64,000 nucleotides of DNA from Actinomycetota bacterium (GTDB taxonomy: Bacteria; Actinomycetota; Acidimicrobiia; Acidimicrobiales; Iamiaceae): assembly GCA_016185275.1 (NCBI GenBank), contig JACPNX010000044.1, positions 124,001 through 188,000 on the forward strand. The letters run 5' to 3'. This document shows positions 1 to 64,000 of the stretch, one piece after another. The notes beneath the pieces are model-generated. The model was not told the origin of the DNA. It did not search any database and worked only from the letters and a program-made list of their open reading frames with translations. The first letter of the stretch is position 1. Every line of letters begins with the position of its first letter. The position numbers and the translations under genes are program-made.

Positions 1-1
1 C

Positions 2-874
2 ATAGTCGGAGGCCCCCCGGCGAAAGCGTCCTGGCAGGGTCGAACGCTGCCAGCATCGTCGGACGTGCCGCCTCCCCCGGGCATGGTGGACTGGCCCGTG
101 GATCATGGGGACGGCTGGATTCACTACCCAAACCCGGTATTGCCGAGGGCACTGGGCAAGGCTTCGCCAAGGCCCAGGTTCGTCAAGGGAAGCAGAGACG
201 GCAACGGCGACTGCCTCTTTGCCGACATACAGGTCGTGTCGCCTGGAAGTTCCGGCGTCTTCACGGAGGACGTCGCGTTCAACCCGACCACCTGTGACCG
301 TATGGTCCTCACCAGTCCGCTGGATGCCGCGGCGTCGACCGCCTTGGCGAACCTGACGGCCGAGCCCGCCTCCCCTCCGGCGACGACGGCAGCGGCCGGC
401 CCGACCGGCCCCGTTGGATCGCAGAAGTCGTCCTGGTACGACCCCGTGCAAATCACGATCACCTCATTGGCGGCAAATGCGGCGATCAACTACGACGGCC
501 ATGGCAACGACACCTACGGTGCCAGCAGCTACGTCTTCAAGTACGATGGATGGACCGGCGGCCCGCCGGCGCTGCGGCCAACGGATTTCGGCGACGACCC
601 CCTGCAACTCATCGCAAGTGTCACGAACTACAATCGCGACTTTCTCGCAATCATGATCGCTCTTGCGACCTTGTCGGGCGTACCCGGGGCATCAGCCGCA
701 GTTATGGCTGCATGTGGGTTCCCGACCAGTACCCTCGCCAGGTTTTCGCACTATGAGGTCGTCGATGTCTACAAGTCTGGGCAAGTTGTCGGACAGGACA
801 ACGACACAAAATCGGGCGCATGCAGCAATCTCGTCCACCATCATCAGTGGACCCGCAACTACAAGCAACGGTAG
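2..874 (+). CDS. Exported-type protein with 'EDVAFNP' domain, 5' end outside window (copy A)
   Basis: The reading frame is open to the left edge, so the true start and probable signal peptide are likely upstream; the first in-window start codon is GTG at 65. I do not recognise a named family. The block DGWI-Y, a Gly/Cys/Phe stretch, PGSSGVFTEDVAFNP and TCDR matches the protein at 2312-2779, so the two are paralogues. After this block comes an Ala/Pro/Thr linker and a C-terminal part of about 150 residues that the second copy lacks. Two Cys pairs could form disulfides. It is followed 12 bases later by a lipoprotein gene. GC content looks lower than in the rest of the window, suggesting acquired DNA. 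Export is inferred from the paralogue; the function is unknown. Confidence 0.7.
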   Translation: MVGGPPAKASWQGRTLPASSDVPPPPGMVDWPVDHGDGWIHYPNPVLPRALGKASPRPRFVKGSRDGNGDCLFADIQVVSPGSSGVFTEDVAFNPTTCDRMVLTSPLDAAASTALANLTAEPASPPATTAAAGPTGPVGSQKSSWYDPVQITITSLAANAAINYDGHGNDTYGASSYVFKYDGWTGGPPALRPTDFGDDPLQLIASVTNYNRDFLAIMIALATLSGVPGASAAVMAACGFPTSTLARFSHYEVVDVYKSGQVVGQDNDTKSGACSNLVHHHQWTRNYKQR

Positions 875-886
875 CGGGCCGAGCGC

Positions 887-1381
887 ATGTTGATGCCGCA
901 AAAGGCGCCCGGGTTGAAGTGCCTGGTGCTCCTCGTGTTCCTGACGCCGTCTCTCTGGGCATGTTCGTCAACCGGTGCACCGCCGCCTGTGGGGCGTACG
1001 CGCAGGCACCTCAGGCCCGAACAGGTTGCTCTGCAATATACCGACGCGTTCGCGCGGTTTCAGTTCTCCCAGCCCGATGTATCGGAGATGGTTGTGGCGA
1101 ATCAGAGGGACGTCCTCAAGAACTGGGCAGCTGGTGTCGCCGCACAGCCTCGTGCCAAAGCCGGTTGGACGAAGGATCTGCGAGTCGGTTCGGTCGTAAC
1201 GAGGGGCAACGTCGCGACGGTCGTCATGACAGGTTCCGTGTGCTACCCGCGGGCCAAGCCGGTGTGCGCAACGAATGTGGATCCGAAGTCCAAAGATCGA
1301 AATTGGCGCGTCAACACCGTCAGAATCGGCTCCGAATGGTATGTCTACTTCACGGTTCCCGGGTATAGGCCGCCAGCGTGA
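887..1381 (+). CDS. Small putative lipoprotein, function unknown
   Basis: 164 residues. The N-terminus has a basic stretch, a hydrophobic core (CLVLLVFLTPSLWAC) and a lipobox-like LWAC, so it is probably lipid-anchored at the outer face of the membrane. The mature part, with EQVALQYTDAFARFQF early and a C-terminal WRVNTVRIGSEWYVYF, resembles the small NTF2-like/Mce-associated type of extracytoplasmic alpha+beta domain, but I cannot name the family. It lies between exported protein copy A and the GNAT gene, whose GTG start overlaps this stop by 4 bases (GTGA), which implies translational coupling. Confidence 0.7.
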   Translation: MLMPQKAPGLKCLVLLVFLTPSLWACSSTGAPPPVGRTRRHLRPEQVALQYTDAFARFQFSQPDVSEMVVANQRDVLKNWAAGVAAQPRAKAGWTKDLRVGSVVTRGNVATVVMTGSVCYPRAKPVCATNVDPKSKDRNWRVNTVRIGSEWYVYFTVPGYRPPA

Positions 1382-1989
1382 GGCGCGAAGAGCAGCGACC
1401 GAAGCGCGCAGATCCGGTCGGTGCCGCTCTTGCCAACGATCGAATCTCTCTTGTGGTGCCGGACGTCGAGCATTACCGATCGCTTCGGCAATGGGAGCTG
1501 TCGGGGTATCTTGCGGTGAGATGGCGGCATCGAGGCCTCACGCCCAGCCCTCAGGCGTTCGAGGAGACGCTCTGGGCAGGGGTGATCGCCCAGTACCTCG
1601 TCGCCGAGAAGAGCACTGGGACCGTACGCGGCATCGTGGCTGCGTACGATGCCAACTTTCAGAGCGGCTACGCACACATCGCTGCGGCCAAGTTCGAGGC
1701 AGCCGACTGCTCTTTGGCGGTAGCTGAGGGCAGTTTGCTACTGGTGAACCACGTATTCAATTCCTGGCCCGTCAGGAAGCTGTACTTTCGCCTTCCGGAA
1801 TTCAATCTTCGTCAGATTGAAGGAGGTCTGCGACGGTTCGCCGTCGAGGAGGCTCGATTGGCCGGCCACGTCTTTGCAGGAGGCCGATTGTGGGATGAAG
1901 TGACCTTTGCGCTCTACCGGGAGCGGTGGGAGAAGGATTGCACGATCTTCGACCGGATACTGGAACCGCATGGCGAGGCGGTATCATGA
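1378..1989 (+). CDS. GNAT-fold N-acyltransferase-like protein (intact copy)
   Basis: 203 residues. The C-terminal half has the RimJ/RimL-type pattern: a helix (VNHVFNSWPVRKLYFRL), then PEFNLRQ where the family has N-x-x-S, then a segment ending GGRLWDEVTFALYRERW. The N-terminal strand RISLVVPDVEHYRSLRQWE is the usual first strand and helix. The acyl-CoA pyrophosphate loop (Q/R-x-x-G-x-G/A) is not clear, so substrate and activity are uncertain. It overlaps the lipoprotein gene (GTGA) and the acyl carrier protein gene (ATGA). A GNAT coupled to an ACP gene hints at an acyl-ACP-dependent transferase; that is inference. A broken paralogue lies at 3365-3866. Confidence 0.7.
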   Translation: MRREEQRPKRADPVGAALANDRISLVVPDVEHYRSLRQWELSGYLAVRWRHRGLTPSPQAFEETLWAGVIAQYLVAEKSTGTVRGIVAAYDANFQSGYAHIAAAKFEAADCSLAVAEGSLLLVNHVFNSWPVRKLYFRLPEFNLRQIEGGLRRFAVEEARLAGHVFAGGRLWDEVTFALYRERWEKDCTIFDRILEPHGEAVS

Positions 1990-2315
1990 ATCGGGCCGAT
2001 CTGGTGATCAGGCAGCTGGACCACGTGCTCCAGGATTGGGGAGGCGACAGGGTGGGCATTGACGAGCTTGATTCTCTCGAATTGCTCGAGCTCGTGCAGC
2101 GTGTCGAGGCAGTCGTGGATCGCGAGCTGCCCAGAGAGATGTTCGACGCGTGGGACACGTTGGCGGACGTGCGAGCGTTCGTCGTCGATGTCGTCGATGT
2201 CGTCGATGTCGTCGATGACGCTGATGGGCAGTTCGGGGTTGCGCCGCAGCTCGAGACGACCCCACGTCTCCCCGAAACGCACCAGAGACGCCGGACGGAG
2301 CGGACCGAAGGATGA
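1986..2315 (+). CDS. Acyl carrier protein-like protein
   Basis: 109 residues. ELDSLELLELVQRVE holds the DSL motif whose Ser (about residue 29) would carry 4'-phosphopantetheine, followed by the acidic helix II and a third helix (WDTLADVRAFV), as in ACPs. A tail beyond the ACP fold contains four VVD units encoded by a 9-bp tandem repeat. The ATG at 1986 overlaps the GNAT stop (ATGA), and the stop overlaps the next ATG at 2312 (ATGA), so the gene is embedded in one operon. No fatty-acid or polyketide synthase gene is nearby, so this looks like a dedicated carrier, perhaps supplying the adjacent GNAT. ACP identity rests on the motif and helix pattern. Confidence 0.75.
   Translation: MNRADLVIRQLDHVLQDWGGDRVGIDELDSLELLELVQRVEAVVDRELPREMFDAWDTLADVRAFVVDVVDVVDVVDDADGQFGVAPQLETTPRLPETHQRRRTERTEG
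2181..2218 (+). repeat. 9-bp tandem repeat in acp gene
   Basis: GTCGTCGAT is repeated four times within the carrier protein gene, encoding the VVDVVDVVDVVD stretch after the ACP fold. It is in frame, so copy number could vary without breaking the gene. Confidence 0.85.
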
Positions 2316-2779
2316 CCTGCCACAAGACGATCTCCAGAGTTGCGCTTGGCGTCTCGGCCGCGGTCATGGCGATGGCGCCTGCGGGGCGACTCGCGGCGCG
2401 CGCGGGGCCGTCGGCGACGTCCTCGTCGAACGGCGCGGAATCGTACCTACCGTCCTCGAGGCCAGACGGCTGGATCGAGTACCGGGGCTCCCTCGTCGGT
2501 CAACTTGACGTGCCGGCCGGCCCCCCCGTTCTCGTCCCGGGGATGCGCGATGCGGCGGGCAGTTGCGTGTTCGACGACACGCAGATGGTCCAACCCGGTG
2601 AGGTGGGCGTGTTCTCTGAGGATGTCGCGTTCAACCCGGCGACGTGCGATCGCAAGGTCATCACGGTGCGCCTGACGCCAGCCGCCTCTGCACGGCTCGA
2701 TCGGCTGCAAGCCTTGAGTGAGGCTTCGGGTACGACGCTCACCGTCTCCGGCAGCATGGCGCACACCCGGGGGCGCTGA
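2312..2779 (+). CDS. Exported 'EDVAFNP' protein, shortened copy B
   Basis: 155 residues. The N-terminus (MTCHKTISRVALGVSAAVMAMAPAG) looks like a signal peptide. PDGWIEY, the G-x-C-x-F-D-D-x-Q block, PGEVGVFSEDVAFNP and TCDRKV align closely with the protein at 2-874, so they are paralogues. Copy B stops soon after this domain (SGSMAHTRGR) and lacks the long C-terminal part of copy A, so it is either a shorter family member or a truncated duplicate. Its ATG overlaps the acp stop (ATGA). Function unknown; I infer that the shared domain acts outside the cytoplasm. Confidence 0.7.
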   Translation: MTCHKTISRVALGVSAAVMAMAPAGRLAARAGPSATSSSNGAESYLPSSRPDGWIEYRGSLVGQLDVPAGPPVLVPGMRDAAGSCVFDDTQMVQPGEVGVFSEDVAFNPATCDRKVITVRLTPAASARLDRLQALSEASGTTLTVSGSMAHTRGR

Positions 2780-2780
2780 G

Positions 2781-3368
2781 GTGGGACCCGACCGTGGCAG
2801 TCGATCCGCTGGACGGGATGGCACCCGGAGGGTCAAGGAGTTCGCATGCCTGCACGTCCGCCGCTCGGGGCTGCTGCTGCTCCTGGGGGCGAGCATGGTC
2901 GCGGGCGGCATGCTGCTCACCCGGGCGCCCAGCCGACCGCCGGTCGTGCACGCGACCACGGAGTCGCGCGTCGACCCGGCGCCAGTACCGGGCGAGATCC
3001 GCGCCCTCGCGCTGCGGCTCCCGGCCGACAACCCGCAACGCGCCTTCCTCGCCGACGGGATGGTCACCGTCGAGGAGCGCGAGGCCGCCGCCACGGCGGC
3101 GCGCGACTGCTCGCTGGCCGCCGCGCGCCAACTGGGCCTGCGCGCCTCGGCCTCGCGCGCCGACCAGGACGGCGTCGCCGGCTACGAGTTCGCGATATCG
3201 GGCGACGAGGCCCGCACCACACTGTGGGAGGCACGGTCCGACCGCTGTGGCGACGCCAACGAGGCACTGGTGGAGGCCGCGCTGAGCGGCGGCAGCGCCT
3301 ACGACGACGCGGGGGTGAACCAGCTCGAGGTGGACCTCGTGCGCAACCGCGTCCTGGCTGCCGCGTGA
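2781..3368 (+). CDS. Membrane-anchored or exported hypothetical protein
   Basis: 195 residues from the GTG at 2781, one base after the previous stop; the frame is open further upstream but this start fits the operon spacing. Residues about 32-50 (SGLLLLLGASMVAGGMLL) form a single hydrophobic segment, a signal anchor or signal peptide. The rest is soluble, with three Cys (about residues 110-155) and alternating charged helices. I do not recognise a family. It occupies the position that the lipoprotein has in the first cassette but is not obviously similar to it. Its stop overlaps the GTG of the broken GNAT gene (GTGA). Confidence 0.6.
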   Translation: MGPDRGSRSAGRDGTRRVKEFACLHVRRSGLLLLLGASMVAGGMLLTRAPSRPPVVHATTESRVDPAPVPGEIRALALRLPADNPQRAFLADGMVTVEEREAAATAARDCSLAAARQLGLRASASRADQDGVAGYEFAISGDEARTTLWEARSDRCGDANEALVEAALSGGSAYDDAGVNQLEVDLVRNRVLAAA

Positions 3369-3866
3369 CCGTTCCTGTGGGTCTTGCCGGACGGCGCGTC
3401 GCCCTGCGGCCGATCCGTCACGAGGACCTGCCGTGCATCGACGAGCTCGAGACCGGTGCCGTCGACGCTGACGACCTGGCGACACGGCCCTCGGACCGTG
3501 TCGCCCGCTGAGCTCGCCCGGGGGTTTCTGCGGTACCTCTTCGACACGTGGCGGCTCCGGCGTGTGTACGCCGAGGTGGCCGAGTTCAACCTCCACCAGT
3601 TCGGGCGGGCGACGTCGCTGTTCGGCGTCGAGGGTCGCAGGCGCGAGTACGTCTGGCTGGGTGGTCGCTTCTGGGACAGGGTGATCCTCGGGCTGTCGCG
3701 GGAGCGGTTCGAGCACGAGCGGTTTCGGGTCGGTCGCGCCATCAGCGGGAAGGTCGGCGCGCCGTCCGATCGGCCCGCGGCCGGTCGTGCTCGGCCAGCG
3801 CCTCCCACGGTGGGCGACGTGCGCGCCTACGTCGAGTCGGCCGCCGCCGAAGCACACCACGCCTGA
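3365..3866 (+). pseudogene. GNAT-family acyltransferase remnant (internal deletion plus frameshift)
   Basis: The GTG at 3365 overlaps the previous stop and opens a GNAT-like N-terminus (LAGRRVALRPIRHEDLPCIDELE) that reaches a stop at 3509-3511. The matching C-terminal half continues in another frame from about 3500: ARGFLRYLFDTWRLRRVYAEV, then AEFNLHQFGR, then GGRFWDRVILGLSRERFEHER. This aligns with the intact GNAT at 1378-1989 (VNHVFNSWPVRKLYF, PEFNLRQ, GGRLWDEVTFALYRERW). About 90-100 central residues are missing at the junction, so a deletion with change of frame has probably inactivated it. The tail after the GNAT part is Ala/Arg/Pro-rich. An assembly error at the junction cannot be excluded. 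Confidence 0.7.
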
Positions 3867-3986
3867 CGGGGCACCGGCTCTGTGCGGGCGCAGGGTGAAC
3901 CCGGTCACACGCCCGTCGTGGCCCGTTCACCTTCGGTACCGTGTCGCCACCTCGGTCGGACCGGGGGTTGTCCAGGGGGACCGGCA

Positions 3987-4922
3987 CTGCTCAACGTCAG
4001 CTTCTGGGGCGTTCGGGGTTCGACTCCCTGCCCGTGCGACGAGAACCGCCGCTACGGGGGCAACACCGCGTGCGTGGCCCTCGAATCCCCCGGCTGCGAG
4101 CCGGTCGTGCTCGACCTCGGCACGGGCCTGCGCCGGTTCGGCCAGACGCTGCCCCAGGACGGCTCGTTCCGCGGGCACGCCTTCGTCACCCACCTGCACT
4201 GGGACCACGTGCAGGGCCTGCCGTTCTTCACCCCCGTGCTGGTGCCGGGCGCCCGGCTCGACGTCTACGCGCCGCCGCCTCAGGCCGGCGTGTCGGTGAG
4301 CGACGCCTTCCACGACTTCATGCGGCCGCCGTACTTCCCGGTGCGACCCTGCGACCTGCACGGCGAGGTCGTCTTCCACGACGTCGCCGACTGCGAGCTC
4401 CAGCTCGGAAGCGCCCGGGTCGTCGTGCGCTCCGTCCCGCACGTGGGCCCGACCAACGGCTACCGCATCGAGATGGGCGGCGCCTCCGTCGTCTACGTGA
4501 GCGACCACCAGCAACCGTGCGACGGCACCGACCGGATCGACGAAGCCGTGCTCGACCTCTGCCGTGGCGCGGACCTGCTGATCCACGACGCGCAGTTCAC
4601 CGAACCGGAGCTGGCCCGCAAGCGCGACTGGGGCCACTGCACGCTGGAGTACGCGGTCCATGTCGCCGCGACGGCGGGCGTACGCCGGCTGGCGCTGTTC
4701 CACCACGATCCCGCGCGCAGCGACGAGGCCGTCGACCGCCTGTTGCCCGGCGCCCGCGAGCTCGGCCGCGAGCGGGGACTCGACGAGGTGCTCGCCGCCG
4801 CGGAGGGCCTCACGATCTGCCTGTCGCCGTCGTCGCCGTCGCCGCCGCCGTGGCCGCCGTGGCCGCCGTCGTCGTCGTCGTCATCATCAGGCGTGCGCCC
4901 GAAGGCCTCCCGCACGGCCTGA
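3987..4922 (+). CDS. Metallo-beta-lactamase-fold hydrolase
   Basis: 311 residues. FWGVRGSTPCP, then RYGGNTACV, then THLHWDHVQGLPFF (HxHxDH) identify the RNase Z/phosphodiesterase-like branch of the MBL fold; later YVSDHQ and the HDAQF segment supply further metal ligands. The conserved domain begins LNVSFWGVRGS, which favours the rare CTG start at 3987 preceded by AGGGGGA; GTG codons at 3918 and 3882 are in frame but lack a ribosome-binding site and would add sequence the family does not have. The last 30 residues are a low-complexity Pro/Ser/Trp tail encoded by a simple repeat. The substrate is unknown. A flavin reductase gene follows. Confidence 0.85.
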   Translation: MLNVSFWGVRGSTPCPCDENRRYGGNTACVALESPGCEPVVLDLGTGLRRFGQTLPQDGSFRGHAFVTHLHWDHVQGLPFFTPVLVPGARLDVYAPPPQAGVSVSDAFHDFMRPPYFPVRPCDLHGEVVFHDVADCELQLGSARVVVRSVPHVGPTNGYRIEMGGASVVYVSDHQQPCDGTDRIDEAVLDLCRGADLLIHDAQFTEPELARKRDWGHCTLEYAVHVAATAGVRRLALFHHDPARSDEAVDRLLPGARELGRERGLDEVLAAAEGLTICLSPSSPSPPPWPPWPPSSSSSSSGVRPKASRTA

Positions 4923-5006
4923 CCCCGCTGGGCTGGCAGCCTGGGCTGGCCCACTGCTGCCCGCCGCCGCCCCCCTCGCCGCCGCTTCGCTCGCTCCGGA
5001 GGTCCC

Positions 5007-5504
5007 GTGCCGTTGCCCCCGACCGCTCCCGACCCTGCCCACTTCCGCCAGGTCCTCGGCCACTTCCCGACCGGTGTCACCGTGGTGGCCGCCCTCGACG
5101 GAGACGGCGCACGCGTCGGGCTGGCCGTCGGCTCGTTCTTCTCGGTGTCCCTCGAGCCGCCCCTGATCGGCTTCTGCGCCGGGCGCTCCTCGTCGTCGTG
5201 GCCGCGGATCCGTGAAGCCGGCCGCTTCTGCGTGAGCGTCCTCGCCGACGACCAGGAGGGCGTGAGCCGCTCGTTCGCCACCAAGGCGCCCGACAAGTTC
5301 GAAGGCCTCGCCCACCGGCCGGCGCCCTTTTCGGGCGCGCCCGTCCTCGAAGACGCGCTGGCCTGGATCGACTGCGAGCTGGCCGCGGTGCACGAGGCCG
5401 GCGACCACGAGATCGCCCTCGGGCTGGTCAAGGACCTCGGTGTCGCCCGGGAGTCGGGGCCGCTGGTGTTCTTCCGCGGTGGCTACCACGGCCTCGGCCT
5501 CTGA
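5007..5504 (+). CDS. Flavin reductase-like FMN-binding protein
   Basis: 165 residues. FRQVLGHFPTGVTVVAA at the start, LAVGSFFSVSLEPPLIGFC in the middle, GRFCVSVLADDQEGVSRSFA and the C-terminal PLVFFRGGYHGL are the standard blocks of the split-barrel flavin reductase family (HpaC/ActVB type). Such proteins reduce FMN or FAD with NAD(P)H and often feed a monooxygenase; some are diffusible oxidoreductases. No monooxygenase adjoins it, but luciferase-like proteins occur elsewhere in the window. The GTG start has GGAGG just upstream. Confidence 0.88.
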   Translation: MPLPPTAPDPAHFRQVLGHFPTGVTVVAALDGDGARVGLAVGSFFSVSLEPPLIGFCAGRSSSSWPRIREAGRFCVSVLADDQEGVSRSFATKAPDKFEGLAHRPAPFSGAPVLEDALAWIDCELAAVHEAGDHEIALGLVKDLGVARESGPLVFFRGGYHGLGL

Positions 5505-5540
5505 CCGGCACCCGGCCGTCCTGGCCGTCCTGGGAGGGGG

Positions 5541-7706
5541 TCAGGCCGCGCCGAGCTGGTCGAGCAGGAAGGCCCACAGCAGGGCGACGTGGCGCCAGGC
5601 GTCGTACCGGCCCGACGGTCCGCCGTGGCCCGCACCCATCTCGGTCCTCAGCAGCACCGGCCGGTCGGGTCCCGGCTCCACGACCTCCCGCAGGCGCTGC
5701 ACCCACTTGGCCGGCTCGTGCACCCCGACGCGCGGGTCGTTCAGGCCCGCAGTGGCCAGGATCGCGGGGTAGCGCGCGCCGGGTCGGATGTTCTCGTACG
5801 GCGCATAGGAGCGCATGGTTCGGTAGACGGCCTCGTCGTCGACCGGGTTGCCCCACTCCTCCCACTCGGTGACCGTGAGCGGGAGGGACGGGTCGAGGAT
5901 CGTGTTGAGGGCGTCGACGAAGGGCACCTCGGCGAGGGCGACCCGGAAGCGCTCGGGCGCGAGGTTCAGCGCAGCGCCCACCAACAGCCCACCCGCCGAG
6001 CCGCCCATCACGGCGAGCCGGTCCGGTGCGGCCCACCCGCCCTGCACGAGGTGCTCGGCCACGGCGACGAGGTCGGAGAAGCTGTTCGGCTTGGAGGTGA
6101 GCCGCCCGCCCTCGTACCAGCGGCGGCCCAGCTCGCCGCCGCCGCGCACGTGCGCGACGGCGAACACGACACCGCGGTCGAGCAGCGACAGGCGGGCCAC
6201 CGAGAACCATGGGTCCATCGACATCTCGTAGGCCCCGTAGCCGTAGAGGAGGCACGGCGCGGTTCCGTCGACGGGAACGTCGCGACGTCGAACGATCGAG
6301 ACCGGCACGTCGACGCCGTCCGCCGCCCGCGCCCACGTGCGGGTCGACTCGTACCGCGTCCGGTCGAAGTCGCCGAGGACCGGCTGCTCCTTCAGGAGCG
6401 CGCGCTCGCCGGTGGCTACGTCCTCCTCCCACACCTGGGCCGGCGTCGTCAGTGACGTGTACGAGAACCGGTAGCGGGTCGTGTCGAACTCCTCGTTGAC
6501 CGACGCTCCGACGGTGCGCACCTCCTCGTCGAAGTCGAGGTCGCGCCCGGCACCGCTGGCGATGTCGTGGAGGTGCAGACCGGTGGCCGCGTCGCGCCGG
6601 ACGTGCACGACGAGGTGCCCGGCGAACGCCTCGACCGCGTCGTAGCGCACGCCGTCGGCTGCGGGCAGCACGGGCTGCCACGACGCCTGGCCAGGGGAGG
6701 CCAACGGTGCGCGCCAGAGCGCGAAGTCGGGCGCGCCGTCGTTGGACAGCACGAAGAGGTGGTCGCCGGAGTGGGCCACGGAGTACTCGTGGTCGTCCCG
6801 GCGAGGCTCCACGACGCGCGCTGGCGCGGTCGGATCGTGGGCGTCGATCAGGTGCACCTCCGTGGAGACTCTCGAGCCGAGCGTGATCGCGACCAGGTCG
6901 CCGCTGCGGCTGGCGCCCACCGAGGCGAAGAAGCGGGCGTCGTCCTCCTGGTGGACGAGCGCATCACCGGACCCGTCGGGTGGATCGACGCCGGTCACGT
7001 GGCGGTGGATGCGCCACGGCCGCTCGGCGTCGTCGACGGTGACGTAGAAGCAGGTCCGCGAGTCCGCGGCCCACGCGAAGCCGTAGGAGGTGTCGGGGAT
7101 GGCCTCGGCGAGGTCCGCGCCGGTGTCGAGGTCGCGCACGTGCAGGACGTGGCGTTCGTCGCCGGCGACGTCGACGGAGTAGGCCAGCCGGCGGCCGTCG
7201 GGGGCCACGTCGGCGACGCCGAGCGACAGGTAGCCGTGGCCTTCCGCGAGCACGTTCTCGTCGAGCAGCACCTGCTCGGCATCGGCGGCGTCGTCCGGGT
7301 GGAGGCAGGTGCCGTCGTCGGGCCGCCGGCAGTGGATCGGGTAGGCCCGTCCCTCCTCGGTCCGCGAGTAGTACCACCAGGCGCCCTTGCGGTACGGGAC
7401 CGACAGATCGGTCTCCTGGGTCCGGGCCTTGATCTCGGCGAAGATCCGCTCGCGCAGATCGGCCAGTGGCGCCAGCACGGCATCGGCGTAGGCGTTCTCC
7501 GCGTCGAGCACCGCCCGCAGCTCGGCGTCGTCGTGCTCGACCATCCAGAACAGGTCGTCGGGGACCTCCTCGCCGAAGCAGGTGCGCACGTGCGCTCGGC
7601 GCGGTGCGACCGGCGGCTCGGGGGTGGTGCCCCTCGCGGTGGGGCGCGACTCCGGTCCCGGCACGCCGGGTCGCTCGGTGTCCGGGGCCTCTGCGGGTTC
7701 GCTCAC
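5541..7706 (-). CDS. Prolyl oligopeptidase family serine peptidase (oligopeptidase B type)
   Basis: About 721 residues from the GTG at 7706, the usual length of PtrB/protease II. The N-terminal part (PDDLFWMVEHDDAELRAVLDAEN) starts the family's beta-propeller gate; the C-terminal alpha/beta-hydrolase domain has GGSAGGLLVG with the nucleophilic Ser (about 570), NDPRV with the Asp (about 657) and GHGGPSGRY with the His (about 694). RGGGELGRRWYEGGR is a family signature. It would cleave short peptides in the cytoplasm, oligopeptidase B after basic residues. The frame is open to 8180, but the upstream part lies over a divergent gene and is not family sequence. Confidence 0.93.
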   Translation of the reverse strand: MSEPAEAPDTERPGVPGPESRPTARGTTPEPPVAPRRAHVRTCFGEEVPDDLFWMVEHDDAELRAVLDAENAYADAVLAPLADLRERIFAEIKARTQETDLSVPYRKGAWWYYSRTEEGRAYPIHCRRPDDGTCLHPDDAADAEQVLLDENVLAEGHGYLSLGVADVAPDGRRLAYSVDVAGDERHVLHVRDLDTGADLAEAIPDTSYGFAWAADSRTCFYVTVDDAERPWRIHRHVTGVDPPDGSGDALVHQEDDARFFASVGASRSGDLVAITLGSRVSTEVHLIDAHDPTAPARVVEPRRDDHEYSVAHSGDHLFVLSNDGAPDFALWRAPLASPGQASWQPVLPAADGVRYDAVEAFAGHLVVHVRRDAATGLHLHDIASGAGRDLDFDEEVRTVGASVNEEFDTTRYRFSYTSLTTPAQVWEEDVATGERALLKEQPVLGDFDRTRYESTRTWARAADGVDVPVSIVRRRDVPVDGTAPCLLYGYGAYEMSMDPWFSVARLSLLDRGVVFAVAHVRGGGELGRRWYEGGRLTSKPNSFSDLVAVAEHLVQGGWAAPDRLAVMGGSAGGLLVGAALNLAPERFRVALAEVPFVDALNTILDPSLPLTVTEWEEWGNPVDDEAVYRTMRSYAPYENIRPGARYPAILATAGLNDPRVGVHEPAKWVQRLREVVEPGPDRPVLLRTEMGAGHGGPSGRYDAWRHVALLWAFLLDQLGAA

Positions 7707-7730
7707 CGGTGGAGGATACGGTCCGGCTCC

Positions 7731-8252
7731 ATGGCCCTCTACGCCCTCGGCGACGCCGAGCCGAACGTCCACCCGGATGCGTTCGTCCACCCCGACGCCG
7801 TGCTCATCGGTGCGGTGGAGCTGGGCTCCGAGGCGTCGGTGTGGCCCGGTGCGGTGATCCGCGCCGACGAGGGCCCGATCACGATCGGCGCCCGTACGTC
7901 GATCCAGGACGGTTCGGTGCTGCACACGACGACCTACGCCGCGACATGCGTGGGCGCCGACTGCGTGATCGGCCACCTCGTCCACCTCGAGGGCTGCACC
8001 ATCGAGGACCTGGCGCTCGTGGGATCGGGAGCGGTGGTGCTGCACGAAGCCGTCGTGGAGACCGGAGCGCTGGTGGGAGCCGGCGCGGTCGTCCCCAACC
8101 GGATGCGGGTGCCCTCCGGCGCGATGGCCCTCGGCGTGCCGGCCACGATCAGGGAGGGGACGGTCGACGCGCAGCGGCACATCCGGCCCGGGGTCGAGGC
8201 CTACCGGCGCCGGGTGCGCCAGTACCGCGCGGATCTCCGCCGTCTCGACTAG
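7731..8252 (+). CDS. Gamma carbonic anhydrase-like hexapeptide-repeat protein
   Basis: 173 residues. Left-handed beta-helix repeats run through the protein (VHPDAVLIGAVELGSEASVWPGAVIRAD, then IGARTSIQDGSVLHT). The metal-binding His triplet pattern is present: one in VLHT, then GHLVHLEGC. It belongs to the YrdA/PaaY/CaiE group, whose members bind Zn or Fe and include true carbonic anhydrases; activity here is not proven. It is transcribed divergently from the oligopeptidase with only 24 bases between starts, so promoters must overlap. GGAGGA lies 12 bases before the ATG. Confidence 0.88.
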   Translation: MALYALGDAEPNVHPDAFVHPDAVLIGAVELGSEASVWPGAVIRADEGPITIGARTSIQDGSVLHTTTYAATCVGADCVIGHLVHLEGCTIEDLALVGSGAVVLHEAVVETGALVGAGAVVPNRMRVPSGAMALGVPATIREGTVDAQRHIRPGVEAYRRRVRQYRADLRRLD

Positions 8253-8285
8253 TCCCCCGCCCGGGCCCGGCTCGCAAGCCGGTGG

Positions 8286-10595
8286 TCAGCGGACGCCGGC
8301 GCCGATCAGCTCCAAGACGCGCACGGTGCCCGTGGCGGCCGCGCTGCGGGCCCACTCCAGGGTGGCCATGTCGTCGGTCAGGTAGATCACCTGGACCCGC
8401 TCGCTGACCCGCCGCAACATGGCCAGCAGATCGAGGCGGACATCCATCGGCACCGGGGTGAGCGCGTCGTCGACCACGACGGGCAGCGTCTCCTTGTCCG
8501 GCCCCAGGCCCGAGGCCCGCCCGACCCGCGTGAGCAGGCGCCGCGCCACCTCGCCCGGCCCCTCGCCGGCCAGCGGGTCCGTCACCCGGCTCTCGAGGTC
8601 GCGCACGGTTCGCACCGTCTGCTGGTAGGCGGAGCTCAGCGCGCCGACCCGGCCGGGCTCGATGCCCGACAGGCGGCGCTCGAGCTCTTCGTGGCGCCGG
8701 CGGAGCAGTCCGGCCTGCTTCTCGCGGCGCGGCGGAGGCAGCTTCGCCCAGTGCGGTTGCCAGAGGATCCCGGCCTCCACCCGCACCTCTTCGAGCTCGG
8801 CGGCCACCACGTCAGCGGCGCGCACCGTGCCGCGGAGCCGGTCGCGACGCAGGCTGTCGAGGCGGGCCCGGGTCATGGCCTCGCGGGCACCGTCGGGCCC
8901 CGCCGTGATGCCGAGCCGGCTGAGGAGGGCGACGATGTCGGCGCGCGCCGCGACCTCGTCGCGCTCGGCCTCGACCAGGTCGTGCCGGCAATCCGCGAGC
9001 GCGGCGGCGAGGCCCGATCGCGCCGAGTCGACCTTGGCCGCCGCCGAGGCTGCCGCGGCCGCCAGCTCCGCCTCACGGGTCCTGCGCAGCGCGGGATTGC
9101 ACCTCGGCGCCAGGGCGCGCACCTCCGCCTCGACCGCGGCCGCCTGCTCGACGGTCGTCGTGCCGGCGAGCTCGCGCCATGACGCCATTGCTTGGATGCG
9201 CGCGTCGCCGACGGCCAGCCAGGCGTGGCGTGTCGCGTCGTCGACGGTGGGGGCGGCGTGGCGGAGCTGCGCGTCCTCCCAGCTGCCCGACCCGGTCCGC
9301 CGGGCCGCCTCGCGCTCGCGCGCCTCGGCCCGGTCGACCCTGCGGCGCGGGCGGACCACGAACAGGTAGGTGAGCACCGCCGCGACGGCCAGCAGAGCCA
9401 CCGTGCCCGCGGCCAACTCGCGGTTGGTCGTGAGCAGCGCTCCGATCAGGAGCAGCGTGACCGCCAGCAGGCCCCGGGTGACGAGAGGACCGGCGTGGCG
9501 CTCCGCGAGGACGCGCCGGACCCGGGCCTCGTCCAGGTCGTCGCTGGGTCGGGTGGAGGGCCGGCCAGACGCACCGTCGGCTGGGACCGGGCCGTGCCGG
9601 CCGTGCCCGGCCGCATGGTCGTCCCCGGGATCCGGCGCCCCGACGTCGTGGGCCAGGGCGGCATGGCGGCGCTCCACGTCGGCGAGACGGTGCCACGCCG
9701 ACCACAGCACGTCCGGGTCGAGCCGGGCCAGGCGCAGCACGAGCGGGCTCGTCGCATCCGGCGGCCCGGCCCGGTGTTGCGCGAGCGCGCCGGCCGCGGT
9801 CGCCGCCGCCTCCTCGGCCGAGCGCAGGGCGCCGACCAGGGACAGCAGGCCGGTGGCATCCGTGTCGGGCAGCCGCCGTCGGGGCTCGCCGGCGAGGACC
9901 GGTTCGGCCAGGGCGATGGCGCTACGCAGCACGCGCGCCCGCTCGTCGGCGGCCGCTCGGCGGGCTTCGCAGCCGCCGAGGTCGCCTTGGGCGTCGGCCA
10001 GCAGGCGATCGATCGCCTCGTGCTCGGCCAGGTCGTGGGCGCTGGCCAGCTCGTCGCCGAGCGCCGCGATGCGCTCGACCAGCGCGGCGTGCGCGATGCG
10101 GGCCTCGTAGTCCTCGGCGGCGCGCACCCGGACCACCAGCTCGTCACGCTCGACCGTCAATCGATCGATCTGGGCCCGCTCGATCTGCGCCTGACCGAGC
10201 TCGGCCTCGAGCTGGTCGCGCGAGGCCCGCGCTTGCGCCAGCTCCCGCACGACGGGCGAGGCGGGCGACCCGTCGTTCACGCCGAGGTCGCCGGCGCGCA
10301 CCACGAGCAGCCGGCGCAGCGTGGCGATGTCCGGGACCAGCTCGGGAACCACCCGGGTGGCGCGGGCGCCGTCAGGGTGCTCGGCCGTACCCTCGCCCAG
10401 GCTGACGGTGCGGCCCATCGCGTCCATGAGCCGGACGGTGGCGTCGCCCCGATCGCCCGCCAGTGCCTCGACCAGCGCCTCTCCGACGGCATCGCGGGTG
10501 AGCTCGTCGAGGCCGGCCAGCACGGTCAGCCGGGGATGCACCGACAGGCGCGTGCTTCGGTTCCCGAGCTGGAGCCGGACCTCTTCGATGCGCAC
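8286..10595 (-). CDS. YhaN-like SMC-type coiled-coil protein with degenerate ATPase
   Basis: 769 residues. The N-terminus (RIEEVRLQLGNRST, then RLTVLAGLDELTRDAVGEAL) aligns with the start of SMC/YhaN ATPases, but the Walker A loop GxxGxGKS is replaced by AGLDELTRDA and has no Lys-Ser/Thr. A long Ala/Arg/Glu-rich coiled coil follows, with two hydrophobic segments in the middle (about residues 383-425), then more coiled coil, then a C-terminal Walker B-like PVVVDDAL and the RVQVIYLTDD strand. The layout (split head, coiled coil, mid-protein membrane hairpin) fits YhaN-type proteins. Without Walker A it probably cannot hydrolyse ATP alone; a structural role is possible. No YhaO-like nuclease gene adjoins it. 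Confidence 0.75.
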   Translation of the reverse strand: MRIEEVRLQLGNRSTRLSVHPRLTVLAGLDELTRDAVGEALVEALAGDRGDATVRLMDAMGRTVSLGEGTAEHPDGARATRVVPELVPDIATLRRLLVVRAGDLGVNDGSPASPVVRELAQARASRDQLEAELGQAQIERAQIDRLTVERDELVVRVRAAEDYEARIAHAALVERIAALGDELASAHDLAEHEAIDRLLADAQGDLGGCEARRAAADERARVLRSAIALAEPVLAGEPRRRLPDTDATGLLSLVGALRSAEEAAATAAGALAQHRAGPPDATSPLVLRLARLDPDVLWSAWHRLADVERRHAALAHDVGAPDPGDDHAAGHGRHGPVPADGASGRPSTRPSDDLDEARVRRVLAERHAGPLVTRGLLAVTLLLIGALLTTNRELAAGTVALLAVAAVLTYLFVVRPRRRVDRAEAREREAARRTGSGSWEDAQLRHAAPTVDDATRHAWLAVGDARIQAMASWRELAGTTTVEQAAAVEAEVRALAPRCNPALRRTREAELAAAAASAAAKVDSARSGLAAALADCRHDLVEAERDEVAARADIVALLSRLGITAGPDGAREAMTRARLDSLRRDRLRGTVRAADVVAAELEEVRVEAGILWQPHWAKLPPPRREKQAGLLRRRHEELERRLSGIEPGRVGALSSAYQQTVRTVRDLESRVTDPLAGEGPGEVARRLLTRVGRASGLGPDKETLPVVVDDALTPVPMDVRLDLLAMLRRVSERVQVIYLTDDMATLEWARSAAATGTVRVLELIGAGVR

Positions 10596-10715
10596 GCCAG
10601 TCGTTCCCCTCGGATCACGGTTCCGGAGTCCTGTCGGCACGCGGCGCCGGGTCTCAACCCTCCGGTCAGGAGTGACCGGTGGGTAAGCCCGGGGCCCTGC
10701 CGGGCCTGCGCCGCC

Positions 10716-12074
10716 TCAGCCTGCGCCGCCGGTTCGTGAGGCGACGGCGGCGTCCATGGCCCGTCCGCGCTCGATGGCGGTCATGATCTCCACCGCGAGA
10801 TCGGGGTACTTCGCCATCAGCGCGCCGTAGATCATCTGCTGCTCCTGGAGCAGATCGGCGTTCGGGGCGAGCGTCCGCGCCGCGCCTTCCAGGTAGAGCA
10901 TCTGCTTGGACAGCAGCACGAGCTCTCGCGGGATGCGGACCCGGTAGCGGACCATGGACCGGATCATCGTGTCCATCAGCTCGCCGAGCTGCGCGGTGAT
11001 GACTCCGTTGCGCACGAAGGGCTCGTACAGCTCCTGGATCGTGGCCGCCATGTCGTCGACGTCGACGTCGACCGGCACGGAGCCGAACGCCCTCAGCGCC
11101 CGGACCATGCTCGGGTAGTCGTTCGTCGTCACGGCCATCAGGTACATGGCGAGCCGGGCGCGGGCCGAGTCGGTGAGGCGGCCGACGATGCCGAAGTCGA
11201 ACAGCACGAAGGTGCCGTCGTCGAGCACGGAGATGTTGCCGGCGTGCAGGTCGCCGTGGAAGAAGCCGTGCACGATCACCCCCTCCACGACCGTCTGCAC
11301 GCCGAGGCGCAGCAACCGTGCGGTGTCGATGCCGCGCGCCCGCATGCCCTCGACGTCGGTGAAGCGCAAGCCGCGGATGCGTTCCATGGTCAGCACTCGC
11401 CGCCCCACCAGCTCACCGTGGACGAGCGGCACCCGGCAGTCGGTGATGCCCGACTCCGTGAGGAGCCGTTGCATCCGGCGCATGTTGTCGGCCTCGAGGC
11501 GGAAGTCCATCTCCTCGTGCAGGGTCCGGGCGAAGTCCTCGGCGAGGGCCCGCGGCGAGCCCACCGAGGTCTGCGGGATGTGCTCGAGCACCTCGCAGAC
11601 GAGCAGCAGCGCGCGCAGCTCATCGCGCACCTGGTCGTCGAGCCCCGGCCGCTGGACCTTGACCACGACCTCGCGCCCGTCGAGCAGGGTGGCCGCGTGG
11701 ACCTGGCCGATCGAGGCGGCGGCCAGCGGTTCGTCGTCGAAGGAGGCGAACACCGAGCGCAGGGGGCGGGCGAGGTCCTCCTCGACGATCCGGCGGGCGA
11801 GCGCCCCTGGGAAGGGCGGGACCCGGTCCCGCAGGGCGCCGAACTCCTCGGTCCACTCCGGGGGGAACAGGCCCGGGCTCGAGGCGATGACCTGGCCGAC
11901 CTTGACGAACGTGGGGCCGAGCTCCACGAAGGCCCGGCGGACCCGCCGGGGGACCGGCTCGCGAGGGTCGGCCAGGCTGCGGGCCAGCGTGGCGCCGACG
12001 GTCCAGGTGCGCCTGGCGATGCCGCCCCGGGCGGCGTGGCGGCGGCGCCCCGAGTCGCGCACGGCGGGTTCCAT
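10716..12074 (-). CDS. ABC1/UbiB (AarF) family atypical kinase
   Basis: 452 residues. The family's KxGQ region is FVELGPTFVKVGQVIASSPGLFP, and the Ala-rich nucleotide loop is LAAASIGQVHAATL; the VVKVQRPGL lysine strand, HGDLHAGN catalytic loop and FDFGIVG metal motif follow in the expected order. Members support quinone synthesis or lipid homeostasis, with ATPase or kinase-like activity. The C-terminal transmembrane pair found in many UbiB proteins is not evident. Menaquinone-related function would be expected in an actinobacterium, but this is inference. Divergent from the ABC exporter. Confidence 0.9.
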   Translation of the reverse strand: MEPAVRDSGRRRHAARGGIARRTWTVGATLARSLADPREPVPRRVRRAFVELGPTFVKVGQVIASSPGLFPPEWTEEFGALRDRVPPFPGALARRIVEEDLARPLRSVFASFDDEPLAAASIGQVHAATLLDGREVVVKVQRPGLDDQVRDELRALLLVCEVLEHIPQTSVGSPRALAEDFARTLHEEMDFRLEADNMRRMQRLLTESGITDCRVPLVHGELVGRRVLTMERIRGLRFTDVEGMRARGIDTARLLRLGVQTVVEGVIVHGFFHGDLHAGNISVLDDGTFVLFDFGIVGRLTDSARARLAMYLMAVTTNDYPSMVRALRAFGSVPVDVDVDDMAATIQELYEPFVRNGVITAQLGELMDTMIRSMVRYRVRIPRELVLLSKQMLYLEGAARTLAPNADLLQEQQMIYGALMAKYPDLAVEIMTAIERGRAMDAAVASRTGGAG

Positions 12075-12199
12075 GGGCGGCCGACCGTACCCGGAACTGA
12101 TGCGCCCGACGCCCGGCCGCCCCGGTACATTGACCGGCGGGTCAAGCGGCGGCGGATCCGCCGCCGCGGCGCGACCCGGTCCAAGAAGGGGGACCCGCC

Positions 12200-14044
12200 A
12201 TCTCCGGTGCAGCGGCCAGATCAGGTACCGACTCCCCGCGGCCTGCCGCGCCCCGCGCCACCCGCGACGGCTGGCGCCTGATCCTGCGCCAGGTCAAGGC
12301 GCAGAGGGCGGGGATCTCGTTCGCCATCACCGTCGGCCTCGTGTGGACGGCGGGCAAGGTCGCCGTTCCCAAGCTCGTGCAGCGCGGCGTCGACGCGGGC
12401 ATCGTCGCCGGCGACAAGCCCGCCATCCTGCGCTGGGCGCTGCTCATCGCGGGCGCCGGGCTGATCTCGGCCGTGTTCACCGGGATGCGGCGCTACTGGG
12501 CCTTCAAGGAGGCGCGGTGGACCGAGATGGTCCTGCGCGACCGGTTGTTCGCCCACATCCAGCGCCTGCACTTCGCGTACCACGACGAGGCCCAGACCGG
12601 TCAGCTGATGAGCCGGGCCAACACCGACCTCCAGCAGATCCAGGGCTTCGTCGTGCTCATACCGCTGAGCATCTCCAACGCGGTGACCGTCCTCGCCGTC
12701 ACCGTGCTGCTCCTGCTGACCAGCCCGCTGCTGGCGCTGATCGCCCTGCTGCCGCTGCCGCTCGTGAACGTGGCCGCCAAGATGTTCTCGAGCCGCCTGC
12801 ACCCGACGATGGTCGGCGTCCAGCAGGAGTCGGCCGAGCTGGCCGCGGTGGTCGAGGAGAGCGTGTCCGGTGTGCGGGTGGTGAAGGGCTTCGGCGCCGA
12901 GCGCGTCCAGCAGCGCCGCCTGCGCGACGAGGCCGACGACCTCTACGAGGTCTCCCTCACCGCCACCCGCATCCGCTCCCGCTACTGGCCGATCCTCGAA
13001 CTGCTCCCGAACCTCGGCCTCGTGGGCGTGCTGGCCTACGGCGGCCGGCTCGTCATCGACGGTCGCCTGCGCCTCGGCGAGCTCATCGCGTTCAACGTCT
13101 ACGTCGTCATGCTCATCTGGCCGTTGCGCATGCTGGGCATGATCATCGCCTGGGCCCAGCGGGCGTCGGCGTCCGCCCAGCGCGTCCACGAGGTCTTGTC
13201 GACCGCACCGGTGGTCGTCGATCCCGCCAAGCCGGTGCAGCTCCCGCCCGACGGCCGCGGCGAGGTCCGCTTCGAGCGCGTGCGCTTCGGCTACGCCAAC
13301 GGCTCCGGTCCCGTGCTCGACGGGTTCGACCTGCGCATCGCGCCCGGCGAGTCGGTTGCCCTCGTCGGGGCCACCGGGAGCGGCAAGTCGACGGTGGCCA
13401 AGCTCATCCCGCGCTTCTACGACGTGGACGACGGCGCGGTGCTGATCGACGGGGTCGACGTGCGGCGTGCCGCCATCGCCGACGTGCGCCGGTCGGTCGG
13501 CATCGTGTTCGAGGAGACCTTCCTGTTCAGCGACTCGATCGCGGCCAACATCGCCTTCGCCGACCCCGACGCGCCGCCCGAGGCCGTCGAGCGGGCGGCC
13601 CGCCTGGCCGGCGCGCACGAGTTCATCACGGAGCTGCCGGAGGGCTACGGCACGGAGATCGGCGAGCGCGGCTACTCGCTGTCGGGCGGGCAGCGCCAGC
13701 GCATCGCCATCGCCCGCGCCATCCTGGCCGACCCTCGGGTGCTCATCCTCGACGACGCCACGTCGGCCGTGGACCCGACCAAGGAGCACGAGATCCGAGA
13801 CGCCCTCACCGAGGTGATGCGCGGCCGCACGACCATCGTGATCGCGCACCGCCCGGCCACCATCGCGCTCGCCGAGCGGGTCGTGCTGATCGACGGCGGA
13901 CGGGTTGCCGAGTCCGGCACCCACGAGGAGCTGCTGGCGGGATCCGATCGCTACCGGCAGGTGCTGGCCTCGGCCGAGCGGGCCACGGGCGAAGGCATCG
14001 GTGCCGGCGTCGACGCCGAGGTCGGCGCGGGGGTGCGGGACTGA
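12200..14044 (+). CDS. ABC exporter half-transporter, degenerate-Walker B subunit
   Basis: About 614 residues. Membrane domain with six helices (first about residues 38-60), then an ATPase with GATGSGKST, signature LSGGQRQ and Walker B VLILDDATSAVD. The catalytic Glu is replaced by Asp (DD), marking the degenerate site of a heterodimeric exporter; the partner follows with a TGATG overlap. No ATG, GTG or TTG occurs between the upstream stop (12131) and GTG 12341, and that GTG lies inside the first membrane helix. The ATC at 12200 has AAGGGGGA seven bases upstream and gives a normal N-terminus, so I prefer it; CTG at 12278 is the alternative. Cargo unknown. Confidence 0.85.
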   Translation: MSGAAARSGTDSPRPAAPRATRDGWRLILRQVKAQRAGISFAITVGLVWTAGKVAVPKLVQRGVDAGIVAGDKPAILRWALLIAGAGLISAVFTGMRRYWAFKEARWTEMVLRDRLFAHIQRLHFAYHDEAQTGQLMSRANTDLQQIQGFVVLIPLSISNAVTVLAVTVLLLLTSPLLALIALLPLPLVNVAAKMFSSRLHPTMVGVQQESAELAAVVEESVSGVRVVKGFGAERVQQRRLRDEADDLYEVSLTATRIRSRYWPILELLPNLGLVGVLAYGGRLVIDGRLRLGELIAFNVYVVMLIWPLRMLGMIIAWAQRASASAQRVHEVLSTAPVVVDPAKPVQLPPDGRGEVRFERVRFGYANGSGPVLDGFDLRIAPGESVALVGATGSGKSTVAKLIPRFYDVDDGAVLIDGVDVRRAAIADVRRSVGIVFEETFLFSDSIAANIAFADPDAPPEAVERAARLAGAHEFITELPEGYGTEIGERGYSLSGGQRQRIAIARAILADPRVLILDDATSAVDPTKEHEIRDALTEVMRGRTTIVIAHRPATIALAERVVLIDGGRVAESGTHEELLAGSDRYRQVLASAERATGEGIGAGVDAEVGAGVRD

Positions 14045-15876
14045 TGTGGGGGATGTCGGCGGTCTCCGACGACGAGCAGCTCGATGCCGAGGCGGCGCGC
14101 CGGCTCCTGCGCCGCTGCTGGCGGATGCTGGACCAGTACCGGCTGCAGCTCGTCGGCGCGCTCGCCCTCGTCGTGCTCTACACGCTGGCCACGGTGGCCG
14201 GGCCCTACCTCGTGAAGCTCGGCATCGACCGGGCCATCCGCAAGGGCGACGGCTCGATGCTGGACAAGATCGTCCTCGCCTACGTCGGGGTGGCCGCGAT
14301 CGGGTTCCTCAGCAACCGGGCCCAGGTGATGGTGCTCGGGCGGGTGGGCGAGAACTTCCTGCGCGACATGCGCGTGCGGGTCTTCGACCACCTGCTCCGC
14401 CTGTCGATGCCCTTCTACGACCGCGAGAAGGCAGGCGTCGTCGTGTCCCGCATGACCTCCGACGTGGACTCGCTCCAGGAGCTCGTGCAGATGGGGCTGA
14501 TCCAGTTCCTCAGCAGCCTCCTGCTGATCGTCGTGTCGGTGGTGGCGCTGTTCTTCGTGTCGTGGCAGCTGATGCTGATCTGCCTGATCCCGCTGCCGTT
14601 CGTCGTCGTCGCCAGCATCAAGTTCCAGCGGGACTCGAACCGGGCGTACCTCACGATCCGCGACCGCATCGGCAACATGCTGTCGATGCTCCAGGAGGGC
14701 ATCGCCGGGGTGCGGGTCATCCAGGCGTTCAGCCGGGAGGACGTCCAGACCGGCCGGTTCGGACGCCGCAACCGCACCCTCTACGACGCGCACATGCGCT
14801 CGGTGAAGATCCAGGCGTGGTACCTCCCGGTGATCGAGTTCGCGGGCACGGGCACGACCGCTCTCGTCATGGGCATCGGCGGGTGGCTGGCCGTGCGCAA
14901 CGGCGTTCGGGCCGAGGGCTCGGCCGCGGGCGGGGCGGTCACGGTCGGCACCGTGGCCTTCTTCGTGCTGTCGCTGTCCAACCTGTTCGAGCCGGTCCAG
15001 CAGCTGTCGCAGCTGTTCAACACGGTCCAGTCGGCCGGTGCCGGTCTCAACAAGCTGTTCGGCCTCATGGACACCGAGGTGGACCTCGTGGAGCCGGTGG
15101 ATCCGGTGGCGCTGCCCGCGGAGGGCGCGATCGTGGTCGACCGTGTCTCGTTCGCCTACACACCGGGCGGCGAGCGGGTGCTGCGCGACGTCTCGTTGAC
15201 CGTGGCGCCGGGGGAGCGCCTGGCGCTGGTCGGGCCCACCGGCGCCGGCAAGTCGACGCTGGCCAAGCTGATGGCCCGCCTCTACGACCCGACGGAGGGA
15301 ACCATCACGTTCGGCGGCGTGGACCTGCGCGCCGTCGCCACCGCGGAGCTGCGCCGCCAGATCGTGGTGGTGCCGCAGGAGGGCTTCCTGTTCAACGGGA
15401 CCATCCGCGACAACGTGCGCCTCGGGCGCGCCGGCGCCGGCGACGCGGAAGTCGAGGACGCGCTCGAGGCCATCGGGGCACGCGAGCGGTTCGCGGCGCT
15501 GCCGGCCGGGCTCGACACCGAGGTGCGCGAGCGGGGCAGCCGCCTGTCGGCCGGCGAGAAGCAGCTCGTGTCGTTGGCCCGCGCCGCGCTGGCCGACCCG
15601 ACCGTGCTCGTGCTCGACGAGGCGACGTCGTCGCTCGACCCGGGCACCGAAGCGCTGGTCGAGCAGGCGCTCGAGCGGCTCATGGTGGGCCGGACGGTGA
15701 TCGTGATCGCCCACCGCCTGTCGACGTCGGAGCGCGCCGACCGGGTGGGTGTTGTGCTCGGCGGGCGGCTGGTCGAGCTGGGAACCCACGACGAGCTCGT
15801 CGCCGCGGGCGGTGCCTACGCCAGCCTCTACGACACCTGGATCCGCGGCCTCGCCGCCGCCTCTTCCCCGGGCTGA
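14044..15876 (+). CDS. ABC exporter half-transporter, catalytic subunit
   Basis: 610 residues. Six-helix membrane domain (first helix about residues 35-57), then an ATPase with GPTGAGKST, Walker B VLVLDEATSSLD with the catalytic Glu, and a non-standard signature LSAGEKQ. Paired with the preceding protein, one composite ATP site is canonical (this Walker B plus partner LSGGQ) and the other degenerate (partner DD plus LSAGE), as in BmrCD or TM287/288-type exporters. The ATG overlaps the previous stop. The pair probably exports a lipid, drug or peptide; nothing nearby identifies the cargo. Confidence 0.92.
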   Translation: MWGMSAVSDDEQLDAEAARRLLRRCWRMLDQYRLQLVGALALVVLYTLATVAGPYLVKLGIDRAIRKGDGSMLDKIVLAYVGVAAIGFLSNRAQVMVLGRVGENFLRDMRVRVFDHLLRLSMPFYDREKAGVVVSRMTSDVDSLQELVQMGLIQFLSSLLLIVVSVVALFFVSWQLMLICLIPLPFVVVASIKFQRDSNRAYLTIRDRIGNMLSMLQEGIAGVRVIQAFSREDVQTGRFGRRNRTLYDAHMRSVKIQAWYLPVIEFAGTGTTALVMGIGGWLAVRNGVRAEGSAAGGAVTVGTVAFFVLSLSNLFEPVQQLSQLFNTVQSAGAGLNKLFGLMDTEVDLVEPVDPVALPAEGAIVVDRVSFAYTPGGERVLRDVSLTVAPGERLALVGPTGAGKSTLAKLMARLYDPTEGTITFGGVDLRAVATAELRRQIVVVPQEGFLFNGTIRDNVRLGRAGAGDAEVEDALEAIGARERFAALPAGLDTEVRERGSRLSAGEKQLVSLARAALADPTVLVLDEATSSLDPGTEALVEQALERLMVGRTVIVIAHRLSTSERADRVGVVLGGRLVELGTHDELVAAGGAYASLYDTWIRGLAAASSPG

Positions 15877-16242
15877 GCCCCTGCGCTTCCCCTGATCGAG
15901 CGCGGAAATGTGCGGCCGATGTGGGAACCAGACGGCGGTCCGGAGCGTCGTCTTGGCCACGATCCCACCTCCGGAGTGAACAATGCGCATCGGGCGAACG
16001 CGATGCCGGTGGACCAGGCCATGGCGCGCTTGAAGGCGCTTCCGCTGGATCCCCTGAGCGTGAAGTACTCGGGCCTCCCACCGGTCGAGCGGGCCAGCCG
16101 GATCACCGAGGAACGGAAGCGTGCCGCCGGGTCGACGTCGACCACCGGCGGTTGAGGAACGTCTCGAGGCTCGTGTTGGGGTCCAACCGGCGCCGCGAGC
16201 CGGCGGGTCCCGAGCGGCACCGCGGCGGCCAGACTGGCGGTC
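15877..16242. other. 366-base gap after ABC exporter
   Basis: This stretch separates the exporter from the next conserved gene. It contains one weak open frame (15910-16155), described separately. No clear terminator, RNA gene or promoter was recognised. Confidence 0.5.
15910..16155 (+). CDS. Possible small hypothetical protein
   Basis: 81 codons from GTG at 15910, or about 50 from ATG at 16003. The second half (MPVDQAMARLKALPLDP, then PPVERASRITEERKRAAG) shows codon use like its neighbours and an amphipathic character; the first half does not. No family recognised and no strong ribosome-binding site. It may be a real short gene or chance. Confidence 0.3.
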   Translation: MRPMWEPDGGPERRLGHDPTSGVNNAHRANAMPVDQAMARLKALPLDPLSVKYSGLPPVERASRITEERKRAAGSTSTTGG

Positions 16243-17247
16243 GTGCCGACCGTCCGGACCGAGGTCACCGAGATCACGACCGGCCTGGCGATGCTCGGCC
16301 TTGGCGATCTCGACTGGGCGCTGGCCGCCCGGCCGGCCGAGCTGGCCGGCGTCACCGATGCCCACTGGGACCGGCTCGCCGCCGCCCGCGCCGACGCCGG
16401 TTACGAGCCCGACTTCTCCACGGCGTGGGCGAACGGCCTGGCCTTCCTGCGTGCCGCCGACGGGTTGCGCGGCCGCGTGCCGCTGCGCATCGAGTGGAAG
16501 GGCCCCGACAAGCTGCCCCAGGTGGCCGACGTGCCGGCTGATCTGCGGGTCGACCGCGTGTACCTGGTGTCGTGCAAGTACCTGTCGAAGGTGCTCGCCA
16601 ACCTGGCGCCGGCGAGTCTGTTCGACGGGCCTGGGGTCGACGGAGGTTCGCCGCGGGCCGGTGACTGGTTCGCGGCCGTCGCACCGACGGAGCTGCAGGA
16701 CTTCTTCGCCGCGGTGCGCTCCGACGTCGGCGCCAGCGCGCTGCCGGCGCTCGCCGCCGACCTCGACCGGCCCGGGCGCGACCTGCTGAAGCAGTCGCTC
16801 GCTCGTACCCTGCCGCCGGGGGCGGCTTCTGCGTACGAGAGCTTCGTTCGGGCCGTCGGTGAGCGCTCGGCCGCTCGCTGGGCCGCGCGCCTCGGCGACC
16901 TCGCCGCCCGTGAGCGGCTGCTCTGGCGCCTCCTGCGCCTCGGCGGCGCGCCGTACTTCGTGCTCGGCTCGTCAGCGGCGGGCGCCATGCGGCTGCGCAT
17001 CGACACGCCGTGGGACTGGCGGCAGCGGTACCGGCTCCGAGCCTTCGAGGTGTGGCCGGAGCCGGCCGGCCAGCCGGTGGTGCGCTGGCAGGCCAGCGTC
17101 CGTGACGCCCAGGCTGGTGGGGACCGCACCGTGCGGGGACACGTCGAGGTCCGCTGGAGCCACGGCCGGTTCTCCGGCGCCCCGGAGGCCAAGGTGTACC
17201 TCGACACGCCGCACGCCGCGGTCCCCGGCTACACCGAGCTGTCCTGA
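16243..17247 (+). CDS. Conserved-looking hypothetical protein
   Basis: 334 residues with strong actinobacterial codon bias throughout; no signal peptide or membrane segment. Conspicuous features are RIEWKGPDKLPQVADVP followed by VDRVYLVSCKYLSKVL in the first third, a central helical region, and a beta-rich C-terminus (MRLRIDTPWDW, then VVRWQASV, then GHVEVRWSHGRFSG). The Asp/CKY-Lys spacing could suggest a nuclease-like core but this is too weak to call. I do not recognise the family. Confidence 0.75.
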   Translation: MPTVRTEVTEITTGLAMLGLGDLDWALAARPAELAGVTDAHWDRLAAARADAGYEPDFSTAWANGLAFLRAADGLRGRVPLRIEWKGPDKLPQVADVPADLRVDRVYLVSCKYLSKVLANLAPASLFDGPGVDGGSPRAGDWFAAVAPTELQDFFAAVRSDVGASALPALAADLDRPGRDLLKQSLARTLPPGAASAYESFVRAVGERSAARWAARLGDLAARERLLWRLLRLGGAPYFVLGSSAAGAMRLRIDTPWDWRQRYRLRAFEVWPEPAGQPVVRWQASVRDAQAGGDRTVRGHVEVRWSHGRFSGAPEAKVYLDTPHAAVPGYTELS

Positions 17248-17393
17248 CCCCAAGCTCCCATGGTGGTCGCATGTTCGGGACAAGATGTGCGACGAAACTG
17301 CGACCACTACGGCGGTCACGGCTGCGGCGCGGCGAGGCCGGCTGCGGCGCGGCCGAGGCCGGTCAGGGGCGCGGCGAGACCGGTCAGCCGATG

Positions 17394-17420
17394 GTGACCC
17401 GGACGACACGGCTGGGAAAC
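17394..17420 (+). promoter_or_regulatory. Candidate GlnR-type half-site array before the nitrate regulator
   Basis: Three pentamers, GTGAC, GACAC and GAAAC, are spaced by exactly six bases each (11-bp period), 34 bases before the regulator's ATG. GlnR boxes in actinobacteria are built as GTnAC and GAAAC half-sites with six-base spacers. The match is partial and no glnR gene is in the window. Confidence 0.45.
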
Positions 17421-17454
17421 ACCGGAGCAACCGACCTCTCGGAGACTTGCCGGC

Positions 17455-18582
17455 ATGGCTTCCCCCCAGCCTGCGCTTGCCGGCTTCACCGTCGGGGTCA
17501 CCGCCGACCGCCGGGCCGACGAGCAGATCGAGCTGCTCGAGCGTCGCGGCGCGCGGGTGCTCCACGGACCGACGATCCGCACCCGGCCGCTGTCGGGCGA
17601 CCCCCGGCTCCAAGAGGTGACCCGGGCGATCGTCGCCGACCCGCCCGACGTCGTCGTCATCACCACGGCCATCGGCCTGCGCTCCTGGCACGGTGCCGCC
17701 GAGAGCCACGGCCTCGGTGACGCCCTGCGCCGTGCGCTGGGCCGAGCGACGGTGCTGACTCGAGGGCCGAAGGCTGCCGGCGCCGCCCTCACCCTCGGCC
17801 TCGACGTGGCCTGGTCGGCGCCGTCGGCCCGCTCGGCGGAGGTGGTAGATCACGTGGCGGCCACGGCGGGCCCCGGGTCCACCGTCGCCGTCCAGCTCGA
17901 CGGCGGCACCACCGACCACATCGGCGAGCACCTCGCGGCGGCCGGGTTCGTGGTCCGTGTCGTGCCCGTCTACCGGTGGGCGGTGCCCGACGATCCGGCC
18001 CCGGCGGGCCGCCTCGTCGCAGCCATCGTCGATCGCTCGGTCGACGCCGTCACGTTCACCGCGGCCCCGGCCGTCCGCAACTTGTTCGCCATCGCCGGTG
18101 CGCACGGCGCCGCCGGCGAGGTCCGCGACGCGCTGGGCCGCGGCGAGGTCGACGCCGTCTGCATCGGCTCGGCGTGCGCGGAGGCGGCTGCGGCGGAGGG
18201 CATAACCGGGGCCATCGTGCCCGACCACTTCCGCCTCGGCGCCATGGTCCAGGCCTACGTGCGAGCCGTGGCCGACCGCGCCCGGACCTTCATGCTCGAC
18301 GGCACCCGGGTCACCGTGCAGGGCCGCCTCGTCTCGATCGACGGCCACGGTGACGTCGAGCTGTCCACCCGTGAGCGCGACGTGTTCGCCGCCCTGGCCC
18401 GCCGGCCGGGCGCCGTGGTGCCCAAGACCGCACTCGTGCAGCAGATCTGGGGCTCCGGGGAGCGTGACACGCACCTGGCCGAGGTGACCGTGGCCCGTCT
18501 GCGGCAGCGGCTCGGACCGGCGGGGCGGGGCATCGAGACCGTCGTGCGCCGCGGCTACCGGCTCGACGCCACCGCCGGCTGA
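17455..18582 (+). CDS. nnaR: HemD-like/OmpR-type winged-helix nitrate assimilation regulator
   Basis: 375 residues. Residues about 1-270 follow the uroporphyrinogen-III synthase fold (GFTVGVTADRRADEQIELLERRG, VVITTAIGLRSW, the GEVDAVCIGSACAEAA segment). Residues about 285-375 are an OmpR-type DNA-binding domain (STRERDVFAALARRPGAVV, VTVARLRQRLGP, VVRRGYRLDA). This fusion is the known NnaR-type co-regulator of nitrate and nitrite assimilation genes in Streptomyces and mycobacteria. The nirBD/nasA/narK genes 2-10 kb downstream support that role here. HemD enzyme activity is not expected. A GlnR-like site array precedes the start. Confidence 0.85.
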   Translation: MASPQPALAGFTVGVTADRRADEQIELLERRGARVLHGPTIRTRPLSGDPRLQEVTRAIVADPPDVVVITTAIGLRSWHGAAESHGLGDALRRALGRATVLTRGPKAAGAALTLGLDVAWSAPSARSAEVVDHVAATAGPGSTVAVQLDGGTTDHIGEHLAAAGFVVRVVPVYRWAVPDDPAPAGRLVAAIVDRSVDAVTFTAAPAVRNLFAIAGAHGAAGEVRDALGRGEVDAVCIGSACAEAAAAEGITGAIVPDHFRLGAMVQAYVRAVADRARTFMLDGTRVTVQGRLVSIDGHGDVELSTRERDVFAALARRPGAVVPKTALVQQIWGSGERDTHLAEVTVARLRQRLGPAGRGIETVVRRGYRLDATAG

Positions 18583-18627
18583 CCCGCCTCCCCGGGTCTG
18601 TCATGGGGGATCGGTAGGGTGCACGCC

Positions 18628-19985
18628 ATGGCTGGAGCGGCTCGGCGGGCGACGAGCACGTCGAACTTCGGCGTGGGCCGGCGCGAGAGCCACGACGCAT
18701 CCGGGTTCTACGCCCGGTTCGAGCCACCCGAGCTGAGCGACGACGACACGGTGCTGGCGCCGGTCGAGGTCGACGCGTTCATCGGCACCTCGCTCGACGA
18801 CCGGTGCCGCCTCGGCGATGCCCGCAAGATGGAGGCCGTCCCGGACGGTTCGGTCGCCCTCGTGGTCACGTCTCCCCCGTACTTCGCGGGCAAGGCGTAC
18901 GAAGAGGAGCTCGAGCGCGACGGCATCCCGTCCTCGTACTCGGAGTACCTCCAGCTCCTCGAGGACGTGTTCGCCGAGTGCGCCCGCACGCTGGAGCCGG
19001 GCGGGCGCCTGGCCGTCAACGTGGCCAACCTCGGCCGCCGTCCCTACCGCAGCCTCTCGGCCGACGTGATCGACATCCTCCAGAACCGCCTCCGCCTCCT
19101 GCTGCGCGGCGAGATCATCTGGCAGAAGGGCAAGGGCGCCGGGGGCAACTGCGCGTGGGGGTCAGCGCCAAGCGGATCGGCCACCCGGCTCCGTTCCCGG
19201 TCGAGCTGCCCGAGCGGCTCATCCACACGTACACCTGGGTCGACGACCTCGTGCTCGACCCGTTCATGGGCGCAGGGTCGACGATGGTCGCCGCGGCCCG
19301 CACCGGTCGCCGTTTCGTGGGGTTCGATCTGGAGGAGGCCTACGTCGACCTCGCGCGCGAGCGGGTCGCTCGCTCGCTGGAAGGGGTGCCGGCGCCCTCG
19401 GTCGCTGCACCCGCACACGGTGATGAGACCGTGGTGCCGTATCTGGGTGACGCGGAGGACCCTGACTTCCAGGCCCGGGCGACGCGCCAGGGCAAGGCGG
19501 CGAAGCTCATCGCCGAGCGGGTGCTCGTCGATGCCGGGTTCACCATCGTGGCGAGGAAGGTCCGCCTCCGCGGTCTGGGGGTGCAGGTCGACCTGGAACT
19601 GCTCGACGAGCAGGGCGGCGAGTGGCTGGTCGACGTGTCGGGTGCGTTCGGGAACCCGCGTGGCGGCCTGCGCCGCACCGACACGCTGTTCAAGGCGCTC
19701 GGGCGAGCGCACGTCATCCGCAGCGACCCCAAGCAGACGGCGAAGCGCCTGCTGTTCTTGAGCTCGCACCTGCCCGCCGAACGATCGGAGGGTGATCGCG
19801 CCCTGCGGACCATCGGTTCGCAGGTCGTGTTCGACGCGATCGCGATGCTGTCCGACGCCGGCCGGCACCGGCTCGGCCAGTATGCCGCGGGAGGTTTCGC
19901 CCCGACCAGCGATCGCCAGCCCGGCTCGCCGCCCCTGCCCGGCTACTGGACGGCCGGCGAGATCGACGCGCACTGGCGGCTCTGA
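18628..19985 (+). pseudogene. DNA methyltransferase (N4C/N6A, SPPY type) with internal deletion and frameshift
   Basis: The first part (18628 to about 19150) has the catalytic SPPYFAGKAYEEE motif, a RLAVNVANLGRRPYR strand and IIWQKGKGAGGNCAWGS. From about 19155 the gene continues in another frame with VSAKRIGHPAPFPVELPERLI and the AdoMet-binding DPFMGAGSTMVAA. In the family some 50-60 residues, including the end of the target-recognition area, lie between these blocks; here they are absent and the frame changes. The C-terminal 200 residues (KAAKLIAERVLVDAGF, LVDVSGAFGNPRGGLR) form an extra domain of unknown role. As written it cannot encode a full enzyme. No restriction partner adjoins it. 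An assembly collapse is the alternative. Confidence 0.75.
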
Positions 19986-20142
19986 AACCGGGTTCCGTGG
20001 CGTCGCGGTCGGCCCCTGGCCGCCCGGGCGCCGGAACGTGACAGCGGCGCCGCTGCCCACCCGCGTGGGTAGGTGGCGCGCTCTTCTGTCGGTGTTCGGA
20101 CGACCGCGCTCGCCGTTAGCGGTGCCTCCGGTCAGGCTCCGG

Positions 20143-22359
20143 TCAGCGGCCGACCGGTCGCACGGCCACGGCGCAGTGCTTGTAGGACGGCTGGCGCGAG
20201 TGCGGGTCGAACGAGGCGAACGTCAGCCGGTTGACGGCCGGGTCGTGCATCGGCAGGAACACCGATCCCGGCGGCACGGTCGGGGTCACGAAGGCGCGGG
20301 CCCGCAGGTGCGCGCGCCGAGACCGCACCTCGACCTCGTCGTGCGACTCGATCCCGAGCGGGGCTGCGTCGTCGGGGTGGACCTCGACGTGCAGCTCGCT
20401 CGGGTGCAGCAGCCGCAGCGTCGGTGACTTGGCGGTGCGGGTCTGGGTGTGCCATTGGCTCGACGACCCGCGGCCGGTGAGGAGAACCAGCGGGTACTGG
20501 GCATCGACCCGCTCGACCGGCGCCACCGGCTCGTCGACGACGAACCGGGCGCGCCCGTCGGGCGTGGGGAAACGCCCGCCGGCGAACAGGCGCCGCTCGG
20601 CCGTCTCGGCTGCCGGCCGCTCACGGTCGGCCGCCACGTACGGCCACTGGATCCCGCCGGCCGCCTCGATGTCGTCGTAGCCGTGGATGCCGGTCATGTC
20701 GCACGGCCGCCCGGCCGACAGCTCGCGCAGGATGCCGAAGACGGCCTCGGGGTCGCTCCACCGCCGGAACAGATCGGCGCACCCCCAGGTGTCGGCCACC
20801 AGCTTGAAGATGGCGAAGTCGGCGAGCGCCTGGCCGGGCGCGGCGCGCACCCGCTTGACCAGCCCGACCCGGCGCTCGGAGCTGATGAACGTGCCGTCCT
20901 TCTCGCCCCAGCCCGCGGCGGGCAGCACGACGTGGGCGCGCTGCGCGGTCTCGGTCGTGCGGTACATGTCCTGCACGACGAGCAGGTCCAGCCGGTCGAG
21001 CAGCTCGTGGAGATCCGTCTGGTTGATCCACGAGTGGGCGGAGTTGGTGGCGATCACCCACAGACCCTTGATCTCGCCCCGGTGGATGCCCTCGACGATG
21101 CGGTCGTAGGACCAGCTCGGCCGGTCCGGGATGCACTCGACGGGCACGCCGACGATGCGCGCCACCTCGGCCCGATGGTCGGGATCGGTGAAGTCCCGGC
21201 CGGCGAAAAGGCTCGTCGTGGCGCTGTACAGGCGCGACCCCATGGCGTTGCACTGGCCGGTGATCGAGTTGGCGCCGGTGCCGGGCCGGCCGATGTTGCC
21301 GGTCATCAACGCCAGGTTGATGATGGCCTGCGCGGTGCGGACGCCCTGGTGGCTCTGGTTGACGCCCATCGTCCACCAGAACGAGACCCGCTCGCCCCGG
21401 CCGATGGTGGCGGCCACGTGCTCGAGCTGCTCGACGGCCAGCCCGCTCTCGGCGGCCACGACGTCGGGCGGGTACGCCCGCATCGCTTCGCGCACCGCCT
21501 CGAACCCGGTGGTCGAGGCGGCGACGAAGTCGTGGTCGACCCAGCCCCGCTCGATCAGCAGGTGGGCGATGCCGTAGAGCAGGACGAGGTCCGACTTAGG
21601 CCGCAGCGCCAGGTGCTGGGTGGCGGCCATCGCCGTCTCGGTGCGCCGCGGGTCGACCACGACGATCTCGGGCCGGTGGGGGTTGCGGGCGACGCGCTCC
21701 CACATGATGGGGTGCGCGATGGCGAGGTTGGATCCGACGAGCACGATCACGTCCGACGCCTCGAAGTCGGCGTAGGTGTAGGGCGGCGCGTCGAACCCGA
21801 AGGCCTCCTTGTGGGCGACGACCGAGGTCGCCATGCACTGGCGGGTGTTCCCGTCGCCGTGGACCATGCCCATGCCGAGCTTGGCCACCGCGCCGAGCAG
21901 CGCCATCTCCTCGGTCGGGATCTGACCGGTCGACAGGAAGGCCACGGAATCAGCGCCATGCGCGGCCTGGATGGCCTTGATGCGGTCGCACATCTCGCGC
22001 AGCGCGTCGGGCCAGCCGGCGGGCTGGAGGCGGCCGTGCCCGTCGCGCACGAGCGGGGTGGTGGCCCGGTCCGGCGCGTCGAGCGGGGTCAGCGCCTCCC
22101 AGCCCTTCGGGCAGGCCATGCCCAGGTTCACCGGTGAGCGGGTCGACGGGGTGAGGTTCACCGCCCTCCCGTCCCGCAGGTGGACGTCGAGCAGGCAGCC
22201 GGTCGAGCAGAAGCCGCACACCATGGAGGTCAGCGCGTCCGGTGCGAGGCGGGCGGGAACCTGGCCGAGGCCGAACCCGCCGGGGGTGCGCAGCAGATCG
22301 CGGGTGAGCGGTCCGTCGCGGCCGCGCCCGGCGGGCGCCCGGCGGCCGCCGCGCGTCAC
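20143..22359 (-). CDS. nasA: Assimilatory-type nitrate reductase catalytic subunit
   Basis: 738 residues. CGFCSTGC with a fourth Cys in MACPKGW binds an N-terminal [4Fe-4S] cluster; the bis-MGD molybdopterin fold follows ([75 protein letters not shown]). The C-terminal domain includes [20 protein letters not shown]. It reduces nitrate to nitrite. Its GTG overlaps the stop of the FeS/anchor gene (GTGA), so it is the last gene of nirB-nirD-fusion-nasA. Length and lack of a Tat signal indicate a cytoplasmic assimilatory enzyme; electrons probably come via the fusion protein encoded just before it. Confidence 0.9.
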
Positions 22360-24158
22360 GCCGGTCCGCCAGGCATGCGAGGCGCGCTCACCGCCGAGAA
22401 GAAGAGCCGTCGCTCCGCGAGCTCGCCCCACGTGGTCGCGCTGACGAGCACCACGGCCAGCACGGCGCTCCCCACCGGCGACGGCGACGGCGACGACCAC
22501 AGGCGCACGAGCAGCAGCGGCGCCGCGATCCCTCCGGCCGCCGCGGACCACACGCGCCACGCCGCCAAGCGGCGCAGGTCGTCGCGCAGCAGCAGCGCGG
22601 TGCGGCGCAGGTCCGCCGGCGATCCGTCGCGCAGGTTACGGAGGACGGAGACGTCCACGGCCAGCTTGGCGAGGGTGGCGACGACGACGATCCACAGCAG
22701 CGGTCGCACCGCGGCCAGGGCCGACAGGTCGCCGACCCGGGCGACGCTGGCGGCGACGGCCAGGGCCACGGCGAGGGCCGGGCCCGTGGTGGCCGTGGTC
22801 AGCACGAACTTGGCTGCGGTGGTCGGCCAGCGCCACCAGCGCCGCCCCGTGACCGCGTAGATCGACACCGAGCAGGCGATGCCGGCGAGCCCGGCCACGG
22901 CCACGCCGCCCCTGAGTGCCGAACGGACCGTGCCGGGCGCGCCGAGCCAGGCGGCGGCGGCGTCAGCCGTGGCCGCACCGGCGAACGCGGAGAAGGCCAC
23001 GATCTCCCGGCTCAGCCACGAGTGACGAAGACCGATGACCGCCCGCCAGGCCCGCCGGGGCCGACCGAGGTGCAGCACGCTGGCGCCGAGGGCGAGCAAG
23101 CCGACGATGAGCGAGCCCGCCGCGCCGTAGGGCTGGACCACGGCGCCGAGCCGAGGCGCGGCCAAGGCGCGGACGGCGCTGTCGGCCAGGAAGGCACCGA
23201 CCGACGCCTGGGTCAGCACCAGCATCACCGCCAGCGGGACGTGCGCGTGCGCGGGGCGCAGCGACCGCTCGTCGGCCGCCCGGGCCGAGGCCGGCAGCGG
23301 GCGGCGGCCCGTGTACCGGGTCGTGGGAGCGGTGAGGCGCGAAGGCGGTGCCGACGGCACCAGCGCCGTCGCCGCCGGCCCGTCCACTCCGGCGCCCGCC
23401 CCGGCGCCCACCGCGGCGCCCGCCCCGGCGACCACCTCGGCGACCACCTCGGCGACGTCGACGGTGGTGATCGAGATGGCCTGCGTCGGGCAGGCCTGGA
23501 CGCAGGCGGGGGCTTCCCCCACCGCCAGGCGATCGCTGCACAGGTCGCACTTGCGCACGATGCCGAGCCGCGCGTTGTAGCGCGGCACCTCGTAGGGGCA
23601 CGTGAGCGTGCAGTACGAACACCCGATGCACTGGTCGTCGAGGTGGCGGACGATGCCGGTGACCGGGTCCTTCTCGTAGGCGTCGACTGGGCAGCCGGCC
23701 AGGCAGGCGGGCTCGACGCAGTGGTGGCAGGCGGTGGTGACGGTCTGCTGCCACGGCTCGAGCCGGGCCGGATCCGCGGGCGCCGGGCGCTCGCCGACGA
23801 GCAACCCCACCGACCGGAACGACTCGCCCTCGTCGAGCCCGTTGAGCGAGTGGCAGGCGGCCACGCAGGCCTTGCAGCCGGTGCAGCGGTCGAGGTCGAC
23901 CGAGAACGCGTACTGGTGGCCGGGCTCGGGTGGCGCGGCGGGCATCAGGTCCCGGTACCAGCCGGCGAGGGCTGGTACCTCGCCGGCGTCGTGGTGGCGG
24001 GCGAAGCGCTCGACGGCGGTGAGGTCCTGCTGGGCGCGCAGGTACGCGTCGATCGGCGTCTCGACATCGCCCGCGTCCGCGCCTGCGGGCGCCGACCGAC
24101 CCGAGCCGCCGCTCGTGCCGCTGACGGCCGGTCCGGGGAAAGCCAGGACCTCGGTCAT
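22356..24158 (-). CDS. Four-cluster ferredoxin fused to DmsC/NrfD-type membrane anchor
   Basis: 600 residues. Residues about 75-240 hold four Cys sets: [45 protein letters not shown] and RKCDLCS followed by ACVQACP, the DmsB/NarH layout for four [4Fe-4S] clusters. A linker rich in Ala, Gly and Val follows, then about eight hydrophobic segments (about residues 320-590) of the DmsC anchor type. It would carry electrons from membrane quinol through the clusters to NasA. It overlaps nirD (ATGA) and nasA (GTGA). Fusion of electron-transfer subunit and anchor, next to an assimilatory-type reductase, is notable. Confidence 0.88.
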
Positions 24159-24589
24159 GCCGGCCGTGGGACGCGGCTGATCAGGACGCGGCCGTCCTCG
24201 ACCCGGACCGCGTGGACCGGGAGCCGCACGGCGGCGCCGTCGTCGACGGCTTCGCCGGTGCGCAGGTCGAAGCGCTGCTTGCCCAGCGGCGACGCGACCA
24301 CAGGACGGTCGCCGACCGAGCCCACGACTCCCCGGGCGATGACCGACGCGCCGGTGTAGGGGTCGATGTTGGCCACCGCATGGAGCGAGTCGTCGGGCCA
24401 GCAGCGGAAGACGGCGACGGGCACGTCTCCCACCAGTGCCGCCACGCCCCGGTCCGGCTCGAGGTCGTCGAAGGCGCACACGTCGACCCACTCGGCGGCG
24501 ACGATCGCCTCGCCCTCGAACACTTCACCATCGAATGGTTCGATGTCGAAGCGAACGGCGTCATCACCGAGCCGTCCTGGCGCGGTCAT
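24155..24589 (-). CDS. nirD: Nitrite reductase small subunit (Rieske-like fold)
   Basis: 144 residues. WVDVCAFDDLEPDRGVAALVG, then VAVFR, then VANIDPYTGASVIARGVVGSVG, then VVASPLGKQRFDLRTGEAVDD match NirD, a Rieske-fold protein without the metal-binding Cys/His pairs. It partners NirB in NADH-dependent reduction of nitrite to ammonium in the cytoplasm. Its ATG overlaps the nirB stop and its stop overlaps the next ATG, both by four bases. Confidence 0.9.
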   Translation of the reverse strand: MTAPGRLGDDAVRFDIEPFDGEVFEGEAIVAAEWVDVCAFDDLEPDRGVAALVGDVPVAVFRCWPDDSLHAVANIDPYTGASVIARGVVGSVGDRPVVASPLGKQRFDLRTGEAVDDGAAVRLPVHAVRVEDGRVLISRVPRPA

Positions 24590-27243
24590 CGGATCTGCAC
24601 CTCGATCTCCGAGGCATCCCGGTCGCCCCGTCCGGCGGGGACGAGCGCGGGCCGTCTCGCCGCCGGCCGGATCTGGCCGCGCTCCTCGACGAAGCGGATG
24701 GTGGGGTCCGGGCGGTCGGGGGCGTTCACGAACGACACGAAGCGGGCGAGCCGCTCGGGCCGCTCCAGCGTGGCCTTCCACTCGCACTCGTAGGTGGCGA
24801 CGTGGCGGGCCATGTCGGCCTCGAGGTCGGCGCACAGGCCGAGGGCGTCGTCGATCAGCACCCGCCTCAGGTGGTCGACGCCGCCGTCCAGCTTCTCGAG
24901 CCACGTGGCCGTGCGCTCGAGCCGATCGGCGGTGCGCACGTAGAACATCAGGAACCGGTCGACGTAGCGGATCAACGTGTCCTCGTCGAGGTCCTCGGCG
25001 AACAGCACGGCGTGGCGGGGGCGCTGGCCGCCGTTGCCGCCGACGTAGAGGTTCCAGCCCCGCTCGGTGGCGATCACACCGACGTCCTTGCTCTGCGCCT
25101 CGGCGCACTCCCGGGCGCACCCGGACACCGCGGCCTTGATCTTGTGCGGAGCGCGCAGGCCTCGGTACCGGTGCTCGAGCCGGATGGCCAGGGCGGTCGA
25201 GTCCTGCACGCCGTAGCGGCACCACGTCTCGCCCACGCACGACTTCACGGTCCGCACTGCCTTGCCGTACGCGTGGCCCGACTCGAAGCCGGCGTCCACG
25301 AGCCGGCGCCAGATCGCGGGCAGCTGCTCGATGCGGGCGCCGAACAGGTCGATGCGCTGGCCGCCGGTGATCTTCGTGTAGAGACCGAAGTCGCGGGCCA
25401 CCTCGCCGATCGCGATCAACCCGTCGGCGGTGATCTCGCCGCCGGGGACGCGGGGCACGACCGAATACGTCCCGTCGCGCTGGATGTTGGCGAGCACGTG
25501 GTCGTTGGAGTCCTGGAGCGAAGCGTGCTCGCCGTCGAGGACGTAGCCGTTGGTGAGGGACGCGACGATCGAGGCGAAGACCGGCTTGCACACGTCGCAG
25601 CCCCGGCCCCGGCCGTGCGCCACCAGCACCTCGCGGAAGCTCGTGTAGCGCCGCACGCGCACGAGGTCGAACAGCTCCTGGCGGCTCAGGTCGAAGTGCT
25701 CGCAGATGGCGCGGCTCATCTCCACTCCGGCCGCGGCGAGGTCGTGGCGCAACAGGTCGGTCACGAGCGGCACGCAGCCGCCGCAGCCGGTGCCCGCCCG
25801 CGTGGCGCGCTTCAGGTCGGCCACGGTGGTGCAGCCCTCGGAGACGGCCCGGCCGAGCGTGGCCCGGTCGACGTTCTCGCAGGAGCACACCGTGGCGGTG
25901 CCGGCCAGCGCGGCCACGCCGACCGCAGTGGCGGGTGCCCCGGCTCGGCCGGTGTCCGGGAGCAGCAGGGCCTCGACGCCCTCAGGGGTCGGCATGTCGC
26001 CCCGGGCCATCGACACCAGCACCTGGTACGCGGAGGTGTCGCCGACGAGGATGCCGCCGAGCACCTGCGACCCGTCCTCGCTCACCACCAGCTTCTGGCA
26101 CAGCCCGGCGACGGTGTCGTCGTAGCGGATGGTGCGGGCTCCGGGCGTGAGGGCGAAGCCATCGCCGAAGCTGGCCACCTCGACGCCGAGGAGCTTGAGC
26201 TTGGTCGAGAGGTCGCTGCCGGCGAAGCGCGTCTCCGTGGGGTCCGTGCTGCCGGCGAGCTGGCGGGCCAACGCCCGTGCCATCGAGTAGCCGGGGGCGA
26301 CCAGGCCGTAGATGCGCCCGTCGACCAGCGCGCACTCGCCGATGGCCGACACGTCGGGCTCGCTCGTCGTCAGGGTGTCGTCCACGACGATGCCGCCCCG
26401 CTCACCGACGGCGAGACCGCAGCCGCGAGCCAGCGCGTCGCGGGGCCGGATGCCGGCGGACCACACGACGAGGTCGGTGGGCAGGGGCGGCTGCGACTCG
26501 TCGGCGAAGACCATGCGGGCGACGCGCCCGTCGTCCGCCTCGATGCGGCTGGTGACATGCCCGACCCGGACGCGGACTCCGAGGCGCTCGACGTGGCGGC
26601 GCAGCGCGGCGCCGGCCTCGTCGTCGAGCTGCACGGGCATGAGCCGAGGCGCGAACTCGACCACCGTCGTGTCGAGGCCGAGGGCCCGCAGCGCGCCCGC
26701 CGCCTCCAACCCGAGCAGCCCGCCGCCGACCACCGAGCCCCTCGAGACGTCGGGGTCGTCGGCCCAGGCGGCGATGGCCTCGAGGTCCTCGATCGTGCGG
26801 TACACGAAGCTGCCGGGCGCATCGCGCCCGTCGACCGGTGGCACGAACGGCGACGAGCCGGTCGCCAGCACGAGCCGGTCGTAGCGCTCGCTCCGGCCCC
26901 GGCGGGTGTGCACCTCGTGCGCGGTCCGGTCGATCGAGACCACCTCGTCGCCGAACCAGGTGGTGATGCCGTGGGCCGCGAAGAAGCCGGCGTCCACCAG
27001 CGAGAGGTCCTCGGCGGTGGCGCCGTCGAACCACCGGCTCAGCCGGACGCGGTCGTAGGCGGGACGGGGCTCGTCGCCGAACACCACGACGTCCCAGCGC
27101 TCGTGGGCGCCGAGGGCGACCAGCTCGTCGAGGAGCTTCTGGCCGACCATCCCGTTGCCCACGACGACGAGCCGGGGCCGGCTCGACCGGCTCGACCGGT
27201 TCGACGGGTGGGCGCCGGTGGCGGCGGGATCGTTGGTCGCCAT
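24586..27243 (-). CDS. nirB: Assimilatory nitrite reductase [NAD(P)H] large subunit
   Basis: 885 residues from the ATG at 27243; a TTG four codons earlier is possible. Order of parts: FAD/NAD(P)-binding oxidoreductase domain (RLVVVGNGMVGQKLLDEL at the start, SAIGECALVDGR near residue 300), BFD-like [2Fe-2S] domain (VCSCENVDRA ... TGCGGC), then the siroheme/[4Fe-4S] half with C-x5-C (SCVGETWC) and C-x3-C (SGCAREC). It reduces nitrite to ammonium with six electrons. First gene of the nitrate operon, divergent from narK; a GlnR-like site array lies in the shared upstream gap. Confidence 0.94.
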   Translation of the reverse strand: MATNDPAATGAHPSNRSSRSSRPRLVVVGNGMVGQKLLDELVALGAHERWDVVVFGDEPRPAYDRVRLSRWFDGATAEDLSLVDAGFFAAHGITTWFGDEVVSIDRTAHEVHTRRGRSERYDRLVLATGSSPFVPPVDGRDAPGSFVYRTIEDLEAIAAWADDPDVSRGSVVGGGLLGLEAAGALRALGLDTTVVEFAPRLMPVQLDDEAGAALRRHVERLGVRVRVGHVTSRIEADDGRVARMVFADESQPPLPTDLVVWSAGIRPRDALARGCGLAVGERGGIVVDDTLTTSEPDVSAIGECALVDGRIYGLVAPGYSMARALARQLAGSTDPTETRFAGSDLSTKLKLLGVEVASFGDGFALTPGARTIRYDDTVAGLCQKLVVSEDGSQVLGGILVGDTSAYQVLVSMARGDMPTPEGVEALLLPDTGRAGAPATAVGVAALAGTATVCSCENVDRATLGRAVSEGCTTVADLKRATRAGTGCGGCVPLVTDLLRHDLAAAGVEMSRAICEHFDLSRQELFDLVRVRRYTSFREVLVAHGRGRGCDVCKPVFASIVASLTNGYVLDGEHASLQDSNDHVLANIQRDGTYSVVPRVPGGEITADGLIAIGEVARDFGLYTKITGGQRIDLFGARIEQLPAIWRRLVDAGFESGHAYGKAVRTVKSCVGETWCRYGVQDSTALAIRLEHRYRGLRAPHKIKAAVSGCARECAEAQSKDVGVIATERGWNLYVGGNGGQRPRHAVLFAEDLDEDTLIRYVDRFLMFYVRTADRLERTATWLEKLDGGVDHLRRVLIDDALGLCADLEADMARHVATYECEWKATLERPERLARFVSFVNAPDRPDPTIRFVEERGQIRPAARRPALVPAGRGDRDASEIEVQIR

Positions 27244-27265
27244 GCGGACAGCCAACCGCGGCGGT

Positions 27266-27303
27266 GTTGCCCGGCTGTTGCCCCGCCGTGACCCCGGTGA
27301 GAC
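27266..27303. promoter_or_regulatory. Candidate GlnR box array between nirB and narK
   Basis: Four pentamers, GTTGC, GTTGC, GTGAC and GAGAC, occur in order, each separated by exactly six bases, giving an 11-bp period over 38 bases. This is the architecture of actinobacterial GlnR sites (GTnAC and GAAAC half-sites with six-base spacers), with mismatches, mostly in the left pair. It lies 22 bases before nirB and about 150 before narK, a sensible place for shared nitrogen control. Confidence 0.5.
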
Positions 27304-27456
27304 GGCCAGCGCACACCGGCGGTGGCGCCCTGTGAGGTCCCTCCGAGGCGGAGCCCATCCGCGTGCGGCGGCGTTCCCGGGGTCGCCTCGCGGAGGCCAC
27401 GGCCCCGAAACGGCGCCTCCCTACGTTCCGGCGGACCTCGACCCACGGAGGACCCG

Positions 27457-28899
27457 ATGACCGACGCCACCGCAACCCTCGACGGCCCGCCGCACGACGC
27501 CGCCGGCGTCGCCGCGCCGCCGCGCCCGGCTCCCTCCAGCGCCGCCGCCCAGAGCCGCCGCGGCCGCTGGATCGACGACTGGCGCCCCGAGGACGAGGCG
27601 TTCTGGGCGAGCACCGGCGCCCGGGTCGCGAAGCGCAACCTGGTCTTTTCGATCCTGTCCGAGCACATCGGGTTCTCCGTGTGGACGATGTGGTCGGCGC
27701 TCGTGCTGTTCCTGGGCAAGGACTACGGCTTCACGCCCGCCCAGAAGTTCCTGCTCACCTCGACGCCCGCGCTGGTCGGCTCGGTCCTGCGGATCCCGTA
27801 CACCTTCGCCGTCGCCCGTTTCGGCGGTCGCACCTGGACCGTCATCAGCGGCGCCGCCCTCCTCGTCCCGTGCCTCGCCGCGCTCGTCGTGCTCCGGCCC
27901 GGGGTGTCGCTCGGGACGCTGCTGGTCGTGGCCGCGCTGGCCGGTGTCGGCGGCGGCAACTTCGCCTCGTCGATGGCCAACATCAACGCGTTCTATCCCG
28001 AGCGGCTCAAGGGCTGGGCCCTCGGCATGAACGCGGGCGGCGGCAACCTCGGGGTCGCGGCGGTGCAACTCGTAGCCCTGGCGGTCCTGGCGACGGCCGG
28101 CTCCGGCGCGCCCCGCCTGCTGATCGGGATCTACCTGCCGCTGATCGTCGTCGCCCTCGTGTGCGCGGCGGTCAAGATGGACAACCTCACTGCGGTCCGC
28201 AACGAGCGCCGGGCCATGCGCGACGCCATCAGGGAACCGCACGCATGGGTGGTGGCTCTGCTCTACATCGGCACGTTCGGCTCGTTCATCGGCCTGAGCT
28301 TCGCCTTCGGGCAGGTGCTGCTCACCGAGTTCGCCAGCCGGTTCGACACGCCGACCAAGGCGGCCTCCATCACGTTCCTCGGCCCGCTGCTCGGGTCGCT
28401 GATCCGGCCCGTGGGTGGCCGCCTGGCGGATCGGTTCGGCGGCGCCCGGGTCACGCTGATCACCTTCCTGGCCATGTCCGCCGGCGGCGTCGTGATCGTC
28501 GCCGCCTCGTCGGCCCACTCGCTGCCGCTGTACCTCGTGGGCTTCGTCACGCTGTTCGCGCTCACCGGGGTCGGCAACGGGTCGACCTACAAGATGATCC
28601 CGGCCATCTTCCTGGCCAAGGCCCGCCGGTCGGTGGTGGTCGACGGCAGCAGCGCAGCCGACGGGCAGGCCGCGGCGGCGCTGGGTGAGGCCCGCCGCCT
28701 GTCGTCGGGCCTCATTGGCGTGGTGGGCGCCATCGGCTCGTTCGGCGGCGTGCTCGTCAACCTGGCCCTGCGCCAAAGCTTCCTCAGCGCCCAGACGGGC
28801 CGCAGCGCCTACGTCGCCTTCCTCGCCTACTACGTGGTCTGCGCTGTGCTGACCTGGGCCGTCTACCTCCGCCGCTCCGCCACCCGCCTCATCCCGTAG
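27457..28899 (+). CDS. narK: Nitrate/nitrite transporter, major facilitator superfamily
   Basis: 480 residues with about 12 membrane segments. Two nitrate signatures are visible: GGGNFASSMANINAFYPERLKGWALGMNAGGGNLG (around residues 165-200) and, in the second half, ALTGVGNGSTYKMIPAIF. These glycine-rich helices are the NarK/NasA nitrate-site hallmark. It imports nitrate or exchanges nitrate and nitrite across the membrane. Divergent from nirB, with GGAGGA four bases before the ATG, it supplies substrate to the adjacent reductases. Confidence 0.92.
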   Translation: MTDATATLDGPPHDAAGVAAPPRPAPSSAAAQSRRGRWIDDWRPEDEAFWASTGARVAKRNLVFSILSEHIGFSVWTMWSALVLFLGKDYGFTPAQKFLLTSTPALVGSVLRIPYTFAVARFGGRTWTVISGAALLVPCLAALVVLRPGVSLGTLLVVAALAGVGGGNFASSMANINAFYPERLKGWALGMNAGGGNLGVAAVQLVALAVLATAGSGAPRLLIGIYLPLIVVALVCAAVKMDNLTAVRNERRAMRDAIREPHAWVVALLYIGTFGSFIGLSFAFGQVLLTEFASRFDTPTKAASITFLGPLLGSLIRPVGGRLADRFGGARVTLITFLAMSAGGVVIVAASSAHSLPLYLVGFVTLFALTGVGNGSTYKMIPAIFLAKARRSVVVDGSSAADGQAAAALGEARRLSSGLIGVVGAIGSFGGVLVNLALRQSFLSAQTGRSAYVAFLAYYVVCAVLTWAVYLRRSATRLIP

Positions 28900-28932
28900 C
28901 GGTCGCAGTGCCGGCGCCCGCCGGCTGGGCGG

Positions 28933-29889
28933 TCAGGGGAGGAGCGGGCGGACCTCGTCGGTCCAGAACCGGAGGAAGCCGTCGATGTCGTCGCCGGCGG
29001 GCAGCACGGCCACGTGCTCGAAGCCGGCGTCGACGTAGTCGTGCAGGGCGGCGGCGAAGCGCTTGGGGTCCGAGCCGCAAGGGACCGACTCGGCCATCTG
29101 GTCCTCGGTGACCGGTTCGGCGGCCGCCTCGAAGTTGGCGACGTTCGGCAGCTCGGCCATGACCTTCCAGCCCTGGGCCGAGAACCGCAGCCGCTCGTGG
29201 GCGATGCGGCGGGCCTCGGCCTCGTCCGGATGCCACGACACGGCGACCTCGGCCCAGGTGTTGCGCCGGTCGCCGCCCTGCCTCGCGAAGCCGTCGACCA
29301 GCGCAGCCTCGGCCTCGGTGGCCACGATCCCGTCGGCCAGCTCGGCCGCCAGCTCCACCGACTTCCGTCCGCTGACCGCCAGCGCGATCCGGACGGGGTG
29401 GTTCGGCAGGTCGAAGATCCGGGCGTCCTCGACGGTGACGTGCTGGCCGCGGAAGGTCTGGTAGCCGCCCTGCCACAGCTGGCGGATGGCCTGCACCGCC
29501 TCGGCGAGCATGTCGTGGCGGACGTCGACCGGCGGCCACCCCTTGCCGACGACGTGCTCGTTGAGCTGCTCGCCCGACCCGAGGCCGAGCGTGAAGCGGC
29601 CGTGGCTCAGCACGCCGATGGTGGCCGCGGCCTGGGCGATCACCGCCGGGTGGTAGCGGACCGTCGGGCAGGTGACCATCGTGACGAGCTCGAGGCGGGA
29701 GGTGCGCTCGGCGATGGCGCCGAGGACGCTCCAGGCGAAGGGGCTGTGGTGGTGGCTCTCCAGCCAGGGGTGGATGTGGTCGGAGATGCCGGCGAAGTCG
29801 AACCCCGCCTGCTCGGCCTGCTCCGCCTGGCGGACCAGCTGGGCGGGTCCGTGGAGCTCGGTCATCAGCTTGAAGCCGTAGGCGGGCAT
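28933..29889 (-). CDS. F420-dependent (luciferase-like) oxidoreductase, G6PD-type subfamily
   Basis: 318 residues. YGFKLMTELHGPAQLVRQAEQAEQAGFDFAGISDH at the start, the LELVTMVTCPTVRYHPAVIAQAAATIG strand-helix, LGLGSGEQLNEHVVG and a C-terminal YVDAGFEHVAVLPAG match luciferase-fold enzymes of the F420-dependent glucose-6-phosphate dehydrogenase group. The GSGE loop and His/Trp positions suggest F420 binding. The substrate is not predictable. It converges with narK; the upstream 325 bases lead to sufB. Confidence 0.85.
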   Translation of the reverse strand: MPAYGFKLMTELHGPAQLVRQAEQAEQAGFDFAGISDHIHPWLESHHHSPFAWSVLGAIAERTSRLELVTMVTCPTVRYHPAVIAQAAATIGVLSHGRFTLGLGSGEQLNEHVVGKGWPPVDVRHDMLAEAVQAIRQLWQGGYQTFRGQHVTVEDARIFDLPNHPVRIALAVSGRKSVELAAELADGIVATEAEAALVDGFARQGGDRRNTWAEVAVSWHPDEAEARRIAHERLRFSAQGWKVMAELPNVANFEAAAEPVTEDQMAESVPCGSDPKRFAAALHDYVDAGFEHVAVLPAGDDIDGFLRFWTDEVRPLLP

Positions 29890-30214
29890 GGCGAAGCCTC
29901 CGGTCGTGGGGAGCCGTCAGGGGACTGGCCGCCCCTACCCGGGCCGCCAGACGTCACGCCTCCCGAGGCTCCGATCACTCGAACCCCCCGGGCCACCCCG
30001 AGGCCCCGGCACCAGAGCATCACCATGCGGCGGCCCGAAGCCGCCGGTCCAGTCGACCCCCCGCTCGTGGCGACCGCGGCTGTCTGCGCCGGGTCGAGCG
30101 GGACTAGCCGCGCCGAGGTAGGTGCCGGCCCGTCGGATTGTTACCATCGCCGTAGGAGAAATCCCGGGCCGCCACCCTTCACCGGCCCCGGGCCACCACC
30201 CTCCAGGAGAAGCC
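29890..30214. other. 325-base gap between oxidoreductase and sufB (divergent promoters)
   Basis: No gene is seen. The region must hold promoters for both flanking genes. A TACCAT (-10-like, TAnnnT) is at 30141-30146, followed by the TAGGAGAAATCCC motif shared with the sufD upstream region. Confidence 0.5.
30152..30164 (+). promoter_or_regulatory. 13-base motif shared by sufB and sufD upstream regions
   Basis: TAGGAGAAATCCC is identical here and at 32342-32354, 50 bases before sufB and 68 before sufD. TACC also precedes both copies. It may be an operator for an iron-sulfur regulator or a common promoter element; the factor is unknown. Confidence 0.45.
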
Positions 30215-31612
30215 ATGGCCGTCGCCGATCTCGACCTCGGGCGCTACAAGCTCGGCTGGGCAGACGAAGAGGACTACGTCTACAAGCCCAAGCGTGGCCT
30301 CAACGAGGAGATCATCCGCGAGATGTCGTGGATGAAGGGCGAGCCCGAGTGGATGCTGAAGTACCGGCTCGACTCCTACCGCCACTTCCTGCGCCGCCCG
30401 ATGCCCAACTGGGGCGGCGACATGTCGGAGATCTACTTCGACGACATCTACTACTACATCAAGCCCACTGCGGGTCAGGTCGACGCCTGGGAGCAGCTTC
30501 CCGACTCGGTGAAGGCCACCTACGAAAAGCTCGGCATCCCCGAGGCCGAGCGCAAGTACCTCGCCGGGGTCACGGCGCAGTACGAGAGCGAGGTCGTGTA
30601 CCACCGCAACCGCGAGGACCTCGAGCGCCAGGGCGTGCTGTTCACCGACATGGACACCGCGCTGCGCGAGCACCCGGAGATCGTGAAGCGCTACTTCGGC
30701 ACGGTGATCCCCAAGAACGACAACAAGTTCGCGGCGTTGAACTCGTCGGTGTGGTCGGGCGGCTCGTTCATCTACGTGCCGCCGGGCGTCGAGGTGTCCA
30801 TGCCGCTGCAGGCCTACTTCCGCATCAACGCCGAGAACATGGGCCAGTTCGAGCGCACGCTGATCATCGCCGACGAGGGTGCGAAGGTGCACTACATCGA
30901 GGGCTGCTCGGCGCCCGTGTACACGTCCGATTCGCTGCACTCGGCGGTGGTCGAGATCATCGTGAAGCCGGGGGCGCGGGTCACCTACACGACGATCCAG
31001 AACTGGTCGTCCAACGTCTTCAACCTCGTCACCAAGCGGGCCCGGGTGGAGACCGAGGGCCACATGGAGTGGATCGACGGCAACATTGGTTCGCGCCTCA
31101 CCATGAAGTACCCGGCGGTCTGGTTGGTCGGCCCCAAGGCCACGGGCGAGGTGCTCTCCGTCGCCTACGCCGGTCCGGGCCAGCACCAGGACACGGGGGC
31201 CAAGATGGTGCACGCCGCTCCGGAGACCACGTCGAAGATCGTGTCGAAGTCGATCTCGAAGGACGGTGGGCGCACGTCGTACCGCGGCCTGGTGCGCGTC
31301 GAGGACGACGCCTACGGCTGCAAGAGCCACGTCCAGTGCGACGCCCTCATCCTCGACGAGGACTCGGTGTCCGACACGTATCCCTACATGGAGGTCGGTG
31401 CCCGCGACGCCATCATCGGCCACGAGGCCACCGTGTCGAAGGTGGCCGACGAGCAGCTCTTCTACCTGATGAGCCGTGGGCTCTCGCAGGAGCAGGCGAT
31501 CGGCATGGTCGTGAACGGCTTCATCGAGCCGGTCACCCGCACGCTGCCGATGGAGTACGCGGTCGAGTGGAGCCGGCTCATCGAGCTGCAGATGGAGGGC
31601 TCGGTCGGCTGA
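30215..31612 (+). CDS. sufB: Fe-S cluster scaffold protein SufB
   Basis: 465 residues. The family blocks are clear: [95 protein letters not shown], and the C-terminal [23 protein letters not shown]. SufB with SufC and SufD forms the cytoplasmic scaffold that assembles clusters from sulfur delivered by SufS/SufU. AGGAGA precedes the ATG. The transcription unit continues to a Cys-containing small gene, sufD, a Rieske protein and sufC, though a hairpin lies immediately after sufB. Confidence 0.95.
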
Positions 31613-31621
31613 TCGCCCGGA

Positions 31622-31660
31622 CTGGAGGTCGCAGCGGCGGCAGGCCGCGGAGACCTCCAG
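31622..31660 (+). terminator. Hairpin after sufB
   Basis: CTGGAGGTC and GACCTCCAG form a perfect 9-bp stem around a 21-base loop that has an inner GCGGC/GCCGC stem. No T-run follows, so it may attenuate rather than stop transcription between sufB and the next gene. The same stem core recurs at 41578-41625. Confidence 0.55.
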
Positions 31661-31716
31661 ATCGGCGTGGGGGTGCGCGACGCTCGTTCAGCGGTCCGGC
31701 AAGGCAGACTGGCCGC

Positions 31717-32076
31717 ATGCCGATGCGGCAGGACTGCAAGTACTTCGAGTCGAGGACGTATGGGAACGGCGAGACGGTCCGCAAGTGCGACCTTGACCTC
31801 GCACCCGAGGCCCCTTGGCGTTGCCCGGCCGACTGCGCGCGCTACGAGCCGCGCCTGGCCGACGTCGACTGGTCCCACGGCACGCTGATCACCCCGCCGA
31901 CGCCGGAGGAGCCGCCCGGGCTCGACGAGCGGGCCGACGAGATCGCGGCGCTGCTCGACGAGGCCGAGGACGTGGTCAACGCGGTCGGTCCGCAGGTGCT
32001 GGCCGAGGTGCGAGCGGAGCAGGAGCGAGCGGGACGCGGTCGGCGCCTCGGCCGGGTGTTCCGCCGGCGCCGCTGA
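31717..32076 (+). CDS. Small four-cysteine protein in the suf cluster
   Basis: 119 residues. The N-terminal 45 residues hold four Cys with spacing C-x17-C-x11-C-x3-C (QDCKYFESR, RKCDLDL, WRCPADC), which could bind Zn or an Fe-S cluster. The rest is acidic and helical (ERADEIAALLDEAEDVVNAVG) with a basic tail (RRLGRVFRRRR). Its position between sufB and sufD suggests a link to cluster assembly, but I recognise no named family and give no function. Confidence 0.7.
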   Translation: MPMRQDCKYFESRTYGNGETVRKCDLDLAPEAPWRCPADCARYEPRLADVDWSHGTLITPPTPEEPPGLDERADEIAALLDEAEDVVNAVGPQVLAEVRAEQERAGRGRRLGRVFRRRR

Positions 32077-32160
32077 CCCCCGGCTGTCCCCGGCGCTGAT
32101 CCCCCTCTCGCCCTCTCTGCCCTCCCGCCCTCTCGCCTCTCGCCCCTCGCCCTCTCGACC

Positions 32161-32197
32161 GCCGTTTCCCGACACATCCGGCCAACCCTTGGCCGGA
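32161..32197 (+). repeat. Dispersed 37-base palindromic element, copy 1
   Basis: GCCGTTTCCCGAC, three variable bases, then TCCGGCCAA-3 bases-TTGGCCGGA (perfect 9-bp stem). The same element in reverse orientation is at 50091-50127, in the gap of a toxin-antitoxin locus. Both copies are intergenic. Confidence 0.75.
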
Positions 32198-32341
32198 TCT
32201 GCCAGCAATGCGGCGGAGGACCGGCGGCGTCTGGCTGACTCTGGTGGTGCCGGGGCCCCGTGCCGTCGACCAGCTCGATGGGCCGGCGCAGCGTCAGGTC
32301 GGTCGACGCCTCCCGCATCCACGGTGTTCGCACTACCGGGA

Positions 32342-32354
32342 TAGGAGAAATCCC
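32342..32354 (+). promoter_or_regulatory. Second copy of the suf upstream motif
   Basis: TAGGAGAAATCCC, identical to 30152-30164, here within GGGAT...ATCCC that could form a short inverted repeat. It lies 68 bases before the sufD ATG. Confidence 0.45.
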
Positions 32355-32422
32355 CGTTCTCGTCGCTAGGGTGGACCGGCCCGGCGACCCGGGCGACCCG
32401 CCGATCCCCCGACGAACCGCCC

Positions 32423-33730
32423 ATGTCCAGCCTCGACACCTTCGTCGCTCCCGCCGCCGATCTGCCGGGCCCGGACTGGCTCCGGCGACGCCGGCGCGAC
32501 GCCGCCGACCGCGTGCGTGCCGCCGGCCTGCCCTCCTCGGAGGAGGAGGTTTGGCGTTACAGCCCCATCGACGACCTCGACCTCGACGCCTACGCGCCCG
32601 CTCCGCCCACGGCGCCCACGGCGCCCACGGCGCAACAACCCGTGGCGCACCTCGACGGGCGGGATGGTGCCGGACTCCTCGCCACCGAGCCGGCCGCCAC
32701 GGTGACCATCGTGGACGGCGTGGTCGCCGGCATCGACGTCGCCGAGCGCTGGAAGGCTGCCGGCCTCGTCGTGGGGCGCGCCGCCGACCTCGACGACGGC
32801 GCGGCCCTGCTCGGCGCCGCCGTCGGCGAGCACTGGGAGGTCATCACCGCGCTCAACGACGCCGTCGCCCCGGATCCGATCGTCGTGCGGGTGCCGCGCG
32901 GCGTCTCCGTCGACGCTCCTGTGCTCGTGCGCCACCACGTGGCCACAGCGGGTTGCGCCGCCGTACCACGACTGGTGGTCCACGTCGGTGAGAGCGCGGC
33001 CGTCGCCGTCGTCGAGCACACGACCTCGGCCCCCGGCAAGGCCCTCGTGGTGCCCCTCACCGAGGTCGTCGTCGAGCAGGCGGGAAGGGTCGCCCACGTG
33101 GCCGTGCAGGAGCTGGGACCGGAGACGTGGCAGCTCGGCTCGCTGATCGCCCGCGTCGAGCGGGAGGCCACGTTCTCGTCCACGACGGCCGGTCTGGGCG
33201 GGGGGTACGCGCGCTTGCGCACGGACTGCCGCCTCACCGGTCGGGGAGCCACCGGGGTGCTCGACGCCGTCTACTTCGGCGAGGAGGACCAGACGCTCGA
33301 CTTCCGCACGTTCCAGGACCACGCCGCGCCCGACACCACCAGCGACCTGCTCTACAAGGGCGCGGTCGCGGGCCGCAGCCGCTCGATCTACACCGGCCTC
33401 ATCCGGGTGCGCCCCGAGGGCCGGGGCACCAACGCCGTCCAGACGAACCGCAACATCAAGCTGTCCGACGGCGCCTGGGCCGAGTCGGTGCCGAACCTCG
33501 AGATCGAGACCAACGACGTCCGGTGCGCGCACGCCTCCGCGGTCGGGCCCATCGACGAGGAGCAGCGCTTCTACCTCGAGAGCAGGGGTGTACCGCCGGC
33601 CATGGCCGAGCGCCTCATCGTCAGCGGGTTCTTCGACGAGGTGCTGGCGCGCCTGGCCGTGCCCGCAATCGCGGCGTCGCTGCGGGCCCGCATCGCGGCC
33701 AAGCTCGACCGCCAGGGGATCGGCACGTGA
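32423..33730 (+). CDS. sufD: Fe-S cluster assembly protein SufD
   Basis: 435 residues. The N-terminus (PGPDWLRRRRRDAADR, PSSEEEVWRYSPID) and the C-terminal core (DFRTFQDHAAPDTTSDLLYKG, SIYTGLIRV, AVQTNRNIKLSD, EIETNDVRCAHASAVGPID, YLESRGVPPAMAERLIVSGFFDEVL) are those of SufD. The Cys and His of the CAHASA segment sit where the SufB-SufD interface residues are. A short Pro-Thr-Ala repeat (9-bp DNA repeat near 32610) interrupts the N-terminal domain. Its stop overlaps the GTG of the Rieske gene. Confidence 0.93.
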   Translation: MSSLDTFVAPAADLPGPDWLRRRRRDAADRVRAAGLPSSEEEVWRYSPIDDLDLDAYAPAPPTAPTAPTAQQPVAHLDGRDGAGLLATEPAATVTIVDGVVAGIDVAERWKAAGLVVGRAADLDDGAALLGAAVGEHWEVITALNDAVAPDPIVVRVPRGVSVDAPVLVRHHVATAGCAAVPRLVVHVGESAAVAVVEHTTSAPGKALVVPLTEVVVEQAGRVAHVAVQELGPETWQLGSLIARVEREATFSSTTAGLGGGYARLRTDCRLTGRGATGVLDAVYFGEEDQTLDFRTFQDHAAPDTTSDLLYKGAVAGRSRSIYTGLIRVRPEGRGTNAVQTNRNIKLSDGAWAESVPNLEIETNDVRCAHASAVGPIDEEQRFYLESRGVPPAMAERLIVSGFFDEVLARLAVPAIAASLRARIAAKLDRQGIGT

Positions 33731-34044
33731 GCCGGTGGGAGCGCCTGTGCGCCGCTTCCGACGTGCCCGACGGCGAGGCCCGGCGGTTCGTCGTCGACGG
33801 CCACCCCGTCGCGGTGGTGCGCATCGCCGACGACGTCTACGCCATCGGCGACACCTGCTCGCACCAGAAGATCTCGCTGTCCGAAGGCGACGTGCACCCG
33901 GAGACCCGTGAGCTCGAGTGCTGGAAGCACGGTTCCACGTTCTCGCTCGAGACCGGGCGACCGTCGTGCCTGCCGGCCACGCGTCCGGTCCCGCTGTTCT
34001 CGGTGAAGGTGGAGGGTGACGATCTCGTGGTGGAGGTGCCCTGA
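33727..34044 (+). CDS. Rieske [2Fe-2S] ferredoxin of the suf operon
   Basis: 105 residues. CSHQKISL (C-x-H) and CWKHGSTFSL (C-x2-H), about 20 residues apart, bind the Rieske cluster. No signal peptide or membrane helix, so it is a soluble ferredoxin of the type found with suf genes and dioxygenases. It overlaps sufD by GTGA and sufC by TGATG, so it is tightly co-translated; it may pass electrons for cluster assembly, which is inference. Confidence 0.92.
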   Translation: MSRWERLCAASDVPDGEARRFVVDGHPVAVVRIADDVYAIGDTCSHQKISLSEGDVHPETRELECWKHGSTFSLETGRPSCLPATRPVPLFSVKVEGDDLVVEVP

Positions 34045-34853
34045 TGGCGGAGCTGCGCATCGAGGGCCTGCGGGCCGGCGTCGAGGGGCGAGAGATCCTC
34101 CACGGCATCGACCTCGTGGTCCGCAGTGGCGAGGTCCACGCGGTCATGGGTCCCAACGGGTCGGGCAAGTCGACGTTGTCGCACGTGATCATGGGCCGCC
34201 CCGGCTACGAGATCCTCGCCGGCTCGGTCACGCTCGACGGCCGCGACGTGCTGGCCCTCGCCCCGTGGGAGCGGGCCCAGGCCGGGCTGTTCCTGGCGAT
34301 GCAGTACCCGACCGAGGTGCCGGGCGTGTCGCTCGAGGCGGTCCTGCACGCCGCGCTCGACGCCGCCGGCCGAGGTGGTGACGATGTCGCCGCGCTGGTC
34401 GAGGGGGAGGCGGCGCGCGTGGGCCTCGACCCCCGCCTCATCGAGCGCCCGTTGAACGTCGACCTGTCCGGCGGCGAGAAGAAGCGCAACGAGACCGTGC
34501 AGCTCGGCGTGCTGCGGCCCGCCATCGCCGTTCTCGACGAGCTCGACTCGGGGCTCGACATCGACGCGCTGCGGGCCTGTGCCCGGAGGATCGAGGAGGC
34601 CACCGAGCAGGGCCTGGGCGTGCTGGCCATCACCCACTACCACCGCCTCCTCGACGTGCTGCGCGCCGACCGGGTGCACGTGCTGGTGAGGGGCGAGATG
34701 CGCGCGAGCGGCGGTCCCGAGCTCGCCGGCGAGCTCGAGCGGTCCGGTTACGCGGCATGGGCCCGTCCGGAAGAGCTGGCCGAGGATGCGGCGCCCGCGG
34801 CCGACCCGTTCGCCGATCCATTCGGCCCGGGGCCCTTCGCCGGCCAGGTCTGA
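34044..34853 (+). CDS. sufC: SufC ATPase, first copy
   Basis: 269 residues. Walker A GPNGSGKST, signature LSGGEKKRNE and Walker B IAVLDELDSGLD, with the SufC-typical DSGLD and AITHYHRLL blocks. It powers SufBCD. Compared with the second SufC at 43463-44266 this copy has ELDSGLDID and a diverged helical part (AALDAAGRGGDDVAALV) plus an acidic Pro/Phe tail (PFADPFGPGPFAG). Last gene of the forward suf cluster. Confidence 0.9.
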   Translation: MAELRIEGLRAGVEGREILHGIDLVVRSGEVHAVMGPNGSGKSTLSHVIMGRPGYEILAGSVTLDGRDVLALAPWERAQAGLFLAMQYPTEVPGVSLEAVLHAALDAAGRGGDDVAALVEGEAARVGLDPRLIERPLNVDLSGGEKKRNETVQLGVLRPAIAVLDELDSGLDIDALRACARRIEEATEQGLGVLAITHYHRLLDVLRADRVHVLVRGEMRASGGPELAGELERSGYAAWARPEELAEDAAPAADPFADPFGPGPFAGQV

Positions 34854-34958
34854 GCTCGGCGCCAGGTCCGAGCTCGGGCTGCGGCTTCTCGGCGGCCCGA
34901 TCGAGCGATCCTGCGCTGCGCCCTTCAGGATCGCCCGTAGCTGCCGACAGGGGCGGCG

Positions 34959-35540
34959 GTGGACGGTGCTCCTTCGCGCTTCTGGTCGACTGTCGTGCCC
35001 ATGTTGTTCGCCTTGGCGCTGGTCTTGACCGTGGTGCTGCTGGTGACTGGCTCGGTGCCCGGCAGGGGTGACCGGGTCGTGTTCGATCCGACTCAGGGTC
35101 GGCGGACGGTTCCGGCCGCGGGCGAACCCGCGACCACGGCGCCGCGACGGCGCTCGACGACGACGTCGTCCCCCAAGTCGACGTCGTCCTCTTCGACGAC
35201 GGCGGCGGGTCGCGGACCGCAGGTGTCAATCGTCGGGACCTCGACCGTACCGGCGGCGTCGAAGCCGGGTGGGGGAGCGCCCCCGACCACCGGCCGCCCC
35301 GGCGGGGGAGGCACACCGGGCTCGGCGACGACCACGACGACGCGGCCTCGACCTCCGTCGACGACCACGACGACGCGGCCCCGTCCGCCGGCGACGACGA
35401 CCACGACGACGCGGCCTCGCCCTCCGTCGACGACCACGACCCGGCCGCGGCCTCCGTCGACGACGACGACGACGCGGCCCCGCCCTCCCTCGACGACGAC
35501 GACCACGAGGCCGTGTCGGCGCCGCTGCGGCGGCCGGTGA
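34959..35540 (+). CDS. Membrane-anchored Thr/Pro/Arg repeat protein
   Basis: 193 residues from GTG 34959. Residues about 10-30 (VVPMLFALALVLTVVLLVTG) form one membrane helix; nearly all the rest is Thr, Pro, Ser and Arg, with at least five TTTT-TRPRPPS repeats encoded by a tandem DNA repeat (35324-35514). It ends in a Cys/Arg-rich tail (PCRRRCGGR). Likely a surface or wall-spanning stalk. Codon bias in repeats is hard to judge and the opposite strand is also open, so confidence is moderate. Confidence 0.55.
   Translation: MDGAPSRFWSTVVPMLFALALVLTVVLLVTGSVPGRGDRVVFDPTQGRRTVPAAGEPATTAPRRRSTTTSSPKSTSSSSTTAAGRGPQVSIVGTSTVPAASKPGGGAPPTTGRPGGGGTPGSATTTTTRPRPPSTTTTTRPRPPATTTTTTRPRPPSTTTTRPRPPSTTTTTRPRPPSTTTTTRPCRRRCGGR
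35324..35514 (+). repeat. Tandem repeat, ~33-36-bp units
   Basis: About five units of the CGACGACCACGACGACGCGG-type sequence followed by a C-rich half encode the Thr-Arg-Pro repeats. Units differ by small in-frame changes, as expected for slippage or recombination. Confidence 0.8.
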
Positions 35541-36073
35541 TCGGCAAGAGAGCACTGGACCAGCGCATCAGGTGTTGCACCGCGGGTCTCGCCCGCCGGC
35601 CGCGGGTCTCGCCCACCGGCGCCGCGGTGCTGGTTGCACAAGGCGATCGCCGACTGGGGGTCGGCGACGATGCCGCCGAGGTGATCGCCCACGGCCACAC
35701 CCTGAAGCGGTGGTGGTCCGGGATCTTCGTCCACCACCCCACGGGTGCTAGCAGCGGACGGACCGAGGGCTTGGACCGGTGCGTGAAGAGGGTGAGCCGC
35801 TGCGGCCACGCTCCTGCATCCTCGACCTCTCCCGGGTCCTGCTCGCCGGCGGCCCGCACCCGCTGCCGCCGTCACCCTTGAGTTCGCCCATCTACTACGA
35901 GCTGTTCGTGATCATCGACATCGTCAGCCACTACCGGCGAGCTCGGCGAGGCATTCATCGCCGGACGCCCTCGGCGCCCAGGCATGGACCGCGACCAGCT
36001 CACCCTGCACGACGAGCGCCGCCGTGCGTTGCGCGTCCGAGCGGGGAACTGCTCGTGGGTACCGTGTTGGTTC
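35541..36073. other. 533-base degraded region
   Basis: No intact gene. The right part (35884-36052) holds an integrase-domain remnant. The left part (35541-35880) shows no recognisable coding sequence on either strand. Confidence 0.6.
35884..36052 (+). mobile_element. IS3/IS481-type integrase (rve) remnant
   Basis: One frame reads SPIYYELFVIIDIVSHYRR, matching the first catalytic-Asp strand of IS transposase cores (usually YYxLFVVLDIFSRY). The adjacent frame continues GEAFIAGRP and then GMDRDQLTLHDERRRAL, matching the second Asp region (GIDRDQLTLHADRG). A frameshift separates them and the rest of the transposase is gone. It is a decayed insertion sequence fragment. Confidence 0.6.
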
Positions 36074-36367
36074 GTGAGCACCGCAGAGGTCCCCGGCGGC
36101 GTGGTGCACGAGCTTGCCGATGATCTGCGCCAGGCGCTGCTCGCCAACGCGAGGGCGCTCGACGCGTGGAACGACATCACGCCGCTGGCTCGCAACGAGT
36201 TCATCTGTTGGGTGGAGGACGCCAAGCAGACGAAGACCCGTGAACGCCGCATTCGCCGGACCCAGGAGGAGCTCGAGGAGGGCCAGCGTCGACCGTGCTG
36301 CTGGCCGGGTTGCAAGCACCGCGAGCGCACCGGCAGGCAGCGGCGCCGCGCGAACACGCCCAGCTGA
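36074..36367 (+). CDS. YdeI/OmpD-associated family small protein
   Basis: 97 residues from GTG 36074; the frame is open upstream into the IS remnant, which is not part of it. VVHELADDLRQALLANARALDAWNDITPLARNEFICWVEDAK, followed by TRERRIRRTQEELEEGQRRPCCWPGCKHR, is the short YdeI-domain form. CCWPGC is a family hallmark. The family's role is poorly known (linked to stress or bacteriocin protection in some species). Confidence 0.85.
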   Translation: MSTAEVPGGVVHELADDLRQALLANARALDAWNDITPLARNEFICWVEDAKQTKTRERRIRRTQEELEEGQRRPCCWPGCKHRERTGRQRRRANTPS

Positions 36368-36379
36368 CCTCGAGCTCGG

Positions 36380-36886
36380 TTGGTTGCTGCGCCGATGGTC
36401 GATGCGCATGCTGCATTGGGCGATCAGCCACAACCGCGAGCCCTGGTCGACGACAGCCGTGCTCGTCTCGTCCTGGAGTGGTGCGACTGGGTCGACGCGA
36501 GGCTCGCTCGCCCGAGCGAGATGCCCGAGGTGCTCGTCCACGGTGACTTCCACGGCGACAACCAGCTCTGGGACCACTCGTCGTTCCGCCTGGTCGCCGC
36601 GGTCGATCTCGAAGAAGCGGGGATCGCCGACGCCGAGTTCGACTTCCGCTACCTGCTGGGCAACGTCGGGACACCCGAGCTCGCGCTCGCGGCGATCGAC
36701 GCCTACGAGCGGCGGGTCGGTCGTCGACTGGACCGCCAGCGAGTCCTGGCCTGGAACGTGCTGACCCATCTCGGCGATGCCGTCTGGCGAACGGAAGCCG
36801 GCGTGCCGCTGCCCGGCGGTGGCGATGCGAGCACCTGGATGGACGATCTGTCCGCCCGAATGCGCGCCTTCGGCGTCAACGCCTGA
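36380..36886 (+). pseudogene. Aminoglycoside-phosphotransferase family, 5'-truncated
   Basis: The frame encodes the C-lobe only: VLVHGDFHGDNQLWD with catalytic Asp and metal-binding Asn, VAAVDLEEAGIADAEFDFRYL with the second Asp, and a helical C-terminus. The nucleotide-binding N-lobe (about 120 residues) is absent, and the first 30 codons do not match the family. It lies just beyond the IS remnant and YdeI gene, so an insertion/deletion event probably removed its 5' end. Confidence 0.7.
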
Positions 36887-37006
36887 CCGGCCCGATGTCC
36901 GCAAGAGCAGCCTGGATCGGTTGCACGGCCGAGCGTCTCGTGCCTGAAGGGGACGCACACCGAAAAGCGGGACGCGTGATGAGTCCGACGACCGGGATTG
37001 CGGCCC

Positions 37007-38971
37007 TCAGCCGCTGAGCCGCGCGGCGTACTCGCTGGTGCCGATGATCAGCATGCCGATGTCGCCGGCGGTGCCTCCCGCGGTGAGCACGGAGGTGGCG
37101 GCGGCGATCTCGTCGGTGGTCGGTGGCCGGCCGAGCATCAGCAGGTAGAGGACGTCGGTGGCGACGGTGGGGGCCATGCGAGCCCGGTACTCGGCAGAGC
37201 TGGCGAAGAGGCCGAGCACGCGGCCGCGCGACATGCGGCGCGAGGCGAGCTGCCAGGTCCAGTAGTCGACGCCCCCGGCGTCGCCGGGCCGGCCAAGGAC
37301 GTTCGAGTAGAGCGCCTCGACGAAGGCTCGGTCGGCCATCGCTCCGTAGCGGGCGCGGAACTCGGCGGTGCCGGCGAAGCCGCGGGCGACGGCGGCCAGG
37401 GAGGCCCCCGAGCGGACGCGGCCCGTCCAGTACGTGAAGCCGCCGAGGTCGGGGCTGCGCAGGAAGGCGGCGTGGTAGAGCCGGTCGACCGGGTCGGTGA
37501 CGAGGCGTTGGTCGTCGCTGGCGCGCAGGGCGTCGATCAGGCCGGCGGGATCGTCGGTGCCCGCTTGGAGCCGCTCCACCCAGGTGGACTCCTCGTCTCC
37601 GGTCGGCGCCCGGCCCAGGAGATCGGCGAACTGGCGCTGCACGAACGCACTGATCGACGCGAACGGTCCGATGTCGGGCCCCCCGGGCGTGGTCGCCTCG
37701 GAGAGCGCCGACTCGGGTCCCTCGCCGATGGCGTTCACGGCCGCAACCGTGAACCGGTACTGGTGCTCGGCCAGCAGACCGGCGACCGTGGTGCTCGTCC
37801 CCGGCGCCGACACCTCCACGGCCGGAGTTGCCTCGCCATCGCGGTAGGCGCGCACGACGTAGGAGGTCGCGGGCACCTCTGCCGCGGGCGGCGTCCACGC
37901 GAGGGACGCACCGAAGGCCGTGGTGGCGGTGACCGTCGGGGATGTCGCCACGGCCAGCAGGTCCCAGGTGTGCAAGGCGCCTGCCTCGTCGGCTGCGAAC
38001 ACCCGCGATCCGTCGCTCGTGACCGCGAGCATGCCGGTCGCCGCCTCAGCCGAACCGATCTCGAGGACGGCCAGTGGCGTCGTCTGGTTCACGGCGTAGA
38101 CGTAGACGTCTGGGTCGTAGGGGGCCCACAGCGCTCCGACCATGAAGCGCCCGTCCTCGCTGCGCGTGACCGCCAACGGGTACGGGCTGGCCTCGTAGCT
38201 CACGGTGGGTTCCGCCAGCGTGGCCAGGTTCCACTCGTTGAACCCGTACGGTGAACCGCAGGCGGTCCAAGCGGCGGTGGTGTCGACCGACAGGGCGATC
38301 TCCCGGCCGTTGCTGCAGGCGTTGGAGTGCGGGGAGGTGAGCACCTCCACCGGCGTGGTGCCCGTGATGTCGAACGCGTGGATCTTGCTCGGCGACAGGC
38401 CGCGATCGAGGACGTACACCCTGGCGGGAGACTCGGTCGCCGCAACGTCGCCGCCCGCGTAGAGCGAGGTGGCGAGGCGCGTCCGCAACGTGCCGGTGCT
38501 CGGGTCGAGGCTCGCCAAGCCGCCCGACCACTGGTCGCCGTAGGTGATCCAGAACCGGCCGGCCGCCCATGCGAACGAGCGAGCCAGTGGTGCGGCCGCG
38601 ATCGACCACGTCTGGGTGACCGCGAAGGTGTCGGCGTCGATGGCGTTGACGACGCGGGCTCCGCTGGCCAGGGCGTACAGGGTACGGCCCCTCAGCATCA
38701 GGTCCGTCACGCCCGTCTGGCTCGGGATCGTGGTGACGAACGAGCCGGACAGATCGAAGACGTCGATCACGTCTCCAGCCGTGCCGAACACGTGCCCGCC
38801 TGCATCGTCGACGACCAGCTCGCCAGCGGTCAGCGGCGCCGGTGTGGCGGCAACCGACGCCGCACCTACCGCCGCACCTACGGCCGCGGCCGGCACCAGA
38901 CCTGCGGCTACCACGGCTGAAGCCACGATCGCCGAGGCGATCCACCGTCGAAGGTTCACGTTCGCTCCCAT
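37007..38971 (-). CDS. Secreted beta-propeller/FN3/DUF4214 protein
   Basis: 654 residues from ATG 38971. Signal peptide (LRRWIASAIVASAVVAAGLVPAAA), then propeller-like repeats to about residue 330, a fibronectin type III domain (about 335-425: TSYVVRAYRDGEATPAVEVS, YRFTVAAVNAIGEGPESA), then DUF4214 units to the end (YHAAFLRSPDLGGFTYWTGRV, YSNVLGRPGDAGGVDYWTWQL, YLLMLGRPPTTDEI). Such proteins are abundant in Acidimicrobiia and probably act on the cell surface. No enzymatic motif seen. Confidence 0.88.
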   Translation of the reverse strand: MGANVNLRRWIASAIVASAVVAAGLVPAAAVGAAVGAASVAATPAPLTAGELVVDDAGGHVFGTAGDVIDVFDLSGSFVTTIPSQTGVTDLMLRGRTLYALASGARVVNAIDADTFAVTQTWSIAAAPLARSFAWAAGRFWITYGDQWSGGLASLDPSTGTLRTRLATSLYAGGDVAATESPARVYVLDRGLSPSKIHAFDITGTTPVEVLTSPHSNACSNGREIALSVDTTAAWTACGSPYGFNEWNLATLAEPTVSYEASPYPLAVTRSEDGRFMVGALWAPYDPDVYVYAVNQTTPLAVLEIGSAEAATGMLAVTSDGSRVFAADEAGALHTWDLLAVATSPTVTATTAFGASLAWTPPAAEVPATSYVVRAYRDGEATPAVEVSAPGTSTTVAGLLAEHQYRFTVAAVNAIGEGPESALSEATTPGGPDIGPFASISAFVQRQFADLLGRAPTGDEESTWVERLQAGTDDPAGLIDALRASDDQRLVTDPVDRLYHAAFLRSPDLGGFTYWTGRVRSGASLAAVARGFAGTAEFRARYGAMADRAFVEALYSNVLGRPGDAGGVDYWTWQLASRRMSRGRVLGLFASSAEYRARMAPTVATDVLYLLMLGRPPTTDEIAAATSVLTAGGTAGDIGMLIIGTSEYAARLSG

Positions 38972-39114
38972 CGCTCGACCCGCCCCATCGGCCGCTCGCC
39001 GGTCCAATTGAGGACTTCGGTCCCTCGGGTCGGGGCCGGTTGGGTCGCCCGCGGCGCAGCCGCCCGCCGGCCGGTAGGGTCGCCGCCGTCCTGGTGAGCG
39101 ACCGAGGGGGACCG

Positions 39115-40281
39115 GTGCGCTTCTTCAGCTTCCACCTGATGCCGTACACGGGCCTGCCGCCCGACTATGACGGCCCGGCCTGGGTCACCGTGCCGAACCG
39201 GCTCTACGACCCGCACCTCGGCGGCAAGCTCTACAACCGCTACATCGACGAGCTGATCTACGCCGAAGAGCTGGGGTTCGACGGCGTCTGCGTGAACGAG
39301 CACCACCAGAACGCCTACGGGATCATGCCGTCGCCCAACCTGATCGCCTCGATCCTCGCCCGCGAGACCAGCCGGCTGAAGGTCGCGGTGGTCGGCAACG
39401 CGCTGCCGCTCTACGACCCGCCCACCCGGGTGGCCGAGGAGTTCGCCATGATCGACTGCATCTCCGGTGGCCGACTCATCGCTGGGTTCGTGGTGGGCGG
39501 CGGGCCGGAGTACTACTCGTTCTCGATCAACCCGGCACATGCCCGGGAGCGCTTCGCCGAAGCGCACGACATCATCCTCAAGGCGTGGACCGAGGACGGG
39601 CCGACCGAGTACATCGGCAAGCACTACCGGCTGCGCATCCTCAACACGTGGCCCAAGCCGGTCCAGCAACCGCATCCCGAGATCTGGATCCCGGGTGCGG
39701 GCTCGCTCGAGACCGTCGAGTTCGTGGCCCGCCACCGCTACGCCTACATGGGGATCCCGTACTTCCACATCGACGTGTTCGACCGCATGTTCCGCATGTT
39801 CCGCGACGCGTGCGAGCTGGAGGGCTACACCTACGACCCGCTCCAGGCCGGCTGGCTGTGCCCGATCTACGTCGCCGAGACCGACGAGGAGGCGCGGGCG
39901 CAGTTCGAGGAGCACTTCTGGTACTTCGTGCGGCGGCTGCTGCCCGGCATCACGGTCAACCCGCCCGGCTACACGTCGCTGCGCAGCCTCGAAGGGATGT
40001 TCAAGGGGATGGGCACGTTCGCCCTGTCGCTCGAGACGTGGGAGCAGGTGATCGACGGGGTCTACGCCGTCGTCGGCTCCCCCGACACCGTGTACGAGCG
40101 ACTCGAGCAGAACCTGGCCCGGCTGGGCACGGGCAACCTGCTCGGCCTGTTCCAGCTCGGCACGCTGCCACCGGACCGGACCGAGCGCAGCCTCGAGCTG
40201 TTCGCGGCCGAGGTGATGCCCCGCCTGCGCGACCGGTTCCCGGACGGCCAGCCGATGATCGCCACCCGGGCGGCGGCGTGA
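39115..40281 (+). CDS. Luciferase-like flavin monooxygenase
   Basis: 388 residues from GTG 39115 (GAGGGGGA upstream). RFFSFHLMPYTGLP, YAEELGFDGVCVNEHHQNAYG, LKVAVVGNALPLYDPPTRVAEEFAMIDCISGGRL and HPEIWIPGAGSLETVEFVA place it in the bacterial luciferase superfamily (FMN- or F420-dependent). The next gene, a hydrolase, starts inside its stop codon (GTGA), so the pair probably oxidises and then cleaves one substrate. A flavin reductase occurs at 5007 but is not linked. Confidence 0.88.
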   Translation: MRFFSFHLMPYTGLPPDYDGPAWVTVPNRLYDPHLGGKLYNRYIDELIYAEELGFDGVCVNEHHQNAYGIMPSPNLIASILARETSRLKVAVVGNALPLYDPPTRVAEEFAMIDCISGGRLIAGFVVGGGPEYYSFSINPAHARERFAEAHDIILKAWTEDGPTEYIGKHYRLRILNTWPKPVQQPHPEIWIPGAGSLETVEFVARHRYAYMGIPYFHIDVFDRMFRMFRDACELEGYTYDPLQAGWLCPIYVAETDEEARAQFEEHFWYFVRRLLPGITVNPPGYTSLRSLEGMFKGMGTFALSLETWEQVIDGVYAVVGSPDTVYERLEQNLARLGTGNLLGLFQLGTLPPDRTERSLELFAAEVMPRLRDRFPDGQPMIATRAAA

Positions 40282-41111
40282 TCCAAGCCCGCACCGTCGA
40301 CACCCGCGTGGGGCGCGTCGTCCTGCGTGAGGGCGGCGCCGGGCAGCCGCTCGTCTACCTCCACTCCGCCACGGGCGAAGGCGACGGGCTCGGCTTCCTC
40401 GACGCCCTGGCCGCATCGGGCCATGTGCTCGCGCCGATGTTCCCCGGCTTCGGCGGCTCGGAGGGCATCGAGTCGATCGACGACATGGAGGACGCCACGT
40501 TCCACCTGCTCGACCTCTGGGAGCGGCTCGGGCTCGATGCGCCCGTCGTGGTCGGGTTGTCGCTCGGTGGCTGGATGGCGGCCGAGCTGGCCACGCGCCA
40601 CCCTGAGCGGGTCGGCGCGCTGGTCCTCGTGAACCCGGTCGGCCACCACATCCCCGGCGCGCCGATCAAGGACATCTTCGGCCGGTCACCGTCCGAGATG
40701 GTCGAGGACCTGTTCTTCGCGCCGGACCATCCGGTCGCCCAGCTCATGCGCGCGCTGGGCGACTACCGATCGGACCCCGGCCAGGCCGGCGCGCTCACCT
40801 TCGACATGATCGCCCCGATGGTGCAGGTCCTCGGTGCCGCCGCCCGCCTCGGCTGGGATCCGTACCTGCACAACCCCAAGCTGCGCAGCCGGCTCTGGAG
40901 GATCTCGTGTCCCACGCTCGTGGTGCGCGGGGAGGCCGACACGCTCGTGCCTACGGAGCACGCGCGGGTCTACGTCGAGGGCATCGCCGGCGCCCGGCTC
41001 GAGGTCGTGCCCCAGTCCGCGCACCTGGTGCCGCTCGAGCAGCCGGAGCGCCTCGCCGCGCTCGTGCGCGACTTCGTCGCCGCCGCCGCCGCCGCCCCGG
41101 TCCGCTCCTGA
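40278..41111 (+). CDS. Alpha/beta hydrolase
   Basis: 277 residues. Oxyanion-hole strand [11 protein letters not shown], nucleophile elbow [11 protein letters not shown] (Ser in GLSLGG), Asp in [18 protein letters not shown] and His in [17 protein letters not shown] complete the triad. The N-terminus [14 protein letters not shown] is typical. It is translationally coupled to the luciferase-like gene before it; substrate unknown. Confidence 0.9.
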
Positions 41112-41145
41112 GCGCCGCCCCTCGCCCTCGCTCCTCGCCCTCGCT

Positions 41146-41204
41146 CCTCGCTTCTTTGGTTCTTTGGCGGGCTCCGGCCTCGCCAAAGAACCAAAGAAGC
41201 GAGG
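41146..41204. terminator. 24-bp perfect inverted repeat
   Basis: Two perfect 24-base arms (left starting CCTCGCTTCTTTGG, right ending CCAAAGAAGCGAGG) flank an 11-base loop. It is less GC-rich than its surroundings and follows the hydrolase stop by 34 bases, so it is probably a strong bidirectional terminator. Confidence 0.75.
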
Positions 41205-41265
41205 CGGCGGGCGGCGCGCGCGGCCGGGGCGCGCGGCGGGCGGCGCGACGGGTAGACCGCACGGC

Positions 41266-41562
41266 ATGAGCGACGACATCGACATCCCGTCGGGCTGGAC
41301 CGTCGAAGAGGGCAAGCTGCATCGGCGCTTCCGGTTCGACGACTTCTCGGAGGCGTTCGGGTTCATGACCCGGGTCGCCTTGGTGGCCGAGAAGGCCAAC
41401 CACCACCCCGACTGGTCGAACTCGTGGAACACGGTCACGATCGACCTGGTCAGCCACGACGCCGGCGGGCTCACCCAGCGGGACCACGACCTGGCCGAGG
41501 CCATCAACGCACTGATCGGCGAGCGCCCCCCGCAGCCGCCGGCCCTCGACCAGGTCCTGTAG
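41266..41562 (+). CDS. 4a-hydroxytetrahydrobiopterin dehydratase
   Basis: 98 residues. [40 protein letters not shown] with the catalytic HHPDW, then [24 protein letters not shown], match PCD/DCoH. It dehydrates 4a-hydroxytetrahydropterin to recycle the pterin cofactor; in bacteria without aromatic hydroxylases a role in molybdopterin chemistry has been suggested. It converges with sufU; a hairpin lies between. Confidence 0.92.
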
Positions 41563-41577
41563 CGCCCGCACCCCGTC

Positions 41578-41625
41578 GTTCTGGAGGTCTCACGAGCGCT
41601 CTGGCGCGACCGACACCTCCAGAAC
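41578..41625. terminator. Bidirectional hairpin between convergent genes
   Basis: GTTCTGGAGGT and ACCTCCAGAAC form a perfect 11-bp stem around a 26-base loop, between the pterin dehydratase and sufU, whose stops face each other. The stem core CTGGAGGT is shared with the hairpin at 31622-31660. Confidence 0.65.
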
Positions 41626-41678
41626 GCGAAGGGCGAGCGGAAGCGCGGGCTTCCGGCCGCCCGGCCCCTCGCGTCGCG

Positions 41679-42182
41679 TCAGACGTCGGCGAGCGCCTCG
41701 TCCAGCCCCTGGTTCAGGGTGTTCCAGGAGAGGGTGGCGCACTTGATGCGCACGGGGAACTTCACGACCCCGCGCAGGGCCTCGAGGTCGCCGAGCTTCA
41801 CGTCGTCCGGCGCGTCGGCGGGGATGCCCGCCTCGGCGTCGCCGGCGCCGGGTGCGCCGTCGCCGTCGAGCGACGACTCGTGGATCGACATCATCGCCTT
41901 GAACGCCCGGGTGAGCTTGCGGGCCTCGTCGACCGGCTTGCCCTTGACCGCAGCCGACATCATGGACGCCGACGACTGCGAGATGGAGCAGCCCTGTCCG
42001 CCGATGCGGATGTCGTCGATCACTCCGTCCGCCACGTCGACGTAGACGACGATCTCGTCGCCGCACAACGGGTTGAACCCCTCGACCCGGTGCGCGGGCG
42101 GAACGGCCAGCTCGCCCCGGTTCCGGGGTGAGCGGTAGTGGTCGAGGATGATCTCTCGGTACAGGTCTTCGAGGCCGGGCAT
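41679..42182 (-). CDS. sufU: SufU-type sulfur transfer protein
   Basis: 167 residues. YREIILDHYRSPRNRG, FNPLCGDEI (Cys, Asp), GQGCSISQSSASMM (Cys) and RIKCATLSWNTL (Cys) give the Zn-binding Cys/Asp set of SufU. It accepts persulfide sulfur from SufS and passes it to the scaffold. An acidic insert (GDGAPGAGDAEAG) lies before the last Cys. Third gene of sufC2-sufS-sufU. Confidence 0.92.
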   Translation of the reverse strand: MPGLEDLYREIILDHYRSPRNRGELAVPPAHRVEGFNPLCGDEIVVYVDVADGVIDDIRIGGQGCSISQSSASMMSAAVKGKPVDEARKLTRAFKAMMSIHESSLDGDGAPGAGDAEAGIPADAPDDVKLGDLEALRGVVKFPVRIKCATLSWNTLNQGLDEALADV

Positions 42183-42206
42183 GGGTTCCCCAGTGTGGTC
42201 GACGCC

Positions 42207-43466
42207 CTAGAAGGCGAAGAAGTCCGCCGCCGCCTCGAGCGCTTCGGCGAGGCAGTCGACATCGTCGGTGTCGTTGTACACGTAGAACGAGGCACGGGCG
42301 GTGGCGTTGGTGCCGAGCACCCGCATGAGCGGTTTGGCGCAGTGGTGGCCGGGCCGGATGCACACCCCGTGCTCGTCGAGCACCTGCGACACGTCGTGGG
42401 CGTGGACGTCGGCCAAGGCCAACGACAGCACGCCGCCGCGTGCCGCCGGCTCAGCGGGACCGTGGATGGTGAGGCGGTCGCCGAGGCGCTCGGTGAGGGT
42501 CCGCAGCGCGTAGCCGGTGAGCGTCACCTCGTGCTCGCGGATGCGCTCCATGCCGATCGCGTCCAGGTACTCGATGGCGGCGTGCAGGCCGACCGCCTCC
42601 GCGATCGGCGGCGTGCCGGCCTCGAACTTGGCCGGGAGCGCGCCCGGCGTGAAGCCCTCGAGCGTGACGTCGAGGATCATGCCGCCGCCGCCGAGGAACG
42701 GCGGGGCCGCGTCGAGCAGCGCCTCCCGGCCCCACAGCACGCCGATGCCACTGGGCCCGCACATCTTGTGGGCGCTGAAGGCGGCGAAGTCGGCTCCGAG
42801 CGCAGCCACGTCGGTGGCGACGTGGGGCACGAGCTGGCAGGCGTCGACCAGCACGAGGGCCCCGGCGGCGTGGGCCGCGTCGGTGATCCGGCGCACCGGC
42901 GTCAGCGTGCCGGTCACGTTCGACATGGCGGTGAGGCCGACGAGCTTGGCCCCGTCGAGCAGACGGTCGAGGTCGGTGAGGTCGAGCTGGGCGTCGGCGG
43001 TGATCGGGATCCAGCGGATCTCGAAGCCCTTCTCGGCCTGGAGCTGGAACCACGGGACGATGTCGGCGTGATGCTCGAGCTGGGTGAGGACGACGGCGTC
43101 GCCGGGGCCGAGGTTGGCGCCGCCCCAGGAGCGCGCCACAAGGTTGATGCCCTCGGTCGCGTTCTTGGTGAAGATCACCTCGTTCGGCGACGACGCGCCG
43201 ATGAACCGAGCGGTACGGGCACGGGCGCCCTCGTAACGGGCGGTCGATGCCTCGGCCAGCTCGTAGACGCCGCGGTGGATGTTGGCGTACTCGGTCTCGT
43301 AGAAGCCGGTCATGGCCTCGAGCACCGGGCGGGGCTTCTGCGACGACGCGGCCGAGTCGAGGAACACCAGCCGCTTGCCGGCGCGCGTCGGCTTTTCGAG
43401 CACCGGGAAGTCGCGGCGGATGGCGGCGACGTCGATGGGGGTGATCGGTTCGGCCGCCATCGTCAT
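42207..43466 (-). CDS. sufS: Cysteine desulfurase SufS
   Basis: 419 residues. PLP fold type I: VFLDSAASSQKP, NIHRGVYELAEASTARYEGAR, FTKNATEGINLVA, HHADIVPW, the PLP-lysine in AFSAHKMCGPSGIG and the catalytic Cys in RPGHHCAKPLM. One oddity: the usual VDGAQ reads VDACQ. It converts cysteine to alanine and forms the persulfide used by SufU. Its ATG overlaps the sufC2 stop (ATGA). Confidence 0.94.
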   Translation of the reverse strand: MTMAAEPITPIDVAAIRRDFPVLEKPTRAGKRLVFLDSAASSQKPRPVLEAMTGFYETEYANIHRGVYELAEASTARYEGARARTARFIGASSPNEVIFTKNATEGINLVARSWGGANLGPGDAVVLTQLEHHADIVPWFQLQAEKGFEIRWIPITADAQLDLTDLDRLLDGAKLVGLTAMSNVTGTLTPVRRITDAAHAAGALVLVDACQLVPHVATDVAALGADFAAFSAHKMCGPSGIGVLWGREALLDAAPPFLGGGGMILDVTLEGFTPGALPAKFEAGTPPIAEAVGLHAAIEYLDAIGMERIREHEVTLTGYALRTLTERLGDRLTIHGPAEPAARGGVLSLALADVHAHDVSQVLDEHGVCIRPGHHCAKPLMRVLGTNATARASFYVYNDTDDVDCLAEALEAAADFFAF

Positions 43467-44266
43467 GCTCCGGCCGCCGCGGCCGGGACCGTCGCTGCGT
43501 CCGCCGCCGGATCGGGCGCCCAGGCGGCGTAGCCCTCGCGCTCGAGCCGCTCGGCCAGCTCCATGCCGCCGGACTCCACGATGCGACCGTTGACGAGCAC
43601 GTGGACGTGGTCAGGCCGCAACTCGGTGAGCAGGCGCTCGTAGTGGGTGATGGCCAGGATCCCGAGCTCGGTGCGGTCCCGGCGGACCTCGTCGACGCCC
43701 CGGGCCACGGTGCGCAGCGCGTCGACGTCGAGGCCCGAGTCGGTCTCGTCGAGGATGGCCAGCTCGGGCTCGAGGATCGCCATCTGGAGGATCTCGTTGC
43801 GCTTCTTCTCACCGCCCGAGAAGCCCTCGTTGACGTGGCGGTCGGCGAACGACGGATCCATGTCCAGCCGCTCCATCCACTCCATGATCGACAGGCGTAG
43901 CTCGAGCATGGACAGGTCGATCCCCTTGCGGGCGCTCAGCGCCTGGCGCAGGAAGTTCAGGACCGAGACCCCGGCGATGGCCTGGGGGTACTGGAAGGCG
44001 AGGAAGATGCCGGCCTTGCCCCGCACGTCGGTGGGCCAGTCGGTGATGTCATCCCCCCGGAAGCGGATGCATCCCTGCGTGACGACGTACTCGGGGCTGC
44101 CGAGCAGGGTGCTCGCCAGCGTCGACTTGCCCGAGCCGTTGGGGCCCATGAGGGCATGCACCTCGCCGGCGCCGATGCGCAGATCGACGCCCCGGAGGAT
44201 CTCGGCGCCTCCCTCCACGGTGGCGACGTGGAGGCCGTCGATCTCGAACAACGGGGCCTCGGACAT
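43463..44266 (-). CDS. sufC: SufC ATPase, second copy
   Basis: 267 residues. Walker A GPNGSGKST, signature FSGGEKKRNEI and Walker B LAILDETDSGLD match canonical SufC more closely than the copy at 34044. It heads the reverse cluster sufC-sufS-sufU. Two SufC genes 9 kb apart, one with sufB/sufD and one with sufS/sufU, suggest either an old split with duplication or separate roles. A perfect 16-bp palindrome lies 16 bases before its ATG. Confidence 0.93.
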   Translation of the reverse strand: MSEAPLFEIDGLHVATVEGGAEILRGVDLRIGAGEVHALMGPNGSGKSTLASTLLGSPEYVVTQGCIRFRGDDITDWPTDVRGKAGIFLAFQYPQAIAGVSVLNFLRQALSARKGIDLSMLELRLSIMEWMERLDMDPSFADRHVNEGFSGGEKKRNEILQMAILEPELAILDETDSGLDVDALRTVARGVDEVRRDRTELGILAITHYERLLTELRPDHVHVLVNGRIVESGGMELAERLEREGYAAWAPDPAADAATVPAAAAGA

Positions 44267-44282
44267 GGCTTCAGCGTATAAG

Positions 44283-44298
44283 CACTACGCGCGTAGTG
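44283..44298. promoter_or_regulatory. Perfect 16-bp palindrome upstream of sufC2
   Basis: CACTACGCGCGTAGTG is a perfect palindrome. On the minus strand it is followed by TTATACGCT (a -10-like TACGCT) and the ATG at 44266, so it would cover the promoter spacer. This is where a repressor would bind; the protein is unknown. Confidence 0.55.
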
Positions 44299-44400
44299 GA
44301 AATGTTCCGGTCGAGCTTTCTGCCACACCCGATGGGGCCTGCCGGCCGACCGGAGGGCTGGGCCGGTGCTCGCCTGAGGTGCCCGGCTCAGGTGCTCGGC

Positions 44401-44688
44401 TCAGGTGCTCGGCTCGGTGGCGAGCACCCGCGGGTAGGTGCCCCGCCGTCGCCGCCACAGCTCGGCCGCGCCCCGCTGGCCGACGAGTCGCACCACGCCG
44501 ACCAGCGCGCCCGACACGAGGGCCCAGGGCAGCGCCTCGCGCCACGTGACCGCGGGGTGAGCGGGGTTGCCCGGCGGCCGCCGGCCGGTCGCCTTGCCCC
44601 ATCCACGCTCGATGAGCGGCTTCAGCGCGGCCGCCGCGGCGATGGCCGACGCCGACGACACGACCTTCCAGACCTTGTCCTCGTCCAC
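44401..44688 (-). CDS. DUF4235 family small membrane protein
   Basis: 95 residues. VWKVVSSASAIAAAAALKPLIERGWGKATGR, PPGNPAHPAVTWREALPWALVSGALVGVVRL match DUF4235, with two membrane segments (about 8-25 and 52-70). Common in Actinobacteria; function unknown. Starts GTG at 44688. Confidence 0.88.
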   Translation of the reverse strand: MDEDKVWKVVSSASAIAAAAALKPLIERGWGKATGRRPPGNPAHPAVTWREALPWALVSGALVGVVRLVGQRGAAELWRRRRGTYPRVLATEPST

Positions 44689-44698
44689 GCCGCCGCTC

Positions 44699-45082
44699 CT
44701 ACCCGTGATCCCGCAGGTCCTCCTTCCATGTGCGGAACCGGACGTGGCGCACCCCGCTCGGGCCGACGCCGTCGCCGGTGCCGTCGGGGTGGAGGTGGAA
44801 CGTGTGGGTGCGGGTGAGGTCGCCGGTGTGGCCCGCCCAGTAGCGCGCCTCGGCGCCGGTGGCCGGGCCCGCCCGCCACAGCAGCCACGGGCCGATGCGG
44901 CGCTTGTACATGGCCTCCGGTGTGCCGGTCAGGTGCCGGCCGAGCGCGAGCAGCTCGGCCGGCGCCTCGGCCCACGCCGAGGCCGGGATGTTGCGGTCGC
45001 GCACGGGCGTGGCCGGGAGTGCGGCGGTGGAGACGGGCGTCGGGTCGACCGGCCGCCGGTCGGCGGGCATGGCGGCAGGCAC
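44699..45082 (-). CDS. Hypothetical protein
   Basis: 127 residues. An N-terminal Pro-rich part is followed by a compact soluble domain (ELLALGRHLTGTPEAMYKRRIGPWLLWRAGP, then YWAGHTGDLTRTHTFHLHP, then VRHVRFRTWKEDLRDHG). It looks like a conserved actinobacterial gene; I know no function. It lies 10 bases upstream of the DUF4235 gene, probably in one transcript. Confidence 0.7.
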   Translation of the reverse strand: MPAAMPADRRPVDPTPVSTAALPATPVRDRNIPASAWAEAPAELLALGRHLTGTPEAMYKRRIGPWLLWRAGPATGAEARYWAGHTGDLTRTHTFHLHPDGTGDGVGPSGVRHVRFRTWKEDLRDHG

Positions 45083-45099
45083 GGCGCCATCGTGCCAGG

Positions 45100-45178
45100 C
45101 CGCCGTGCCGCCGTGCCGCCGTGCCGCCGCGTCGCCGCGTCGCCAGGCCGCCAGGCCGCCAGGCCGCCGTGCCGCCGG
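45100..45178. repeat. Short tandem GCC-rich repeats
   Basis: CGCCGTGC and CGCCAGGC units of 8-9 bases alternate over about 80 bases in the gap between the hypothetical gene and the amidotransferase. Confidence 0.75.
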
Positions 45179-45284
45179 GCTCAGGGCGGCTCGTGCTGGC
45201 GGCGCCCGCCCGGGTGCCCGGCTGCTCCGAGGGTGCCGCGCGACGGCGGTTGGTTGCGTGGCGCGCGGGGTCTCAGCCCCCCGT

Positions 45285-46274
45285 TCAGCCCCCGTCGCCG
45301 GCCAGGAACCCCGCCAGCCAACCGCCGGCGACCGCCTGGTCCGGCGTGGCCTTCAGCGTCGAGCGGGCGGCGGCGACGGTGGCCGGGCCGAGCAGGTCCG
45401 CTCGGGCGTCGATGAGCGTGGCGGCGTCGGCCGCGGACAGCTCCGGGTGCGGTTGCACGCCGAGCACGCGGCGACCGACGCGGAATCCCGCGATGGGACA
45501 GTGCGGGCTGCGCAGGAAGACCTCGGCGCCCGGCGGGGGAGCCACCACCTGGTCTTCGTGGCTGGCCACGAGCCGGATCCCGCCGACGGCGGGTGGGGCG
45601 CCGCTCCCGGTCGGGTCCGCCACGACCTCGTAGTCGTGGACGCCGACACCCCAGCCCTCCGCGGCCCGCTCGACCCGGCCGCCGCCCACCGCGGCCAGCA
45701 GCTGATGGCCGAAGCACACGCCGGCGACGCGGCGCTGCGAGGCGATCAGCTCATCGACGAAGTCGACGAGCGGGCCCATCCACGGCTCGGGGGCGGTGAG
45801 CGACGAGCGGGACGGGGTCAGCAACCAGCCGGCGCAGTCGTCGACGGACGCCGGGAGGTCGCCCTCGTCCGCGTCGAAGTCCTGCACCGCGAGGCCCGCC
45901 GGCTCGAGCAGGGCGCGGAAGCGCTCGGGGTAGTCGCCGCCCGGCAGCAGCCGCGGGTGGACGTGCCCGCAGCGCAGCAGCCCCACTCGGTCCCGGGCGG
46001 CGCCTTCGGACCGGACGGCGCCTGCGGATCGAGCGGCGCTCACGGACCGGACGGCGTCTGCGGTTCGCGCGATGCCTGCGGTTCGCGCGGCGTCTGCGGA
46101 CCGGGCGGCGTCTGCGGTTCGCGCGGCGTCTGCGGGCCGGGCGGCGCCTGTGGATCGCGCGGCGCCCACGGACCCGGCGGTCGCACCCTCGTGCCCGGTC
46201 CTGGCGGCGGCCTTCGGCGCCGTCGCCGGCGTCCGGCGCGCCCCCGTCGCCGCCGCCCGGCGCGCCCGGGTCAC
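45285..46274 (-). CDS. Class I glutamine amidotransferase-like protein
   Basis: 329 residues from the GTG at 46274, which overlaps the monooxygenase stop (GTGA). The catalytic domain has the nucleophile in GVCFGHQLLA, and His and Glu in GVQPHPEL, so it resembles GMP-synthase-like amidotransferases (GATase1). The first ~95 residues are an Ala/Arg/Asp/Thr repeat from an 18-bp tandem repeat; an in-frame GTG at 45986 would give a 233-residue protein of normal length, so the repeat may be untranslated. Last gene of a four-gene operon. Confidence 0.85.
   Translation of the reverse strand: MTRARRAAATGARRTPATAPKAAARTGHEGATAGSVGAARSTGAARPADAARTADAARSADAARTAGIARTADAVRSVSAARSAGAVRSEGAARDRVGLLRCGHVHPRLLPGGDYPERFRALLEPAGLAVQDFDADEGDLPASVDDCAGWLLTPSRSSLTAPEPWMGPLVDFVDELIASQRRVAGVCFGHQLLAAVGGGRVERAAEGWGVGVHDYEVVADPTGSGAPPAVGGIRLVASHEDQVVAPPPGAEVFLRSPHCPIAGFRVGRRVLGVQPHPELSAADAATLIDARADLLGPATVAAARSTLKATPDQAVAGGWLAGFLAGDGG
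45997..46176 (-). repeat. 18-bp tandem repeat, ten units
   Basis: Ten units of GCGGCGTCTGCGGACCGG-like sequence in perfect 18-base register. On the minus strand they read as AARTAD hexapeptides at the N-terminus of the amidotransferase frame. Confidence 0.85.
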
Positions 46275-47395
46275 CGGAACGTGGAGACCGCGCCCGGCGC
46301 CGGACTCCGGTCGAGGTCCGCCACGAGACCGCGCTCGCGCAGGATCGGCAGCACCCCTTCGCCACACCAGTACGCCTCCTCCAGGTGCGGGTAGCCCGAG
46401 AGGATCAGCTCCTCGAACCCGAGGTCCGCGTACTCGACGATGCGCTCCGCGACCTCGTCGTGGCTGCCGACCAGAGCTGTCCCCGCGCCGCCCCGCAGCA
46501 GCCCGATGCCAGCCCACACGTTGGGGTGCACCTCCAGGGAGCGCACGTCGCCGGCGGTGGCTCCCTGGTGCAGCGACGCCATGCGGCGCTGGCCCTCCGA
46601 CTGGCTCGACGCGAAGTCGGCGCGGGCGGCGGCCACGGCGTCGTCGTCCATGCCGGCGAGGAGCTCGGCCGCGGCCGCCCAGGCGGCATCGGCCGTGGGT
46701 CGGGTGATCACGTGGAAGCGGATGCCGAAGCGCAGCTCGCGGCCGTGGGCCGCAGCCCTGGCCCGCAGCCGCTCCAACCGTTCGGCGACCATGGCGGGTG
46801 GCTCGCCCCACGCGAGGTACACGTCGACCAGCCGGGCCGCCACCTCCTCCGCCTCGGCCGACGCTCCGCCGAAGTAGACGGGCGGGCGCGGCTCGGGTGC
46901 GGCCCGCGTCGCGGCACCCGCGACGCGGTAGTGGGGTCCTTCGTGGTCGAGCGGCCCGTCCCACGCGCCGGTCATGACCTCGAGGAACTCGGCGGTCCGC
47001 TCGTAGCGCGTGGCCTTGTCGGCCCAGTCGCCGAAGCGGGCCAGCTCGGCGGGTTCGGCGCCGGTCACCACGTTGAGCAGCAACCGGCCGCCCGACAGAC
47101 GCTGGTAGGTGGACGCCATCTGCGCGGCCAGCGTGGGTGACAGCAGGCCCGGCCGGAAGGCGACGAGGAACCGCACCCGCTTGGTTAGCGCGATGAGGGA
47201 TGCGGTGGCCACCCAGGCGTCCTCGCAGGCCGTGCCGCACGGGGTCAGCAGCCCGTCGAAGCCGAGGTCCTCGGCGGCCTGCGCCACCTGCGCGAGGTAG
47301 CCGAGCGACGGCTCCCGATGGTGGGCTCCGTCACCCGCGGGTGCGACGTCGCGCGAGTCGCCCCCGGTGGGCAGGAACCAGTGGACGGCGAGCAC
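46271..47395 (-). CDS. SsuD-like FMNH2-dependent monooxygenase
   Basis: 374 residues. VHWFLPTGGDSRD, AQAAEDLGFDGLLTPCG, RFLVAFRPGLLSPTLAAQMASTYQRLSGGRLLLNVVTG and GSHDEVAERIVEYADLGFEELILSGYPHLEEAY match alkanesulfonate monooxygenases, which release sulfite from sulfonates with FMNH2 and oxygen. No ssuE or ABC importer adjoins it, so another substrate is possible. The adjacent nitroreductase-fold gene could supply reduced flavin; that is inference. Confidence 0.88.
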   Translation of the reverse strand: MLAVHWFLPTGGDSRDVAPAGDGAHHREPSLGYLAQVAQAAEDLGFDGLLTPCGTACEDAWVATASLIALTKRVRFLVAFRPGLLSPTLAAQMASTYQRLSGGRLLLNVVTGAEPAELARFGDWADKATRYERTAEFLEVMTGAWDGPLDHEGPHYRVAGAATRAAPEPRPPVYFGGASAEAEEVAARLVDVYLAWGEPPAMVAERLERLRARAAAHGRELRFGIRFHVITRPTADAAWAAAAELLAGMDDDAVAAARADFASSQSEGQRRMASLHQGATAGDVRSLEVHPNVWAGIGLLRGGAGTALVGSHDEVAERIVEYADLGFEELILSGYPHLEEAYWCGEGVLPILRERGLVADLDRSPAPGAVSTFR

Positions 47396-47398
47396 GGC

Positions 47399-48052
47399 TC
47401 AGCGCTCCGGCGGGAACCAGCGCCGCACCAGTCCGTCCAGCGACGGCGCGTTCGCCGGCTTGGCCTGCTCGTCGCTCACCGTGCCGAGATAGACGAAGGC
47501 GACGATCTTGTCGTCGGGGCGCAGCCCGAGCGACACCTTCACGTGCGGGTTCTCGGCGTTGGGTCCGGTCCTCCACATCGACCCGTAGCCGAGCGCGGTG
47601 GCGGCGAGGCACAGGTTCTGGGCGGCGGCCACCGCGGCGGCCACCTGCTCGTGGCGCGGGACCTTGGGGTTCGGCTGCTCCTCGCACGCCACCACGACCA
47701 CGAGCGGGGCGCGGTCCATCTTGGTGCGGTCCTTGTCGACCTTGCGGGGGTCGGGCTCCCGGCCGCCATCCCGCTCCCAGCGCACGGTGGCGTCGGCCAG
47801 GACCGGCCCGAACCGGTCCTTCGCCTCCCCGTCGAGGATCACGAAGCGCCACGGTCGCAGCGAGCCGTGGTCGGGCGCGCAGGCGGCGGCCTCCAGCATC
47901 GTGGCGAGGTCGGCCGGGGACGGGGCGGGCGGCCCGAGGCGGCTGATCGAGCGGCGGGATCGGATCACGTCGAGCGCGCTGGGCTGGTCCCGCAGCTCTG
48001 CTCCCGGAGGCGCCTGTGGGCTGGCCGCAGTGAGTGGCTCGGGAGTGCTCAC
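47399..48052 (-). CDS. Nitroreductase-family flavoprotein
   Basis: 217 residues from GTG 48052. DVIRSRRSISRLG with the FMN-binding Arg residues, AACAPDHGSLRPWRFVI, AQNLCLAATALGYGSMWRTG and KIVAFVYLG are the family's blocks. It uses NAD(P)H to reduce quinones, nitro compounds or flavin. Its start overlaps the MBL gene stop (GTGA), and it ends three bases before the monooxygenase start. Confidence 0.88.
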   Translation of the reverse strand: MSTPEPLTAASPQAPPGAELRDQPSALDVIRSRRSISRLGPPAPSPADLATMLEAAACAPDHGSLRPWRFVILDGEAKDRFGPVLADATVRWERDGGREPDPRKVDKDRTKMDRAPLVVVVACEEQPNPKVPRHEQVAAAVAAAQNLCLAATALGYGSMWRTGPNAENPHVKVSLGLRPDDKIVAFVYLGTVSDEQAKPANAPSLDGLVRRWFPPER

Positions 48053-48660
48053 CACCCCCGGTCCACCCACTCCTGGAGGTGTGGCCGTTCGGCGCCGATC
48101 GTGGTGTCGTCACCGTGGCCGGGCAGGACCAGCGTGTGGCCGGGCAGCGGCGTGAACAGGCGGTCGTCGATCGAGCGGACGATCGTGTCGAAGTCGCCGC
48201 CGGCGAACTTCGTGTTCCCGGGCCCGCCCGGGAACAGCGTGTCACCGCTGAACAGCACGGGCGAGCCCTCCAGCGCGAAGCACATGGACCCTGGTGTGTG
48301 GCCCGGAGTGTGGATCGTGCGCAGCCGCAACCGGCCCACCTCCATGGCCGTGTCGTCTTCGAGGATCTCGTCGTAGGCGGGGAGCATCGCCGCGTCCTCC
48401 GTCGTGACGTGCACGTCGAAGCCGGCGTCGCGCAGCTCGGGGACGGCCTGGATGTGGTCCCAGTGGCCGTGCGTCTCGAGCACGCGCCGCACCCCGAGCG
48501 CGCGGCACAGCTCGAGCAGCCGCTCGTGCTCGTTGGCGGCGTCGACCAGCACCGCCTCCCCGGTCTGGCGGCAGCGAAGGACATAGACGTTGTTGTCCAT
48601 GGGGCCGACCACGACCTTGTGGATCTCGGCCCGCTCGTCCTGCCAGTGCAGCGTCGACAT
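48049..48660 (-). CDS. Metallo-beta-lactamase-fold hydrolase (glyoxalase II-like)
   Basis: 203 residues. THGHWDHIQAVPEL (HxHxDH), HTPGHTPGSMCF, FSGDTLF and LPGHGDDTTIG are the metal-ligand motifs of hydroxyacylglutathione hydrolase-like enzymes. It likely hydrolyses a thioester. First gene of the MBL-nitroreductase-monooxygenase-amidotransferase operon. Confidence 0.9.
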   Translation of the reverse strand: MSTLHWQDERAEIHKVVVGPMDNNVYVLRCRQTGEAVLVDAANEHERLLELCRALGVRRVLETHGHWDHIQAVPELRDAGFDVHVTTEDAAMLPAYDEILEDDTAMEVGRLRLRTIHTPGHTPGSMCFALEGSPVLFSGDTLFPGGPGNTKFAGGDFDTIVRSIDDRLFTPLPGHTLVLPGHGDDTTIGAERPHLQEWVDRGW

Positions 48661-48800
48661 GGCGGCCAGGGTACGTCCGCCGGCGCTGGGGCGGCGGGCC
48701 GGCTGGGGCGGCCGAGGCGGGGGCCCGCGGCGCGGGCCCGCGCGCGGGCTTGCGAGCGGGCGGCCGGGCGGCGGGGGGCGAGCGGTAGCGTCGCGCCGCC

Positions 48801-49484
48801 ATGCCCAAGACCGACTGGAACCCGGTCCTGCGCCGCGAGCTGGCCAAGCCCTACTGGGCCGAGCTGCAGCAGTTCGTGGCGGCCGAGCGGGCGAGATCGG
48901 CGGTCTTCCCGGCGCACGCGGACGTGTTCGCGGCCCTGCACCTGACGCCGTACACCGAGGTCAAGGCGCTCATCCTCGGCCAGGACCCGTACCACGGGCC
49001 GGGTCAGGCCCACGGCCTGTGCTTCTCGGTGCGGCCGGGGGTGCCGCTGCCACCGTCGCTCGAGAACGTCTTCACCGAGCTCGAGGCCGACCTCGGCGTG
49101 CCCCGGCCCGACCACGGTTGCCTCGAGCCCTGGGCCCGCCAGGGCGTCCTGCTGCTCAACGCCACGCTCACCGTGCGGGCGCACCAGGCCGCGTCGCACC
49201 AGGGCAAGGGCTGGGAGACGTTCACGGACGAGGTGATCAAGGCCGTGAACGGCAAACCCGAGCGTGTCGTGTTCATGCTCTGGGGGGCGTCGGCGCGGCG
49301 CAAGCGGGCGCTGGTCGACACGAGCCGCCATGTGATCATCGAGTCGCCCCACCCGTCTCCGCTCTCGGCGCACCGCGGGTTCTTCGGGAGCCGACCGTTC
49401 AGTCGGGCCAACGCGGCGCTGGCTGCGGCGGGACGCGAACCGATCGACTGGCGGATCCCGGACCGGGCGCAGCTCGGGTGGTGA
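48801..49484 (+). CDS. ung: Uracil-DNA glycosylase
   Basis: 227 residues. LILGQDPYHGPGQAHGLCFSV with the catalytic Asp, LLLNATLTV, VFMLWGASA and HPSPLSAHRGFFG with the catalytic His are diagnostic of family 1 UDG. It removes uracil from DNA to start base-excision repair. Single gene in its own orientation. Confidence 0.97.
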   Translation: MPKTDWNPVLRRELAKPYWAELQQFVAAERARSAVFPAHADVFAALHLTPYTEVKALILGQDPYHGPGQAHGLCFSVRPGVPLPPSLENVFTELEADLGVPRPDHGCLEPWARQGVLLLNATLTVRAHQAASHQGKGWETFTDEVIKAVNGKPERVVFMLWGASARRKRALVDTSRHVIIESPHPSPLSAHRGFFGSRPFSRANAALAAAGREPIDWRIPDRAQLGW

Positions 49485-49495
49485 GGACCGCCTGG

Positions 49496-49563
49496 GCCGG
49501 CGCGGGCCGGCGGCCGCACCAGCGCGAGAGCCGGCGCGGGCCGGCGGCCGGTCTAGCGCGACA
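49496..49563. repeat. 34-bp direct repeat, two units
   Basis: Two adjacent 34-base units begin GCCGGCGCGGGCCGGCGGCC and end with AGCGCGA. The second runs into the 3' end of the PIN-domain gene. Confidence 0.75.
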
Positions 49564-49957
49564 CCACCTCGAAGCCGAGCGCCTGGGCGACCGGGATCTG
49601 GCGGGGATCGAAGGTGGCGAAGCGCACCGGCCGAGGGAGTCGGTCGGCGGCGGCGAGGTGAAGGGCGTCGACGGTCCGGAGCGGCTGCAGGCGGCTCAGC
49701 TCGGCGGCCCGGTCGAGGCAGGGTTGGTCCACGGGGACCACGTGGATGCGCTCCCAGTCGTCGCGCAGCGCGCGCCTCAGCCGGTCGCGCTCGACCGGGT
49801 TCTCCGTGATCCGATCGACGAGCGCCAGGGCCTCGGTGAGCGCGACGGCGGACGCGCACCAGTCAGCGTCGGCCCCCATGGCGTCGAGCACCACCCGGCG
49901 GTGAGCCCCGGAGACGAAACGCCCGAGGATGGCCGTGGTGTCGAGCGCGAGCGTCAC
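49553..49957 (-). CDS. PIN-domain toxin (VapC-like ribonuclease)
   Basis: 134 residues. The acidic PIN set is present: LALDTTAIL (Asp6), ALTEAL (Glu), TVDALHLAAA (Asp) and FATFDPRQIP (Asp). It would cleave RNA and be neutralised by the antitoxin at 50145-50423, which lies upstream on the same strand but 187 bases away instead of adjoining it. The 3' end overlaps a 34-bp repeat. Confidence 0.87.
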   Translation of the reverse strand: MTLALDTTAILGRFVSGAHRRVVLDAMGADADWCASAVALTEALALVDRITENPVERDRLRRALRDDWERIHVVPVDQPCLDRAAELSRLQPLRTVDALHLAAADRLPRPVRFATFDPRQIPVAQALGFEVVSR

Positions 49958-50090
49958 TCGGCTCCGGTCGGCGGCGTGCCCGGGGCCGTGCCCGGCGCCC
50001 GAGTCGCGGCCCGGCTGGAGGCGCGGCTCGGCACCCGGCTCGGCTCCCGAGTCGGCGCCCCGCTCGCGGCCCGGCGCGATTTCCGACGAT

Positions 50091-50127
50091 TCCGGCCAAG
50101 CGTTGGCCGGACCCGTCGGGAAACGGC
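50091..50127 (-). repeat. Dispersed 37-base palindromic element, copy 2
   Basis: TCCGGCCAA-3 bases-TTGGCCGGA followed by GTCGGGAAACGGC, the reverse complement of the element at 32161-32197. It lies between the antitoxin and toxin genes, 18 bases beyond the antitoxin stop. Confidence 0.75.
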
Positions 50128-50144
50128 TCGGGGGTCGCCGATCG

Positions 50145-50423
50145 TCACGAGCGGACCTCGGCGACCAGCCGGTCGAGGCGGAAGCCCGGCCACGGGTCGA
50201 GGCGGACGTCGGGCGGCGGGCGGTCCTCGCGCCGGGCGCGCACGATCAGGCCGCGGGAGGCCAGGTCGTCGATGGTGAGGTGCGCGCCGGCCGCCTCGAG
50301 CGGGCCGAGCTGGGCGACCGGTCGCCCTCCGACGGTGATCACCAGCCGTTCCCCTGCCTCGGCCCGGCGGAGGGCCGCCGCCAGGCCGGCGCGCAGCGCA
50401 CGGATGCCAACCCGCTCAGCCAT
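50145..50423 (-). CDS. Phd/YefM-family antitoxin
   Basis: 92 residues from ATG 50423. MAERVGIRALRAGLAAALRRAEAGERLVITVGGRPVAQL is the Phd/YefM DNA-binding N-terminus; the C-terminus with PPDVRLDPWPGFRLDRLVAEVR would wrap the toxin. Partner of the PIN gene downstream, with a 187-base gap holding a palindromic element. It probably autoregulates its own promoter. Confidence 0.85.
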   Translation of the reverse strand: MAERVGIRALRAGLAAALRRAEAGERLVITVGGRPVAQLGPLEAAGAHLTIDDLASRGLIVRARREDRPPPDVRLDPWPGFRLDRLVAEVRS

Positions 50424-50541
50424 GCGGCGAAGGCTACCGAACCGACGTGTACACGCGTGCACACGGGCCGGGCGTGCACCGGCCGAGACGGCACGCCAGC
50501 ATCGTCGCCGTCCTTGCCCGCCCAGACCGAGGGGTCGCCCC

Positions 50542-51657
50542 GTGAACTTCGCCTTCAGCGAGGAGCAGGAGGAGCTGCGGCGCGTCGTGCGCCAGTTCCT
50601 GGAGAACAAGTCGCCGGAGACGGCGGTGCGCGAGCAGATGGAGACCGAGCAGGGCTACGACCCCGCGGTCTGGTCCCAGATGGCAGAGCAGCTGGGCCTC
50701 CAGGGCCTCGTGATCCCCGAGGAGTACGGCGGCTCCGGCTACGGCTTCATCGAGCTGGTCGTGATCCTCGAGGAGATGGGCCGGCGCCTGCTCGCCGCGC
50801 CGTACTTCTCGACGGTCGTCCTCGCCGCCCAGACGCTGCTGCACGCCGGCGACGAGGAGGCGAAGAAGCAGGTGCTGCCCGGCATCGCGTCGGGCGAGAC
50901 CATCGCCACGGTGGCCCTGACCGAGGAGAACGGGCGCTGGGACGAGTCGGGCATCGAGGCCACCGCCGAGCAGTCCGGCGACGGCTGGGCCATCACCGGC
51001 ACGAAGTCCTACGTGCTCGACGGCCACACCGCGAACACCATCATCGTGGCGGCCAGGACGGGCCAGGGCACCAGCCTGTTCCTCGTCGACGCCGACGCCG
51101 ACGGCCTGACCCGCACCGCCCTGCCCACCATGGACCAGACGCGCAAGCAGGCCAAGCTCGACTTCGCCGGCACGCCCGCACGCCTCCTCGGCACCGAGGG
51201 CCAGGGCTGGGCGGTGCTCTCACGGGTGCTCGACCTCGCCGCCGTCGCGCTGGCGGCCGAGCAGGTCGGCGGTGCGCAGCTCGTGCTCGACATGGCGGTG
51301 CAGTACGCCAAGGACCGGGTGCAGTTCGGCCGGCCGATCGGTTCGTTCCAGGCGATCAAGCACAAGTGCGCCGACATGCTGCTCGAGGTCGAGTCGGCGA
51401 AGTCCGCCGCGTACTACGCCGCCTGGTGCGCGTCCGAGCTGAACGACGAGCTGCCGTCGGTCGCGTGCCTCGCGAAGGCCTACTGCTCCGAGGCGTACTT
51501 CCACGCCGCCGCCGAGAACATCCAGATCCACGGCGGCATCGGCTTCACCTGGGAGCACCCCGCCCACCTCTACTTCAAGCGGGCCAAGTCGTCCGAGCTC
51601 ATGTTCGGCGACCCGACCTACCACCGAGAGATGCTGGCCCAGCGGATCGGCCTCTAG
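50542..51657 (+). CDS. Acyl-CoA dehydrogenase
   Basis: 371 residues from GTG 50542. FAFSEEQEELRRVVRQFLENK at the start, LVIPEEYGGSGYGFIEL, VALTEENGRWD, QYAKDRVQFGRPIGSFQAIKHKCADM and IQIHGGIGFTWEHPAHLYFKRAK near the end are family signatures for FAD and substrate binding. The catalytic Glu position near the C-terminus is not certain. It oxidises an acyl-CoA, possibly in steroid or fatty acid catabolism; no partner genes adjoin it. Confidence 0.92.
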   Translation: MNFAFSEEQEELRRVVRQFLENKSPETAVREQMETEQGYDPAVWSQMAEQLGLQGLVIPEEYGGSGYGFIELVVILEEMGRRLLAAPYFSTVVLAAQTLLHAGDEEAKKQVLPGIASGETIATVALTEENGRWDESGIEATAEQSGDGWAITGTKSYVLDGHTANTIIVAARTGQGTSLFLVDADADGLTRTALPTMDQTRKQAKLDFAGTPARLLGTEGQGWAVLSRVLDLAAVALAAEQVGGAQLVLDMAVQYAKDRVQFGRPIGSFQAIKHKCADMLLEVESAKSAAYYAAWCASELNDELPSVACLAKAYCSEAYFHAAAENIQIHGGIGFTWEHPAHLYFKRAKSSELMFGDPTYHREMLAQRIGL

Positions 51658-51860
51658 GCCGCCTCTAGGCCGGATCTAGGCCGGATCGGAACCGAGCCCG
51701 GGCCGGCCCGGAGCTCGCTCCCCGCCGATTCGGGCCGGGCTCCGCCCCTCTCGGGCGGGATGTGCGGCCGACGGCCTCGCCGATCCTGCGCCAGGCCCGC
51801 CCGGGCGTGGGGGCGGGGCGGCGGTCGGCCGTCCCGGTGGGCGCTCGTAGGCTCGGCGGT

Positions 51861-52349
51861 GTGCTGGCCGTCGTGCTCATCGTCGTCGCCGCGCTGGCCG
51901 TGGTGGCCATCGCCCTCGGTGCCGTCGGCCGGGAGACCGGGCTGCTGGCCGCCCGGGCCCGCCCGGCCGTGTTCGACCTCGAGGAGGCCGTGGACTTCAT
52001 CGCCGACCGGCTGCCCGACGCGGTCGCCGGGCACCTCACCCACGACGACGTCCGCTGGGTGCTGCGCCGCGACGCGGAACTGCTCGAGCGGGCCACCGCG
52101 GAGCTGGCCGTGAAGGGCGTGAGCGGTTGGTGGGCCCGGCGGCGGGAGCGTGGGGCCGCCGTTGGACCGGAGATCGTCGACGAAGACCTGGCCGTCGCGC
52201 GCATCCTGCAGCGGGTGGCCGGCGAGCGGCCCGACCTGGCCGACGAGGACGTGGTGGCGGTGCTGGACGGCCGCCTCGACTACCTCCGCGCCATCGGCGC
52301 GATCGGCCCCCAGGTGGCCGACCCGAAAATCTCGAAACGGTGCGTGTGA
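51861..52349 (+). CDS. Hypothetical protein with N-terminal membrane helix
   Basis: 162 residues from GTG 51861; the frame is open further upstream without family-like sequence. VLAVVLIVVAALAVVAIALGAVG anchors it, and the rest is a soluble helical domain (FDLEEAVDFIADRLPDAVAGHL, VRWVLRRDAELLERATAELA, ILQRVAGERPDLADEDVVAVLDGRLDYLRAIGAIG). I recognise no named domain. Confidence 0.7.
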   Translation: MLAVVLIVVAALAVVAIALGAVGRETGLLAARARPAVFDLEEAVDFIADRLPDAVAGHLTHDDVRWVLRRDAELLERATAELAVKGVSGWWARRRERGAAVGPEIVDEDLAVARILQRVAGERPDLADEDVVAVLDGRLDYLRAIGAIGPQVADPKISKRCV

Positions 52350-52392
52350 TCCGTGCGTCCCCGTGGTTTGCTGTGGGGACCGAAGAGAGGAG

Positions 52393-52446
52393 GTGGTCCA
52401 ACTGAACGACTGTTGTGATGGGACCTCGGAGGTGGCCGGCCGCTAG
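52393..52446 (+). CDS. Possible small peptide with Cys-Cys pair
   Basis: GTG 52393 opens MVQLNDCCDGTSEVAGR (17 residues) ending at TAG; a CTG at 52402, with AGGAGGTGG five to six bases before it, would give MNDCCDGTSEVAGR. The strong ribosome-binding-like sequence is the main reason to list it. The Cys pair could bind metal or sense thiols. No family known to me. Confidence 0.35.
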   Translation: MVQLNDCCDGTSEVAGR

Positions 52447-52554
52447 ACGGCCGCTGGACCACCTGGCGATACCAAGCCAGCCACCCCCACGGCTGCCGGC
52501 CGGGAACCGGTCCCGTCCGGCGCACACGGCACCGTGGGTCCAACCAGTGCGTCG

Positions 52555-52583
52555 ACGGAGGAGGTCCTCGTGACCTCCTCCGT
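52555..52583 (+). terminator. 12-bp perfect hairpin
   Basis: ACGGAGGAGGTC and GACCTCCTCCGT flank a five-base loop. No T-run follows. It lies 109 bases beyond the possible small peptide gene and 77 before the next gene. Confidence 0.6.
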
Positions 52584-52659
52584 TGCGCGTCCGGGCGTCG
52601 ACCCGTGCGTGACGCAGCGGGACCGGGCCGGGCGCCCCGTCCCACTACGTTGGCGGCGC

Positions 52660-52899
52660 ATGGACCGCCCCACCCGCTTCGAGGATCACCGCTGGGTCGG
52701 CGACAAGCGCACACAGGTCGCCCACGACGTCGACGCCTGCACCGACGACGAGCGGATCGGCGAGCTGATGGCGGCCCGCACGTACCTGTGCTTCGCCCCC
52801 GACACGCTCGAGGAGGCTCGCAACCGGGGGTACCGGCGCTGCGGCCTGTGCGCCGGTGCCCGCGCCGCGGCGGCGACGGAGGACGGCGGCGACGCCTGA
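52660..52899 (+). CDS. Small hypothetical protein
   Basis: 79 residues. MDRPTRFEDHRWVGDKRTQVAHDVDACTDDERIGELMAA then YLCFAPDTLEEARNRGYRRCGLC. Four Cys (two as CGLC near the end) could bind a metal. Codon use fits neighbours. No family recognised. Eight bases before the hydrolase start, so likely co-transcribed. Confidence 0.65.
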   Translation: MDRPTRFEDHRWVGDKRTQVAHDVDACTDDERIGELMAARTYLCFAPDTLEEARNRGYRRCGLCAGARAAAATEDGGDA

Positions 52900-52906
52900 G
52901 CGCCCG

Positions 52907-53731
52907 GTGACGCCCGGACCCGACGGCGGTGGCCCTCGGCTCGCGGTGGCCGCGACGCCGGGCACGCCCCGGCCCACCCGGTTCGGCGTGGGTGGCGTCG
53001 TGCTGGCCGGCCACCTCGTCGAGCCGCCGTCGATCGACCCCACGCTCCCGGGCCTCGTCCTGTGCCACGGCTTCCCCCCGGCAGCGCAGCGGGCCGAGGT
53101 GGCCGCGCTCACGTTCCCGGACCTTGCCCAGCGGATCGCCAACGAGGTCGGTTGGGTCATCCTCAGCTTCGCCTTCCGAGGGGCGGGCGAGTCGACCGGC
53201 GACTTCTCACTGGGCGGCTGGGCCGCCGACCTCGACGGTGCCATCCACCACCTGCTGGCCCAGCCCCGGGTCCACGGCGTCTGGCTCGCGGGGTTCGGGA
53301 CCGGCGGGGCCCTGTCGGTGTGCGTCGGCGCGCGCCGCACCGAGGTGCGCGGCGTCGCCACGCTGGCGGCGCCGGCCGACTTCGACGACTGGGCCAGCCA
53401 TCCCCGGCGGCTGCTGCAGCACGCCAGGGAGGTCGGACTCATCCGCACGCCGGGCTACCCGGCGTCGATGGATGCGTGGTCCCGCGAGCTGCGGGCCCAC
53501 CGTCCGATCCTCGCCGTGCGGGACCTCGCGCCCCGGCCGCTCATGGCGATCCATGGTTCGGAGGACGAGGCGGTCCCCAGCTTCGACGCGCGGGTGCTCT
53601 CCGACTCGCACGGATCGGCGGAGCTGCGCATCATCGCCGGCGCCGGTCACCGCCTCCGCCACGATCCCCGGGCCATGGCGATGCTGCTCGGCTGGCTGGA
53701 CCGCCAGAAGCACGCGGTCACCGGGACCTGA
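52907..53731 (+). CDS. Alpha/beta-hydrolase-fold protein lacking the usual nucleophile
   Basis: 274 residues from GTG 52907. LVLCHGFPP (oxyanion strand), SFAFRGAGESTGDFS and a C-terminal PLMAIHGSEDEAVPSFDA with GAGHRLRHD fit the fold. The nucleophile elbow reads GFGTGGAL, with Gly where the Ser of G-x-S-x-G should be; Asp and His positions remain. It is probably not a classical hydrolase. Function unknown. Confidence 0.8.
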   Translation: MTPGPDGGGPRLAVAATPGTPRPTRFGVGGVVLAGHLVEPPSIDPTLPGLVLCHGFPPAAQRAEVAALTFPDLAQRIANEVGWVILSFAFRGAGESTGDFSLGGWAADLDGAIHHLLAQPRVHGVWLAGFGTGGALSVCVGARRTEVRGVATLAAPADFDDWASHPRRLLQHAREVGLIRTPGYPASMDAWSRELRAHRPILAVRDLAPRPLMAIHGSEDEAVPSFDARVLSDSHGSAELRIIAGAGHRLRHDPRAMAMLLGWLDRQKHAVTGT

Positions 53732-53795
53732 CCGGCGACCGCGCCGGCATTCGGTGAGCCGCCGCGGCCCGGAACCGCTCGCGGGTGAGCCGGGG

Positions 53796-54377
53796 TCAGT
53801 CGGCCTTGCCCTTGCCTCGCGCCTTCTGCTGCTGCTTCCAAGCGCGAACTCGGCTGAACCCCTCCCGCGAGTCGATGTCGGCCACCGAGCGGGGCTGGTC
53901 GTCCGCGAAGGGGCCGGCCGCCTGCTCCCAACCGTCGGGGCGCACGCCGAAGCGCTTGGCCAGGAGGGCGACGAAGATGCGGGCCTTCTCCTCGCCGAAG
54001 CCGGGCAGGGCGCGGAGGCGGGCGAAGAGGTCGGCGCCGCTGGCGGCGTCGCGCCAGACCGCCGCGGCGTCGCCGCCGTGGTGCTCGACCAGGTGCTGCG
54101 CGAGCGCCTGCGCCCGGCGCGCCATGGAGCCCGGGAACCGGTGCAGCGCCGGCTTCTCGGCGAAGCGCGCCTCGACCTCCTCCGTCGGCAGGGCCGCGAG
54201 CAGCCCGGGATCGAGCCGGCCGTCGAGCCGCTCGCGCAAGCGCGCCGGACCGGCGAAGGCCCACTCCATCGGGACCTGCTGGTCGAGCAGCATGCCGAGC
54301 AGGAGGGCGAACGGGTCGTCGACGAGGAGCCGGTCCGCTGTCTCGTCGCCGGTGACGGGGAACGTCGGGCGAGCCAC
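53796..54377 (-). CDS. HhH-GPD family DNA repair-like protein
   Basis: 193 residues. DDPFALLLGMLLDQQVPMEWAFAGPARLRERL at the start and ALPGFGEEKARIFVALLAKRFG (helix-hairpin-helix) match the short HhH-GPD group found in Actinobacteria. The family includes base-excision glycosylases; the catalytic Lys/Asp is not obvious here. C-terminus is basic. Confidence 0.85.
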   Translation of the reverse strand: MARPTFPVTGDETADRLLVDDPFALLLGMLLDQQVPMEWAFAGPARLRERLDGRLDPGLLAALPTEEVEARFAEKPALHRFPGSMARRAQALAQHLVEHHGGDAAAVWRDAASGADLFARLRALPGFGEEKARIFVALLAKRFGVRPDGWEQAAGPFADDQPRSVADIDSREGFSRVRAWKQQQKARGKGKAD

Positions 54378-54409
54378 CCGCGCAGCCTACGAGCGGTGAA
54401 ACCGGTCGG

Positions 54410-54856
54410 TCAGCGGCGGGGCAGCTTGACCACGGTCACGAAGAAGTCGTCGATGCGCCGCACCACCTCGATGAAGCGCTCGAAGTCGACCGGCTTCTGC
54501 ACGTACGCGTTGGCGTGGAGGCGGTAGCTGCGCAGGATGTCCTCTTCCGCGTCGGACGTGGTGAGCACCACCACCGGGATCGAGGCGAGGGCGTCGTCGC
54601 CCTTGATGGCGGCGAGCACCTCGCGGCCGTCCTTGCGGGGCAGGTTGAGGTCGAGCAGCACGAGGTCGGGGCGGGGCGCGTCGGCGTGGCTGCCCCGGCG
54701 GCTCAGGAACTCGAGGGCCTCGACGCCGTCGCTCACGACGTGCAGGTTGTTGCGGAGCTTGAACTCCTCGAACGCCTCGCGGGTCAGCAACACGTCGCCG
54801 GGATCGTCTTCGACGAGGAGCACCTCGATCGGTTCGATGGGCGTGTCCGGGTTCAT
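54410..54856 (-). CDS. Response regulator (receiver only), Rcp1/CheY-like
   Basis: 148 residues. [35 protein letters not shown] (phosphoacceptor Asp about 68), [12 protein letters not shown] and [11 protein letters not shown] make a complete receiver with no output domain, like Rcp1-type partners of phytochrome kinases. It overlaps the kinase stop (ATGA), so the two are partners. Confidence 0.93.
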
Positions 54857-56445
54857 GCGGGCTCCGTGACGGTCTCGGTCGCTGTGGGATCGGGGGACGC
54901 GGCCTCGCCTCGAGCCGGCGCGGCGGGCAGCGTCCAGCGGAACGTCGTGCCCGCCGTGGTCGACGTGTCGAGCCACATGCGGCCCCCGTGGTGCTCGACG
55001 ATCTTCCTGCACAGCGCCAGCCCGATGCCAGTGCCGTCGTACTCCTCGCGGCTGTGGAGGCGCTGGAAGATGACGAAGATCCGCTCGGCGTACTCGGGGC
55101 TGATCCCGATGCCGTCGTCGTGGCAGCTCAGCTCCCACACCGAGCCCTCGCGCCGGGCGCCGACGTGCACGTGCGGTGGCACCCCGTCGCGGCGGAACTT
55201 GACGGCGTTGCTGACGAGGTTCTGGAAGAGCTGCACGAGCAGGGAACGCTCGCCGGGCACGGTGGGCAGCGGGTCTGCGGTGACGATCGCTCCGCTCTCC
55301 TCGATGGCTGCGCCGAGCGCCCGCCGGGCCTGCTCGAGTGCCTCGGCCAGATCGACGGGCTCCGCGGGTTCCCCGAGACGTCCCACGCGCGAAAAGGCCA
55401 GCAGGTCGTTGATCAGCTGCTGCATGCGCTTGGCGCCGTCGACCGCGAAGTCGATGTACTGGTCGGCGCGCTCGTCGAGCTGGCCGGCGTAGCGCCTCTG
55501 GAGCATCTGCGTGAAGCTGGCGACCTTGCGCAGCGGCTCCTGGAGGTCGTGCGAGGCGACGTAGGCGAACTGCTCCAGGTCGCGGTTGCTGCGCTCGAGC
55601 TCGCGGCCTCGCTCCTCGGCGACGACCAACGCTTCCTGGGCCACGGCGTGTGACTCGAGCGCCCTCGCGTACTCCGCCACGACCCGCTGTCGCATCTCTT
55701 CGACCCGCCGGCCGAGCTCGGCCACCTCCCGGGGGCCCGAGGGGCTGACCTCGTGGGCCAGGTCTCCGTCGGCGACGATCCCTGCTTCGGCGCGGAGGTC
55801 GTCGAGCGGCCGGGTGACCCAGCGGCGCAACGCGAGCGCCGACGCGGCGCCTTCGACGGCCACGGTGACGGCGAAGACCACGAGGACCACGAAGGTGTCG
55901 GCCGTGCGGCGCCGCATCGTGGTCACTGCGGACGCCCGCTGCTTCACAAGGTCGGCCTTCAGCTCGGCGTTGGCCCGGCGGACGCCGTCGAACCCCCGCT
56001 GGCTCGCCCGCGCGTCGTCCACGGGCCGGGGACCGAGGCCGCGGCCGGCCACCGTCGCCCTCATCGGTTCCGCCACGGTCGATCGCCACCGCTGCTCGGC
56101 CCGGATCACGGCGGCGACGTCGGCGCGCAGGCTCGGGTCGTCGCCCACGGCGCGCTCCAAGGCCGCGACCAGCGGGGCCTGCCGCCGCCGGCCGTCGACG
56201 TAGGGCTGGAGTAGGCGGCTGTCGCCGGACAGGACGTACTCGCGTATGCCGGTCTCCTGGTCGAGCAGCACCTGGAACACGCTGTCGGCTCGGCGGAGCC
56301 GGGAGAAGTACGTGTCGGTCACCTCGCGCTGCGCGCCCCTGGCGCGGGCCTGCGCGACCGCAGCGACGGCGATGAACGCGACCGTGGATGCTCCGACGAA
56401 GGTCAGCAGCACGGCGAGTCGCCGCCTGAGCGACCAGCGGATCAC
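54853..56445 (-). CDS. Sensor histidine kinase with CHASE3-like sensor
   Basis: 530 residues from GTG 56445. Two membrane helices (about 9-31 and 188-210) enclose an extracytoplasmic CHASE3-like domain ([29 protein letters not shown]); HAMP follows, then HisKA with the phosphorylated His in [17 protein letters not shown] and HATPase with [16 protein letters not shown] and [19 protein letters not shown]. It overlaps the PP2C gene (GTGA) and the response regulator (ATGA). Confidence 0.93.
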
Positions 56446-57680
56446 GTGCCGGCGGGCGTGGTGAGGACCAGGATGGCGCGGTCGTCGTTGGCCGCTGCAT
56501 CGGTGAGGCGGGACACCTCGTGGATCACGGCGTCGACGAGGGATTCGACCGATGCGTGGTCGGCCCGCAGCCCGGCCACGAGGTCGCGCAGCCCCGCGTC
56601 GCCCAGCCGGTCGCTGGTCCCGGCGATGCGCTCCTCGACGAGGCCGTCGGTGTAGAGCAGCAGCGACGAACCCGGGCCCAGGTCGACCTCGGCCGGCTTC
56701 CACGACTGGTCGGCCAGCATGCCGAGGGCCGGGCCGGCGGAGTGGGCGGTGACGACGTCCACGCTCGTGCCGTCGACGAGCAGTGGGCGGGGGTGGCCCG
56801 CCAACCACAGCCGCGCCGAGGCCCGGTCGGCGGCCAGCTCGACCATGCACACGGTGGCGAAGATCTCGGCCGCCCGGCGCTCGGCCACGAGGGTGTGCTC
56901 GAGGCTGGGCAGGATGACGTCGGCCTCGATGCCGGTGGCCAGCACGAGGGTGCGCCACGCGATCCGCAGCGCCACGCCGAGGGCGGCCTCGTCGGGCCCG
57001 TGGCCGGCCACGTCGCCGATCACGCCGAAGATCCGACCGTCCTCGCACTCCACCACGTCGTAGAAGTCGCCTCCGAGGAGGCTGTGGCGGCCGGGCCGGT
57101 AGCGGCTCACCAGTCCGACGTCGGCCGAGGTCACGAGCGGCAGCGGCAGCAGGTTCCGCTCGAGGCGGCGGTTCTCGACGGCCTGGAGCTCCGCGGCGAG
57201 CAACCGGCGGCGGGTCTCGTCGGCACGCTTGCGCTCGATCGCGTAGCGCACGGCGCGGGCCAGCAGGTTGCCCTCGATCTCGTCCTTGACGAGGTAGTCC
57301 TGGGCGCCGGCGGTCACCGCGGCCACACCCCGGTGCTCGTCCACCAGGCCGGTGAGGACGAGCACGGCGAGGTGCGGCGCCGCCGCCGCCAGGCGCTCCA
57401 GGCCGGCCAGGCCGGTGGAGTCGGGCAGGCCGAGGTCGAGCAGCACGCAGTCGACACCGGCCAGCACGTGCAGGGCGTCGCCGATGCTGCGAGCCCGGCG
57501 GACCGTCAGCTCGGGCGCGGCGATCTCGAGGAGGTCGTGCACGAGCACGGCGTCGCCGTCGTCGTCTTCGACCAGCAGGACCGTGGTGCGACCCGGCGGC
57601 ACGACGAGGCCGGGGCGGCCTTCGGTGGGCCGCACGACGTCGCTCACGTCCCCGCGCCCCCGTGTCGCACGGCGATGCAT
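56442..57680 (-). CDS. Receiver-PP2C (SpoIIE/RsbU-type) phosphatase
   Basis: 412 residues. Receiver domain ([29 protein letters not shown] with the Asp, [12 protein letters not shown]), a helical linker ([14 protein letters not shown]-like), then SpoIIE phosphatase ([60 protein letters not shown]). It likely dephosphorylates an anti-sigma antagonist. ATG 57680 was kept; GTG 57647 is a possible alternative start. First gene of the PP2C-kinase-regulator operon. Confidence 0.92.
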
Positions 57681-57726
57681 CGTAGGGCAGGGTCGGACGA
57701 TCGCCCCGCGCGCGGGCCGCCGTCGG

Positions 57727-60435
<2,709 letters not shown>

Positions 60436-60557
60436 GTCTCCAGGCTCTCACCGGATCGTCCGTTCCACACCCGTAGCGGACCGAAGGATCGGCAGGCGGC
60501 GCGGCGCATCCCGCCGGCGGCGCGGGCGCACCGGTCGCAGGCGGTCAGACTGGCGCC

Positions 60558-61706
60558 ATGCCCCCCGGCCGACGCACCTCCCCGCGGCCTGCCCGCCCGC
60601 CGGTTGCACCCCGCGCCGGTGCGACGACCGTGTACACCGACGGCGCCTGCGCCGGCAATCCCGGCCCCGGGGGCTGGGCGTGGGCCGTGCCGGGCGGTGC
60701 CTGGGCGAGCGGCTACGAGAACCCGAGCACCAATCAGCGCATGGAGCTGGCCGCCGTCCTGGATGCCCTGCGGTCGCTCGACGGTCCCGTGCACGTCATC
60801 AGCGACTCGACGTACGTCGTCAACTGCTTCCGGGACGGGTGGTGGGAGGGCTGGCTGCGGCGAGGCTGGACCAACAGCGCGAAGCAGCCCGTCGCCAACC
60901 GGGACCTGTGGGAACCCCTCGTTGCCCTCTACCGCGAGCGCGGCGGTCTGCGCGGCGAGGTGACCTTCGACTGGGTGAAGGGCCACAGCGGCGACGCCAT
61001 GAACGACCTCGTCGACCGGTTGGCGGTGGCGGCTGCCGCCGGCCAGGTGGCCGGGCGGGGCGACGCGCCTCCCGATCCCGACGCGCTCGGGCCGCCCGAC
61101 GACGTGGTGGGTCGCGGCCCAGCCTCCGGCGGTACAGCGCCCGACGGCGTGACCGGCCGCCCTACCCCCGGCGGCGCACCGCCGGACCCGCGGGTGCCGG
61201 AGGGTCACCGGGTCGCGGTCTTCGGGCACCGCCCGCCCGAGCTCGGCGGGTACGACCCCAACCCGGTGAGCGATGCCGTGCGGCGGCGGATGGCCGAGGT
61301 GCTGGCGGCGAAGGCCAGGCTCGACGCGGGGCTGGTGGTGCTGACCGGCCTGCGCCTCGGGGCGGAGATGCTGGGCGCGGAGGCGGCGGCCGAGGCCGGC
61401 GTGCCCTACGTGGCCGTGCTGCCGTACCCGTCGCCGGAGTCGGTCTGGCCTCCGGACACGCAGCAGCGGTTCCGCATCCTGCTCGACGGTGCCCGCGCCG
61501 TCGTGACGCTCGAGCGCAAGGCCCCGGCCTCGAAGGACGACGCCCGCCAGGCGCTGACCCGGCGGGACGCCTGGCTGGTCCGCCACGCGGACGAGGCGAT
61601 CCTCGTGCGCCGCTCGTCGGACGCGACGCTGGCCCGCCTCGCCCGCAGCCTCGAGGACCACCTCGGCGACGACGTGTGGCTCATCGACCCGGACGAGCTG
61701 AGGTGA
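60558..61706 (+). CDS. RNase HI fused to a YpsA/SLOG-like domain
   Basis: 382 residues. Residues about 22-165 are RNase HI with the catalytic set YTDGACAGNPGPGGWAWAV (Asp), MELAAVL (Glu), ISDSTYVV (Asp) and VKGHSGDAMNDLVDRLA (His, Asp). A Pro/Gly linker leads to residues about 215-380 with VAVFGHRPPELGGYDPN, LVVLTGLRLGAEMLGAEAA, VAVLPYPSPESVWPPDTQQRF and DAWLVRHADEAILV, resembling YpsA/DUF1273 of the SLOG (nucleotide-sensing) superfamily, with Glu in place of the usual Asp after GLRLG. It cuts RNA in RNA-DNA hybrids; the SLOG part may bind a nucleotide. Confidence 0.88.
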   Translation: MPPGRRTSPRPARPPVAPRAGATTVYTDGACAGNPGPGGWAWAVPGGAWASGYENPSTNQRMELAAVLDALRSLDGPVHVISDSTYVVNCFRDGWWEGWLRRGWTNSAKQPVANRDLWEPLVALYRERGGLRGEVTFDWVKGHSGDAMNDLVDRLAVAAAAGQVAGRGDAPPDPDALGPPDDVVGRGPASGGTAPDGVTGRPTPGGAPPDPRVPEGHRVAVFGHRPPELGGYDPNPVSDAVRRRMAEVLAAKARLDAGLVVLTGLRLGAEMLGAEAAAEAGVPYVAVLPYPSPESVWPPDTQQRFRILLDGARAVVTLERKAPASKDDARQALTRRDAWLVRHADEAILVRRSSDATLARLARSLEDHLGDDVWLIDPDELR

Positions 61707-61768
61707 CCGGGGCCGCCCCGCCGCGCACCTGCGCCCGCCGCACCGGCCCGCCGCTACGGTCGTCGCTG

Positions 61769-63619
61769 ATGCGGGTCGGCGTCGACACCGGCGGCACGTT
61801 CACCGACGTGGTCGACGATCAGGGGCGAGTGGCGAAGGTGCCGTCCACCCCGCGGGACCCGGCGGCTGCCGTCGTCGCCGCGGTGGCCGGTCTGGAGCCG
61901 GACGTGCTGGCCCACGGCACCACCGTGGCGACCAACGCGCTGCTCGAGCGGCGGGGTTCCGACGTCGCGCTGATCACCAACGAGGGCTTGGCCGACGTGA
62001 TCGAGATCGCCCGCCAGGACCGTCCGTCGCTCTACGACACGTGGGCCGACCGGCCCGAGGCGCTGGTCGTGCGGAGCCGCCGCTTCGAGGTGGCCGGCCG
62101 CCTCGACGCGAAGGGCTTCGAGATCGAACCGTTCGACGTCGAAGCGATCGACCGGCTCGACGTGGGCGGTGCGACGGCGGTCGCGGTGTGCCTCCTTCAC
62201 GCCGATCTCGACGCGTCGCACGAGCGCGCCGCGGCGGATCGCCTGCGCCGCCGGGGGCTCGACGTCACGTGCTCCCACGAGGTGTCGCCCGAGTTCCGCG
62301 AGTACGAGCGCACGGTCACCACCGTGGTGAACGCCTACGTCCGCGGACCGTGCCGGAGCTACCTCACGCGCTTGGCGGACGTGGCGCCGACGGTGCTCGT
62401 CATGACCTCGGCCGGCGGCCTCGTGCCCGTCTCCCGCGGCGCCGAGCTGCCCGCGGCGCTGCTCCTGTCGGGGCCGGCGGGAGGGGTGGCCGCCGCGGCC
62501 GCGGTGGCTCAGGCGTGCGGCTTCCCGGACGTCGTCACCTTCGACATGGGCGGCACGTCGACCGATGTGTGCCTCGTCCAGGGAGGGGTACCCGCGCCCG
62601 CGGGCGAGCGGGAGGTCGGCCGGTTCCCGGTGCGGCTCCCGTCCCTCGACGTCCACACCATCGGCGCCGGCGGGGGTTCCATCGCCGGGATCGATCCAGG
62701 AGGCGCGCTGGTCGTTGGTCCGGCCAGCGCGGGAGCCGTTCCCGGTCCGGCGTGCTACGGACTCGGCGGCGAGCGCCCGACCGTGACCGACGCCGACCTC
62801 GTGGCCGGCCGGTTGCCCGACGGGGTGGCGCTGCCGGGCATCGGTGCGCTCGATCGGGCGGCCGCCGAGCGGGCGCTCGGCGCCGCCGGCGTGACCGCGC
62901 AGGGCGTGCTCCGGGTCGTCGACGCCAACATGGAGCGCGCCGTCCGCCAGGTGTCGGTGGCACGCGGCGTCGACCCTCGCGGCCTCGCGCTCGTCGCCTT
63001 CGGGGGGGCGGGGCCGCTGCACGCCTGCTCGCTGGCCGATTCGCTGGGGATGAGGACGGTGATCGTGCCGCCCCGTGCGGGCGTGCTCTCCGCGGTGGGC
63101 CCGCGGTGCGGGCCCCGGCAGGAGGACCGGGTGCGCTCGTGGCGGGACCCGCGCGACCACGCCGGCCTCGAGGACGCTCTCGCCTCGCTGGCCCACGACG
63201 CGCTCGCTGCGCTCGGCGCCGTCGCCCCGGACGGCGCGAGCGGAGCCGTCGGTGCGCACGGCGCGGTCGGCGCGGTTGGCGCGGTTGGCGCGGTGGAGAT
63301 CGTCACCGCCCTGGACTGCCGCTACGCAGGCCAGAGCCACGAGCTCCGGGTGCCGTCGGTGGCCGCGTTCGCCGGCGAGCACCGCGCCCGCAACGGTTAC
63401 GACCGGCCCGGCACCCCGGTCGAGGTCGTCGCCGTGCGGGCGACCGCGCGGGTGCCGGCGCCGGTCGCCGTGCGCGACCTGCCCCCGGTACCACGCCCGA
63501 CGGTGATCGGCCCGGCGGTGCTGGCGGAGCACGACTGCACCGTCTGGGTGCCCGGCGGCTGGCGGGGTGAGCCGGATGTGTCCACCGGTGCTCTCGTGCT
63601 GCGGCGCGTCAGCGGGTGA
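61769..63619 (+). CDS. Hydantoinase A/oxoprolinase family protein
   Basis: 616 residues. RVGVDTGGTFTDVVDD, HGTTVATNALLERRG, VTFDMGGTSTDVCL, LDVHTIGAGGGSIA, GPASAGAVPGPACYGLGG, PTVTDADLVAGRL and LVAFGGAGPLHACSLAD match HyuA, an actin-like ATPase-fold subunit that hydrolyses hydantoin or 5-oxoproline with HyuB. HyuB is not in the window. A short Gly-Ala-Val repeat (9-bp DNA repeat near 63250-63295) lies in the last third. Its stop overlaps the convergent coiled-coil gene by 11 bases. Confidence 0.93.
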   Translation: MRVGVDTGGTFTDVVDDQGRVAKVPSTPRDPAAAVVAAVAGLEPDVLAHGTTVATNALLERRGSDVALITNEGLADVIEIARQDRPSLYDTWADRPEALVVRSRRFEVAGRLDAKGFEIEPFDVEAIDRLDVGGATAVAVCLLHADLDASHERAAADRLRRRGLDVTCSHEVSPEFREYERTVTTVVNAYVRGPCRSYLTRLADVAPTVLVMTSAGGLVPVSRGAELPAALLLSGPAGGVAAAAAVAQACGFPDVVTFDMGGTSTDVCLVQGGVPAPAGEREVGRFPVRLPSLDVHTIGAGGGSIAGIDPGGALVVGPASAGAVPGPACYGLGGERPTVTDADLVAGRLPDGVALPGIGALDRAAAERALGAAGVTAQGVLRVVDANMERAVRQVSVARGVDPRGLALVAFGGAGPLHACSLADSLGMRTVIVPPRAGVLSAVGPRCGPRQEDRVRSWRDPRDHAGLEDALASLAHDALAALGAVAPDGASGAVGAHGAVGAVGAVGAVEIVTALDCRYAGQSHELRVPSVAAFAGEHRARNGYDRPGTPVEVVAVRATARVPAPVAVRDLPPVPRPTVIGPAVLAEHDCTVWVPGGWRGEPDVSTGALVLRRVSG

Positions 63620-64000
63620 GGGCGATGGCCGTGAGCGATATCGAGGTCATCGTCGCCAATGCGGCGATGAGGCCCAGCATCAACGTCCGCGTCTGCTCCC
63701 GGATGGCGGTGTGCAGCTCCGCTCGCACGGCGTTGGCCGCGGATTCGATGCTGTGGTCGACGGTCTCGAACCTGGCCTTCGTGCGTTCTTCGAGGCCGTG
63801 CAGTTCGTCCGCAACCGCCTGGAACCGGAGATCCATGCGTTCTTCGAGGCCGTGCAGTTCGTCTGCAACAGCCTGGAACCGGAGGTCCATGCGTTCTTCG
63901 AGGCGCTGCAAGTCTCCTGCGGTCGCCTGGAACCGGAGGTCCATGCGTTCTTCGAGGCCGTGCAGATCCGACTTGGTGGCGACGTCGGCCCATCCGACGG
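63609..64000 (-). CDS. Coiled-coil repeat protein with C-terminal membrane helix, 5' end outside window
   Basis: The frame is open to the right edge, so the start is probably beyond it; ATG 63944 is an in-window alternative (111 residues). Three and a half near-identical 18-residue heptad units (MDLRFQAVADELHGLEER) form a coiled coil, followed by ARFETVDHSIESAANAV and a membrane helix near the C-terminus (LMLGLIAALATMTSISLTAIAL). Such tail-anchored coiled-coil proteins are common in Actinobacteria; function unknown. Confidence 0.7.
   Translation of the reverse strand, partial: VGWADVATKSDLHGLEERMDLRFQATAGDLQRLEERMDLRFQAVADELHGLEERMDLRFQAVADELHGLEERTKARFETVDHSIESAANAVRAELHTAIREQTRTLMLGLIAALATMTSISLTAIALTR
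63785..63981 (-). repeat. 54-bp tandem repeat
   Basis: Units begin at 63785, 63839, 63893 and 63947 with GTTCTTCGAGGC. The first three are full 54-base units and the fourth diverges before the edge. Each encodes one 18-residue coiled-coil unit. Confidence 0.88.

What the first reader, a model, noticed from the sequence alone, without database searches (positions are those of the whole stretch)
2..3866. Partly duplicated secreted protein/lipoprotein/GNAT/ACP cassette
Exported protein A, lipoprotein, GNAT and ACP are followed by exported protein B (same DGWI and EDVAFNP blocks), a membrane-anchored protein and a broken GNAT. From 887 to 3866 each gene starts within or next to the previous stop. 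The first ~2.3 kb looks lower in GC. I know no described system with this content, so this is my best candidate for something new.
Basis: partly seen in the sequence, partly recalled or inferred. Interest (0 to 1): 0.72.

Follow-up and report, generated by a model that had tools for sequence, protein, structure and literature searches.

The report
Secreted-protein/acyltransferase/acyl-carrier gene cassette
A small, partly duplicated operon in an uncultured actinobacterium pairs exported proteins with a dedicated acyl carrier protein and an acyltransferase; the same pairing recurs, with different exported proteins, in many related genomes, which suggests an undescribed acyl-transfer module tied to secretion, although what it acylates is not shown.

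Summary
An exported protein (A), lipoprotein, GNAT and ACP are followed by a second cassette: exported protein B (49% identical to A over 90 aa), an exported or anchored protein, and a decayed GNAT-ACP. All are on one strand with ATGA/GTGA overlaps. A third, more decayed cassette lies 3-4 kb upstream of the window.

The GNAT recurs in 33 of 198 sampled genomes of the order. In 41 loci (514 kb), 21 have an ACP, fused at either end or within 430 nt on the same strand; no ACP-like ORF occurs elsewhere in them. Exported genes are enriched upstream (22/41 against 27/147 control genes, p=1.6e-5) and mostly unrelated to each other. Two accessory proteins have homologues in the same position in distant genomes, and the A-lipoprotein-GNAT order recurs in another genus. 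The CoA-binding Q/RxxGxG/A motif is kept in only 6 of 54 GNATs.

Best reading: an acyl-ACP-dependent GNAT module attached to diverse secreted proteins. It may acylate the secreted partner before export, or make an N-acyl small molecule; undecided. ACP-dependent GNATs are known (FeeM, SbzI/SbzC, HlyC/ApxC), but I found no description of this combination in the open-access library searched.

The parts
1..874 (+). exported protein A (P0001/P0009); ATG 88 nt upstream of the window, signal peptide MRGGKARVERRGARKFSRIGIIGAVGTAAVIVGG
   Evidence: 49% identical to B over 90 aa; full-length homologue in L052 next to lipoprotein and GNAT
887..1381 (+). small lipoprotein (P0002), lipobox LWAC
   Evidence: homologue in the same position in L052, E=3e-5
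1378..1989 (+). GNAT-fold acyltransferase (P0003); CoA pyrophosphate-binding loop degenerate (FEAADCSLAVAEGS)
   Evidence: AlphaFold2 pLDDT 85.8 and SpeG/PseH-like fold
1986..2315 (+). acyl carrier protein (P0004), phosphopantetheine Ser in ELDSLELLEL; low-complexity tail
   Evidence: only two other PP-binding loci in the genome
2312..2779 (+). exported protein B (P0005), the N-terminal block of A without its C-terminal part
2781..3368 (+). exported or N-anchored protein (P0006)
   Evidence: homologue directly upstream of a fused GNAT-ACP in L091, another order of the class, E=2e-13
3365..3511 (+). N-terminal remnant of a second GNAT (P0007)
   Evidence: sequence reading
3384..3866 (+). frame holding the C-terminal half of the second GNAT (from about 3498) followed by an ACP-like tail without a DSL serine (P0008)

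Best explanation
This is a mobile-looking, tandemly duplicated cassette of a recurrent actinobacterial module: secreted protein, lipoprotein or anchored partner, GNAT, ACP. Shown here: the operon anatomy, the GNAT fold, the ACP serine motif, the repeated GNAT-ACP linkage and fusion, and the enrichment of exported neighbours. Inferred: the ACP carries an acyl or aminoacyl group (from the host's fatty-acid pool, or at some loci from an adjacent AMP-forming ligase). The GNAT takes its donor from that ACP and not from CoA. It transfers the group to an amine on the co-encoded secreted protein in the cytoplasm, before export, much as HlyC/ApxC acylate an RTX protein before secretion. The lipoprotein or anchored partner would receive, anchor or protect against the modified protein outside. 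The first cassette's intact GNAT-ACP could serve both exported proteins, since the second cassette's own pair is decayed.
For: (1) GNAT-ACP linkage: 21/41 loci, 12 of them fused (7 N-terminal, 5 C-terminal), all on the same strand, the separate ones within 430 nt; none elsewhere in 514 kb. (2) Linkage is scattered over the GNAT tree, with at least 16 changes of fusion state (many weak branches). (3) Also found outside the order: L090, L091 fused, L092 adjacent. (4) Exported genes upstream 22/41 against 27/147 control, p=1.6e-5. (5) Accessory proteins conserved in position: P0002-L052, P0006-L091, A-L052. (6) Canonical Q/RxxGxG/A loop in 6 of 54 GNATs, as expected if the donor is not CoA; ApxC, an acyl-ACP user of GNAT fold, also lacks the CoA-contacting elements (PMC8339906). 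(7) AMP-binding ligases beside the pair in L032, L038, L039. (8) Translational coupling of ACP to exported B.
Against: The acceptor is not identified. A and B share no lysine in their common block, and only one lysine (K173) is kept between A and its L052 homologue. Exported partners are mostly unrelated, with no shared recognition motif found. About half the loci lack an ACP nearby, and L052, the closest syntenic locus, lacks one. Some ACPs appear to have lost the serine (L036, L045, L063). Closest solved structures are CoA-using SpeG and PseH. A protein is not the only possible acceptor. The exported-neighbour statistic rests on my own crude signal-peptide and gene predictors.
Confidence: 0.4

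Rival explanations
1. The GNAT-ACP pair makes a small N-acyl molecule (FeeM-, AHL-synthase- or SbzI-like). The exported proteins and lipoprotein sense, bind, process or transport that molecule.
For: Known ACP-dependent GNATs of actinobacteria (SbzC, SbzI) and FeeM act on small molecules (PMC6331615). Ligases, SnoaL-like proteins, a P450 and MacAB-type exporters lie near some members. Polyamine acetyltransferases are the closest structures.
Against: Most loci, this one included, hold no further biosynthetic genes. The exported neighbour varies from locus to locus, which a single small product does not explain easily.
Confidence: 0.35
2. A toxin-immunity or competition cassette: the exported protein is an antibacterial effector, the lipoprotein is its immunity protein, and GNAT-ACP activates or inactivates the effector.
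For: Fast-changing exported partner, lipoprotein beside it, tandem and decayed copies, low GC; PIN-domain toxin-antitoxin-like genes nearby; MacAB-like exporters at L037 and L061.
Against: No toxin or immunity domain found in the proteins scanned against Pfam and NCBIfam. Some exported partners look like secreted trypsin-like proteases or repeat proteins (my reading; no Pfam hit).
Confidence: 0.12
3. The neighbours are unrelated: GNAT-ACP is one unit and merely sits in gene-poor, fast-evolving regions rich in exported ORFans.
For: Exported partners are mostly not homologous; roughly half of the loci lack a predicted exported gene.
Against: 4-base overlaps and repeated order; enrichment p=1.6e-5; conserved accessory pairs between distant genomes.
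Confidence: 0.13

Closest known systems
HlyC/ApxC RTX toxin-activating acyltransferases
   Same: GNAT fold, acyl-ACP donor, CoA elements lost, encoded beside the exported protein they acylate (PMC8339906)
   Different: No RTX protein or type I secretion operon here; a dedicated ACP is encoded; sequence relatives are SpeG/RimJ-like PF13302, not RtxC; acylation of the exported protein is not shown
FeeM-type N-acyl amino acid synthases with their ACP
   Same: GNAT-fold enzyme taking its acyl group from an ACP
   Different: Not recovered as a sequence match among solved structures; exported protein and lipoprotein in the operon
SbzI/SbzC GNATs with carrier proteins SbzG/SbzK (SB-203208, Streptomyces)
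   Same: Actinobacterial GNATs shown in vitro to use carrier-protein-bound acyl groups loaded by AMP-forming ligases (PMC6331615)
   Different: Part of a small-molecule cluster; no exported protein partner described in the passages read
Fatty-acylating GNATs of RiPPs (goadvionin, selidamides, nostolysamides)
   Same: GNAT next to the gene of the polypeptide that it lipidates (PMC13060382)
   Different: Acceptors are short leader-bearing peptides with RiPP enzymes; NpuN used acyl-CoA in vitro; here the partners are 155-320 aa proteins with signal peptides

Membership tests
GNAT superfamily (Pfam Acetyltransf_3, PF13302) | GNAT fold | tested here: met
   19 of 26 family members hit PF13302; P0003 itself has no Pfam hit, but its model (pLDDT 85.8) matches SpeG/PseH, TM about 0.65-0.8
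GNAT superfamily (Pfam Acetyltransf_3, PF13302) | Q/RxxGxG/A CoA pyrophosphate-binding motif | tested here: not met
   Absent in P0003; present in 6 of 54 relatives. The motif is typical of CoA-using members and not required of ACP-using GNATs, so P0003 stays a GNAT by fold
Acyl carrier proteins (PP-binding, PF00550) | Carrier domain sequence with DSL serine | tested here: met
   ELDSLELLEL in P0004; Pfam 18.5 bits, just below the 20.8 cut-off; relatives over the cut-off
Acyl carrier proteins (PP-binding, PF00550) | Phosphopantetheinylation and acyl loading | not testable with these tools
   Needs biochemistry
RTX toxin-activating acyltransferases (HlyC/ApxC) | RtxC sequence family and linked RTX exoprotein | tested here: not met
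   No RtxC Pfam or NCBIfam hit; exported proteins A and B match no Pfam family
RTX toxin-activating acyltransferases (HlyC/ApxC) | Acylates the co-encoded exported protein from acyl-ACP | not testable with these tools
   Inference only
FeeM/N-acyl amino acid synthases | Sequence relationship to FeeM/AHL synthases | tested here: not met
   Profile A1 hits SpeG, RimJ/L and PseH, with no FeeM entry among 49 PDB sequences or the 50 best fold matches

The most novel reading that the evidence does not exclude
A general actinobacterial system that acylates secreted proteins in the cytoplasm with a dedicated acyl-ACP/GNAT pair, with interchangeable exported substrates: a Gram-positive counterpart of HlyC-type lipidation.
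Probability: 0.3. Interest if true: 0.85.

Novelty: new variant of a known kind. Interest (0 to 1): 0.58.

Why it matters
If the pair modifies secreted proteins, it would be a new route of protein lipidation or acylation in actinobacteria and a source of compact ACP-fused acyltransferases that could be tested directly. Even if it makes a small molecule, it is a recurrent, self-contained acyl-transfer module that domain libraries do not name (P0003, A, B and the lipoproteins have no meaningful Pfam or NCBIfam match).

Tried and rejected
Viral contigs, phages and plasmids hold no relatives of A, B or the GNAT with linkage: no hits, or a remote GNAT in a Streptomyces atratus plasmid cluster without ACP annotation. 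Two weak A matches in other genomes (G230, G063) lie in unrelated frames and were rejected. AlphaFold of A with a two-row alignment gave pLDDT 33.5 and was not used for a fold search. The first related-loci scan of genomes found nothing and a later one only six named loci; alignments A1 and A2 were too diverse. My first gene caller missed low-GC genes and was replaced. Weak resemblances between exported partners (E 0.004-0.05) lie close to the reversed-sequence control (best 0.0095) and are not claimed. The match of the upstream decayed cassette's lipoprotein to the L092 lipoprotein (E=0.004) is suggestive only. The broken second GNAT was not mended.

Full report
Setting. The window is bases 124001-188000 of a 233.6-kb contig (C42) in a 3.44-Mb, 93%-complete genome. 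Named relatives of its GNAT are uncultured actinobacteria, one labelled Acidimicrobiaceae, so the host is an actinobacterium by inference.

Observation. The genes are as described. A's start and signal peptide lie 88 nt outside the window. Overlaps are GTGA at 1378, ATGA at 1986, ATGA at 2312 and GTGA at 3365, so the array from the lipoprotein to the broken GNAT reads as one coupled unit. A and B share 49% identity over 90 aa. The second GNAT keeps an N-terminal stub and its C-terminal part and runs into an ACP-like tail without serine. GC falls to 0.60 over A-ACP.

Third copy. Upstream, L003:11687-11932, 11919-12572 and about 12626-12876 hold an exported-protein start, a lipoprotein and a GNAT start. 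The GNAT match is weak on its own (E about 1e-5 to 7e-7). This copy is flanked by 126-, 97- and 63-nt direct repeats taken from the neighbouring genes, as a duplication followed by deletions would leave.

Family. P0003 has no Pfam hit, but its relatives are PF13302. Its model matches SpeG and PseH. In the order, 33 of 198 genomes have it, several with two to six copies. At phylum level strong matches outside the order are few: G418, G594, G485.

ACP linkage. A carrier-domain profile was built from ten of these ACPs and run on all six-frame ORFs of 41 loci (514 kb). It gave 21 hits at E<0.01, every one in or beside a GNAT, on the same strand and within 430 nt. Ten hits are the seeds; the other eleven are independent of them. 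Pfam confirms PP-binding in 6 of 26 GNAT ORFs and in 7 of 10 further proteins at E<0.01, four of them over the curated cut-off. Fusion occurs at both ends and as separate genes across the tree, at least 16 changes (weakly resolved). Four ACP-like regions appear to lack the serine (L036, L045, L063, and an extra copy in L033; read by eye).

Exported neighbours. With a home-made gene caller and signal-peptide rule, 22 of 41 GNAT blocks have an exported gene within 2 kb upstream, against 27 of 147 control genes, p=1.6e-5. The rule misses some, including the window's own A. The exported proteins mostly do not resemble each other. Robust conserved pairs are A with L052, P0002 with the L052 lipoprotein, P0006 with L091, and SnoaL-like proteins in L026, L030 and L040.

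Donor. Only 6 of 54 GNATs keep Q/RxxGxG/A. In ApxC, loss of CoA-contacting elements goes with acyl-ACP use (PMC8339906). SbzI and SbzC are actinobacterial GNATs shown to use carrier proteins (PMC6331615). AMP-forming ligases lie beside the pair in L032, L038 and L039. The window's cassette has no such ligase.

Acceptor. Not shown. The variable exported partner and the constant GNAT-ACP favour modification of the partner, but no conserved acceptor residue was found. A small-molecule product is nearly as likely.

Novelty. Nine searches of the open-access library found no description of this combination. Subscription papers are not covered.

Noticed in passing
L003:12884-13447, - strand (window -3116 to -2553): UGSC-family selenoprotein gene with an in-frame TGA (NF041046 166.7 bits, cut-off 125). 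The genome has a tRNA-Sec over cut-off and a SelB-like gene just below cut-off. A gene finder using the standard code splits it in two.
   Followed up: yes
L003:11291-11567 (window -4709 to -4433): Mosaic of three short direct repeats copied from the UGSC gene region and its neighbour, beside the decayed cassette.
   Followed up: partly
L003:10669-11258, - strand: PIN-domain toxin (PF01850) with a small antitoxin-like ORF next to the decayed cassette.
   Followed up: partly
L037:4826-8274 and L061:6374-11109: Adaptor (HlyD/PG-binding-like), ABC ATPase and FtsX/MacB permease directly upstream of the GNAT (with ACP in L061); a possible exporter variant of the module.
   Followed up: partly
L036, L045, L063, L033 (upstream copy): ACP-like domains in which the phosphopantetheine serine appears to be lost, fused or adjacent to the GNAT.
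   Followed up: no
L026:7267-7761, L030:3888-4412, L040:7803-8276: SnoaL-like proteins beside the GNAT in three genomes, homologous to each other.
   Followed up: partly
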